Of a stretch of 39,601 nt of DNA, positions 1 to 39,601 are shown in pieces. This stretch comes from Schwartzia sp. (in: firmicutes) (GTDB lineage Bacteria; Bacillota; Negativicutes; Selenomonadales; Selenomonadaceae), in the NCBI GenBank assembly GCA_017458745.1, contig JAFTAB010000149.1:1-39601 (forward strand), given 5' to 3'. A program made the translations under genes and the position numbers. The notes under the pieces were generated by a model. It was given only the letters and a program-made list of their open reading frames with translations. It did not search any database and was not told the DNA's origin. Each line of letters begins with the position of its first letter. The stretch's first letter is position 1.

Positions 1-2
1 TG

Positions 3-77
3 GTAAAAGAAATTATTCAGCGGGAGTGTAAGTTCCCGTTAGCATCGAATCTAAAAGGGGAATCGTGTTTTGGCTGA
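3..77 (+). CDS. Possible 3' end of an upstream gene (partial)
   Basis: An open frame enters from the left edge and stops at 75-77, overlapping the TTG start of the next gene by a few bases. The 24 visible residues begin VKEIIQREC. A tail of this kind could end a penicillin-binding protein 2 (mrdA), which often precedes minC in related genomes, but the fragment is too short to identify. A second frame stops at 29-31 and cannot be excluded. Confidence 0.3.
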   Translation, partial: VKEIIQRECKFPLASNLKGESCFG

Positions 78-2127
78 TTATGATATTTCAAATATGTTTT
101 TCCATGGCGTGCAGCAGGATTTAAAGCTGCTGCTGGTGGCTCCGCTCGTGTGCGCGATTTTTCGCGCGATATTCATAGCGGTGTACGGTCACTACACGCT
201 GAATGACATAGTTAAAAATCCTGCGAAATTTTATCATTCTTTTCGTTACGGGTTTTGGTGGGGGATGGATTGGAACGCCTATGTCCTGCTCTATTCTTTT
301 GTACTGGTGACCATGCCGTCTCTGTTTTTCTCTGATTTGTACGCGTATGCTGACACTGTACGCGCGATAGGTCTTTGCGTGTGGCTCGTCGTGCTTTATG
401 TCGCGTTCGTCGGGAAGATGATTTTTTATTATCACTACCATGATATTTACAATCACCTTATTTGGCTGGCTCATCATGCAAACAAGCGCAATTTGCTCGA
501 CATATTTTTCAACCAAAATCATGGTGCGCTGCTGCTGGTTTCCGTGATTCCGTATATCGCGCTTTGCCATATCATGACAACGGCGTGGCTCTCTACTCCC
601 ACGCTTGCCTGTCCGAGAATTTCGACGGACACGACGGCTTATCTTTTTTTCGCGGCCGTGTTTCTGGCAATGGTAGCTGTTTTTTATTTTTGCCGTTTCG
701 GTGGGACTTTCAAGCATCAGGACAAGCCCGAGTGGGATGAGATCCCCGTTGTGGTCAAGGACGATATTTTTATGGCGAAGGCGACCGTCGATGATATGTG
801 CGCGCTGGAGATTGTTTGGCGTCATCCGATGAATGAGCTTTTGAAGCACACGGATGAATTTGCCGCGCCTCTGATAGACGGAATAATGCCGGCACAATAT
901 AAAAATGAAGCGTGGAAAAATCTGCCTATGCCGATTGAGGCATTCAGGCGCAAGGCAAAGGGCGCGCTGATAAAGCGACCGAGGCATATTTTCCTTATGT
1001 TTGCCGAAAGCTATGAGCAGGCCCCGGTTGATCCGTTCTTTGAAAATCTTCATATTGCGGATGGCGGGCGGCGATTCATGGATTTGCCAAACACGTTCAA
1101 TCTTAGTAACTTCCTCTCGGGAGGGACTCGCTCACGCACGTCGCTTGTCGCGATGTTTCTCGGAATATATGACGCCGAGCTTGAGATAAACGAAAATCAA
1201 AAATTTTGGCGCGGCACTCTTCCCACGCGGTTGCCTCAGGTAATGCGCGAGATGGGGTATCGCTCGTATTTTTGGTACGGCGGAGAGAAAAACGCGGGCA
1301 GCCTGATGCACTTTTTGCCTGCTGTTGGCTTCGACGGCGTATTTTTCGCGCCCGATATTTGTCCGCCGGATTCCCCGCGCACATGGGTGGGAGTTTACGA
1401 TCATATCTTTTTGAGCGAAGCAGCCCGACGCATCGAGGAAATGGAGAGAGAGGATGACAGTCCGGCTCTTCATTTCATATATACGACTTCAAACCACGGC
1501 CCATATAAAATGCCGCTCGCTGACTACGGCTTTGACGCGCGTAAAATTTTTGACGGCGCGCCCGAAAAGCTGATGGCTGACCACGCGATGATAAAGAAAA
1601 TGGGTACTTACTGGTACTCCGACAAGGCACTTTTTGAATTTGTGAACGAGATGCGTTCGCGTTATCCCGACTCGCTTTTCATCGTGACGGGGGATCACTC
1701 CGTGGGAGCTATACCTTTTGGCGACGGGCTGATAGAAAGGCGTGAGCCGACGCTGCGGGAGCAGCACGGCACATTCTTTGCAATGAATCACAGGGAACTT
1801 TTGCCCTCGATGTTCGCGGGCAACACAATCGGCTCTCATATGAGCATCATGCCGACAATTGTCGAGCTGCTGGCGGAAAAAGGGCATGAGTATGTCTCGC
1901 TGTTCCCGCCGCTCACGGAGCATATATCCCGCATTGTGACCCCGTACCACTGGCTCACCGAGAAAAACATCGGCGTGTTCAAGGATGGTCGATATCAGAC
2001 TTTGGAGATGTCGCCTGAAAATATCCCTATGCGCGAGGACGACGGACGGTGGAAGAAAGAGCGTGACGGCTGGTGCGAGTTGACCGCGTGGCTGGCAAGG
2101 CATCCAGATTTGCTGTATGAATTATGA
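70..2127 (+). CDS. LTA-synthase-like membrane sulfatase / phosphoglycerol transferase family protein
   Basis: A 685-residue membrane enzyme of the alkaline phosphatase/sulfatase fold, in the LtaS/OpgB/MdoB group that transfers phosphoglycerol or similar head groups outside the cytoplasmic membrane. The first ~210 residues hold about five hydrophobic segments. The catalytic domain follows from ~305 (FLMFAES). The nucleophile region is GGTRSRTS, with Thr357 the likely catalytic residue. Later come TSNHGPY (~477) and the metal-binding VTGDHS (~540). The start is TTG, about 9 bases after an AAAAGGGG ribosome site. The substrate cannot be read from sequence. In an organism presumed to have an outer membrane, classical lipoteichoic acid synthesis is not the default reading; modification of another envelope polymer or lipid is equally possible. 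The gene lies before the minC promoter. Confidence 0.82.
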   Translation: MADYDISNMFFHGVQQDLKLLLVAPLVCAIFRAIFIAVYGHYTLNDIVKNPAKFYHSFRYGFWWGMDWNAYVLLYSFVLVTMPSLFFSDLYAYADTVRAIGLCVWLVVLYVAFVGKMIFYYHYHDIYNHLIWLAHHANKRNLLDIFFNQNHGALLLVSVIPYIALCHIMTTAWLSTPTLACPRISTDTTAYLFFAAVFLAMVAVFYFCRFGGTFKHQDKPEWDEIPVVVKDDIFMAKATVDDMCALEIVWRHPMNELLKHTDEFAAPLIDGIMPAQYKNEAWKNLPMPIEAFRRKAKGALIKRPRHIFLMFAESYEQAPVDPFFENLHIADGGRRFMDLPNTFNLSNFLSGGTRSRTSLVAMFLGIYDAELEINENQKFWRGTLPTRLPQVMREMGYRSYFWYGGEKNAGSLMHFLPAVGFDGVFFAPDICPPDSPRTWVGVYDHIFLSEAARRIEEMEREDDSPALHFIYTTSNHGPYKMPLADYGFDARKIFDGAPEKLMADHAMIKKMGTYWYSDKALFEFVNEMRSRYPDSLFIVTGDHSVGAIPFGDGLIERREPTLREQHGTFFAMNHRELLPSMFAGNTIGSHMSIMPTIVELLAEKGHEYVSLFPPLTEHISRIVTPYHWLTEKNIGVFKDGRYQTLEMSPENIPMREDDGRWKKERDGWCELTAWLARHPDLLYEL

Positions 2128-2160
2128 AAATATATTCGATGCGTCACCAAATTTTTTTAC

Positions 2161-2190
2161 TTGTCAAACTCGTAAAAATGATGATAATAT
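2161..2190 (+). promoter_or_regulatory. Promoter of the min operon
   Basis: TTGTCA at 2161-2166 is followed, after 18 bases, by TAATAT at 2185-2190; a GATAAT in the same run would give a 16-base spacer. It lies in the AT-rich gap between the sulfatase gene and minC and would give a leader of about 45 bases. Confidence 0.6.
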
Positions 2191-2240
2191 ATGGGCTGTG
2201 TTTATGGAACGTCATTATATAATCTGGGGGCGGCAGAAAA

Positions 2241-2930
2241 ATGAGCGAGGATATTGTCAAGCTGAAAGGTTCAACTTTTGGTATTCAGCTTGTTTTTGAC
2301 CGCAAAGTAGATTTTTCCGTTGTCAAAGATGATATAAGGAAAAAATTAGAGTCAGGCTCAAAGTTTTTTAAGCGCGGCACTGTCATCAGCATTGAGCCGG
2401 GGATACTCACGCAATCCGAGGAGGATGAGCTGCGGAAGCTTTTTCATCAGCATGCTGTGCTTTTTCGGGTTGAAAAAATTGAAAGTCCAAGGATTCCCAA
2501 AAGGGCGATAATGAATAAAAGCCCGCAGCCAAACAGCGATGATGCTTATAAGCGTGCGAGGACGGACAATGCCGGGCAGCTCATAAAGAAACCGTCAGAA
2601 GAGCAAAAGATGATGGTCATTAATCGCACGGTTCGCGGCGGGCAGGAGATAAACTCAACAGGCTCAATACTCGTGATAGGCAATGTGAACCCCGGCGCTC
2701 AGATAATAGCGGGGGGGAGCATCGACGTCAGGGGCGTTTGCAGGGGGCTCGTCCATGCTGGTGCTTACGGCGACAGCACGGCTTTTATTATCGCTGATAA
2801 ATTGATGCCAACGCAGATACGCATAGCGGACAGGATAGCGCAGCCGCCTGAGGATGCTGAAAGCCCGACAGGAGCCGAGAAGGCGTCCATCCAAAATGGG
2901 CGAATAATAATAGAAACTGTTGAGAGATAG
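2241..2930 (+). CDS. minC: Septum site-determining protein MinC
   Basis: MinC inhibits FtsZ assembly near the poles. It is recruited to the membrane by MinD. This 229-residue protein has the usual two parts. The N-terminal FtsZ-inhibiting domain is at ~1-105. After a polar linker, the C-terminal beta-helix domain runs from ~128 to 205. The signature of the second domain is clear: RGGQEI, then GSILVIGNVNPGA, AGGSIDVRG and RGLVHAGAYGD. The ATG start follows a GGGGGCGG run. minD begins 18 bases downstream, so the two are co-transcribed from the promoter at 2161-2190. Confidence 0.96.
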   Translation: MSEDIVKLKGSTFGIQLVFDRKVDFSVVKDDIRKKLESGSKFFKRGTVISIEPGILTQSEEDELRKLFHQHAVLFRVEKIESPRIPKRAIMNKSPQPNSDDAYKRARTDNAGQLIKKPSEEQKMMVINRTVRGGQEINSTGSILVIGNVNPGAQIIAGGSIDVRGVCRGLVHAGAYGDSTAFIIADKLMPTQIRIADRIAQPPEDAESPTGAEKASIQNGRIIIETVER

Positions 2931-2948
2931 AAAGGCAGGATAATATAA

Positions 2949-3734
2949 ATGAGCGAAGTAATAGTCATAACTTCAGGAAAGGGAGGTGTCGGCAAGACCA
3001 CGACGACGGCCAATCTCGGAGTGGGGCTTGCGATACGCGGCAAGAAGGTCGCTCTGATTGATACTGATACCGGACTGCGTAATCTTGATTTATTGCTTGG
3101 ATTGGAGCGTCGCATTGTCTACACGCTTGTCGATGTCGTTCAAAAACGCGTCGGCTATGGACAGGCGCTTGTTCGCCATAAAAAATATACGGATTTGTTT
3201 CTGCTTCCAACCTCGCAGGTAGCCGACAAGACGGCGATAGACCCGCAGGAGATGCTGACCATAGTGCAGGCGATGAGAAATGAATTTGACTATATATTGA
3301 TTGATTGCCCCGCGGGGATTGAGCAGGGCTTTCAGACGGCGGTCATAGGGGCGGACTGGGCTATAGTGGTTACCATGCCAGAAATAGCGGCTGTGCGTGA
3401 CGCGGATAAAATTATTGGCAAGCTTCAGTCGGAAAATAAAAATATAAAACTCGTAGTGAATCGCATTCGCCCGCAGATGGTCAAGGACGGAACTATGCTT
3501 GACATGACCTCGATAGATGATATTCTTTCTGTCGATTGCATAGGGCAGATTCCCGACGACGAGAAGGTGGTCGACTCAGCGAATCGGGGCATACCTGTTG
3601 TGGAGTGGAAAAATTCTGCTGCCGGCTCGGCTTATCGCGATGTCGTCAGCAGGGTATTGGGAGAGGATGTCCCGTTCAAACCGTTTGAGACGGAAGGCTT
3701 TTTTACACGCCTGAAGCACGTTTTTGGGCATTGA
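2949..3734 (+). CDS. minD: Septum site-determining ATPase MinD
   Basis: MinD is the membrane-cycling ATPase of the Min system; it binds MinC as an ATP-bound dimer and is released by MinE. The 261-residue protein carries the deviant Walker A motif GKGGVGKTT at residues 10-18, with the signature Lys11 and P-loop Lys16. Switch II is DCPAGIEQGF. The C-terminal amphipathic membrane-targeting helix is FFTRLKHVFG. An AGGCAGGA ribosome site precedes the ATG. Confidence 0.98.
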   Translation: MSEVIVITSGKGGVGKTTTTANLGVGLAIRGKKVALIDTDTGLRNLDLLLGLERRIVYTLVDVVQKRVGYGQALVRHKKYTDLFLLPTSQVADKTAIDPQEMLTIVQAMRNEFDYILIDCPAGIEQGFQTAVIGADWAIVVTMPEIAAVRDADKIIGKLQSENKNIKLVVNRIRPQMVKDGTMLDMTSIDDILSVDCIGQIPDDEKVVDSANRGIPVVEWKNSAAGSAYRDVVSRVLGEDVPFKPFETEGFFTRLKHVFGH

Positions 3735-3749
3735 AGGGGGAGATGAGTC

Positions 3750-4025
3750 ATGCTTGAGGCATTGAAGAAAATATTTGGCGGCTCGTCGGCCAAATCGTCC
3801 GATCTTGCCCACCAAAGGTTGAAGTTTGTATTGCTCAATGATCGCACCAATATATCACCCGAGATAATGGAGAATATCAAAAATGATATTATTCAAGTAA
3901 TCTCGAAGTACATGGAGATTAATCAGAACGCGATGGAGGTCTCGCTTGAGAATGATTCTGACTCTGTCGCGCTTGTAGCAAGTATCCCTGTGAGCAGCGT
4001 CAAGCAGAAAAATCGCAGAAGATAA
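3750..4025 (+). CDS. minE: Cell division topological specificity factor MinE
   Basis: MinE stimulates MinD ATPase and drives MinCD away from midcell. At 91 residues it has typical length. The N-terminal MinD-binding segment (RLKFVLLNDR, ~25-34) and the C-terminal dimerisation domain (~37-85, with ISPEIMENIKNDII) are both recognisable. The N-terminal MLEALKKIFG is an amphipathic membrane-binding helix. The ATG is preceded by GGGGGAG. A complete minCDE set predicts pole-to-pole Min oscillation rather than the DivIVA-dependent, MinE-less arrangement. Confidence 0.96.
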   Translation: MLEALKKIFGGSSAKSSDLAHQRLKFVLLNDRTNISPEIMENIKNDIIQVISKYMEINQNAMEVSLENDSDSVALVASIPVSSVKQKNRRR

Positions 4026-4040
4026 TGGCTGCTATTATTG

Positions 4041-4072
4041 AACCGGTGCATTATTACGCTGCACCGGTTTTT
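4041..4072 (+). terminator. Hairpin between minE and rodA, possible partial terminator
   Basis: A perfect 10-bp stem (AACCGGTGCA at 4041-4050, its complement at 4060-4069) with a 9-base loop is followed by a short T run and then GGGTTTT. The broken T tract suggests a leaky terminator or a processing stem that lowers rodA expression relative to minCDE. Confidence 0.6.
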
Positions 4073-4094
4073 GGGTTTTGGAGGATTATCGGGC

Positions 4095-5198
4095 ATGAAT
4101 AAAAGGTGGCTGAGGAGACTTGATTTCCCGCTCATATTTGCCTCGCTTGCTATCATAGTCATGAGTTTGGTGGTCATAGGCAGCGCCACTCATGCTAATG
4201 CGCCGTCGGACAACCGCTTTTTCTTTGTTGAGCGGCAGGGTATATTCGCGGTGCTTAATATCGCGTTTGCCGTCTTCTGCATGAATTTTGATTATAAAAT
4301 GCTTGAACGGTATGCCAAACAATTATATGTGATAAATTTGCTTTTACTGCTGGCCGTCATGCTGTTCGGCCATTCTGCTTTGGGGGCGCAGCGGTGGATT
4401 CAGTTAGGCCCGGTGACTATCCAGCCATCGGAATTTGCCAAGCTGATAATGATTATTTCGCTTGCCTCGCTTCTTCAGGATAAAGTCGGAAAGCTGAACA
4501 CGCTTCGTGAGTTGGCTCCAATCGCTCTATTTGTCCTTGTCCCTTTTATGCTTGTGCTTAAGCAGCCCGACCTTGGCACATCCCTTGTTTTCATTGCCAT
4601 ATTCTTCGGAATGATTTTCGCCTGCGGTGTTAATCTGAAAATTCTTGGCGGGATTTTTTTTGCCGGGCTCGCTGCCAGCCCTGTTCTTTGGCATTTTTTG
4701 AAGGACTATCAAAAGATGCGCATCATGGTTTTTCTTGATCCGAATGTGGACCCGCTGGGGTCGGGCTATCACATAATACAATCGAAGATTGCCATTGGCT
4801 CCGGCATGATTTTTGGCAAGGGCTTATTTTCCGGCCCGCAAAGCCAGCTCAATTTCTTGCCGGAAAATCATACCGATTTCATTTTTGCCGTTGTCGGGGA
4901 GGAGCTTGGCTTTATCGGCGCGGCGGCTCTTCTCCTTCTTTATCTTATAGTGCTGATTCGCGGAATGTCTATTGCCCGTGATGCCAGCGATACATTTGGT
5001 ATGCTTTTGGCCGTCGGAATCACTTCAATGCTCGCATTTCACGTTTTGGTCAATGTCGGCATGACGACGGGCATAATGCCTGTCACGGGAATACCGCTGC
5101 CTCTCATGAGCTACGGGGTATCATCGCTGACGACAAATATAATGGCGCTGGCCATACTGATTAATATTCATATGAAAAAGCAAAAGTTATTGTTCTGA
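4095..5198 (+). CDS. rodA: Rod-shape peptidoglycan glycosyltransferase RodA (SEDS family)
   Basis: RodA polymerises lipid II during cell elongation, with a class B penicillin-binding protein as partner. The 367-residue protein has about ten hydrophobic segments. SEDS signatures include QPSEFAKL (~113-120), the extracellular LPENHTDFIFAVVGEELGF segment with the catalytic Asp, and near the end PLPLMSYG. I place the start at ATG 4095, ten bases after GGAGG (4080-4084). The longer frame back to 4038 would begin inside the hairpin and has no ribosome site. It follows minE by 69 bases. Confidence 0.93.
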   Translation: MNKRWLRRLDFPLIFASLAIIVMSLVVIGSATHANAPSDNRFFFVERQGIFAVLNIAFAVFCMNFDYKMLERYAKQLYVINLLLLLAVMLFGHSALGAQRWIQLGPVTIQPSEFAKLIMIISLASLLQDKVGKLNTLRELAPIALFVLVPFMLVLKQPDLGTSLVFIAIFFGMIFACGVNLKILGGIFFAGLAASPVLWHFLKDYQKMRIMVFLDPNVDPLGSGYHIIQSKIAIGSGMIFGKGLFSGPQSQLNFLPENHTDFIFAVVGEELGFIGAAALLLLYLIVLIRGMSIARDASDTFGMLLAVGITSMLAFHVLVNVGMTTGIMPVTGIPLPLMSYGVSSLTTNIMALAILINIHMKKQKLLF

Positions 5199-5212
5199 TT
5201 AGGTGAAGCTTA

Positions 5213-7837
5213 ATGATAAATCTTATGCCGGATATTCTTTCGTCGGTTGAAAAGCCGGCAAGATACACGGGCAATGAATTTAATGAAATTGTGAAGAAAC
5301 ATGACAAGGTGAAGTGCAAGTTTGCGCTTTCGATGCCTGATGTGTATGAGGTCGGCATGTCAAATCTTGGCCTCAAGATTTTGTATGAGGTGCTGAACGG
5401 AAAAGACGATGTGGCGGCGGAGAGAGTCTATGCGCCATGGGTTGATATGGAGGCGGCCATGCGTGAACGTGATGTGCCGCTTTTTTCGCTTGAAACCAAG
5501 ACGGAGATAAAGGCGTTTGATTTTTTGGGCTTTTCGTTGCAGTATGAGATGAGCTATACCAATGTGCTCAATATGCTCGATTTATCCGATATAGCGATTC
5601 ATTCAAGCGAGCGCGGCATGGAGGAGCCTTTTGTCGTTGGCGGCGGCCCGTGCGTGTATAATGTCGAGCCGGTCGCTGATTTTTTTGATTTGTTTGTGAT
5701 TGGCGAGGGCGAGATTGTCGTTGCCGAACTCGTCGAAGCCTTTATCGGCTGGAAAGAGGAAGGAAAACAGGGCGGGCGAGAGGGCTTCTTGCGGAGGGCC
5801 GCGATGATTGAGGGCATATATGTGCCGTCTTTTTATGAGCCGCAATACGATAAAAATGATAATTTCGTCGGCATAAGCGTGAATATGAAATCAAAAGATG
5901 TGGCACGACCTGTCATATACAAGCGGGTGTTGAAAAGCTTTGACGAGGCTCCTGCAATGACGAGGCCCATTGTCCCTAACCTTGACATAGTACATAACCG
6001 CATAATGCTGGAGCTGTTCCGTGGGTGCTCGCGCGGATGCAGATTTTGTCAGGCGGGGATAGAATATCGCCCTGTCAGAGAGAGGTCTCCCCGAAGGCTG
6101 AATGAGCTCGCCCGAAAAATGGTGGACGCGACAGGCTATGATGAGATGTCGCTGACGTCGCTTTCGTCGGCTGATTATTCTTGTCTTAACGGTCTGATAG
6201 ATGAACTTTTTGATGAATTCAGCGATGAGAAGGTCAGCTTCTCATTGCCGTCGCTTCGGATTGACAGCTTTTCGATTGAGCTTGCCGATAGGATGCAGCA
6301 GGTGCGAAAGAGCGGGCTGACATTCGCGCCCGAGGCCGGAACGCAGAGGCTTCGTGATGTCATCAACAAAGGCGTCACCGAGGAAAATCTCATGGGCGCG
6401 GTCAGCGCGGCATTCAAAAAGGGATGGAAAAATGTAAAGCTGTATTTCATGATAGGTCTCCCGACAGAGACTGATGATGATATAATAGGAATCGCGGAAT
6501 TGGCGCAGAAAGTAGTTGACCTTTATAAAGAGATACGTCATCGCCGTGATGTCCGTGTCACGGTGAGCGTTTCATGCTTTGTGCCAAAGCCGTACACGCC
6601 TTTTCAGTGGTTCGGTCAAAATTCACTGGAAGAATTTACAAGAAAGCAGCAACTCATAAAGGAAAATATACACGACCGAGCAATCCATTTCGCTTATCAC
6701 GATGCCCGCGTCAGTTTGATAGAGGGAGCACTCGCTCGTGGTGACAGGCGATTGGGCGCGGTCATCGAGAGGGCCTATCGAAACGGCGCAAAATTTGACG
6801 GGTGGTCGGATTATTTCAATGAGAGGGCGTGGGCAGAGTCTTTCGATGAATGTCATGTCGACATGAAAAAATATAATGAGCGTGAGCGCAGCTTTGATGA
6901 GGCTCTGCCATGGTCGCATACCACTCCCGGCGTCAGCGAGGCTTTTCTGCGCCGCGAGTGGGAAAAGGCGATGGCGGAGGAACTGACACATGACTGCCGC
7001 AGGGGCGAATGCACGGGATGCGGGGTCTGCCAGACTCTCGGAGTCGATGTAGTGGATTTTAAAGCAAAATATGGAGAGCGCGAAAACACAATCCCTAATC
7101 CGGAGGATAAAAAATTATTTTCAATTGGCGAGGATAAAGAAAAAAATAAACGCATGTTTTTGAAATATCGAGCCATTGTCACTAAGGGGGAATCGATTCG
7201 ATATATATCTCATCTTGATTATGCAGATATGATTATCCGAGCTGTTGCCAGGGCGCGTCTCCCAATCGCGTATTCCGAGGGGTTCAATCCTCATATGAGA
7301 ATCTCGTTTGCTTCAGCGCTTGCCGTCGGCGTTACGAGCAGAGCCGAATGTATGGAATTTGAGCTGACGACGAAAATTGGTGAAAATGAGATTTTTGAAA
7401 GGTTCAGAAAAGCACTGCCTGCCGGAATTGAAATTCTGTCCGTGAAATACTTGGAAGGCAAACGTAAAGCACCGATGGCGGAAGTGGATGAGGCAATATA
7501 CGATATAAGGCTGCCGATAATAATGACCGATAATGTTGAAGACAAAATCAGGCGCTCGCTTGATTCTTTTCAGTGTGCGGATGCGTGCATATATGAGCGT
7601 GTCATGCCAAAAAAGAAACGCGAGATTGATGTAAAAAAATATGTCCGTGATATTGAGTATACGATAAATGATGGCGTGCTGCTTTTGGAGGTGTCAATCA
7701 CGATAACCCCGACAGGCAGCGTAAAGCCCGGTGAGATTATTGAGGTGTTGGTCAAAGAATTTGATTTGCCCTGTGACAGGAATATGGCTTTGATCGAGCG
7801 GAAGGCGCTTCTTTCGGTTGGGCGTCCGCTGGCATGA
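5213..7837 (+). CDS. TIGR03960-family radical SAM protein fused to a DUF2344 (TIGR03936) domain
   Basis: A large 874-residue fusion. The N-terminal ~230 residues resemble a B12-binding-type Rossmann region. The radical SAM core follows, with its 4Fe-4S motif CSRGCRFC at C272, C276 and C279. A second cysteine cluster (CRRGECTGCGVC, ~595-606) could hold another metal centre. The C-terminal part from ~645 (RYISHLD, then YSEGFNPHMRISFA) is the DUF2344 domain. In Negativicutes and Clostridia this fusion commonly lies beside rodA and rng. Its substrate is unknown to me; RNA or ribosome modification is often suggested from its neighbours. The ATG start has AGGTGAA upstream; an ATG at 5225 is possible. 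Confidence 0.88.
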   Translation: MINLMPDILSSVEKPARYTGNEFNEIVKKHDKVKCKFALSMPDVYEVGMSNLGLKILYEVLNGKDDVAAERVYAPWVDMEAAMRERDVPLFSLETKTEIKAFDFLGFSLQYEMSYTNVLNMLDLSDIAIHSSERGMEEPFVVGGGPCVYNVEPVADFFDLFVIGEGEIVVAELVEAFIGWKEEGKQGGREGFLRRAAMIEGIYVPSFYEPQYDKNDNFVGISVNMKSKDVARPVIYKRVLKSFDEAPAMTRPIVPNLDIVHNRIMLELFRGCSRGCRFCQAGIEYRPVRERSPRRLNELARKMVDATGYDEMSLTSLSSADYSCLNGLIDELFDEFSDEKVSFSLPSLRIDSFSIELADRMQQVRKSGLTFAPEAGTQRLRDVINKGVTEENLMGAVSAAFKKGWKNVKLYFMIGLPTETDDDIIGIAELAQKVVDLYKEIRHRRDVRVTVSVSCFVPKPYTPFQWFGQNSLEEFTRKQQLIKENIHDRAIHFAYHDARVSLIEGALARGDRRLGAVIERAYRNGAKFDGWSDYFNERAWAESFDECHVDMKKYNERERSFDEALPWSHTTPGVSEAFLRREWEKAMAEELTHDCRRGECTGCGVCQTLGVDVVDFKAKYGERENTIPNPEDKKLFSIGEDKEKNKRMFLKYRAIVTKGESIRYISHLDYADMIIRAVARARLPIAYSEGFNPHMRISFASALAVGVTSRAECMEFELTTKIGENEIFERFRKALPAGIEILSVKYLEGKRKAPMAEVDEAIYDIRLPIIMTDNVEDKIRRSLDSFQCADACIYERVMPKKKREIDVKKYVRDIEYTINDGVLLLEVSITITPTGSVKPGEIIEVLVKEFDLPCDRNMALIERKALLSVGRPLA

Positions 7838-7852
7838 ACAAGGAGGTGGGAT

Positions 7853-9286
7853 ATGAAAAGAATACTGGTTGAGACTGTGCCGGAGGAGACACGCATGGCT
7901 CTCATTGAGAATGATGTGCTCATAGCGGCTAACGCCGAGCGACCGTCTCACTCGCATCTTGTTGGCAATATATACAAATGCCGTGTTCAAAATGTGCTGA
8001 ATGGAATGCAGGCCGCATTCGTCGATATTGGGACCAAGAAAAACGCTTTTTTGTATATAGGCGACGGCATGATAAATGGTCTGGGGGATGAGCCGTCAAA
8101 AATACATATAGGGCAGAGTTTCCCCGTAGAGGTAATGAAAGACGCATGGGGGTCAAAGGGGCCTCGTGTGACCAGAAATTTCTCGCTGCCGGGGCGCAAC
8201 GTGGTCTTAATGCCAAACGCGAACCATATAGCAATATCGCATCGAATCACTGACAAGGAAGAAAGAAATCGTCTGCTGGAAATCGGGAAAAAATTGCGAC
8301 CCGATAACATGGGGCTTATCATTCGCACGGCGTGCATGGGAGAGCCCGAGGAAGCTGTCGCATCAGATGTGTCATACTTGCTGCGTCTGTGGGAGTCGCT
8401 CATGACGAGAAACAGGATACTCGCGGCTCCGGCCTTGCTATATCGCGATGCCGATCTCATCGTGCGCGTGGTGCGTGATTATATGACGGATGATGTGGAC
8501 GAAGTGATCGTGGATGACAGGGAATCATTTCAGCGTATGCGCGAGCTGGTTGAATATACATCTCCTGAGTTAAAGGAGCGTGTTCATTTCTATGATGAAC
8601 GCGAGCCGATATTCAGGGCTTACAATATCGAAGCCGAAATGAAAAATATCGGGGCAAGACGAGTGGGGCTGAAATCGGGTGGGTTTTTGGTTTTCGACCC
8701 GACAGAGGCTTTGACTGTTGTTGATGTAAATACCGGGAAATTTGTCGGGCGTGACAACTTGTCTGACACGACATTCAGAACTAACATAGAGGCGGCATAC
8801 GAGATAATGCGCCAGATTCGTCTGCGCGACATCGGCGGAATCATTGTTATTGATTTTATAGATATGGATAATGATGAGCAAAAGGAGAGCTTGCTCAAAG
8901 AAATGAGAAAAATGGCTAAGGCTGATCCCGTCAAAACCGTGATAGTAGGGATAACGCAGCTTGGACTGGTGGAGATGACAAGGAAAAAATCACGCCATAA
9001 TCTCACAAGCATGCTTTATACTAATTGCCCGTGCTGCGAGGGAAAGGGCTACGTTTCGTCAGCCGAGACGACAGGTATCCATATATCGCGGGACATACGT
9101 CATTTTGAAAAGGAACGTCATGCGCCAAACGGTTATGATGTTGAGCTGAATAACGAGGTTTGTTTGCAACTGATAGAAAATAAAACGATGGAGCATCTGG
9201 CAAACGAACTCGGGACTTCGATTCACATGTTGCCGAGAGCGGACTATCACCCCGAGCGATACACCGTGCTGGCGGGAAATGAATAG
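7853..9286 (+). CDS. rng: Ribonuclease G/E family endoribonuclease
   Basis: A single-strand-specific endoribonuclease for rRNA maturation and mRNA turnover. The length, 477 residues, fits RNase G and excludes the long C-terminal scaffold of RNase E. An S1-like domain occupies ~35-125. The DNase I-like catalytic region follows, with both conserved acidic motifs: VVDVNTGKF and VIDFIDMD. The zinc-link CPCC (~395) is present, so a dimer of dimers is expected. GGAGGTGGG lies just before the ATG. It is 15 bases after the radical SAM gene. In relatives rplU often follows rng; here miaB does. Confidence 0.94.
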   Translation: MKRILVETVPEETRMALIENDVLIAANAERPSHSHLVGNIYKCRVQNVLNGMQAAFVDIGTKKNAFLYIGDGMINGLGDEPSKIHIGQSFPVEVMKDAWGSKGPRVTRNFSLPGRNVVLMPNANHIAISHRITDKEERNRLLEIGKKLRPDNMGLIIRTACMGEPEEAVASDVSYLLRLWESLMTRNRILAAPALLYRDADLIVRVVRDYMTDDVDEVIVDDRESFQRMRELVEYTSPELKERVHFYDEREPIFRAYNIEAEMKNIGARRVGLKSGGFLVFDPTEALTVVDVNTGKFVGRDNLSDTTFRTNIEAAYEIMRQIRLRDIGGIIVIDFIDMDNDEQKESLLKEMRKMAKADPVKTVIVGITQLGLVEMTRKKSRHNLTSMLYTNCPCCEGKGYVSSAETTGIHISRDIRHFEKERHAPNGYDVELNNEVCLQLIENKTMEHLANELGTSIHMLPRADYHPERYTVLAGNE

Positions 9287-9351
9287 CCGCGCTGTTGCCA
9301 TGGGATGAAATGCAATTCGGGAATCAAATGTATGGACAGGATTGATATTGT

Positions 9352-10683
9352 TTGGATAAAAAAGTTTTTATTGGCGTTTACGGTTGTCAGATGAATTTCT
9401 CGGACGCGGAGCGCATGGAGGGGGAGCTTCGCGCCATCGGATATACGCGAGTTGACGAGATGGACGAGGCCGGGCTTATTATTCTTCATACTTGCTGCGT
9501 GCGGGAGACGGCCGAGGATAAGGTCTATGGCAAAATCGGCGAGATAAAGCATCTTAAGCGTAAAAATCCGCGTCTTATTTTCGGCATTACCGGCTGCATG
9601 GCTCAAAAGGAGCAGGAGGCACTTATAAAGCGCGCGCCTCATATTGATTTTGTGCTTGGAACCGGGCGAATGGGCGAGCTGAATGACACCGTAAAAATTT
9701 TTGAGGAAAGAATTTCGGCAAGCAAATCAAATCATGTTATTGATACGAGCAATGTCGATACTGATGTCTTTGAAATGCCTGATGGTGATGTCATTGCGCG
9801 CCAAAGCAGCGTGTCGGCATGGGTGCCTATAATGTATGGGTGCAATAATTTTTGTACTTACTGCATTGTGCCGTATGTGCGCGGACGCGAAAGGAGTCGC
9901 GAGCCTCAGAATATTGTAAATGAAGTGGGGCAAGCAGTAAAAAAAGGTATTCGTGAGGTGACGTTGCTGGGGCAAAATGTCAATTCCTATGGCAAGGATC
10001 ATAAGAAGGCGGATTTTGCCGACCTCCTAAAAATGGTTGACGACATCGACGGCATAAGCCGTATTCGATTCATGACATCGCATCCGAAGGATTTGAGCGA
10101 TAAGGTGATTGACGCGATAAAAAACGGCCGTCATATATGCGAGCATATTCATCTTCCCGTTCAATATGGAAACAATAATATTTTGAAGTCAATGAATCGT
10201 GTTTATACTGTTGAAAAATATCGCAGCCTGATAAAAGACATTCGTGAGGCAATCAGTGATGTCTCGATTACAACCGATATAATCGTAGGGTTCCCGGGAG
10301 AGACCGATGAGGATTTTAGTGAGACATTGGATTTCATTCGCGAGATGGAGTTTGACGCCGCGTATACTTTTATCTATTCGCCGCGTTCCGGCACGCCGGC
10401 GGCTGAAATGGGAAATCAAGTGCCAGAGGATATAAAGCATGAAAGACTTCATAAATTGATGGACGTGCAAAATGAGATAAGTCTCGCCATAAATAAAAAG
10501 CTCGTTGGCAAAACGATGGAGGTTCTCGTCGAGGGAGAAAGCAGAAACGAAAATATGTGGACGGGGCGCACGCGCACGAATAAAATCGTGCTGTGGGAGC
10601 ATGGGAGTGAAAAAATCGGCGACATGGCAAGAGTTGAGATTAAAAAAGCGCAGACTTGGCTGCTGAAGGGAAAACTGGCATAG
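9352..10683 (+). CDS. miaB: tRNA-2-methylthio-N6-dimethylallyladenosine synthase MiaB
   Basis: A radical SAM methylthiotransferase that converts i6A37 of tRNAs reading UNN codons to ms2i6A. The 443-residue protein has the three N-terminal auxiliary-cluster cysteines (C12, C48 or C49, C82), the radical SAM motif CNNFCTYC (C164, C168, C171) followed by YVRGRERS, and a C-terminal TRAM domain (~375-440). The start must be the TTG at 9352, because an in-frame ATG at 9328 is followed at once by a stop. The ribosome site is a weak ACAGGA. miaA is not in this window. Confidence 0.96.
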   Translation: MDKKVFIGVYGCQMNFSDAERMEGELRAIGYTRVDEMDEAGLIILHTCCVRETAEDKVYGKIGEIKHLKRKNPRLIFGITGCMAQKEQEALIKRAPHIDFVLGTGRMGELNDTVKIFEERISASKSNHVIDTSNVDTDVFEMPDGDVIARQSSVSAWVPIMYGCNNFCTYCIVPYVRGRERSREPQNIVNEVGQAVKKGIREVTLLGQNVNSYGKDHKKADFADLLKMVDDIDGISRIRFMTSHPKDLSDKVIDAIKNGRHICEHIHLPVQYGNNNILKSMNRVYTVEKYRSLIKDIREAISDVSITTDIIVGFPGETDEDFSETLDFIREMEFDAAYTFIYSPRSGTPAAEMGNQVPEDIKHERLHKLMDVQNEISLAINKKLVGKTMEVLVEGESRNENMWTGRTRTNKIVLWEHGSEKIGDMARVEIKKAQTWLLKGKLA

Positions 10684-10688
10684 GAAGG

Positions 10689-10719
10689 AATGGAGATGAA
10701 TCACGCATCTCCATTTTTT
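10689..10719 (+). terminator. Intrinsic terminator after miaB
   Basis: AATGGAGATG (10689-10698) pairs with CATCTCCATT (10706-10715) around a 7-base loop. A run of six T (10714-10719) follows. It closes the first operon. Confidence 0.85.
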
Positions 10720-10728
10720 CATTTGGTG

Positions 10729-10737
10729 TGATATAAT
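10729..10737 (+). promoter_or_regulatory. Extended -10 promoter candidate for mutS
   Basis: TG-A-TATAAT is a consensus extended -10 element placed just after the miaB terminator. No good -35 lies at the right distance, which extended -10 promoters tolerate. Transcription from here would give mutS a leader of about 180 bases. Confidence 0.45.
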
Positions 10738-10824
10738 GAGAGACTGTTGAAAAATGATTTAGCTATTTATTCGTAATTTGGATTTTTATTGAGACTGCGT
10801 TAGCAGGCATATCTTCGTCAAAAT

Positions 10825-10848
10825 TTTATCCGATGATAACGGGCGCAA
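10825..10848 (+). repeat. Dispersed repeat, copy A (upstream of mutS)
   Basis: TTTATCCGATGATAACGG at 10825-10842 occurs again exactly at 15522-15539, downstream of mutL, same orientation. Both copies then continue with one purine and CGC. The core contains TTATC-CGAT-GATAA, an inverted repeat. The copies bracket the mutSL genes. Confidence 0.6.
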
Positions 10849-10921
10849 AAATTCCCATTGAATAAGTCTCATTTTATTTAATATTTTGACAAAGATTAGT
10901 ATGAGAATAAGGATGACGACA

Positions 10922-13549
10922 ATGAGCGCAAAAGTGACGCCGATGATGGAGCAGTATAAAGCCACAAAAGCACAGCATCCAGACGAGATACTTTTTTTCA
11001 GGCTTGGAGATTTTTATGAGATGTTTTTCGATGACGCGAGGCTTGTGTCGCGAGAGCTGGGGCTGACCCTGACGAGCAGAAGCGGCGACATGGAGCATGC
11101 CCCCATGTGCGGTCTGCCGTATCACGCGTCGGAGTCTTACATCGCGCGATTGATTGCTCGCGGTTATAAAATAGCAATCGCGGAGCAAATAGGCGATCCG
11201 AAGGCGCCCGGTCTTACTAAGCGCGAGGTCATAAAGGTCGTGACGCCCGGCACCGTGATGTCGGAGGATGCGCTTCCGTCCGCACAGAATAACTATATAG
11301 CGCTTGTTTATGTCCCCGACAATGAAAATGAAAAAAATAAAATTGTGCTCGTCGGCGCGGACATATCGACAGGCGAGTGCTTTTATGGCATTTATCGCGG
11401 AAAGGGAAGCCGCGAATCGCTTTTTGACGAGCTATATCGTCTTATGATGCCGGAGCTTGTCCTGGTCGGCAATATTCCGTTCCGCGATGAGCTTGATTCT
11501 TTTATTGCGCTTAGAATGGACAGATGCGCTTTCACTGAGATCGCGCATGTTTCTGAGCACATGGAGCGACTGTCGCAGCATTTCACGGAGGACAATCAGC
11601 CGGAGGATGATGACGCGAGGGCAGCGGTCGCGACGCTGCTCGATTATCTTCATGACACCGTGATGACAGATTTGTCCCATTTGAACAGAATCACTTATAT
11701 TGATTCATCTGATAATCTGGTGCTTGATGCCTTCACGCTGCGAAACCTTGAGATAACGAGGAATTTGCGCGACGGCGGCAAAAAAAACACGCTGTACGAT
11801 GTACTGGATTTTACTAGGACGGCAATGGGCGGAAGATTATTAAAGCGTTTTCTTGAGGCTCCCCTCGTTTCTGTGAATGAGATTGATGCGAGGCTCGACG
11901 CAGTTTCGGAATTGGCGGGAAATTATTCCCTTCGCGATGGATTGGCAGAGCTTTTGAAATCAATTTATGATTTTGAAAGGCTCTTGACACGCGCGGAGGT
12001 TGGGACTTCAAATGCGCGTGACCTTGTGGCTCTGCGCATTTCCTTTGAGACGCTGCCAAAGATAAAAAATATTTTGAGCGATGCAAAGTCCTCGATGCTG
12101 ATGGAGGCAAACGAGAATATAAAAACGTATGACGAATTGGCGGAGCTTTTGGCGCGCGCCATTGTCGATGAACCGCCTCTGACTGTTCGCGAGGGCGGGA
12201 TAATAAAGCCGGGGTATAACACGGAGCTTGACGAATATCGCCGCATTGCCCATGACTCAAAATCTTTGCTTCAGGAGATGGAGGAACGCGAGAAGGAAAA
12301 GACAGGGATAAAGACACTTAAAATCGGGTATAACAAGGTTTTTGGCTATTACATCGAAGTGCGTAACAGCGGCAAAGATCTAGTGCCGGAGAATTACATC
12401 AGAAAGCAGACGCTCGCAAACGCGGAACGATACATTACGCCCGAACTGAAGGATTTTGAGACAAAGATACTTGGCGCTCAAGAAAAAATAGTAAATATTG
12501 AATATGCGATTTTTTCGGAGATACGGGAAAAAGTGGCGGGAGAGGTAGCGAGTGTGCAGGAGACGGCGCGAAAAATCGCGCTTCTCGATGTACTCGTGAG
12601 CTTTGCGGAGGCTGCCGCTTCGTATAACTATGTTCGCCCCAATATGAGGGCAAACGGGGAAATAAAAATCCGTGACGGGCGTCATCCGCTTGTTGAGCGG
12701 ATATTGGCTTCCGAGCTTTTTGTGCCTAATGACGCGGAGCTTAATCATTCGGACAGCGAGATAATGCTGATCACGGGACCCAACATGGCGGGCAAGTCCA
12801 CTTACATGAGGCAGACAGCACTAATAACGCTTATGGCGCAAGTAGGCTGCTTTGTCCCTGCGCGTGAGGCGACCATATCGCCCGTGGACAGGATTTTTAC
12901 CCGCATCGGCGCGAGCGACGATCTTGTCAGCGGGCAGAGCACATTCATGGTTGAAATGAATGAAGTGGCGGATATTCTCACTTATGCTACAAAAAACAGT
13001 CTTGTCATTCTTGATGAGATTGGCAGAGGCACAAGCACATACGATGGAATGAGCATCGCTCGTGCCGTCGTGGAGCATATCAGGGATCATATTCATGCGA
13101 AGACTATGTTTGCGACGCATTACCATGAATTGACAGATATGGAGGGCGGGTGCGTCAAGAATTATTGCGTTGCGGTGAAGGAACGTGGGGGAAAGGTGGC
13201 TTTTCTGCGCCGGATAATCGCCGGCAGCGCAGACAAATCTTATGGCATTCATGTGGCAAGGCTGGCGGGTATTCCAATCTCGGTGACAAAAAGGGCGCAG
13301 GAAATCCTTGATGACTTAGAGAATACCTCAAATGGGGAAGAAACACATAGAGGTCAATCGACAAATGCAAAATCATCAAATGATACAAAAAAATCACTTA
13401 ACGATGATGTCGCTATGGACTCTCTTTTTAATTCTGCGCTGTCAGATGAGATATTGTCGCTGGACGTGATGTCCATGACCCCCATTGAGGCGATAAATGA
13501 ACTTTATAGATTGCAGGAGCGGGCGAAAAAGGAGACAGGCAAATCATGA
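10922..13549 (+). CDS. mutS: DNA mismatch repair protein MutS
   Basis: The mismatch-recognition ATPase. In the 875-residue protein the mismatch-probing Phe-X-Glu is F31-Y-E33 in GDFYEMF. The ATPase domain near the C-terminus has Walker A GPNMAGKS (619-626, K625) and Walker B LVILDEIGRG followed by TSTYDG. The C-terminal ~60 residues are polar and low in complexity, as in other MutS tails. I chose ATG 10922 because AAGGA (10909-10913) is eight bases upstream and the N-terminus then aligns with the family. Upstream ATGs at 10901 and 10913 and a TTG at 10886 remain possible. mutL follows with a 4-base overlap. Confidence 0.97.
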   Translation: MSAKVTPMMEQYKATKAQHPDEILFFRLGDFYEMFFDDARLVSRELGLTLTSRSGDMEHAPMCGLPYHASESYIARLIARGYKIAIAEQIGDPKAPGLTKREVIKVVTPGTVMSEDALPSAQNNYIALVYVPDNENEKNKIVLVGADISTGECFYGIYRGKGSRESLFDELYRLMMPELVLVGNIPFRDELDSFIALRMDRCAFTEIAHVSEHMERLSQHFTEDNQPEDDDARAAVATLLDYLHDTVMTDLSHLNRITYIDSSDNLVLDAFTLRNLEITRNLRDGGKKNTLYDVLDFTRTAMGGRLLKRFLEAPLVSVNEIDARLDAVSELAGNYSLRDGLAELLKSIYDFERLLTRAEVGTSNARDLVALRISFETLPKIKNILSDAKSSMLMEANENIKTYDELAELLARAIVDEPPLTVREGGIIKPGYNTELDEYRRIAHDSKSLLQEMEEREKEKTGIKTLKIGYNKVFGYYIEVRNSGKDLVPENYIRKQTLANAERYITPELKDFETKILGAQEKIVNIEYAIFSEIREKVAGEVASVQETARKIALLDVLVSFAEAAASYNYVRPNMRANGEIKIRDGRHPLVERILASELFVPNDAELNHSDSEIMLITGPNMAGKSTYMRQTALITLMAQVGCFVPAREATISPVDRIFTRIGASDDLVSGQSTFMVEMNEVADILTYATKNSLVILDEIGRGTSTYDGMSIARAVVEHIRDHIHAKTMFATHYHELTDMEGGCVKNYCVAVKERGGKVAFLRRIIAGSADKSYGIHVARLAGIPISVTKRAQEILDDLENTSNGEETHRGQSTNAKSSNDTKKSLNDDVAMDSLFNSALSDEILSLDVMSMTPIEAINELYRLQERAKKETGKS

Positions 13550-15453
13550 GCATCGTGCATCTGCTTGACAGCAATACAATAAATAAAATCGCCGCGGGCG
13601 AAGTGGTGGAGCGACCTGCCTCTGTAATAAAGGAGCTCATTGAGAATGCGCTGGATGCCGGAGCACGCCGCATAGAGATAGAGGCAATGGCAGGCGGCAC
13701 TAGCCTGATGCGCGTGACGGATGACGGCTGCGGCATGAACGCTGAAGATGCCGAGATGGCGATAAAAAGACATGCAACCAGCAAGATAAATGATGCCGAC
13801 GATATAAATGATATTGCGACTTTGGGGTTTCGCGGGGAGGCATTGCCCACGATAGCGGCAGTCTCCAGATTTACCATGATGACACGTCCGAAGGACAGCG
13901 AGCTTGGCACTAAAGTGACGATAGCGGGCGGGGCGGGAACCTCAATCAGTGAGATGGGTTGCGGTATTGGAACTACAATACGAGTAGAGGATTTATTTTT
14001 CAATACACCGGCGCGTAAAAAATTTCTCAAAACGACTCATACCGAAACAAATAAGATAAACGACATTGTAACGAAAATGGCGCTTGCAAATCCAAATGTG
14101 GCTTTTAAGTTCATCAGCAATAACAAGATTGCCCTGAACACGCCCGGAAACGGCGAACTGGCTGAGACGATTGCAAGCATATATGGCCATGCTGCCGCTG
14201 AGTCTCTTTTACCGCTTTCTTTTCACGATGACAATGACGGCATTGATATCAGCGGCTATATCACGAAGCCCTCGATGATAAGGAGCAGCCGGGGATGGCA
14301 GACTTTCATTGCCAATGGCCGTATAATAGAGAATAAAGCGATTTCAAAATCAATCGACAATGCCTATCACTCGCTTTTGCCAAAGGCGGGCTATCCGCTT
14401 GTCGTCCTGCGCCTCGATGTGCCGCCGCGCTCGGTGGATGTGAATGTGCATCCGAGGAAAATCGAAATTAAATTTGAAGACGAGTCGCGGATTTTTCGGG
14501 CTGTCTATAAATCGGTGGTCGATGCAATTCGTCCCGAGGGGCAAACGCTGGAGGAGGTAGCCGGAAGAGTTCGGCGCCCTGAGCAATTTTATTCAAAAGA
14601 TGAAAAGCCGTTTGTCGTTCCCTCGGTTGATTATTCCAAAAGTCAGCACGGGAGCGAAGGGGTGATAAATCGCGACTCGCTGCCTCATGCTTTTTCTACC
14701 GCGCTCTCGCTCGACGAGAGGGAAAGCATCCAAGAATTTATGAAGGCTCAACAGATTGTGCAGTCGGAGATGCGGCGGGGAGGCGATTCTCCTTATGATA
14801 TTGCGCAAGGCGCACAGTCAGCAGGGGGAAATCTGAATATCGCCGAGGAGAGACTTGCGTTCGGGGAGACAAATGGCGACGCGCGTCTCTCGATGATACC
14901 CATAGGGCAGGTCGCGTTGTGTTATATTATCGCGCAGGACACAGACAGTCTTTATATCGTCGATCAACATGCGGCGCATGAGCGAATACTTTATGATAAA
15001 TTTGCTTCGATGGCAGACAAGATTCCCTCGCAGGAATTGCTCGTTCATCTTGTCTTGAATTTCAGCAGACGAGAGAGTGAACTGATTGAGAGTAACAGCA
15101 GTTTGTTTTTGGAGCTTGGCTTTGATTTGGAAATGAGCGGGGAATGTGAATATCGTCTGCGGGCTGTGCCTATAGATATACCTACAGGCGATGCGGAGAT
15201 GATACTCAGAAAAATCATAGAGTCGCTTATAAACATGAAGGGACTGACGGCGGCAGAGATACGTCACGCCTGCATAGCGATGACAGCCTGCAAGGCGGCC
15301 ATAAAAAGAGGCGAGGAACTAAATATGCGTCAAATGCAAATCATCCTCGACGAGCTGTCGAAAACCTCAAGACCGTATACATGCCCTCACGGCAGGCCGA
15401 CCATATTGAGATTTGAAAGCAAGGAACTGGCGAAAATGTTCAAGAGGACATGA
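13546..15453 (+). CDS. mutL: DNA mismatch repair protein MutL
   Basis: MutL couples MutS to strand incision. The 635-residue protein has the GHKL ATPase motifs: ELIENALDAGA (E33, N34), DDGCGM and GFRGEALPTI. The C-terminal domain carries the metal-binding endonuclease motif DQHAAHERILYD (D473 onward), plus ACKAAIK and CPHGRPT. These mark a MutL that nicks DNA itself, as expected in an organism without MutH. It starts with ATG overlapping the mutS stop by four bases. The linker at ~335-440 is poorly conserved. Confidence 0.97.
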   Translation: MSIVHLLDSNTINKIAAGEVVERPASVIKELIENALDAGARRIEIEAMAGGTSLMRVTDDGCGMNAEDAEMAIKRHATSKINDADDINDIATLGFRGEALPTIAAVSRFTMMTRPKDSELGTKVTIAGGAGTSISEMGCGIGTTIRVEDLFFNTPARKKFLKTTHTETNKINDIVTKMALANPNVAFKFISNNKIALNTPGNGELAETIASIYGHAAAESLLPLSFHDDNDGIDISGYITKPSMIRSSRGWQTFIANGRIIENKAISKSIDNAYHSLLPKAGYPLVVLRLDVPPRSVDVNVHPRKIEIKFEDESRIFRAVYKSVVDAIRPEGQTLEEVAGRVRRPEQFYSKDEKPFVVPSVDYSKSQHGSEGVINRDSLPHAFSTALSLDERESIQEFMKAQQIVQSEMRRGGDSPYDIAQGAQSAGGNLNIAEERLAFGETNGDARLSMIPIGQVALCYIIAQDTDSLYIVDQHAAHERILYDKFASMADKIPSQELLVHLVLNFSRRESELIESNSSLFLELGFDLEMSGECEYRLRAVPIDIPTGDAEMILRKIIESLINMKGLTAAEIRHACIAMTACKAAIKRGEELNMRQMQIILDELSKTSRPYTCPHGRPTILRFESKELAKMFKRT

Positions 15454-15521
15454 ATGTCATTGCGGCGCAATAAAAGAACAGGATTTGTTTAAGAAAAATA
15501 TTGATTTTAATATGCAGCCGC

Positions 15522-15543
15522 TTTATCCGATGATAACGGACGC
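15522..15543 (+). repeat. Dispersed repeat, copy B (downstream of mutL)
   Basis: Exact 18-base copy of the sequence at 10825-10842. It runs directly into the hairpin at 15538-15578, so the element may be the repeat plus the hairpin. Confidence 0.6.
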
Positions 15544-15578
15544 TTATCTCCCGCTTTTTAAATGGGATATAAGCGCCC
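15538..15578. repeat. Imperfect inverted repeat (hairpin) next to repeat B
   Basis: CGCTTAT (15541-15547) pairs with ATAAGCG (15569-15575). After one mismatch TCCC pairs with GGGA, and outside another mismatch GG pairs with CC. The loop is about 11 bases and AT-rich. No T tract follows, so it is not a standard terminator. Confidence 0.6.
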
Positions 15579-15720
15579 ATAAGACAATGGTGAAATTCGA
15601 TTAGATGTGCAGAGCCGAAAAATATTTTTCTTTATTAGGGCTATATTTCCGTGAATTTTCATCATAACAACACAAAATATAGAGAAATTTTGTTATATAT
15701 ATCGCCAAAGGATGAATCAA

Positions 15721-16407
15721 ATGATTGAGATGAAAGATATATCAAAGGTTTACGAGAACGGCGTCGTGGCTCTTGACCATATCAATGTCAGTATTGATAA
15801 GGGGGAGTTTGTATTCATTGTGGGAGCTTCGGGCGCAGGTAAGTCCACGTTTATACGTTTGCTTTTTCGCGAGGTGCTTCCTTCATCCGGTGCGCTTATT
15901 GTGAATGGTCAGGATGTCGTAAATATGGAGCATGGTGATGTCCCGTATCTTCGCCGTGGGCTCGGCGTGATTTTTCAGGATTTTAGACTGCTCCCGGATA
16001 AGACTGTTTTTGAAAATGTGGCGTTTGCCATGCAGGTCATTGAGGCTCCGCGCAGACGAATACAGCATAGTGTCAATTCCGTGCTTGATATAGTGGGATT
16101 GCGCGAAAAATATAGCTGCTTTCCCTCGCAACTTTCGGGCGGCGAGCAGCAGCGAGTCGCCATCGCCCGCGCCATAGTGAATAGCCCCGCGCTTGTCATT
16201 GCTGATGAGCCAACGGGCAATCTTGATCCCGACACGTCGTGGGAAATAATGGATATATTCAAAAAAATTAATGGCGGCGGCACGACCATAGTGATGGCAA
16301 CTCATGACAAGGAGATTGTCGATATAATGAAAAAACGTGTCATCGCTATCGAGGACGGGCATATTGTGCGCGACGAGGCGCAGGGGGCATACGGCTATGA
16401 AAATTAG
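15721..16407 (+). CDS. ftsE: Cell division ATP-binding protein FtsE
   Basis: ATPase subunit of FtsEX, which sits at the division site and activates peptidoglycan hydrolases outside the membrane. The 228 residues are the usual FtsE length. Walker A is GASGAGKST (35-43), the ABC signature LSGGEQQR, and Walker [16 protein letters not shown] start it at ATG 15721, seven bases after AAAGGATGA; an ATG at 15712 lies on top of that ribosome site. ftsX overlaps its end by 11 bases. Confidence 0.96.
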
Positions 16408-17284
16408 GACGAGCGAGTACATCATAACCGAGGTCTTTCATTCGCTGAAGCGAAACAGCTGGATGGCCTTCGCGTCTGTTGGAACTGTCGCGGTCTCCCT
16501 TTTCGTTTTTGGGATGTTTCTGATTATTGTCATGAACATGAACCGCATGGCAGTGAGCCTGGAGTCGCAGGTCGAGATAAGCGTTTATCTTGAGGACAGA
16601 CTCACTGACAGCGAAATAAAGGCCATTGACAAAAAAATCAATGAGATGAATGGTGTCAATTCTGTGACATTTACAGATAAAATAAAGGCTCTTGATATTT
16701 TCAAGGAACGCTTGGGCGACCAAAAATTTTTGCTTGATGCCATAGAGGGAGAAAATCCCTTGCCTAATTCTTTCACTGTCAAGGTGGTTAATCCTTCATT
16801 GGTAAAGACCACGGCAATAGCTATTAATGATTTTGAAGGCGTGGAGACGGTCAAATACGGTCAGGATGTTGTGGAGCATCTTTTCGATATTACTCGTCTG
16901 ATTCGTCTTTTTGGAATTGTGCTTATGATCCTTCTTGCAGGCGCAACGCTTTTCATTATTTCCAATACTATTCGCCTGACCGTTTTTGCGCGTCGCACGG
17001 AAGTCGCCATTATGAAATATGTCGGAGCCACTGATTGGTTTATTCGCTGGCCTTTCATGCTCGAAGGCATAGTGCTTGGCGCAATGGGCGGAACGGTGGC
17101 ATTCATCGCTTTGCGCATCGCATATAACATGATTGTTGCAAAGATATATGACACCATTGCTTTTTTCCCGCTTATCCCAACTTATCCGTTTATGACATAT
17201 ATAAGCATTATCATTGTTTGTTGCGGTATTGTGATTGGGGCCGTTGGCTCGGTTATTTCTTTGAAGAGATTTTTAAAGGCGTGA
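16397..17284 (+). CDS. ftsX: Cell division protein FtsX
   Basis: Membrane subunit of FtsEX. The 295-residue protein has the family layout: a short cytoplasmic N-terminus, TM1 (~22-45), an extracytoplasmic domain (~50-170) that in other bacteria contacts the hydrolase or its activator, and three further TM segments (~180-205, ~228-250, ~265-288). Start ATG 16397 has AGGGGG nine bases upstream, inside the end of ftsE. The peptidase gene that follows shares one base with its stop codon. This tight coupling fits a direct FtsX-peptidase partnership. Confidence 0.95.
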   Translation: MKIRTSEYIITEVFHSLKRNSWMAFASVGTVAVSLFVFGMFLIIVMNMNRMAVSLESQVEISVYLEDRLTDSEIKAIDKKINEMNGVNSVTFTDKIKALDIFKERLGDQKFLLDAIEGENPLPNSFTVKVVNPSLVKTTAIAINDFEGVETVKYGQDVVEHLFDITRLIRLFGIVLMILLAGATLFIISNTIRLTVFARRTEVAIMKYVGATDWFIRWPFMLEGIVLGAMGGTVAFIALRIAYNMIVAKIYDTIAFFPLIPTYPFMTYISIIIVCCGIVIGAVGSVISLKRFLKA

Positions 17285-18414
17285 TGCTGTTGAAAAAACA
17301 ATTAATTTCTTGCGCTGTCGCGCTTTCCGTTGCTTTTTCCTCCATGCCGCTTGTTGCCGCGGATGAAACGGAGGAACTGGAGCAGCAGCTTGAGGATTTG
17401 CAGCAGCAGGCTGACGCGCAGCAGCAGGAAACTGAACGCATACAAAAGGACATAGAGAATGTGTCGGAAGAGCTTCGCATTCTTGACGAGTCTGTCGGAG
17501 TGGCGCAGGCGGAGTATGATAATGTCAGCAATGCCCTCGACAGGACGGAGAATAAAATCGTAGCGAATCAAGAGCTGCTTGAGGAGACCGAGCAAAAGCT
17601 GGCTGTGAAGCAAAAAATTCTTGGCCGCAGGGTTCGTGATATATATGTGCATGGGAAGCTCAGTTATATTGATGTTTTATTTGGCGCAAAAAATTTGACA
17701 GACCTTTTCACGCGGATGGATTTATTAACGCGCGTTATCAAGCATGATTATTCTTTGGTGCAGCTGGTTCTCGACGACAAGCGTGTCGTCGAGCGGGCGA
17801 GAGCGGAACTGGAGGAGGAATACGCAGAGCGAAAAGAGCTGGTCCGTGATGCCGCTGCAAAGGAAACCAGACTGCGCTCGGCAAAGGCGGAAAAAGATGA
17901 GATGCTTGACAGGCTGGAGCAGGACATGGCTCTCTCTCAGCAGGCGTATGAGGAACTGCTCGCCGCATCCGAGGAGGTTGAGCGTTTGATTCAGCAGAGT
18001 CGCTATGTATATAGCGGTCCTGTAACGGGTTCAGGCGAAATGATATGGCCCATAGTTGGTGAAATAACGTCAGAGTTTGGTTGGCGCACGCATCCGATAT
18101 ATGGCGATGCCAGGTATCACAGCGGTCTTGACATAGCCGGGGACTATGGCGACCCGATTCATGCCGCTGCAGCCGGGCAGGTCATATATTCCGGGTGGAT
18201 AAGCGGATACGGCTATGCTGTTGTGATTGATCATGGCGGCGGAATATCTACTCTTTATGGTCACAATGAGTCTCTTGTAGTCAGCGAGGGGCAGATTGTT
18301 GCTCAGGGACAAGTAATTGCCTATTGTGGCTCGACCGGCAACTCAACAGGTCCTCATTGTCATTTTGAGGTGCGCGAGGGCGGGGAGCCTGTCAGCCCTT
18401 GGGGATATTTATAA
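17284..18414 (+). CDS. Secreted coiled-coil M23 (LytM) peptidase, EnvC/PcsB-like position
   Basis: A 376-residue exported protein. The N-terminus (LLKKQLISCAVALSVAFSS) is a signal peptide with likely cleavage after VAA near residue 26. A long Gln/Glu-rich coiled coil covers ~28-255. The C-terminal M23/LytM domain (~268-376) retains zinc and catalytic residues: HSGLD and HCHFEV, plus GSTGNSTGPH. It is therefore probably an active endopeptidase, unlike E. coli EnvC, which has lost its ligands. The coiled coil and its place after ftsEX suggest FtsEX controls it. Start ATG 17284 overlaps the ftsX TGA; AAAGGCG lies upstream. Confidence 0.92.
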   Translation: MLLKKQLISCAVALSVAFSSMPLVAADETEELEQQLEDLQQQADAQQQETERIQKDIENVSEELRILDESVGVAQAEYDNVSNALDRTENKIVANQELLEETEQKLAVKQKILGRRVRDIYVHGKLSYIDVLFGAKNLTDLFTRMDLLTRVIKHDYSLVQLVLDDKRVVERARAELEEEYAERKELVRDAAAKETRLRSAKAEKDEMLDRLEQDMALSQQAYEELLAASEEVERLIQQSRYVYSGPVTGSGEMIWPIVGEITSEFGWRTHPIYGDARYHSGLDIAGDYGDPIHAAAAGQVIYSGWISGYGYAVVIDHGGGISTLYGHNESLVVSEGQIVAQGQVIAYCGSTGNSTGPHCHFEVREGGEPVSPWGYL

Positions 18415-18428
18415 ATCAGGTGAAGTTT

Positions 18429-19607
18429 TTGGTTAAGGATTATTCGCATGGGAAAATAAAATATATTGCTTTGGGATTTTTAGGTGCCATTTTTGCCGGC
18501 GTTGCTGCAATCATTGGCGTGAGTGCTTTCTTGGGGCTCAGTTCGGCTAATATATTGCAGGCCATGCGCTTTTTTGCTACAATGCGATTCGTTGAGTCGC
18601 AGTATGTCGATACTGTCGATGAAAAGCAGCTTGTAGACGGCGCAATTAACGGCATGGTTAAGTCGCTGGGGGATCCATATTCAGTATATTTGCCCCCCGA
18701 CATGTATACACGGCTAAAAAATCAGACCAGCGGTCAATTTGGCGGTATTGGCGTCGTGATGGGGCATGATGGCAGCAATGTTCATATCATTTCCGTTATG
18801 GACGGGACGCCGGGTGAAAAGGCGGGACTGAAGGTGAATGATTCCATTGTTGCGGTGGATGGCAAATCCACATCGGAGATGGAGTTTGAGCATGTGGCTA
18901 TGTCGATACGCGGCGAGGCTGGCACGGATGTCACGCTTACTATTGGTCGAGAGGGAGAGCCAAATGCCGACTATACGATGACACGCAGCATGATACATTA
19001 CGACACGGCGGCGGGGCGCATGATTGATGATGAGAATAATAACGTTGGCTATATCCGTATATCATCATTTTCAGAAAATACCGCTGAGGAATTTAAGAAA
19101 GCCTATGACAGTCTCAAAGAAAAAGGAATGAAGGGATTGATTATCGATCTTCGCGGAAATCCCGGCGGCTTTTTAACGACATGCGTTGATATTGCGAATT
19201 TTGTTGTGCCGAAAGGGCTGGTGGTTTCTGTTGTGGAGCGTGACGGCACGCGCGAAGAGTATATGTCGAATCACGATGGTGATACTATTCCCGCTGTTGT
19301 CATTATCAATGAAGCCAGCGCGAGCGCGTCGGAAATTTTGGCGGGGGCGCTTCAGGATACCGGTGCAGCCACTGTGATTGGTACAACGTCTTACGGCAAG
19401 GGCTCGGTGCAGGTGGTAATGCCCCTGACCGATGGAGATGCGGTGAAGCTCACGATAGCGAAATATTATACGCCTAATGGACGAAGCATCGCGGGATCCG
19501 GCATAACTCCCGATATTCTTGTGGAGCTTCCCAAGGACTCGGTTCGTGATGTTCAGCTTGACGCCGCGATAAAAAATGTCAAAGATAAGATTTTTCCCGA
19601 AAACTAA
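18429..19607 (+). CDS. ctpA: S41 family C-terminal processing peptidase (CtpA-like)
   Basis: A membrane-anchored extracytoplasmic serine protease of ~392 residues. An N-terminal hydrophobic anchor (~10-35) is followed by a PDZ domain (~85-165, with GGIGVVMG and GEKAGLKVND). The S41 catalytic domain has the nucleophile Ser in NEASASASEI and the general-base Lys in SYGKGSVQ. The likely start is TTG 18429, six bases after AGGTG; GTG 18420 and TTG 18399 are alternatives. In the same order in Firmicutes such peptidases process or degrade wall hydrolases, so the preceding M23 enzyme is a plausible substrate. Confidence 0.92.
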   Translation: MVKDYSHGKIKYIALGFLGAIFAGVAAIIGVSAFLGLSSANILQAMRFFATMRFVESQYVDTVDEKQLVDGAINGMVKSLGDPYSVYLPPDMYTRLKNQTSGQFGGIGVVMGHDGSNVHIISVMDGTPGEKAGLKVNDSIVAVDGKSTSEMEFEHVAMSIRGEAGTDVTLTIGREGEPNADYTMTRSMIHYDTAAGRMIDDENNNVGYIRISSFSENTAEEFKKAYDSLKEKGMKGLIIDLRGNPGGFLTTCVDIANFVVPKGLVVSVVERDGTREEYMSNHDGDTIPAVVIINEASASASEILAGALQDTGAATVIGTTSYGKGSVQVVMPLTDGDAVKLTIAKYYTPNGRSIAGSGITPDILVELPKDSVRDVQLDAAIKNVKDKIFPEN

Positions 19608-19643
19608 TTTCCGAAAAAATTTTCATTATAATTCATTGTTTTA

Positions 19644-19672
19644 TTGACAAAGAGACTCATTATTTGTATTAT
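19644..19672 (+). promoter_or_regulatory. Strong promoter of the HMA/P1B-ATPase operon
   Basis: TTGACA at 19644-19649, a 17-base spacer, and TATTAT at 19667-19672. The predicted transcription start is near 19679, at the edge of a Fur-like box. Confidence 0.78.
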
Positions 19673-19679
19673 TAATAAC

Positions 19680-19698
19680 GGATTTGATTATCATATTC
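19680..19698. promoter_or_regulatory. Fur-like operator
   Basis: The 19-mer GGATTTGATTATCATATTC has a perfect 10-base core (TGATTATCAT) and matches 13 of 19 positions of the classical Fur box. It starts at the predicted +1, where bound repressor would block initiation. The match is moderate; PerR or Zur boxes look alike. Confidence 0.5.
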
Positions 19699-19741
19699 AA
19701 TCTTACTTTGAGAACAAATGAAATCATGAGGAGGAGTTTTT

Positions 19742-19948
19742 ATGTTCACAAGAAGTGATTTTTGGATTGGGCTCGCTATAGGGGCGGTGGCCGGCGTTTT
19801 CGGCTACAGGTTTTTCCAGGAGAGGGAGCAGCAGATGATGGCTTTGCAGTCGTCGGCTCCGTCGGCTCAGGTGCCTCTTGCTGAGCTTGAGCGTCAGCGG
19901 GAGGAACTGGAGGATCTTATCGCCGCTCAGAAAGCTCAGGAAGCATAA
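19742..19948 (+). CDS. Small single-span membrane protein with GxxxG motif and coiled-coil tail
   Basis: A 68-residue protein, first in the operon. Residues ~8-25 are one hydrophobic helix in which glycines recur every three or four residues (GLAIGAVAGVFG), the pattern of helix packing or membrane-bending segments. A charged region follows, and the tail (~45-66) is a short Gln/Glu coiled coil. GAGGAG lies before the ATG. I do not recognise a named family. By position it resembles the small hydrophobic proteins that accompany P1B ATPases, such as the mycobacterial PacL type or small Fez proteins. That is analogy, not homology. Confidence 0.8.
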   Translation: MFTRSDFWIGLAIGAVAGVFGYRFFQEREQQMMALQSSAPSAQVPLAELERQREELEDLIAAQKAQEA

Positions 19949-20003
19949 TAATCAATGAATTGAATTGACGCTTTTGCGCTGCCGCGTGAAGCGTGAACCG
20001 CAG

Positions 20004-20066
20004 GGGCGCGTTGCCGTGTCTTCTTGCCTCATGGCAAGTGGAAACGGAATGCGCCCATATTTTTTT
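20004..20066 (+). terminator. Branched terminator-like structure between operon genes
   Basis: GGGCGC (20004-20009) pairs with GCGCCC (20051-20056). The helix continues through TT/AA and CCGT/ACGG, and an inner hairpin pairs CTTGCC with GGCAAG around TCAT. Seven T (20060-20066) follow after ATA. It could end transcription after the small gene or act as an attenuator. A downstream GGGCGCAT (20108-20115) can also pair with ATGCGCCC (20049-20056). Confidence 0.6.
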
Positions 20067-20152
20067 GAATGATGTCGCATGCAATCGTGCCGGCATATTA
20101 GCGAGGCGGGCGCATCTTCGAAGTGTCAATGTTTAATTATGAGGTAAATCGA

Positions 20153-20665
20153 ATGAAAAATTTATCACTTGGCTGGCCGCTTGCCATTGCCTCGGCCGGC
20201 ACGCTTATATCACTGGCAACCGGCGCGAAAGGGGCTCATGTTGTATTTGGGACGGCATGGGCAGGGCTCTCCGCGCTGCACGCGTATCAGTATCGCAAAA
20301 AGCTGTGCAGCGATGTGAACGGCTCGAAAATTTTTAATGAAAATGGTGTTTTGAATTTTATGGCAAAAAATTTCGATTTTATTCCGAAGTCAAAGCTCGA
20401 CCTGTTCATTCGTTCAGTGGAAATAGCTTCATATATGCCCGGGCGTGTGAGACTTTACAGCAATTCGCTGGTAGGCAATGAGACGCTGAAAGCGCAGGTG
20501 GAGGATGCGCTCCGTGGCTACGAGGAGTTGAAGCAAGTGACGGTGAGCACGACGACGGGCTCGATTCTCATAGAGTATGTGCCGGATGCGCTGCGGAAAA
20601 ATGAGGAGCTGGCTCGCGCTGAAAGATATATAGAGTGTCACGCAAAGAAAATTTTAGGGAGATGA
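20153..20665 (+). CDS. HMA_2-like membrane protein
   Basis: A 170-residue protein. Residues ~8-50 are hydrophobic and glycine/alanine-rich, probably two short helices in a hairpin. Residues ~88-145 have the beta-alpha-beta pattern of a heavy-metal-associated (HMA) fold: YMPGRVRLYSNSL, a helix, then VTVSTTTGSILIEY. There is no CxxC, so classical Cu/Zn binding through paired cysteines is not expected; this is the HMA_2 type. The ATG at 20153 follows GAGG by eight bases. The next gene encodes a second protein of the same type and the third an ATPase with a similar N-terminal domain, so the three probably act together at the membrane. Confidence 0.72.
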   Translation: MKNLSLGWPLAIASAGTLISLATGAKGAHVVFGTAWAGLSALHAYQYRKKLCSDVNGSKIFNENGVLNFMAKNFDFIPKSKLDLFIRSVEIASYMPGRVRLYSNSLVGNETLKAQVEDALRGYEELKQVTVSTTTGSILIEYVPDALRKNEELARAERYIECHAKKILGR

Positions 20666-20669
20666 TTCT

Positions 20670-21287
20670 GTGTCATACATGTCTGGGATTATGATGGGGT
20701 TCGCACTTGGGAAGGGCATACGACAATTCCTTTTTGCTAGGAGTGGCGCGATAAATGATAATATCACCGGCACTAAGATTGCCGATGCCTCGAAAAAAGT
20801 TGCAAGCGTGCCTCTTTTTTCGCTTGCCAGCAAGATAAGTGGACGACGTCGCTATTATGCGTCCGCGCTCGTGCAAAATGATGGCTTGGCTGAACTTCTC
20901 GAAGATAAATTGAGCAAGCTGCAAAATATTGATGAAGTGAAGATAAACACGGTGACGGGCAGCATACTGCTCATTTATCATGGCAATGAGGAACTGGTGG
21001 ATGCGCTTGTTGACTGGCTCTCCGAGCATATTTTCTCTCCTTCTCCATCGTCGACGGCGGTGAGTGAGGGACTGGCTTCAATCGGGATGAGCATCCGTCG
21101 CACAGTCGCGAGTTTCAACACATGCATAAAACGAGCCACGAACAGCGTGTTTGATTTATCATCTTTGCTCGCGTTATTCTTCATCGTAGGCGGGATAAAG
21201 AAATTCCTTGTCGCTCCTGTGCTCCCCAGCGGGGTTCAACTCATTTGGTGGGCGTTTTCACTCCTGCGGGGATGGAGGATGGTATGA
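20670..21287 (+). CDS. Second HMA_2-like membrane protein
   Basis: A 205-residue relative of the preceding product. A hydrophobic glycine-rich N-terminus (~4-24) comes first. The HMA-like domain at ~56-106 has GRRRYYASALVQN, a helix, then VKINTVTGSILLIYH; the TVTGSILL strand matches TTTGSILI of the upstream protein. A C-terminal hydrophobic region (~166-202) probably spans the membrane once or twice. No CxxC is present. The start is GTG 20670, seven bases after AGGGAGA; an ATG at 20679 is less well placed. Its stop overlaps the ATPase start (ATGA). Confidence 0.72.
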   Translation: MSYMSGIMMGFALGKGIRQFLFARSGAINDNITGTKIADASKKVASVPLFSLASKISGRRRYYASALVQNDGLAELLEDKLSKLQNIDEVKINTVTGSILLIYHGNEELVDALVDWLSEHIFSPSPSSTAVSEGLASIGMSIRRTVASFNTCIKRATNSVFDLSSLLALFFIVGGIKKFLVAPVLPSGVQLIWWAFSLLRGWRMV

Positions 21288-23398
21288 GCGGCATGACAAA
21301 AAATGTGATATATCGCTCCGTTATTGTGACGCTTAAAAGGGATTTGCCCCATGAAAAGCGCATAATGGCAGGAGTCAGGTTGCGCTCATTTCCCGGGGTC
21401 GTCTCCGTGGCTTTTGAAAATAAGAAGCTGACGGTGCGGTATCGCGGCTCTCGTCTCTCGATTCCCGCGACGAGGTTTTTAAGAGGCTTGATGGATGAGG
21501 AAGCGGAGCATGAATCTGAGCCAAAGATGGCGGACTATCGCCGTGAGGCAATCATTTCGCTGGTGAGTTTTGCCGCAATGAAATTCTTGGAAAAAAGTGC
21601 GCCTGCAACTTTTGAAGGAATAAAATTTCTGCGCAGTCTTTTGGTGCTCGGGATTGCCAGAGGCTTTATAAAAAACGGCGTGATGGGAATGATGCGTGAC
21701 CACCGCCCGAATGCCGATACGCTCACGGCGACAGCGGTTGCCGCGTCGGTGCTGTCGGGGAGACCTGAGTCCAGTCTGACGCTGTTGACGCTCTCAAATG
21801 TTGCCGAGATGCTGACAAGCTACGCGGCAGAACGCGCGAGAAAGCAGATATCGGGGCTGCTCAATCTCAACCAGCGATATGTGTGGCTTGTAGAGGGCGG
21901 AGTCGAGCGAAAGGTGCTCGTCGAGCAGGTGAAGGCAGGCGACCATATTGCCGCCCACATGGGCGAAAAAATCTGCGTTGACGGGCGTGTGCTTCATGGC
22001 ACAGCGGCGGTCAATCAGTCCTCCATCACAGGAGAGTCAAATCCAGCCATGAAAAAGCGCGATTCACTCGTTTATGCGGGCAGCGTTGTCGAGGCAGGCG
22101 AGGTGACAATTCTCGTTGAGAAGGTGGGAAAAGATACATCTCTCGCGCATATAGTTCATCTTGTTGAGGAGGCGCAGGCGCAGAGAGCACCGATACAGAA
22201 CTTTGCCGACCAGATGGCAAATCTTTTAGTGCCAATCTCTTTCCTTGGAGCGGCAATCGTCTACGGCGCGACGCGTGACTGGCAGCGTGTCCTGAATTTG
22301 CTGTTTATTGATTTCTCATGCGGGCTGAAGCTCTCGACCGCGACGGCCATATCCGCCTCGATTGCCGCGGCGGCGAAGCGTGGGATTTTGGTTAAAGGCG
22401 GCAACTATATTGAGGCACTCGCCGAGGCTGACACGCTCGTGCTGGACAAGACCGGCACGCTGACGGTTGGCATTCCGCAGATTTCTTATGTCGCGACTGC
22501 GAATGGCGTCGATGAGAAAGAGACTATCCTGCTTGCGGCATCTGCTGAGATGCATTCGGTTCATCCTCTTGCCGTGGCAATTCAGAAATACGTCAAGGGG
22601 CAGGGCTGGGAAGTGCCGCAGCATAAATCCTCAAAGACGATCGTCGCGCGCGGCATGAAGGCGACAGTTCCGGCATTTGAAGATTACAAGGGCGGAAATA
22701 TTCTTGTCGGCAGCAAAAAATTTATGGAGGAGTCAGGCGTTGTCGGACTCGATACCGTGACGATTGAAAAATCCGCGCCGAGCTGTATCTACGTTGCCCG
22801 CAATAAAAAACTCCTCGGAATCATCGGCATAAAAGACCCAATCCGCCCGAAGATGAAAAAGACGCTCAATCAGATGCGCCGTTATGGCATTGATGAGATA
22901 GTGATGCTCACCGGCGACTCAAAGAATGTCGCCAATGACGTGGCGCGAGAAATGGACATTGACTCATACTATGCGGAGGTGCTGCCGGAGGACAAGGCAA
23001 AATATGTCATGAGGCTAAAGGAGCACGGTTGCATAATGATGGTTGGCGATGGGATAAACGATGCGCCGGCACTCGCGTTCGCGAATGTAGGCGTGTCGCT
23101 TGGCAGCAGGCAGACAGATATTGCCGCGGAGTCGTCAGCGGTAACGATACGCTCCGAGGATCCGTCGGGGCTGATGACCGCGCTGAGGCTCGGTCGCCGC
23201 ACGATGCAGCTCATCAGGCAGAATTTCCTCGCGACAATCACGGTGAATTCCGCCGCGATGCTGCTGGGCGCGCTCGGCAGAATAAACCCTCTTTGGGCTG
23301 CGATAATCCATAACACCTCTACGCTCGCCGTCGTGCTGAATAGCGCGAGAGTCCTGAGCTTTGACTCGGACACCCATCTTTTGCCATCGGGAGAGTAG
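21284..23398 (+). CDS. P1B-type metal ATPase with SCG transport motif (FezB-like candidate)
   Basis: A 704-residue transporter. All ATPase machinery is intact: TGES at 249-252, phosphorylated Asp388 in DKTGTLT, the P1B-specific His427-Pro428, MLTGDS, and GDGINDAPA. The last membrane region ends with the P1B-like HNTSTLAVVLNS. The transport motif, normally CPC, SPC or TPC, is FSCGLKLSTA: Cys346 is kept but the proline is replaced by Gly. An N-terminal HMA_2-like domain (~8-55) lacks CxxC. As I recall the P1B scheme, a Cys motif without proline fits the P1B-6 type that includes FezB of ferrosomes; iron is then the likely cargo. Start ATG 21284 follows GGAGG and overlaps the upstream stop by four bases. 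Confidence 0.88.
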   Translation: MSGMTKNVIYRSVIVTLKRDLPHEKRIMAGVRLRSFPGVVSVAFENKKLTVRYRGSRLSIPATRFLRGLMDEEAEHESEPKMADYRREAIISLVSFAAMKFLEKSAPATFEGIKFLRSLLVLGIARGFIKNGVMGMMRDHRPNADTLTATAVAASVLSGRPESSLTLLTLSNVAEMLTSYAAERARKQISGLLNLNQRYVWLVEGGVERKVLVEQVKAGDHIAAHMGEKICVDGRVLHGTAAVNQSSITGESNPAMKKRDSLVYAGSVVEAGEVTILVEKVGKDTSLAHIVHLVEEAQAQRAPIQNFADQMANLLVPISFLGAAIVYGATRDWQRVLNLLFIDFSCGLKLSTATAISASIAAAAKRGILVKGGNYIEALAEADTLVLDKTGTLTVGIPQISYVATANGVDEKETILLAASAEMHSVHPLAVAIQKYVKGQGWEVPQHKSSKTIVARGMKATVPAFEDYKGGNILVGSKKFMEESGVVGLDTVTIEKSAPSCIYVARNKKLLGIIGIKDPIRPKMKKTLNQMRRYGIDEIVMLTGDSKNVANDVAREMDIDSYYAEVLPEDKAKYVMRLKEHGCIMMVGDGINDAPALAFANVGVSLGSRQTDIAAESSAVTIRSEDPSGLMTALRLGRRTMQLIRQNFLATITVNSAAMLLGALGRINPLWAAIIHNTSTLAVVLNSARVLSFDSDTHLLPSGE

Positions 23399-23406
23399 CG
23401 AAAAAG

Positions 23407-23446
23407 AAAAGGCTTGACTCCAAATTAAATGGAATCAAGCCTTTTT
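23407..23446. terminator. Bidirectional terminator after the ATPase
   Basis: AAAAGGCTTGA pairs with TCAAGCCTTTT, then after one mismatch TCC pairs with GGA, around a 9-base AT loop. Runs of A on the left and T on the right let it work in both directions, ending the ATPase operon and the opposing ygbA transcript. Confidence 0.82.
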
Positions 23447-23625
23447 ATTTTTTTATGCAAGAACTGTTAGCAAATAAATTTTAGATTTGAATAGTATAAA
23501 TCTTCAATATTCGTCGTTGTCGTCAGTCGCCATAGCAACACTATGTCTTTTTCTTCCGCTTAGCCTGCCTATGAAGATTTTATGTGTGTCGTATCGTGAA
23601 ATTTATTTATTGCGGTTCCTTGCTG

Positions 23626-24126
23626 TCATTTCTTTTTTTTGCCTTGAATTTTTCTCGCCTCGCGTTGCCTTATTTTTGCTGCCTTGGCTTTGCGCTTGCT
23701 CTCTTCCTTTTCGGCGATGTCGTCATTTTGCTTTTGCTTTGCATAGTCAACGCCCCATTTAGTGAGCTTGTGCTTCACGGCCGTGACAGGGTGCTTCATC
23801 AGCATTCTTTTTCCGGAAGCATCCATAATATCAAGAAATTTTTTGTTGTTCGCGTCGCCGAAGCACATATTGTCGCAGCGGTCGCATATCGGCTTCGTTA
23901 TCCCATAGCGGCAGCGGCTCATCTTTTTGAATATGGTCGCCAGGAGAGCCGTGCATTTTGGGCAGAGCTTTTCGCCCTTTGTGTCATGATGGCTGTTGCA
24001 ATATACGGCGAATGATTTCTTGATAGTGTCCTTTTCCTTTGGGACATTATTTTTGTACTCGGCCGGTTTGTCAGTTTCCTCTTTTTTGCGAAATCTTTTT
24101 GGAATCAAATTTGTGAAAAAGCCCAT
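23626..24126 (-). CDS. ygbA: YgbA-family (nitrous oxide-stimulated promoter) cysteine-rich protein
   Basis: A 166-residue soluble protein. The centre (~40-125) follows the YgbA/PF11756 pattern: a helix ending YCNSHH, then LCPKC, SRCRYG, KPICDRCDNMCF, and the closing KRMLMKHPVTAVKHK. These cysteines suggest a metal or Fe-S site. E. coli ygbA is induced by nitric oxide and has been linked to survival of nitrosative stress; the molecular role is unclear. The C-terminal ~35 residues are extremely Lys/Arg-rich, which is unusual and could bind RNA. The ATG at 24126 has AAAGGTGG six bases upstream. It converges on the ATPase operon and diverges from the decarboxylase. Confidence 0.83.
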   Translation of the reverse strand: MGFFTNLIPKRFRKKEETDKPAEYKNNVPKEKDTIKKSFAVYCNSHHDTKGEKLCPKCTALLATIFKKMSRCRYGITKPICDRCDNMCFGDANNKKFLDIMDASGKRMLMKHPVTAVKHKLTKWGVDYAKQKQNDDIAEKEESKRKAKAAKIRQREARKIQGKKKK

Positions 24127-24210
24127 CGTAATCCACCTTTGCAAATAATAACTAGCCTATTTATTGTAAATGCAACACGCAATAAAATCAAGCATAAAAA
24201 TTTTTTTGAA

Positions 24211-24246
24211 ATTGCAAGGGAAATTGCAAGAAAAGTCTTGCGTAAT
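24211..24246. promoter_or_regulatory. Repeated TTGCAA-type motif upstream of the decarboxylase
   Basis: ATTGCAAG occurs at 24211 and 24223, one helical turn apart, and CTTGCGTAAT follows in inverted orientation at 24237-24246, across the -35 of the decarboxylase promoter. Arranged like an operator; the regulator is unknown. Confidence 0.35.
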
Positions 24247-24266
24247 TGGATATATGGGGTTACAAT
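24238..24266 (+). promoter_or_regulatory. Promoter of the lysine/ornithine decarboxylase
   Basis: TTGCGT at 24238-24243, 17-base spacer, TACAAT at 24261-24266. The leader of about 45 bases contains a small hairpin, GGGAAC (24283-24288) with GTTCCC (24294-24299), just before the gene. Confidence 0.55.
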
Positions 24267-24319
24267 GTAGCCGAAATTTGGAGGGAACATATCGTTCCCC
24301 GATGGAATGGGAGAGTGTT

Positions 24320-25510
24320 ATGGAGAGCTTTCGCCTCACACAAAAAGAAATGATTCGTTTAGCGGAAAAGTACCCGACGCCGTTCGTGGTCATTTCGCTC
24401 ACGCAGATTGAGAGGAACTACGCGATTCTGAAGGAGCATTTGCCACGCGTGAATGTATATTACGCAATGAAGGCGAATCCTGCGCCTCGCATCGTGAAGA
24501 CACTCTATCGACTGGGGGCATCGTTTGACACGGCGTCCGCCGGGGAGATTGAGTTCCTGTCGCGCTTGGGAATTGAGGGGGCGCGCGTGATTTATGCAAA
24601 CCCCGTGAAGACGCCCAGAAGCATCGCCATAGCGAACACGCTTGGTGTCAGGAAATACACTTATGACGATATGAGCGAGATTGAAAAACTGGCTCGTCTC
24701 GCGCCCGGCGCGGATGTGATGGTGCGCATCAGAGTGAAAAACCAAAAGGCGCTCGTAGATCTCAATGCGAAATTCGGTGCGCCGCCCGAGGAGGCAATAG
24801 AGCTTCTGAAAGCGGCGAAGAAGGCGGGGCTCAATCCCGCAGGAATCTGTTTCCATGTGGGCAGCCAATCGACGGCTGCCGAGGCGTATGAGGAGGCACT
24901 GCTCCTCACTCGAAAGCTGTTCAATGACGCTGAAAAATGTGGGATGCATCTTACGATGCTCGATATTGGAGGGGGATTCCCTATCCCGAAGGTGGGCTCT
25001 CGTGATGCTGATGTTGCAGAAATGATGGATTCTATAGAGCATCAGATTGAGAGGCTGTTCCCCGACACAGAGATTTGGTGTGAGCCCGGCAGATTCATCT
25101 GCGGCACGGCGGTCAATCTAGTGACGAGCGTCATTGGCACCAAGACGCGTAACGGCAAAAAATGGTACTGGCTTGATGAGGGGCTATATGGGACTTTCTC
25201 TGGGGCAATCTATGACCATTGGACGTTTGACTTTGAGTCGTTCAAGCCGGGGATAAAAGAGCCGGTCACCTTCCTCGGACCCTCGTGCGACTCAATTGAT
25301 TTTGTCAGGTACGATGTGATGATGCCAAATCTGGAGATGGGTGATCTTGTGCTTGTGCCGGATTGCGGTTCATACACGACGGCGAGTGCCACGACATTCA
25401 ACGGCTTCCCGCTTGCCACGCAGATTTATTTCGAGGACGAGGAGGTCGCCGCGGAACGCAGGGCGAGAGAAAACATCTCTGAAATTTTTGAAGCGGCGCG
25501 GACTGCTTGA
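24320..25510 (+). CDS. ldc: Lysine/ornithine decarboxylase, fold type III (Selenomonas type)
   Basis: A 396-residue PLP enzyme of the alanine-racemase fold that decarboxylates lysine to cadaverine and/or ornithine to putrescine. The PLP lysine is K51 in YYAMKANP. Further family motifs are CFHVGSQS, the phosphate-binding DIGGGFP, EPGRFICGTAVNLV, GPSCDSID with the catalytic Cys, and GSYTTASAT. It resembles the dual-specificity S. ruminantium enzyme (393 residues as I recall), whose cadaverine is attached covalently to peptidoglycan to hold the outer membrane. Start ATG 24320 has GGGAG six bases upstream and places K51 at the same residue number. It is monocistronic, with its own promoter and terminator. 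Confidence 0.93.
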   Translation: MESFRLTQKEMIRLAEKYPTPFVVISLTQIERNYAILKEHLPRVNVYYAMKANPAPRIVKTLYRLGASFDTASAGEIEFLSRLGIEGARVIYANPVKTPRSIAIANTLGVRKYTYDDMSEIEKLARLAPGADVMVRIRVKNQKALVDLNAKFGAPPEEAIELLKAAKKAGLNPAGICFHVGSQSTAAEAYEEALLLTRKLFNDAEKCGMHLTMLDIGGGFPIPKVGSRDADVAEMMDSIEHQIERLFPDTEIWCEPGRFICGTAVNLVTSVIGTKTRNGKKWYWLDEGLYGTFSGAIYDHWTFDFESFKPGIKEPVTFLGPSCDSIDFVRYDVMMPNLEMGDLVLVPDCGSYTTASATTFNGFPLATQIYFEDEEVAAERRARENISEIFEAARTA

Positions 25511-25535
25511 AAATATCGGTTGTAATTAAAAAAAT

Positions 25536-25574
25536 GCGGCGCATTATCATGGAATAATCATGTTAATGCGCCGC
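25536..25574. terminator. Bidirectional terminator between ldc and the flavodoxin gene
   Basis: GCGGCGCATTA (25536-25546) pairs perfectly with TAATGCGCCGC (25564-25574), and CATG pairs with CATG inside. A-rich sequence on the left and GTTTTG on the right allow termination for both converging genes. Confidence 0.85.
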
Positions 25575-25596
25575 GTTTTGTATTTGCAGTGAGAAT

Positions 25597-26031
25597 TTAA
25601 TTTGCCGCCTCGGCCACTTTTTTGCCGAGCGACTTGCACTCGACGAGATTCTCGTCCGTCGGCGCGTTCTCGATATCGAGGCCGTCCGCGACGAGGTTTG
25701 CGCCGTCAGCTTTCACGCGCTCCTCCCAGTCGCGCATGTATTGGCCGCCGCCCCAGCCGTACGAGCCAAAGAGCGCGACAGGCTTGCCGCTGATATTTTT
25801 CTCCGCCTCGACGAAGAAAGGCTCAAATTCGGATTCCTCCAGGACCTCCGCGCCCATGGCGGGGCATCCGAATATGAATGCGTCGTATGATGTCATCTCG
25901 CTGACGCTGAATTTGTCAACAGTGAAAAGCGAGGCATCCGCTCCGGCGTCCTTTGCGCCCTCCGTGACGGCGTTTGCCATCGACTCGGTGTTGCCGGTTC
26001 CGCTCCAATAGATAACAGCAATTTTTGACAT
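25597..26031 (-). CDS. Flavodoxin
   Basis: A 144-residue short-chain flavodoxin, a soluble FMN electron carrier that can replace ferredoxin when iron is scarce. The FMN phosphate loop SGTGNTE spans residues 10-16. The other flavin-contacting loops are recognisable at FGCPAMGAE (~53-61) and GSYGWGGGQ (~88-96). The ATG at 26031 follows a strong AAGGAGGT and overlaps the upstream stop by one base, so it is translationally coupled to the DUF3793 gene. The Fur box at 26679-26697 controls the pair, which fits the role of flavodoxin under iron limitation. Confidence 0.96.
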   Translation of the reverse strand: MSKIAVIYWSGTGNTESMANAVTEGAKDAGADASLFTVDKFSVSEMTSYDAFIFGCPAMGAEVLEESEFEPFFVEAEKNISGKPVALFGSYGWGGGQYMRDWEERVKADGANLVADGLDIENAPTDENLVECKSLGKKVAEAAN

Positions 26032-26633
26032 TAAGAAGACCTCCTTAAAATCTCTTGAATTGTTGCCCCGTTTTTGAGGCGATTGCAAAAATCATTTGTG
26101 CATTTGTGATAGCAATCAAAAATTTTTCGCGCGGCATTTTCGTTGTCATAAACTTTCCAAAAGTCACAGCAACGGAAGTCCTTGCCGCCGTGCTCGATGA
26201 AGCCCTCGACATCGGCAGGGGGATAGCCGAGGAAGAGCCCAATCTCGTGCGGGAATGACTCGCAGAGAGCTATGCGTTCCGTCAGATATTCTATCTGAAA
26301 AGTGAGCATCGCGTCATCGTCGAGCGGTGATTCATCGCTCAGCGGGTAGCCGTATCGCCCAAGGATTTTCTTCGCGGCAGGGCGTGCCAGTATTTTTTTT
26401 AGCAAATCAGATTTATAAAAAAGTACCAGCGCTCTTTCGGAGAGCACTGCAATACGCCTGACGCTGACTCCGTGGCACGCAAGGCATGAGGCGTAGCGCA
26501 TTATGAGCCTGCATGTATTTGTCTCGCTGTCCAAAGGCAAAGAAATCAGACTGGCTGCCTTTATGCCGCGCAAGGTCGGAGCGCACTGAAGGGCCAGGAC
26601 TGATTCAAATTCAGATATACCCATGAGCATCAT
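26031..26633 (-). CDS. DUF3793 family protein
   Basis: A 200-residue soluble protein with the marks of DUF3793: an N-terminal QCAPTLRGIKAASL, a central HEIGLFLGYPPADVEGFI, and FWKVYDNENAARKIFDCYHKC near the end. The function is unknown. The family is often found beside flavodoxin and iron-uptake genes, and here it heads a flavodoxin operon with a Fur box, so a role in iron-sparing metabolism is a reasonable inference. The frame stays open above 26633, but that part precedes the predicted transcription start. ATG 26633 or 26630, with GGGAAA upstream, is therefore the likely start. Confidence 0.88.
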   Translation of the reverse strand: MMLMGISEFESVLALQCAPTLRGIKAASLISLPLDSETNTCRLIMRYASCLACHGVSVRRIAVLSERALVLFYKSDLLKKILARPAAKKILGRYGYPLSDESPLDDDAMLTFQIEYLTERIALCESFPHEIGLFLGYPPADVEGFIEHGGKDFRCCDFWKVYDNENAARKIFDCYHKCTNDFCNRLKNGATIQEILRRSS

Positions 26634-26670
26634 CGTTTCCCGTTTAAAAATTTTTGATTGCCATGCAGAT

Positions 26671-26699
26671 ATTATAGCAGTAAAGATAATCATTATCAA
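26671..26699 (-). promoter_or_regulatory. Promoter of the DUF3793-flavodoxin operon
   Basis: Read on the minus strand: TTGATA (26699-26694), a 17-base spacer, then TATAAT (26676-26671) with a TGC extension before the -10. The predicted start is near 26664, about 30 bases before the ATG. Confidence 0.82.
26679..26697. promoter_or_regulatory. Fur box
   Basis: AGTAAAGATAATCATTATC matches 16 of 19 positions of the Fur consensus, including the unbroken 13-base stretch GATAATCATTATC. It fills the spacer and overlaps the -35 of the minus-strand promoter, the classical position for iron-dependent repression. Confidence 0.8.
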
Positions 26700-26766
26700 T
26701 AAAAATTTATTGATAAGATTTTTTGAGTGGGATATTTGATCATCGTTTCCTCCATGGAATACGTAA

Positions 26767-26795
26767 TTGCTTTATTTATATTTTTGCTGTAAAAT
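26767..26795 (+). promoter_or_regulatory. Promoter of the histidine kinase operon
   Basis: TTGCTT at 26767-26772, a 17-base T-rich spacer, and TAAAAT at 26790-26795. Leader of about 73 bases to the ATG at 26875. Confidence 0.6.
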
Positions 26796-26874
26796 TGAAG
26801 ACAAATAGCAGGTTAAATTATTTTTATAAAACGCTGAATCGGTTAGCGATTAAAAGGACTGAGGGGGAGCGTAA

Positions 26875-28206
26875 ATGGCTTTTGAAAACAACATGGCCGA
26901 AGATATGAGCGGTGAGCTGAAAGAGTTTGGCGATCGCTCTCTTCGTCTTATCCTTCAGTCCATGGTAAAAACGATTGAATCAAGCAAGTCGCAGATATTT
27001 GATGTCTATGACGCTGCTCATAATGAGGTTGAGGCCAGCAAGAAAAATTTGGCAGAAATCGTCAAACAGACCAAGGAAGTCATAAATGAGGTCGATGCCC
27101 TCGAGAAGCAGGAGCAGGAGGAAAAACAACGACTTGTAAGGGTGTCGTCTAGTTTTTCTGATTATTCTGAGGAGCGTATTCAAAAGGCTTATGAGGCTGT
27201 AAAGAATGTTCAGGTTCAGCTTGGCATTGCCAGGGGCAGGGAAAAACAGCTCAGAAAGCAGAGAAACGAGCTGGAGATTCGCCTCGCGCATATGCAAAAG
27301 ACTGTCTTGATGGCGGAAAGACTCGCGTCGCGCATAAGCTCAATGCTGAATTATCTTGGCTCGCAGATAATAGATGTCGTCTCGCATCTTGAGGCTGTTT
27401 CAAAGGATAGATTTTTGAGCGCGTCTGTCATAAGAGCGCAGGAGGATGAAAGGCTGAGGGTGTCGCGTGAGATGCATGACGGCCCTGCGCAGAGCATATC
27501 GGCATTAATGCTGGAGGCCTCCGCTATCGAGAAACTGATTGACCTTGATCCCGATGGCGCAAAAATGAATATTCAGCAACTTCGCCGCAATCTGAAGTCA
27601 TGCCTGAAAGAAATCAGGCAGATTATGTTTGATATGAGGCCGATGTCGCTTGATGATTTGGGGCTTGTCGGCGCGATTGATCAGCTTATTAATCAGTTCA
27701 ATGAGCGTTACGCTTTTTCTGTTGGTCTATCCGTGGATGGCAAGGAGACGGAATTGCCGCAGTATGTAAAGACAGGCATTTTTCGCATTGTCCAGGAGTC
27801 GCTTAACAATGTTCGTCTCCATTCCGGGGTGCAAAAAGCAACTGTGCGTATTCTTTTTACGCAGGCGGCAATATCGGTGCTCGTAGAGGATGAAGGAAAA
27901 GGGTTTGACTCCGAAGCCTATACCGCTACAAATACCGAGGAAAATGAGGAAGGCCATTATGGTTTTATTGGCATGAAGGAGCGCTCCATTATTATTGGCT
28001 CGCAGCTTGTCGTGACAAGCAAACCGGGGCAAGGCACCAAGGTTCATCTTCGCTTGCCGCTGACGCCACCCGAGGCGGAGACTCTCGGCGATATAAAGGC
28101 AAAGGCGCGTGAGGCTGCCGAGATGGCTCGTCAGTATGAGAAAGAGGCGACAGATGTGAAAAATGATGTTGCGAGCATGGAAGAGAAGAACAATGCCGTT
28201 GTTTGA
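26875..28206 (+). CDS. DegS-type soluble sensor histidine kinase
   Basis: A 443-residue cytoplasmic kinase. A long coiled-coil DegS-like sensor region covers ~15-185. The HisKA_3 dimerisation and phosphorylation domain has REMHDGPAQ with phospho-acceptor His201. The HATPase domain has the N box FRIVQESLNNVRLHS, VEDEGKGFD, and GHYGFIGMKER. There is no membrane segment. After the ATPase domain it continues with ~45 residues of charged coiled coil, longer than B. subtilis DegS (385 residues as I recall). No response regulator gene is nearby, so its NarL/DegU-type partner must be elsewhere. The ATG follows GAGGGGGAG. It heads a seven-gene operon. Confidence 0.9.
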   Translation: MAFENNMAEDMSGELKEFGDRSLRLILQSMVKTIESSKSQIFDVYDAAHNEVEASKKNLAEIVKQTKEVINEVDALEKQEQEEKQRLVRVSSSFSDYSEERIQKAYEAVKNVQVQLGIARGREKQLRKQRNELEIRLAHMQKTVLMAERLASRISSMLNYLGSQIIDVVSHLEAVSKDRFLSASVIRAQEDERLRVSREMHDGPAQSISALMLEASAIEKLIDLDPDGAKMNIQQLRRNLKSCLKEIRQIMFDMRPMSLDDLGLVGAIDQLINQFNERYAFSVGLSVDGKETELPQYVKTGIFRIVQESLNNVRLHSGVQKATVRILFTQAAISVLVEDEGKGFDSEAYTATNTEENEEGHYGFIGMKERSIIIGSQLVVTSKPGQGTKVHLRLPLTPPEAETLGDIKAKAREAAEMARQYEKEATDVKNDVASMEEKNNAVV

Positions 28207-28224
28207 ATTGTTTGGTAATCTGGC

Positions 28225-29682
28225 ATGAATATGAATCAAAAAAAAGCGCCGCTGGTGGCAGCGATGAAAGCGTATGCCGCTGGCGGCGCTGTTGCTTTTC
28301 ATACGCCCGCTCATAAAAGGGGGCGGGGAGCGCATGAGTTATTAAAAAATCTCATAACTGATGAGGGGCTCAATGAGGAAGTCTCGTTGATGTACGCGCT
28401 TGACGATCCTTTTCATCCGACGGGCTGCATCATGGAGGCAGAGGCACTGGCTGCCGACCTGTACGGCGCGGACTCTGCGTATTTCATGGCGAACGGCACT
28501 ACCGAGGCAATCCATGTGATGATGCTTGCATCGCTCAATGACGGCGATGAGGTGATATTGCCGCGCAATGCGCATCGCTCGATATTTGCGGGGTTGGCAT
28601 TGACCGGAGCGGTTCCTTTCTATATTGAGCCGGTATATGATGAACGGATGGGCGTTGCGATGGGAGTGACCCCGGATTGCGTCAAAGAGGCTATAGAAAA
28701 TCATCCAAACGCCAAGGCGGTCATTCTTGTTTATCCGACTTATTATGGAGTGGCATACGACCTAGCCGGTATTTCAAAAATTGTTCATGAGCATGGCATG
28801 ATTCTGCTTGTTGATGAGGCTCATGGCGCTCATTTGAGATTTTCAGACGATTTGCCTGCTGATGCGATATTATCAGGGGCGGATTTGGTCGCCGTCAGCA
28901 CTCATAAGCTTATCGGTTCCCTGACTCAGACCTCCATGCTTTTCAGAAACGGCAATCGTGTTCCCGATGACAGGATAAGACGGGCGCAGGGACTGGTCGC
29001 GTCATCTAGCCCCAATTATTTGCTTCTTGCCTCGCTTGATATTGCCCGTCTTCAGATGGCGGCCGATGGCAATCGGATGGTGGGAAGGGCAGTGAGATTG
29101 TCAAACGAGTCCAGAGAGGCTATAAATGATATTGAGGGGCTTTGGTGCTTCGGCGAGCAAGATATAGGCTATGACGGAGCGAATAGTCTGGATGCCTGCA
29201 AGCTGACGGTGAACGTGACAAAGACGGGGCACACCGGCACGGGAGCGGAGCGAATCTTGCGCAGTGAGTATCATTTTGAGGCCGAGCTTTGTGACGCTTA
29301 TAATGTGCTTTTTATCATCTCGTTTGCCGATGATGAAGAAATAATAAAAAAGCTGATTGACGGACTGCGCGATTTTTCATCGCGATTCAGGAAAAAGAAA
29401 GCAATAACGGAAACGGATGTCAGGGAATTGCCCCGCAGTGAAATTTGCTTGACGCCACGGGAAGCGTATTTTGCGAGGTCGGAGCTTATAGATTTTGAAA
29501 AATCGGTTGGCAGGATAGCGGCCGAGGAAATAACTTTTTATCCGCCGGGTATTCCCGTGATTTATCCCGGTGAGCGGATAACGAATGAGATAAAAGAGTA
29601 TGCCGCGATGATGAGGCGGGCGGGGCTGAAACTGACAGGAACTATTAATCCGAAGCTGGATAGTATTAGGGTGGTAAAATGA
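28225..29682 (+). CDS. Orn/Lys/Arg decarboxylase family protein, fold type I
   Basis: A 485-residue PLP enzyme with the major domain of the bacterial inducible ornithine/lysine/arginine decarboxylases. The N-terminal AFHTPAHKRG is characteristic. MANGTTEAIHVM, DEAHGAHLRF and the PLP-binding STHKLIGSLTQTS (K228) follow. The C-terminal domain has FYPPGIPVIYPGE. It lacks the N-terminal wing domain of the E. coli enzymes, so it is the short, speA/yaaO-like type, usually arginine or lysine decarboxylase. In Firmicutes this gene commonly precedes tmk, as here. The ribosome site is weak. It is unrelated in fold to the other decarboxylase at 24320. Confidence 0.9.
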   Translation: MNMNQKKAPLVAAMKAYAAGGAVAFHTPAHKRGRGAHELLKNLITDEGLNEEVSLMYALDDPFHPTGCIMEAEALAADLYGADSAYFMANGTTEAIHVMMLASLNDGDEVILPRNAHRSIFAGLALTGAVPFYIEPVYDERMGVAMGVTPDCVKEAIENHPNAKAVILVYPTYYGVAYDLAGISKIVHEHGMILLVDEAHGAHLRFSDDLPADAILSGADLVAVSTHKLIGSLTQTSMLFRNGNRVPDDRIRRAQGLVASSSPNYLLLASLDIARLQMAADGNRMVGRAVRLSNESREAINDIEGLWCFGEQDIGYDGANSLDACKLTVNVTKTGHTGTGAERILRSEYHFEAELCDAYNVLFIISFADDEEIIKKLIDGLRDFSSRFRKKKAITETDVRELPRSEICLTPREAYFARSELIDFEKSVGRIAAEEITFYPPGIPVIYPGERITNEIKEYAAMMRRAGLKLTGTINPKLDSIRVVK

Positions 29683-30341
29683 AAGGAAAGCTCATAGTGA
29701 TTGAGGCGGGGGATGCCTCCGGCAAGGCAACGCAGACAAAAATTCTTTGCGACCATCTGAAAGAAGATGGCAAGGACGTAAGACATATATCTTTTCCCGA
29801 TTACGAATCAAATTCGTCGGCTTTGGTAAAGATGTACCTTTCCGGTGAGTTCGGCAAGGCGGCGGGAAATGTTAACGCGTATGCGGCATCTTCTTTTTTC
29901 GCGGTTGACCGCTATGCCTCATATAAGCTTGACTGGGAAAGGTTCTATAAAAATGGCGGAATCGTGATATGTGATAGATATACTACATCAAATCTCGTTC
30001 ATCAGGCAGTGAAGATTGATTCCTCGATTGAAAGGGCGCATTTTCGCGATTGGCTGATGGACTATGAATATGAAAAGCTGGGATTGCCGCGTCCTGATTG
30101 CGTGATTTTCCTTGATATGTCTCCTGATGTCAGTGACAGGCTGCTGGAAATAAGAAACGCGCAGGCGAAAGACATACATGAGCATGACAGGAGCTATCTT
30201 CATGCCTGCCATGCGATGTATCAGGAGGTGGCGGCTCTCTACGGATGGCATCGCATCTCATGCAGCAGCGGGATGAGGCCGCGCCAGATAAAGGACATTG
30301 CAAAAGATGTATATGATGAGGTCGTTCGCTATCTGAATTGA
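29679..30341 (+). CDS. tmk: Thymidylate-kinase-like protein
   Basis: A 220-residue P-loop kinase of the dTMP kinase family, which makes dTDP for DNA synthesis. The phosphate-binding loop reads [10 protein letters not shown] where most bacterial enzymes have GxDGSGKTTQ, so the first Thr after Lys is Ala. The DRY motif ([12 protein letters not shown]) and a lid-like region (~155-170) are present. It overlaps the decarboxylase gene by four bases (ATGA). I read it as thymidylate kinase, but since the window shows no second tmk for comparison, a different nucleotide substrate is possible. Confidence 0.82.
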
Positions 30342-30363
30342 AAAATTGAGGAAGGTGGAATTT

Positions 30364-31563
30364 ATGGCATTTTCAAAGGTTGAGGATGCAATCGAGGATA
30401 TAAAGCATGGGAAAATGCTCGTGGTCGTTGATGACGAGGACAGGGAAAACGAGGGTGATCTCATAATCGCTGCCGACTTCGCGTCACCCGAGGCGATAAA
30501 TTTCATGGCGACATACGCGAAAGGGCTTATCTGCACGCCTATCGAGGGCTATCGCCTTGATGAGCTTGACATACCGCAGATGGTTGTCAATAACACGGAC
30601 AACCATGAGACGGCTTTCACGGTTTCGGTCGACGCGTTTGACACCGAGACGGGCATATCCGCTTATGAGCGTTCCAAGACGGTGAAAATGTTGATAGACA
30701 AAAAGGCGAAGCCGTCAAGTTTCAGGCGCCCCGGGCATGTTTTCCCGCTAAGGACTGTGCCGGGGGGAGTGCTGCGCCGCGCTGGTCACACCGAGGCCAC
30801 GACTGACCTTGCGCGTCTTGCGGGGCTTTATCCCGCAGGGCTATGCTGTGAGATAATGGACGATGACGGGCACATGATGCGCACGCCGAGGCTGATGGAA
30901 TTTGCCGAGAAGCATAATCTGAAGATGATTTCGGTGCAGTCCATCATTGAGTACAGGAAACGCACGGAGACGCTTGTGCGGGAGGTGGCCGATGTCGATT
31001 TTCCGTCTCTTTATGGTCATTTTCGCATAAGAGCTTTTGAGAGCACGCTTGACGGGAAATGTCATCTTGCGATTGTAAAGGGGGAGGTCGACGGGCAAAA
31101 GGATGTTCTCGTAAGAGTTCATTCCGAGTGCCTTACGGGCGACGCGCTTGGCTCACTGAGATGCGATTGCGGGGATCAGCTCCATGCGGCGCTCAGGCGC
31201 ATAGAAAGTGAAGGCTGCGGTGTCGTGCTTTATATGAGACAGGAGGGGCGCGGCATAGGACTTGCCAATAAAATGAAAGCGTATAAATTGCAGGATGAGG
31301 GATGCGACACTGTCGAGGCAAATGTGCTGCTCGGCTTTGCGCCTGACCTTCGCGACTACGGCATAGGAGCTCAGATCCTGTCGTCGCTCGGGCTTTCGAC
31401 AATCAGGCTTTTGACGAATAATCCGGCCAAGAGAGCCGGACTCGAAGGATATGGGCTTCATATCGTTGAGCGTGTGCCGATAGAGATGGAGCCAAACGAA
31501 TATAACAAGGAATATTTGACCGTCAAGAAAACTAAAATGGGACACCTGCTTGAGGAGGAATAA
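30364..31563 (+). CDS. ribBA: Bifunctional DHBP synthase / GTP cyclohydrolase II RibBA
   Basis: Supplies both precursors of riboflavin: dihydroxybutanone phosphate from ribulose 5-phosphate (N-terminal half) and the pyrimidine from GTP (C-terminal half). The first domain has [11 protein letters not shown] at ~22-32 and [11 protein letters not shown] further on. The second, from ~205, has the zinc cysteines in [18 protein letters not shown] and the catalytic RQEGRGIGL. At 399 residues both halves are complete. Start ATG 30364 has GAGGAAGGTGG immediately upstream; a TTG at 30346 would lie on that site. No FMN riboswitch fits in the 22-base gap to tmk. Confidence 0.96.
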
Positions 31564-31565
31564 AA

Positions 31566-32036
31566 ATGGCTAATGTTTATGAGGGCAAGCTTGACGCCGA
31601 GGACCTAAAATTTGGCATCGTTGCTGCACGTTTTAATGAGTTTATCACATCAAAATTATTATCCGGGGCCTTGGATATGCTCGTGCGTCATGGGGCGAAT
31701 GAAAATGACATTGATGTGGCATGGGTTCCCGGGGCGTTTGAGATACCCTTGATTGCGAAAAAGATGGCTGAAAGCGGCAAATATGATGCGGTTATTTGTG
31801 TCGGCGCGGTTATAAGAGGAGCCACAAGCCATTATGATTATGTGTGCGCCGAAGTCTCAAAGGGTGTCGCGCAGGTGGGACTGACTACGGGCGTGCCGAC
31901 GATATTCAGCGTGGTGACTACGGACAACATCGAGCAGGCAGTGGAACGCGCTGGCACAAAGGCCGGAAATAAAGGCGCCGATGGGGCGATGGCCGCAATG
32001 GAGATGGCAAATCTCCTTCGTTCGCTTAAGAAATGA
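31566..32036 (+). CDS. ribH: 6,7-dimethyl-8-ribityllumazine synthase RibH
   Basis: Condenses the two precursors made with RibBA into lumazine, the step before riboflavin synthase. The 156-residue protein has the family length and motifs: [10 protein letters not shown] (~20-29), [10 protein letters not shown] (~53-62), and [14 protein letters not shown] with the catalytic His. It begins two bases after ribBA, with GGAGGAAT in the end of ribBA. ribD and ribE, usually in the same cluster, are absent here. Confidence 0.97.
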
Positions 32037-32100
32037 TACAGCTTGAAAATAAAATTTTTTGACCCATTGGTGTTTTTGCGGAAAGGCTGGGCATATAAAA

Positions 32101-32658
32101 ATGAAAATAGGTATTATAAGTGACACTCATGGCGACGCGAAGGCGTGGGAAAAAGCGTACAACAATTATTTTCACGATGCGGACAGGATTTTGCACGCCG
32201 GGGATTTTCTCTATCATGGGCCGCGCAATCCCATGGCTGACGGCTATGGCCCCGCGAAGCTGGCGCAGATGATAAATGAGTGCGAGGTGCCAATCGTCGC
32301 GGCATTTGGCAACTGCGATTCATTTGTTGACACTTCGGTGCTTGATATTCCGCTCGCTGACCCATATGCTTTCATTGAGATTGATGGGCGGCGCATTGTC
32401 GTAACGCATGGCCATATTTGCGAGAGCGACGCGGAAAAGTATGCGCTGGCGAAAAAGCTGAAAGCTGATATTTTTGTCAGCGGTCATACTCATATCGGGG
32501 GAATTGAAAAAAGAGGGGACACTATATTTATAAATCCGGGCTCGCCCTCGCTCTCGAAACGTCAGGACTCCCGTCAGACAGTGGCACTGATGGAAAATGG
32601 CGAGATAAAAGTTATGGATTTATTCACAGGCGAGACTTTGGATACAATGAAGTATTGA
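32101..32658 (+). CDS. yfcE: YfcE-family metallophosphodiesterase
   Basis: A 185-residue calcineurin-like phosphoesterase. All metal-binding motifs are present: SDTHGD at the N-terminus, GDFLYHGPRNP, GNCDS, THGH, and SGHTHIGG. The HGPRNP stretch and the following GYGPAKLA match E. coli YfcE, a manganese-dependent phosphodiesterase of uncertain natural substrate. The ATG at 32101 gives the typical N-terminus (KIGIISDTH); no strong ribosome site is visible. It lies inside the operon between ribH and hslO. Confidence 0.92.
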   Translation: MKIGIISDTHGDAKAWEKAYNNYFHDADRILHAGDFLYHGPRNPMADGYGPAKLAQMINECEVPIVAAFGNCDSFVDTSVLDIPLADPYAFIEIDGRRIVVTHGHICESDAEKYALAKKLKADIFVSGHTHIGGIEKRGDTIFINPGSPSLSKRQDSRQTVALMENGEIKVMDLFTGETLDTMKY

Positions 32659-32667
32659 GGTGCGATA

Positions 32668-33543
32668 TTGGACAAGCTTGTAAAGGCTACCGCCGATGGC
32701 GTGCGCGCATACGCTGCGGTCACGACCGGCCTCACCGGTGAGGCTATGAGACGGCACGGCTGCGGTGCGCTGGCGGGCGCCGCACTGGGGCGCACGATGA
32801 CGGGCGCATTACTTTTCGCGGCGAATCTTAAAGAAAAAGAATGTATTACAATTAAATTTAAGGGTGATGGTCCGCTTGGCGCCATTGTCGCGGATGCGTC
32901 TGCCGAGGGGGCGGTGCGCGGCTATGTGGCGCATCCCGAGGTCGAGCTGCCGCTCACAAACGGCAAGCTTTCAGTGGGGCAAGGCGTGGGGCGCGGGCTT
33001 CTGTCAGTGACTCGGTTCACGGGGATGAAGGATAATTTCACCGGAAGCTGTGAGATATTCTCCGGAGAGATAGCCGAGGATTTGACGCGCTATCTTTACC
33101 AGTCGGAGCAAACTCCGTCGAGCGTGGGGCTTGGCGTGCTGATTGGCACGGATGGCATGGCGAGGGCTGCGGGAGGATTTATCATTCAGCCATTGCCTGA
33201 TGCGAGCGACGAGGTTATAACGAGGCTTGAAGAAAATTTGAAGCATATTGCTCCCGTCTCTGAAATGGTTGACAATGGCAAAACGCCAAAGGAAATCATA
33301 GCCGCTCTTTTGCGAGGCTTTGATGAAATAAAGTACCTTTCGGAGACTGACCTGTCGTTTAAATGTCAATGCTCAAAACATCGCACAGAAGAAATACTTA
33401 TGACGCTTTCGCATGATGATATATCGCAACTTGTCGAGGACGGCAAAGCGGAAGTCGTGTGTCAATTTTGCGGAGAGAAATATCATTTTTCAAAGGAAGA
33501 GCTCATCGCTTTAATGAACGTGGCGGATCAAATGCGGCAATAA
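32668..33543 (+). CDS. hslO: Redox-regulated chaperone Hsp33
   Basis: Hsp33 is a holdase switched on by oxidative stress through release of zinc from four cysteines. They are present in the C-terminal domain: CQC near residue 232 and CQFC near 264, the canonical CxC and CxxC pair. The N-terminal domain fits the family (TGLTGEAMRRHG, then ALGRTMTGALL). At 291 residues it is full length. The start is TTG with AGGTG upstream. It ends the operon at a strong terminator. Confidence 0.96.
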   Translation: MDKLVKATADGVRAYAAVTTGLTGEAMRRHGCGALAGAALGRTMTGALLFAANLKEKECITIKFKGDGPLGAIVADASAEGAVRGYVAHPEVELPLTNGKLSVGQGVGRGLLSVTRFTGMKDNFTGSCEIFSGEIAEDLTRYLYQSEQTPSSVGLGVLIGTDGMARAAGGFIIQPLPDASDEVITRLEENLKHIAPVSEMVDNGKTPKEIIAALLRGFDEIKYLSETDLSFKCQCSKHRTEEILMTLSHDDISQLVEDGKAEVVCQFCGEKYHFSKEELIALMNVADQMRQ

Positions 33544-33590
33544 TGCAAAAAAGGTTGTCAATCGAAAGCGGATTGGCAACCTTTTTTGCA
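33544..33590. terminator. Strong bidirectional terminator after hslO
   Basis: A fully paired 20-bp stem joins 33544-33563 to 33571-33590 with a 7-base loop; one pair is a G-T. The stem begins and ends with A6/T6 runs, so it serves hslO and the opposing small gene. Confidence 0.9.
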
Positions 33591-33851
33591 TCAATAGATG
33601 TGATAAACCTTCCATGGGATTTGGTCAACTCTAATGGATTTCAGAAAATCGACTATATCTTTTCGTCCATAATAGCGCGGCTCTCCTTTTTCATTTTGAG
33701 ACATCAGTATGATGGGCATGTTCGGGAAAAAATGGCTGATTTCCCGTCTGAATGCTGTGGCTCTCGCGGTATACTGAGTGACCATTGGCTTCACGGAAAC
33801 AATGGCGAATGTCACGCCCTGCTCTAGTATGACGGCTCCATGCAGTTCCAT
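33591..33851 (-). CDS. Small protein of unknown function
   Basis: An 86-residue soluble protein that I do not recognise as a named family. It opens MELHGAVILEQGVTFAIVSVK and contains FPNMPIILMSQNEKGEPRYYGRKDIVDFL. This is an alternating strand/helix pattern, compatible with a small alpha/beta domain. It has no signal peptide, membrane helix or cysteine. The ATG at 33851 follows GGGGGAG by nine bases, and a promoter lies at 33890-33919, so it looks like a genuine single gene. It lies between the hslO terminator and the divergent thrS leader. Confidence 0.75.
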   Translation of the reverse strand: MELHGAVILEQGVTFAIVSVKPMVTQYTARATAFRREISHFFPNMPIILMSQNEKGEPRYYGRKDIVDFLKSIRVDQIPWKVYHIY

Positions 33852-33889
33852 ATTCAAAAACTCCCCCGTATATTTTTTCTGCTCATAAT

Positions 33890-33919
33890 ATTTTATCACA
33901 CTTATGAACTGTGCATCAA
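33890..33919 (-). promoter_or_regulatory. Promoter of the small unknown gene
   Basis: On the minus strand: TTGATG (33919-33914), an 18-base spacer, then TAAAAT (33895-33890). Start near 33883, about 30 bases before the ATG. Confidence 0.55.
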
Positions 33920-33977
33920 TAATCACTGCATTCTGCAAACCTGCATCGGGCACCTTTGGCGCAAAATTTCAATACTC

Positions 33978-34006
33978 TTGACACATTTCATTGTGGTCGG
34001 TATAAT
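33978..34006 (+). promoter_or_regulatory. Consensus promoter of thrS
   Basis: Perfect TTGACA (33978-33983), 17-base spacer, perfect TATAAT (34001-34006). A promoter this strong fits a gene held down by transcription attenuation. Confidence 0.92.
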
Positions 34007-34012
34007 GTAACT

Positions 34013-34269
34013 CATATTGCAAAGCTGTGACGAAGACATGGCCTTTTGAGCTTCAATCTTCAGAGAATGGCATCGACGCTTGCGCGTTGGCTGTGAGTGC
34101 CTGGATTGGGTCGATTGGCTACCGCTTTTGAGCTTTTCCCACGTGAGTTTTTTGCGGAAGGGGAACGGAGTCGCACCGATAAAGGCGAATTGAGCCGGGC
34201 GCATTTTTATGTGCCAATCAGGGTGGAACCGCGAGTATGCCTCGTCCCTATTTGGGGGCGAGGTTTTTT
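34013..34269 (+). promoter_or_regulatory. T-box riboswitch leader of thrS
   Basis: The leader senses uncharged tRNA-Thr. The conserved T-box AGGGTGGAACCGCG is at 34220-34233; its TGGA pairs with the tRNA acceptor end and implies a discriminator U. Stem I is closed by AAAGCT near 34020 with AGCTTT near 34131. On the 3' side of the proximal loop stands ACC (34121-34123), a threonine codon and the candidate specifier. The antiterminator uses the T-box; the competing terminator is 34239-34269. Confidence 0.9.
34239..34269 (+). terminator. T-box leader terminator
   Basis: CCTCGTCCC (34240-34248) pairs with GGGGCGAGG (34255-34263), one pair being G-T, followed by six T (34264-34269). It ends leader transcription when tRNA-Thr is charged. 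Confidence 0.88.
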
Positions 34270-34295
34270 ATTTGTATTTTACAGGAGGTTTTTAC

Positions 34296-36215
34296 ATGGC
34301 AAAGATTACTCTCAAAGATGGCAGTGTCCGCGAGGCGGAGAATGGCAGTAAAATCATTGATTTCGTGAAGTCGCTGAGCAACTCGCTGGCAAAGAAGGCG
34401 CTTGCCGCAAAGGTTGACGGCAAGACGGTGGATCTCATGACTCCGATAGAAAAGGATGCGAATATGGAAATTCTCACTTTCGATGACGCGGATGGAAGGT
34501 GGGCGCTTCGTCACACGGCCTCGCACGTCATGGCTCAGGCCATACAGCATCTCTATGCGGATCAGCATGTTCAGTTTGCCATTGGCCCCGCGATAGAAAA
34601 TGGATTCTACTATGATATTGACATGGAAAAGCGTCTCACTGATGACGACCTCAAGGACATCGAAAAGGAAATGGAGCGCATAGTGAAGCAAAATCTGCCG
34701 ATGGTGAGAAAGGAGATAAGCCGCGCTGATGCCCTGAAGCTTTTCGAGGAGAAAGGCCAGAGCTATAAGGTGGAGCTTATTAATGACTTGCCGGAGGATG
34801 CTCTGATATCTCTTTATGAGCAGGGGGACTTTGTTGACCTCTGCGCTGGGCCTCATGTCATGTCCACGGGCAAAGTGAAGGCGATAAAGCTCCAGTCTAT
34901 AGCCGGCGCATATTGGCGCGGCGACGAGCACAACAAGATGCTTCAGCGCGTTTATGGCACGGCTTTTGAAAAAAAGGAGGATCTGGCAGCGTATCTTCAT
35001 ATGCTGGAGGAGGCAGAAAAGCGCGATCACAGAAAGCTCGGAAAGGAGCTTGACATTTTCAGTCTCCATGAGGAGGGGCCGGGATTCCCGTTCTTCCATC
35101 CAAACGGCATGGTAATACGCAATGAACTCATAGGGTACTGGCGTGAGGTGCATCGCCGCTACGGCTATCAGGAAATAAAAACGCCTATGATTCTCAATCG
35201 TCGTCTTTGGGAGCAATCGGGGCATTGGGAGCACTACGCCGAGAATATGTATTTTACGAAGATTGATGATGATGATTATGCGGTGAAGCCGATGAATTGC
35301 CCGGGCGGCATACTTGTCTACAAGACGCAGCCTCACAGCTATAGAGATTTGCCGCTGCGCCTAGGCGAGCTTGGCCTCGTTCATCGTCATGAGCTTTCGG
35401 GCGCTCTTCACGGGCTCTTCAGGGTCCGCAATTTCACGCAGGATGACGCTCATATCTTCATGACACCCGATCAGATTGAGAGCGAGATACAGCACGTGAT
35501 AGATTTGTTTGATGAGGTTTACTCGACCTTTGGACTATCGTATCATGCCGAGCTGTCGACTCGCCCGGATGACTCGATGGGCTCCGATGAAATTTGGGAG
35601 AAGGCGACAGCCGCGCTCAAAAATGCGCTGGAGCATCGCGGGCTTGAGTATGTCGTCAATGAGGGCGACGGCGCATTCTACGGGCCGAAGATTGATTTCC
35701 ATTTGAAGGACTCCATCGGCAGGACATGGCAGTGCGGCACAATTCAGCTTGATATGCTGATGCCCGAGAAATTTGACATGCACTATGTAGGCGAGGACGG
35801 GCAGCAGCATCGTCCCGTCATGCTTCATCGTGTCGTCTATGGGAGCATTGAGCGGTTCATCGGAATACTTATTGAGAACTATGCGGGCGCGTTCCCTGTC
35901 TGGCTCGCTCCCGTGCAGGTCAGAATATTGCCTATAACCGACAAGCACAAAGATTATTCCCAGAAGCTCTATAAGAAGATGTTTGACCTCGGTCTTCGCG
36001 TCGAGGTCGATGAGCGCAACGAGAAGATGGGATACAAGATTCGTGAGGCTCAGGTGAAAAAGATTCCATATGCGCTGGTCGTAGGCGATCAAGAGGTTGC
36101 CGACGGGACAGTGAATGTCAGAAGGTATGGTGAAAAAGACAGCCGGACGATGAAAGTCGATGAATTTATTGAGCTTCTTCAGGACAAGATAAAGACCAAA
36201 GCCGAAAAGTATTGA
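34296..36215 (+). CDS. thrS: Threonine-tRNA ligase
   Basis: Attaches threonine to tRNA-Thr. The 639-residue protein has the full architecture: TGS domain (1-62), the editing domain with HTASH (H73, H77) and LCAGPH, the class II catalytic core with a zinc-site MNCPGG and motif 2 FRVRNFTQDDAH, and a C-terminal anticodon-binding domain (~535-639). Editing of mischarged serine should therefore be intact. ATG 34296 follows AGGAGG by seven bases. The frame continues upstream to 34209, but that part is the T-box and its terminator. Confidence 0.98.
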   Translation: MAKITLKDGSVREAENGSKIIDFVKSLSNSLAKKALAAKVDGKTVDLMTPIEKDANMEILTFDDADGRWALRHTASHVMAQAIQHLYADQHVQFAIGPAIENGFYYDIDMEKRLTDDDLKDIEKEMERIVKQNLPMVRKEISRADALKLFEEKGQSYKVELINDLPEDALISLYEQGDFVDLCAGPHVMSTGKVKAIKLQSIAGAYWRGDEHNKMLQRVYGTAFEKKEDLAAYLHMLEEAEKRDHRKLGKELDIFSLHEEGPGFPFFHPNGMVIRNELIGYWREVHRRYGYQEIKTPMILNRRLWEQSGHWEHYAENMYFTKIDDDDYAVKPMNCPGGILVYKTQPHSYRDLPLRLGELGLVHRHELSGALHGLFRVRNFTQDDAHIFMTPDQIESEIQHVIDLFDEVYSTFGLSYHAELSTRPDDSMGSDEIWEKATAALKNALEHRGLEYVVNEGDGAFYGPKIDFHLKDSIGRTWQCGTIQLDMLMPEKFDMHYVGEDGQQHRPVMLHRVVYGSIERFIGILIENYAGAFPVWLAPVQVRILPITDKHKDYSQKLYKKMFDLGLRVEVDERNEKMGYKIREAQVKKIPYALVVGDQEVADGTVNVRRYGEKDSRTMKVDEFIELLQDKIKTKAEKY

Positions 36216-36239
36216 TTGTCACATTTGACGGCTATATTG

Positions 36240-36268
36240 TTGACGATGGGGTAAATATGTGATATTAT
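36240..36268 (+). promoter_or_regulatory. Promoter of the pyr operon
   Basis: TTGACG at 36240-36245, 17-base spacer, TATTAT at 36263-36268. Start near 36275, giving a leader of about 210 bases. Confidence 0.72.
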
Positions 36269-36309
36269 CTATCGCAGAAAAAGTGAATATATTATGTGCC
36301 TTTGAAATT

Positions 36310-36323
36310 AGTCCTGTGAGGCT
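36310..36323 (+). promoter_or_regulatory. PyrR-binding loop in the pyr leader RNA
   Basis: AGTCCTGTGAGGCT followed by GATAAAGG matches the PyrR binding element AGUCCNGNGAGGCU of Bacillus pyr leaders. When UMP is plentiful PyrR stabilises this anti-antiterminator and the downstream terminator forms. A nearby CCAGC (36335-36339) can pair with GCTGG (36365-36369) next to the terminator stem, a plausible antiterminator. Confidence 0.82.
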
Positions 36324-36369
36324 GATAAAGGTTGCCAGCCGTTTTTCGGCTTATTTAATATGAAGCTGG

Positions 36370-36413
36370 TGAGCTTTCTGATGCCTTGGCATTGGAAAGC
36401 TCATTTTATTTTC
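36370..36413 (+). terminator. Attenuator terminator of the pyr operon
   Basis: TGAGCTTTC (36370-36378) pairs with GAAAGCTCA (36395-36403), and ATGCC pairs with GGCAT inside. TTTTATTTTC follows. It lies between the PyrR site and pyrB. Confidence 0.87.
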
Positions 36414-36486
36414 AATCAGGAACTGCGAGAAAATGAATTGTAAAGTTGTTTTTGAACAGATCCATATTTTTTAAGGAGTGATTCGA

Positions 36487-37449
36487 TTGGAAAAAAGCAC
36501 TGTCTCTATGCGGGGAAAGCATATCCTCGGACTGGAGAATTTCTCTCCCGCTGAGATAAAGCTGGTACTTGCAACAGCGAAAGAGATGAAAACCATCATT
36601 CACCGCGACATAAAAAAAGTGCCTGCGCTCAGAGGCAAGTCAGTTGTCACGCTTTTTTATGAGCCGAGCACAAGGACGCGCACTTCATTTGAGACAGCAG
36701 GCAAATACCTCGGGGCCGATGTTGTGAATATTACATCGGGGACGAGCAGCATCGTGAAGGGGGAGAGCCTCAGAGACACGTTGCTCACAGTCGAGGCGAT
36801 GGGATTTGATGCCATTGTCATGCGGCACAAGGAGGAGGGAGCGGCTGAATTTGCGACAAAGGTCGTCAAGCATCCGGTCATCATAAACGCAGGCGATGGC
36901 GCCCATGCTCATCCCTCGCAGGGGCTTTTGAATCTGTTCACTCTTTTGGAGCATAAGGGTCATCTGAAGGGGCTGAAGGTCGCAATTATCGGAGATATTC
37001 TCCATAGCCGTGTTGCGCGCTCGGACATTTGGGGCATGAGGAAGATGGGAATCGAGGTTCATCTCGCGGGTCCCAAGACGATGCTGCCGCGATTTTTGTA
37101 TCAAGAGCCAAATATTTTTGTCCATGACAGGATCGAGGACGCAATCAAAGACGCGGATGCGATAAATGTGCTTCGCATACAGCTTGAAAGACAAAAGGCA
37201 GGGCTTTTCCCATCAAAAAGAGAATATGCTCGAATATTTGGGCTGAACGACGAGCGACTGGCGCTGGCCAAAAAAGATGTGCTGGTGCTTCATCCCGGCC
37301 CCATGAACAAGGGGCTTGAGATTTCACCGTATATCGCATACGGCGATAATTCCGCGATTCAGGAACAGGTGCAAAATGGTGTCGCGGTGCGCATGGCTCT
37401 TTTGACATTGACGCTCACGGGAGGTAAAGAGAGTGAAGCAAATCATTAA
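36487..37449 (+). CDS. pyrB: Aspartate carbamoyltransferase catalytic subunit
   Basis: Second step of UMP synthesis: carbamoyl phosphate plus aspartate. The 320-residue protein has the carbamoyl-phosphate loop STRTRTSF (~60-67), the HPSQGLLNL motif, and VLHPGPMN near the end. The start is TTG 36487, eight bases after AAGGAG; the GTG at 36478 overlaps that site. No pyrI regulatory subunit follows. pyrC overlaps its end by 17 bases. Confidence 0.96.
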   Translation: MEKSTVSMRGKHILGLENFSPAEIKLVLATAKEMKTIIHRDIKKVPALRGKSVVTLFYEPSTRTRTSFETAGKYLGADVVNITSGTSSIVKGESLRDTLLTVEAMGFDAIVMRHKEEGAAEFATKVVKHPVIINAGDGAHAHPSQGLLNLFTLLEHKGHLKGLKVAIIGDILHSRVARSDIWGMRKMGIEVHLAGPKTMLPRFLYQEPNIFVHDRIEDAIKDADAINVLRIQLERQKAGLFPSKREYARIFGLNDERLALAKKDVLVLHPGPMNKGLEISPYIAYGDNSAIQEQVQNGVAVRMALLTLTLTGGKESEANH

Positions 37450-38725
37450 GAATGGGCGGGTCATTGACCCTGCAAATAAAATTGACAAGATTGAGGATAT
37501 TTTAATCGAGGACGGCAAAATAGCTGAGATAGGTGAAAATTTATCGTCTGACGGTGCCGAGGTTATAGACGCTACAGATAAAGTTGTCGTGCCGGGCCTC
37601 ATTGATATGCATGTCCATCTCCGTGAGCCCGGCCAGGAGGCCAAAGAGGATTTTGCCTCGGGGACGAGGGCGGCGGCGGCAGGCGGATTCACAACTATAG
37701 CGACCATGCCAAACACAAAGCCTGTGGTTGACAATGCTGCAATTTTGAGAAGCCTGAAAAAGCAAGCGGAGGATACGGGCATCGTTCATGTTGAGATTAT
37801 CGGGGCTTTGACGAAAGGGCAGGATGGAAATGAACTGGCTGAGGTCGGCGACATGGCACTCAATGGCGCTGTCGCCTTCTCGGATGACGGCCATTATGTT
37901 AAGAGGGCCAAGACGCTCCTGAATGGTTTTGACTATCTTCGCGCCTTTGATAAAATCATTATCAATCATGACGAGGAAACCTCGCTCGTAGAGGAAGGGT
38001 ATATGAATGAGGGGCATAAGAGCGCGATGCTGGGAGCGAAGGGTCGCCCGACGGTCGCGGAGGATATAGCGGTCATGCGTGACATTATGCTCGCCGAATA
38101 TGCAGATGCCAGGGTGCATGTCGCTCATATCAGCTCGGCTCGCGCCGTCGAGATTGTGCGCGAGGCGAAGAAGCGAGGGGTGAAGGTGACAGCGGAGGCG
38201 ACGCCTCATCACATGACGATGACGGATGAGTGCGTTGACCTGAGGGACAGCGCGACAAAAGTTAATCCGCCGCTTCGCTCGCAGGCTGACGTTGACGCGG
38301 TTGTGAAAGGGCTAAAGGATGGCACGATTGACATGATTGTCACAGACCATTCGCCGCACGCCGAGGAAGAAAAAGACGTGGAGTATGCGCTTGCCCCAAG
38401 CGGATTTCCGGGACTTGAGACATCGCTTGGGGTTGTGCTGACAGAGCTGTATCACAAGAAAAAAATAAATCTTTCGACACTTGTTTCAAAGATGACAGCG
38501 GAGCCGGCGAGGATTTTTTCTCTCAATGGAGGAACGCTTTCAAAGGGCAGCACTGCCGATGTGACAATTATTGACCTTAATAAAGAGTGGACAGTCGATG
38601 AAAAGAAATTTTACACGCGTGGCACTCATTCGCCGTTTGTCGGGATGAAGCTCAAAGGAAAGGCCGTGCTCACGATGGTGGATGGCAAAGTCGTCATGCG
38701 GGACGGGAAAATACTCGAAATATAA
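37433..38725 (+). CDS. pyrC: Dihydroorotase (class I)
   Basis: Third step of UMP synthesis: reversible ring closure of carbamoyl aspartate. The 430-residue length and sequence are those of the Bacillus-type (class I) enzyme. Zinc ligands are in DMHVHLREPG (~61-70), the later VAHISS, and ATPHHMT. VTDHSPHAEEEK carries the catalytic Asp. The GTG start at 37433 has GGAGGT eight bases upstream, inside the end of pyrB, so translation is coupled. Confidence 0.96.
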   Translation: MKQIIKNGRVIDPANKIDKIEDILIEDGKIAEIGENLSSDGAEVIDATDKVVVPGLIDMHVHLREPGQEAKEDFASGTRAAAAGGFTTIATMPNTKPVVDNAAILRSLKKQAEDTGIVHVEIIGALTKGQDGNELAEVGDMALNGAVAFSDDGHYVKRAKTLLNGFDYLRAFDKIIINHDEETSLVEEGYMNEGHKSAMLGAKGRPTVAEDIAVMRDIMLAEYADARVHVAHISSARAVEIVREAKKRGVKVTAEATPHHMTMTDECVDLRDSATKVNPPLRSQADVDAVVKGLKDGTIDMIVTDHSPHAEEEKDVEYALAPSGFPGLETSLGVVLTELYHKKKINLSTLVSKMTAEPARIFSLNGGTLSKGSTADVTIIDLNKEWTVDEKKFYTRGTHSPFVGMKLKGKAVLTMVDGKVVMRDGKILEI

Positions 38726-38758
38726 ACAATCTGTAAAAATAGATTGGAGTGATTTATA

Positions 38759-39601
38759 TTGAAAGGGAAGCTGATTTTAGAAGACGGGGCTACGTATGAG
38801 GGCGAGCTTTTGAACAATATAAAAGCCACGGGCGAGGTTGTATTTAACACGGGCATGACCGGCTACCAGGAAATATTGACCGACCCATCATATTGCCGCC
38901 AAATAGTCACTATGACTTATCCGCTGATTGGCAATTATGGCGTGGCTGATATTTTCATGCAGTCGCGCAAATCATTTGTGAATGGTTTTGTCGTAGGCGA
39001 AATATGTGACGAGCCGAGCAACTGGCATGTCGAAGAGACTTTGAAGGAGTTTTTGACGCATGAGGGTGTCCCGTGCCTTTATGGTGTAGACACGAGAGCG
39101 GTGACAAGGCATATTCGCTCGGCCGGAACGATGAAGGGAATTATAGTGTCGAATGATTCGGCAAAATCAGAGATTGAAGAGCTTTTTGGCGTGCCGATAA
39201 AAAAGACGGTCGTGAGCGAAGCGACGACGCCTGAAATTTATTCAATGGGGGAAGACGGCCCTCACGTCGTCGTGATTGATTATGGAATAAAGAAAAATAT
39301 ATTATGGTCACTCCAAAAATGGGGATGCCGTTTGACTGTTGTTCCTGCTGATACCCCGGCAGAAAAAATTTTGTCATTTTCCCCCGATGGAATATTCCTG
39401 TCAAACGGCCCGGGGGATCCCAAGGATATACCGGAATCCACGGAAACAGTGAAAAAGCTTATAGGCAAGCTGCCACTTTTTGGAATTTGCCTCGGCCATC
39501 AGATTCTCGCGCTTGCACTGGGCGCCGACACATACAAATTGAAATTCGGGCATCGCGGCTCGAATCAGCCGGTGAAGCATCTCACGACAGGCCACATACA
39601 A
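38759..39601 (+). CDS. carA: Carbamoyl-phosphate synthase small subunit (truncated by the window edge)
   Basis: The glutaminase subunit supplies ammonia to CarB for carbamoyl phosphate. 281 residues are visible with no stop. The N-terminal domain begins LILEDGATYEGE and has GEVVFNTGMTGYQE. The class I glutaminase domain has VIDYGIKKNI, LSNGPGDP, and the nucleophile Cys in FGICLGHQ. About 75-95 residues are missing compared with usual CarA. The start is TTG with TTGGAGTGA ~9 bases upstream, 33 bases after pyrC. carB is expected just beyond the right edge. Confidence 0.95.
   Translation, partial: MKGKLILEDGATYEGELLNNIKATGEVVFNTGMTGYQEILTDPSYCRQIVTMTYPLIGNYGVADIFMQSRKSFVNGFVVGEICDEPSNWHVEETLKEFLTHEGVPCLYGVDTRAVTRHIRSAGTMKGIIVSNDSAKSEIEELFGVPIKKTVVSEATTPEIYSMGEDGPHVVVIDYGIKKNILWSLQKWGCRLTVVPADTPAEKILSFSPDGIFLSNGPGDPKDIPESTETVKKLIGKLPLFGICLGHQILALALGADTYKLKFGHRGSNQPVKHLTTGHIQ

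Follow-up and report, generated by a model that had tools for sequence, protein, structure and literature searches.

Ferrosomes are membrane-bound iron stores found in some bacteria, and to our knowledge they have been reported from only a few organisms. FezB is reportedly a P1B6 ATPase and, as far as we know, the FezB homologues tested to date all build organelles. As points of comparison we use locus L320, which we take from its family and three-gene layout to be the fezABC ferrosome operon of Desulfovibrio magneticus RS-1, and locus L254, presumably fezAB of Clostridioides difficile, judged by its family, matches to a 16S primer and a position near 711.6 kb. L320 contains a DUF6110-like FezA, a FezB with the motif DFSCAIKLS, and a FezC consisting of an HMA_2 domain and a two-His hairpin; the probable C. 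difficile FezA in L254 is a clear DUF6110 protein (8e-23). The C. difficile fezAB genes are CD630_05910-05920 (PMC11651100) and are subject to Fur and iron regulation (PMC12574912). An HN motif in TM6 is a mark of P1B6 ATPases, DUF6110 proteins occur with these ATPases, and PacL1-CtpC of Mycobacterium tuberculosis is a zinc efflux platform that forms metal efflux foci (PMC9374683). FezC of Desulfurispirillum indicum binds heme b, and in a model does so through homodimerisation (PMC10979944).

We describe here a locus within the window (the whole 39,601-nucleotide stretch of Schwartzia sp. DNA that was analysed). The locus is real, and we read it, with a probability of about 0.6, as a distinct subtype of the fez-type clusters and therefore as ferrosome-like. 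Like L320, it brings together in one operon a candidate FezA-like small protein, an ATPase with DFSC and HN motifs, and a protein with an HMA_2 domain and a two-His hairpin; unlike L320, its putative FezC is permuted and encoded before rather than after the ATPase, an extra HMA_2 membrane protein is present, and the ATPase has an SCG motif and lies outside the FezB clade. In L254, too, the gene of a small membrane protein with GxxxG precedes that of a P1B6 ATPase, but this FezB has SCA and no HMA_2 or hairpin proteins adjoin it. The Proteobacteria have six-gene fez-type clusters, as in Azospirillum brasilense p3 (L128), that resemble the present operon in encoding an HN ATPase, small membrane proteins and a protein that joins HMA_2 to a two-His hairpin, there beside an iron ABC transporter; they differ in gene content and order, their FezC-like protein is not permuted, and their ATPase has SCA. 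The loci of Priestia megaterium pBM400 (L092), Fusobacterium vincentii (L093) and Peptostreptococcaceae (L257-L261) share with the window the ATPase clade, the gene-3-type protein and the small-protein family, but they have a further HMA_2 gene after the ATPase, the small gene at the 3' end, and a gene 2 product without the His hairpin. No mention of ferrosomes and Selenomonas together was found in the literature searched.

Operon layout and control regions

A check of open reading frames and of start and stop codons defines an operon at 19742-23398 with four genes in the same orientation, flanked and interrupted by predicted control elements:

19644..19672, + strand: sigma-70-type promoter, TTGACA-17 nt-TATTAT, 11 of 12 consensus positions, from the consensus match alone
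19685..19699, no strand assigned: Fur-like box TGATTATCATATTCA, 11 of 14 positions, overlapping the predicted start point
19742..19948, + strand: gene 1, 68-residue small membrane protein, candidate FezA-like
20004-20056 (hairpin) and 20060-20066 (T7), + strand: terminator-like hairpin and T run between genes 1 and 2
20153..20665, + strand: gene 2, ATG start, 170 residues, two-His membrane hairpin plus HMA_2, FezC-like
20670..21287, + strand: gene 3, GTG start, 205 residues, HMA_2 membrane protein
21284..23398, + strand: gene 4, ATG start, 704 residues, P1B-type ATPase
23407..23456, + strand: operon terminator (23407-23445 in a narrower delimitation), a palindromic hairpin with a 16-pair inverted repeat listed on the minus strand, then a T run that the plus strand carries as well

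Genes 2 to 4 are packed, with a 4-nt gap between genes 2 and 3 and a 4-nt overlap between genes 3 and 4, such that the ATPase start (ATG 21284) lies within the stop codon of gene 3 (ATGA); gene 2 has an alternative start at GTG 20123. The earlier note had described four tightly spaced genes, which holds for genes 2-4, but gene 1 is set apart by a 204-nt gap with a conserved terminator-like hairpin. The folding energy of this gap is -52 kcal/mol (z -4.4), and most relatives (26 of 30) have a terminator-like element 3' of gene 1, as a rule with a score above that of all shuffles. It is possible that the hairpin is a leaky terminator that sets gene dosage. The hairpin was also considered as a dispersed repeat, which was rejected because the genome has only one copy of it.

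The promoter with a Fur-like box at its start point that was claimed previously is recovered as to both elements, but the box by itself is within chance, with 12.5% of dinucleotide shuffles scoring at least as high (p 0.125). Fur-like boxes are nonetheless enriched across the set of 31 promoters relative to control promoters (p 1.8e-4), with 12 of the 31 relatives' promoters carrying one at p<=0.05. The genome has one FUR-family gene.

The four products and placement of the ATPase

The gene 1 product is the GxxxG membrane protein anticipated in the earlier note, with the glycine motifs GLAIG and GAVAG, an N-terminal FWIG..GxxxG helix and a C-terminal RQ(R/K)EELEDLIA, and homologues were present in all 42 of the 42 SC-G clusters found. 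The profile of this small-protein family matches FezA/DUF6110 (P 5e-6, probability 86%), and at E 2.6e-4 its HMM matches the FezA of the presumed D. magneticus locus. The gene 1 product is plausibly a distant FezA-like protein, the match being weak for the window's own subgroup (P 1e-4, probability 57%). The product itself has no Pfam DUF6110 or DUF1490 match, contains no His and no Cys, and lacks a metal-binding tail. Its identification as ZapG was rejected, with a value of 0.004 that is well under the cut-off.

Genes 2 and 3 were both expected to encode HMA_2-like proteins without CxxC, and this is borne out: against the Pfam HMA_2 cut-off of 30 bits, the C-terminal domain of gene 2 scores 49 bits and the domain of gene 3 scores 96 bits over the full profile, and neither has CxxC. 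The gene 2 product has in addition an N-terminal membrane hairpin with H29 (20237) and H43 (20279), and H29, G33 and H43 are invariant in 19 sequences. A window-type HMM of the hairpin alone matches the probable D. magneticus FezC (E 2e-7), as does one of HMA_2 (E 1.8e-9), and the hairpin scores 22 against the DUF4405 profile in a search run with controls, where shuffles reach at most 13. Gene 2 carries both FezC parts in reversed order, hairpin first and HMA_2 second, and its product is FezC-like. In many relatives the gene 2 product lacks the His hairpin, which in only a part of them is encoded by a downstream gene. The predicted structure of the gene 2 product (mean pLDDT 80) has an HMA part similar to ATP7B/CopZ domains at Z about 5, which is tied with unrelated folds and is not decisive; the gene 3 model reaches 69 only. 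Gene 3 encodes an extra HMA_2 membrane protein, in which the domain is joined to a C-terminal membrane region, and which has an invariant GRRRY and is conserved across the SC-G clusters, including those of Priestia and Fusobacterium.

The gene 4 product is a P1B ATPase with Cys and without Pro in its transport motif, as had been noted, with the metal-site helix DFSCGLKLST (SCG at 22316-22324), DKTGT at 22445 and the TM6 HN at 23309-23314, which is conserved in all ATPase relatives checked. All catalytic P-type motifs are intact. The best annotation models are the generic heavy-metal and cadmium ones (TIGR01525, at 512 bits, and TIGR01512). The ATPase has neither CPC nor a Cys-rich N-terminus, CxxC is absent from all four products, and the N-terminal HMA-like region lacks the PGR motif that other members keep.

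In the ATPase tree, the window's ATPase groups with those of Selenomonas-like genomes, Priestia, Fusobacterium and Peptostreptococcaceae in an SC-G clade (100/100). The FezB clade (100/100) contains the FezB proteins of L254 and L320 and has SCA in every row except Rhodobacter (C-P). The two clades are joined at 91/92, with the window's ATPase outside the FezB clade in a sister position. The earlier note had stated that a place in a Cu, Zn, Co or Mn clade would refute its reading; the ATPase lies in neither a Cu nor a Zn/Cd clade, grouping with P1B-2 (Zn/Cd/Pb) being rejected (AU p 6e-6) and the P1B-1 (Cu) rows, a type marked by a CPC site and CxxC N-terminal domains, forming a separate clade; the window's ATPase has SCG and no CxxC. 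Placement beside the CPC-type 'P1B6-like' (PacL/CtpC-type) ATPases is not rejected (AU p 0.137). Raw BLAST identity was discarded as proof of FezB membership, as FezB proteins (32-36%) are no closer than CPC-type P1B6-like ones (34-38%). We count the cluster as a fez variant and not as fez proper because its ATPase has SCG, is sister to FezB, and may yet be sister to the CPC type at that AU value.

Distribution and linkage to iron genes

Orthologues of the ATPase, at about 60-86% identity, occur in 28 of the 36 genomes that were sampled from its family, and the four-gene set is kept together in most family genomes while the flanks differ; the association of the genes exceeds chance. SC-G clusters also occur on Priestia plasmids, in Fusobacterium and in Peptostreptococcaceae. 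The contig scan by universal P-type motifs is a mixed sample that lacks four reference species, two of which were reached through family searches. The FezC-like hairpin protein was seen in SC-A and SC-G clusters only, and at none of the CPC-type loci searched.

The window's own neighbouring genes are not iron genes. Of 39 SC-G clusters, 10 have feoB no more than about 5 kb away, whereas none of 65 other P1B loci does (p 2.4e-5); the linkage takes several arrangements, and at L257 feoA-feoA-feoB is immediately 5' of the cluster.

Interpretation and competing explanations

That this operon is Fez-like, as the earlier note proposed, is supported as homology plus a link to iron, the organelle itself being a prediction, and with the ATPase placed as sister to the FezB (SCA) clade rather than inside it. 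It is likewise supported, on the HMM searches proposed at the time, that probable counterparts of FezA, FezB and FezC are all encoded here. Because relatives of all three proteins lie in the operon, in a rearranged form common to Selenomonas-type bacteria and some distant groups, it is probable that ferrous iron is stored or pumped by these organisms in a ferrosome-related way. In the mechanism that we infer, which takes in the identity of the metal, the direction of transport, heme binding, compartment formation and Fur control, scarce iron would lift Fur repression so that the operon is transcribed, and a leaky terminator 3' of gene 1 would let more of the FezA-like protein be made than of the three products encoded after it. 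This protein may scaffold or shape a membrane patch or vesicle and recruit the ATPase, which would move ferrous iron through its DFSC-G/HN site into the compartment. The two-His hairpins of the gene 2 product, once dimerised, could hold heme b between them, and the product would transfer electrons, allowing iron either to be oxidised and stored or to be reduced and released. The HMA_2 domains of genes 2 and 3, with a predicted HMA ferredoxin fold and conserved (P)GR.R motifs but no CxxC, would have docking or regulatory roles and not act as Cu/Zn chaperones.

What is new is a defined homologue set for all three D. magneticus Fez proteins in Selenomonas-like bacteria, Fusobacterium, Priestia plasmids and Peptostreptococcaceae. 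Two ideas become directly testable. One is that a heme-binding FezC belongs to the core of the machine (both of its His are invariant, and its halves have changed places); the other is that the storage of iron is linked to its uptake through Feo. If the reading is true, anaerobes of the mouth, gut and rumen would commonly have iron compartments.

Several considerations count against the fez-type reading: SCG in place of SCA, a BLAST identity to FezB that does not exceed that to CPC-type ATPases, the unrejected placement beside the latter, the weak FezA-like match of the window's subgroup, the occurrence of such small proteins in PacL-type zinc exporters also, the window's Fur-like box being within chance, its neighbours not being iron genes, and the lack of the His hairpin from gene 2 in many relatives. 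In a possible alternative, to which we give distinctly less credence, there is no organelle: the ATPase, gathered in the cytoplasmic membrane by the small protein much as CtpC is by PacL1 in mycobacteria, would be an Fe(II) efflux platform that rids cells with strong Feo uptake of surplus ferrous iron and so protects them, and the hairpin protein would carry out the oxidation or reduction of iron at the membrane. The efflux foci of PacL1-CtpC and the occurrence of DUF6110 proteins beside P1B6 ATPases (PMC9374683) provide precedent, the gene 1 product resembles DUF6110/PacL-type proteins beside an HN P1B6-like ATPase, including a charged tail, the phylogeny tolerates a place by the CPC type, and feoB linkage suits detoxification as much as storage. 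However, PacL1-CtpC has a CPC site, a DUF1490 small protein with a DLHDHDH tail and no FezC-like protein (PMC9374683); the window's ATPase motif lacks CPC, gene 1 lacks both the DUF1490 match and the metal-binding tail, and the finding of the hairpin protein in SC-A and SC-G clusters but at none of the CPC-type loci searched is better accommodated by a fez-type cluster, as is the organelle-building record of FezB homologues noted at the outset. More doubtful is the view that SC-G clusters were assembled independently and constitute a class of bacterial metal compartment of their own, in which a permuted heme-binding FezC and an SCG site would make a redox-gated store, perhaps for another cargo or form of iron, with membrane protein dosage set by the conserved leaky terminator.

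The annotation models could be taken to indicate a pump that handles some other divalent metal (Zn, Mn, Co or Ni) with borrowed Fez-type parts, and the metal preference of the SCG site is itself a conjecture, but we consider such a pump improbable given the rejected P1B-2 placement, the lack of CPC, of a Cys-rich N-terminus and of CxxC, the feo linkage and the enrichment of Fur-like boxes. Loss of the PGR motif from the ATPase N-terminal region might suggest decay, or generic metal-transport genes adjacent by chance. This we find hardly credible, as the catalytic motifs are intact and genes 3 and 4 are translationally coupled, and it is refuted in practice by conservation of the gene set in most family genomes amid changing flanks.

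The four-gene locus and its surroundings

The earlier note had proposed a candidate ferrosome-like (Fez) operon of four genes, and its coordinates are borne out:

18399-19607: S41 peptidase gene, left boundary of the locus
19742-19948, plus strand: gene 1, 68-residue membrane protein
20153-20665, plus strand: gene 2, HMA_2 protein A
20670-21287, plus strand: gene 3, HMA_2 protein B
21284-23398, plus strand: gene 4, P1B ATPase, its ATG overlapping the stop of gene 3
24170-25510: PLP decarboxylase gene, right boundary of the locus

Genes 2 and 3 are above the Pfam cut-off for HMA_2. The tight spacing claimed previously holds for three of the four genes, but gene 1 is set apart by 204 nt. Directly downstream of the operon, a YgbA_NO family protein (PF11756, 82 bits) is encoded at 23626-24144 on the minus strand; the family name comes from nitric/nitrous-oxide-linked regulation. 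The genome is a 2.05-Mb draft, 83% complete, and the host looks Selenomonas-like, as had been suggested, because the best PDB match of the neighbouring decarboxylase is the lysine/ornithine decarboxylase 5gjm (E 5e-154), which we take to be the Selenomonas ruminantium enzyme.

A probable sister subtype of the Fez system

We put the probability that the operon works like the Fez (ferrosome) system at roughly 0.6, with the metal, transport direction, heme and compartment being inferred. We class the operon as a sister subtype with a permuted FezC, an SCG site in the ATPase and an HMA_2 membrane protein (gene 3) that is additional to fez proper. The window ATPase carries DFSC-G-LKLST, DKTGT and, in its last helix pair, AAIIHN. 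P1B ATPases separate cleanly when read by motif: the window's clade (SC-G) combines D-[FY]-x-C-G and HN, another clade D-[FY]-[SA]-C-[AP] and HN, and mycobacterial-type enzymes CPC and HN, while the remainder of the sample is without HN except for a few CPC-type (VHN) rows. According to PMC9374683, HN in TM6 marks P1B6 ATPases, whose typical partners include small proteins of the DUF6110 type.

An IQ-TREE analysis of 54 sequences supports the SC-G clade and the SC-A clade (the FezB clade) at 100/100 each and the sister branch joining them at 91/92; in a quick tree of 83 sequences this branch has support of 97. Constrained-tree tests reject a grouping of SC-G with P1B-2 (p 6e-6), whereas placement of SC-G with the CPC-type HN enzymes survives the same test (p 0.137). 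The SC-A clade holds two enzymes that we infer to be FezB of C. difficile and of D. magneticus. Because the window ATPase has SCG rather than SCA and lies outside this clade, we do not file it as FezB proper. Very large open frames, about 1400-1600 aa long, occur at four other P-type ATPase loci (L053, L098, L102 and L124) that belong to the CPC-type HN group or to HMA_2-bearing neighbours of that group; their products look like double ATPases or fusions. A Methanobrevibacter genome assembly from goat ileum contains a FezB-clade ATPase (SCA, HN; L139, 617-2755) close to that of the bacterial Anaerotignum, likely through transfer to the archaeon or a binning error.

The reference loci were located by family searches. 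C. difficile fezAB is CD630_05910-05920 (PMC11651100). In Peptostreptococcaceae, a group of genomes encodes near-identical 707-aa P1B6 ATPases (at 711.6 kb in one complete genome, which has 12 matches to a 16S primer), and the 131-aa protein encoded upstream is taken as FezA because of its DUF6110 match (8e-23 over the first 85 residues); this locus is presumably C. difficile fezAB. In Desulfovibrionaceae (the family of Mailhella), three consecutive genes encode a DUF6110-like small protein, a DFSCAIKLS ATPase and an HMA_2 protein with a two-His hairpin, an arrangement that probably represents D. magneticus fezABC, the FezC of which is described as DUF4405-like (PMC10979944). In Clostridiales bacterium CHKCI001, a fezAB-type pair is immediately preceded by a Fur-family gene that is either partial or small (L138, 4479-4745).

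Genes 1 and 2 compared with FezA and FezC

Gene 2 has an N-terminal hairpin, KGAHVVFG......LHAYQYRKK. Both of its His and one Gly never vary among 19 sequences, some of them from proteobacterial fez-type clusters whose proteins carry the hairpin at the C-terminus. A hairpin HMM run on the 17,842 open frames from all loci matches only within fez-type clusters, among the matches being an independent Desulfovibrionaceae protein (1.5e-6). HMMs built solely from window-type proteins match the probable D. magneticus FezC in both the hairpin (2e-7) and the HMA_2 part (1.8e-9). Compared with the DUF4405 alignment, the hairpin reaches a score of 22 with its His aligned, as against 13 or less for 40 column-shuffled versions and about 9 for other membrane segments. 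A gene 2 homologue shares with the probable D. magneticus FezC the same weak match to the same part of DUF4405. Given the invariant His, the hairpin and HMA_2 matches and the DUF4405 score, gene 2 is best read as a permuted FezC, its hairpin being N-terminal in contrast to that of the probable D. magneticus protein. Desulfurispirillum indicum FezC has been shown to bind heme b, and is modelled as doing so through homodimers (PMC10979944, PMC11334425). In several relatives gene 2 is short and lacks the hairpin; in five of these loci (L045, L046, L060, L062 and L110) the hairpin is found instead in a gene 3' of the ATPase, with or without an HMA_2 domain of its own. Hairpin and HMA_2 are thus shuffled as modules among relatives.

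For gene 1, profile comparison of the 68-residue family with FezA/DUF6110 gives P 5e-6 and a probability of 86% (94% for non-selenomonad members, 57% for selenomonad members alone). The family matches the probable FezA of D. magneticus at 2.6e-4 and shares with it a Gly-rich helix at the N-terminus and an (L/V)ED(I/L)xAE-type stretch at the C-terminus. These similarities are suggestive of a relationship to FezA/DUF6110.

Iron-related context, conservation and the intergenic RNA hairpin

Of 39 SC-G clusters, 10 have a FeoB gene within the flanks that were fetched, as against none of 65 other P1B loci (p 2.4e-5); these controls are of similar length, but the test is weakened by their being drawn from different taxa. 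The FeoB genes, whose identity was checked by Pfam for one locus, lie either upstream or downstream of the cluster and in either orientation. One Peptostreptococcaceae genome has feoA-feoA-feoB leading directly into the cluster. In 12 of 31 promoters the Fur-like 15-mer outscores shuffled sequence (p<=0.05), and the set is better than that of 63 other promoters from the same loci (p 1.8e-4), but part of this signal may come from TTGACA hexamers, since TTGACA resembles half a Fur box. The window's own box matches at 11/14 positions (p 0.125).

The ATPase has orthologues in 28 of 36 sampled same-family genomes (about 60-86% identity) and in other families of the class (55-66%). The four-gene set recurs in 30 fetched loci with varying flanking genes, and by iterated HMM searching a member of the small-protein family is recovered from 42/42 loci of the ATPase's clade. 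These include Priestia megaterium plasmid pBM400, Fusobacterium vincentii and Peptostreptococcaceae, in which the small gene is at the 3' end; since it shifts position yet remains in the cluster, it is a working part of it.

The 204-nt gap after gene 1 has a folding z of -4.4, and 26 of 30 relatives have a terminator-like hairpin after gene 1 that in most cases beats all shuffles. In many loci just some tens of bases separate it from gene 2, too short for a second promoter. We read it as a putative leaky terminator that would boost the small protein's level, or as an mRNA end that would protect it. The conserved structure (20004-20066 in the window, and in the gap of relatives L033-L062) often has AGACTGCC...GGCAGTCT arms and a T run. 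The P. megaterium cluster (L092) has three HMA_2 genes and adjoins an IS256-type transposase on its plasmid, and the system is therefore able to move between strains.
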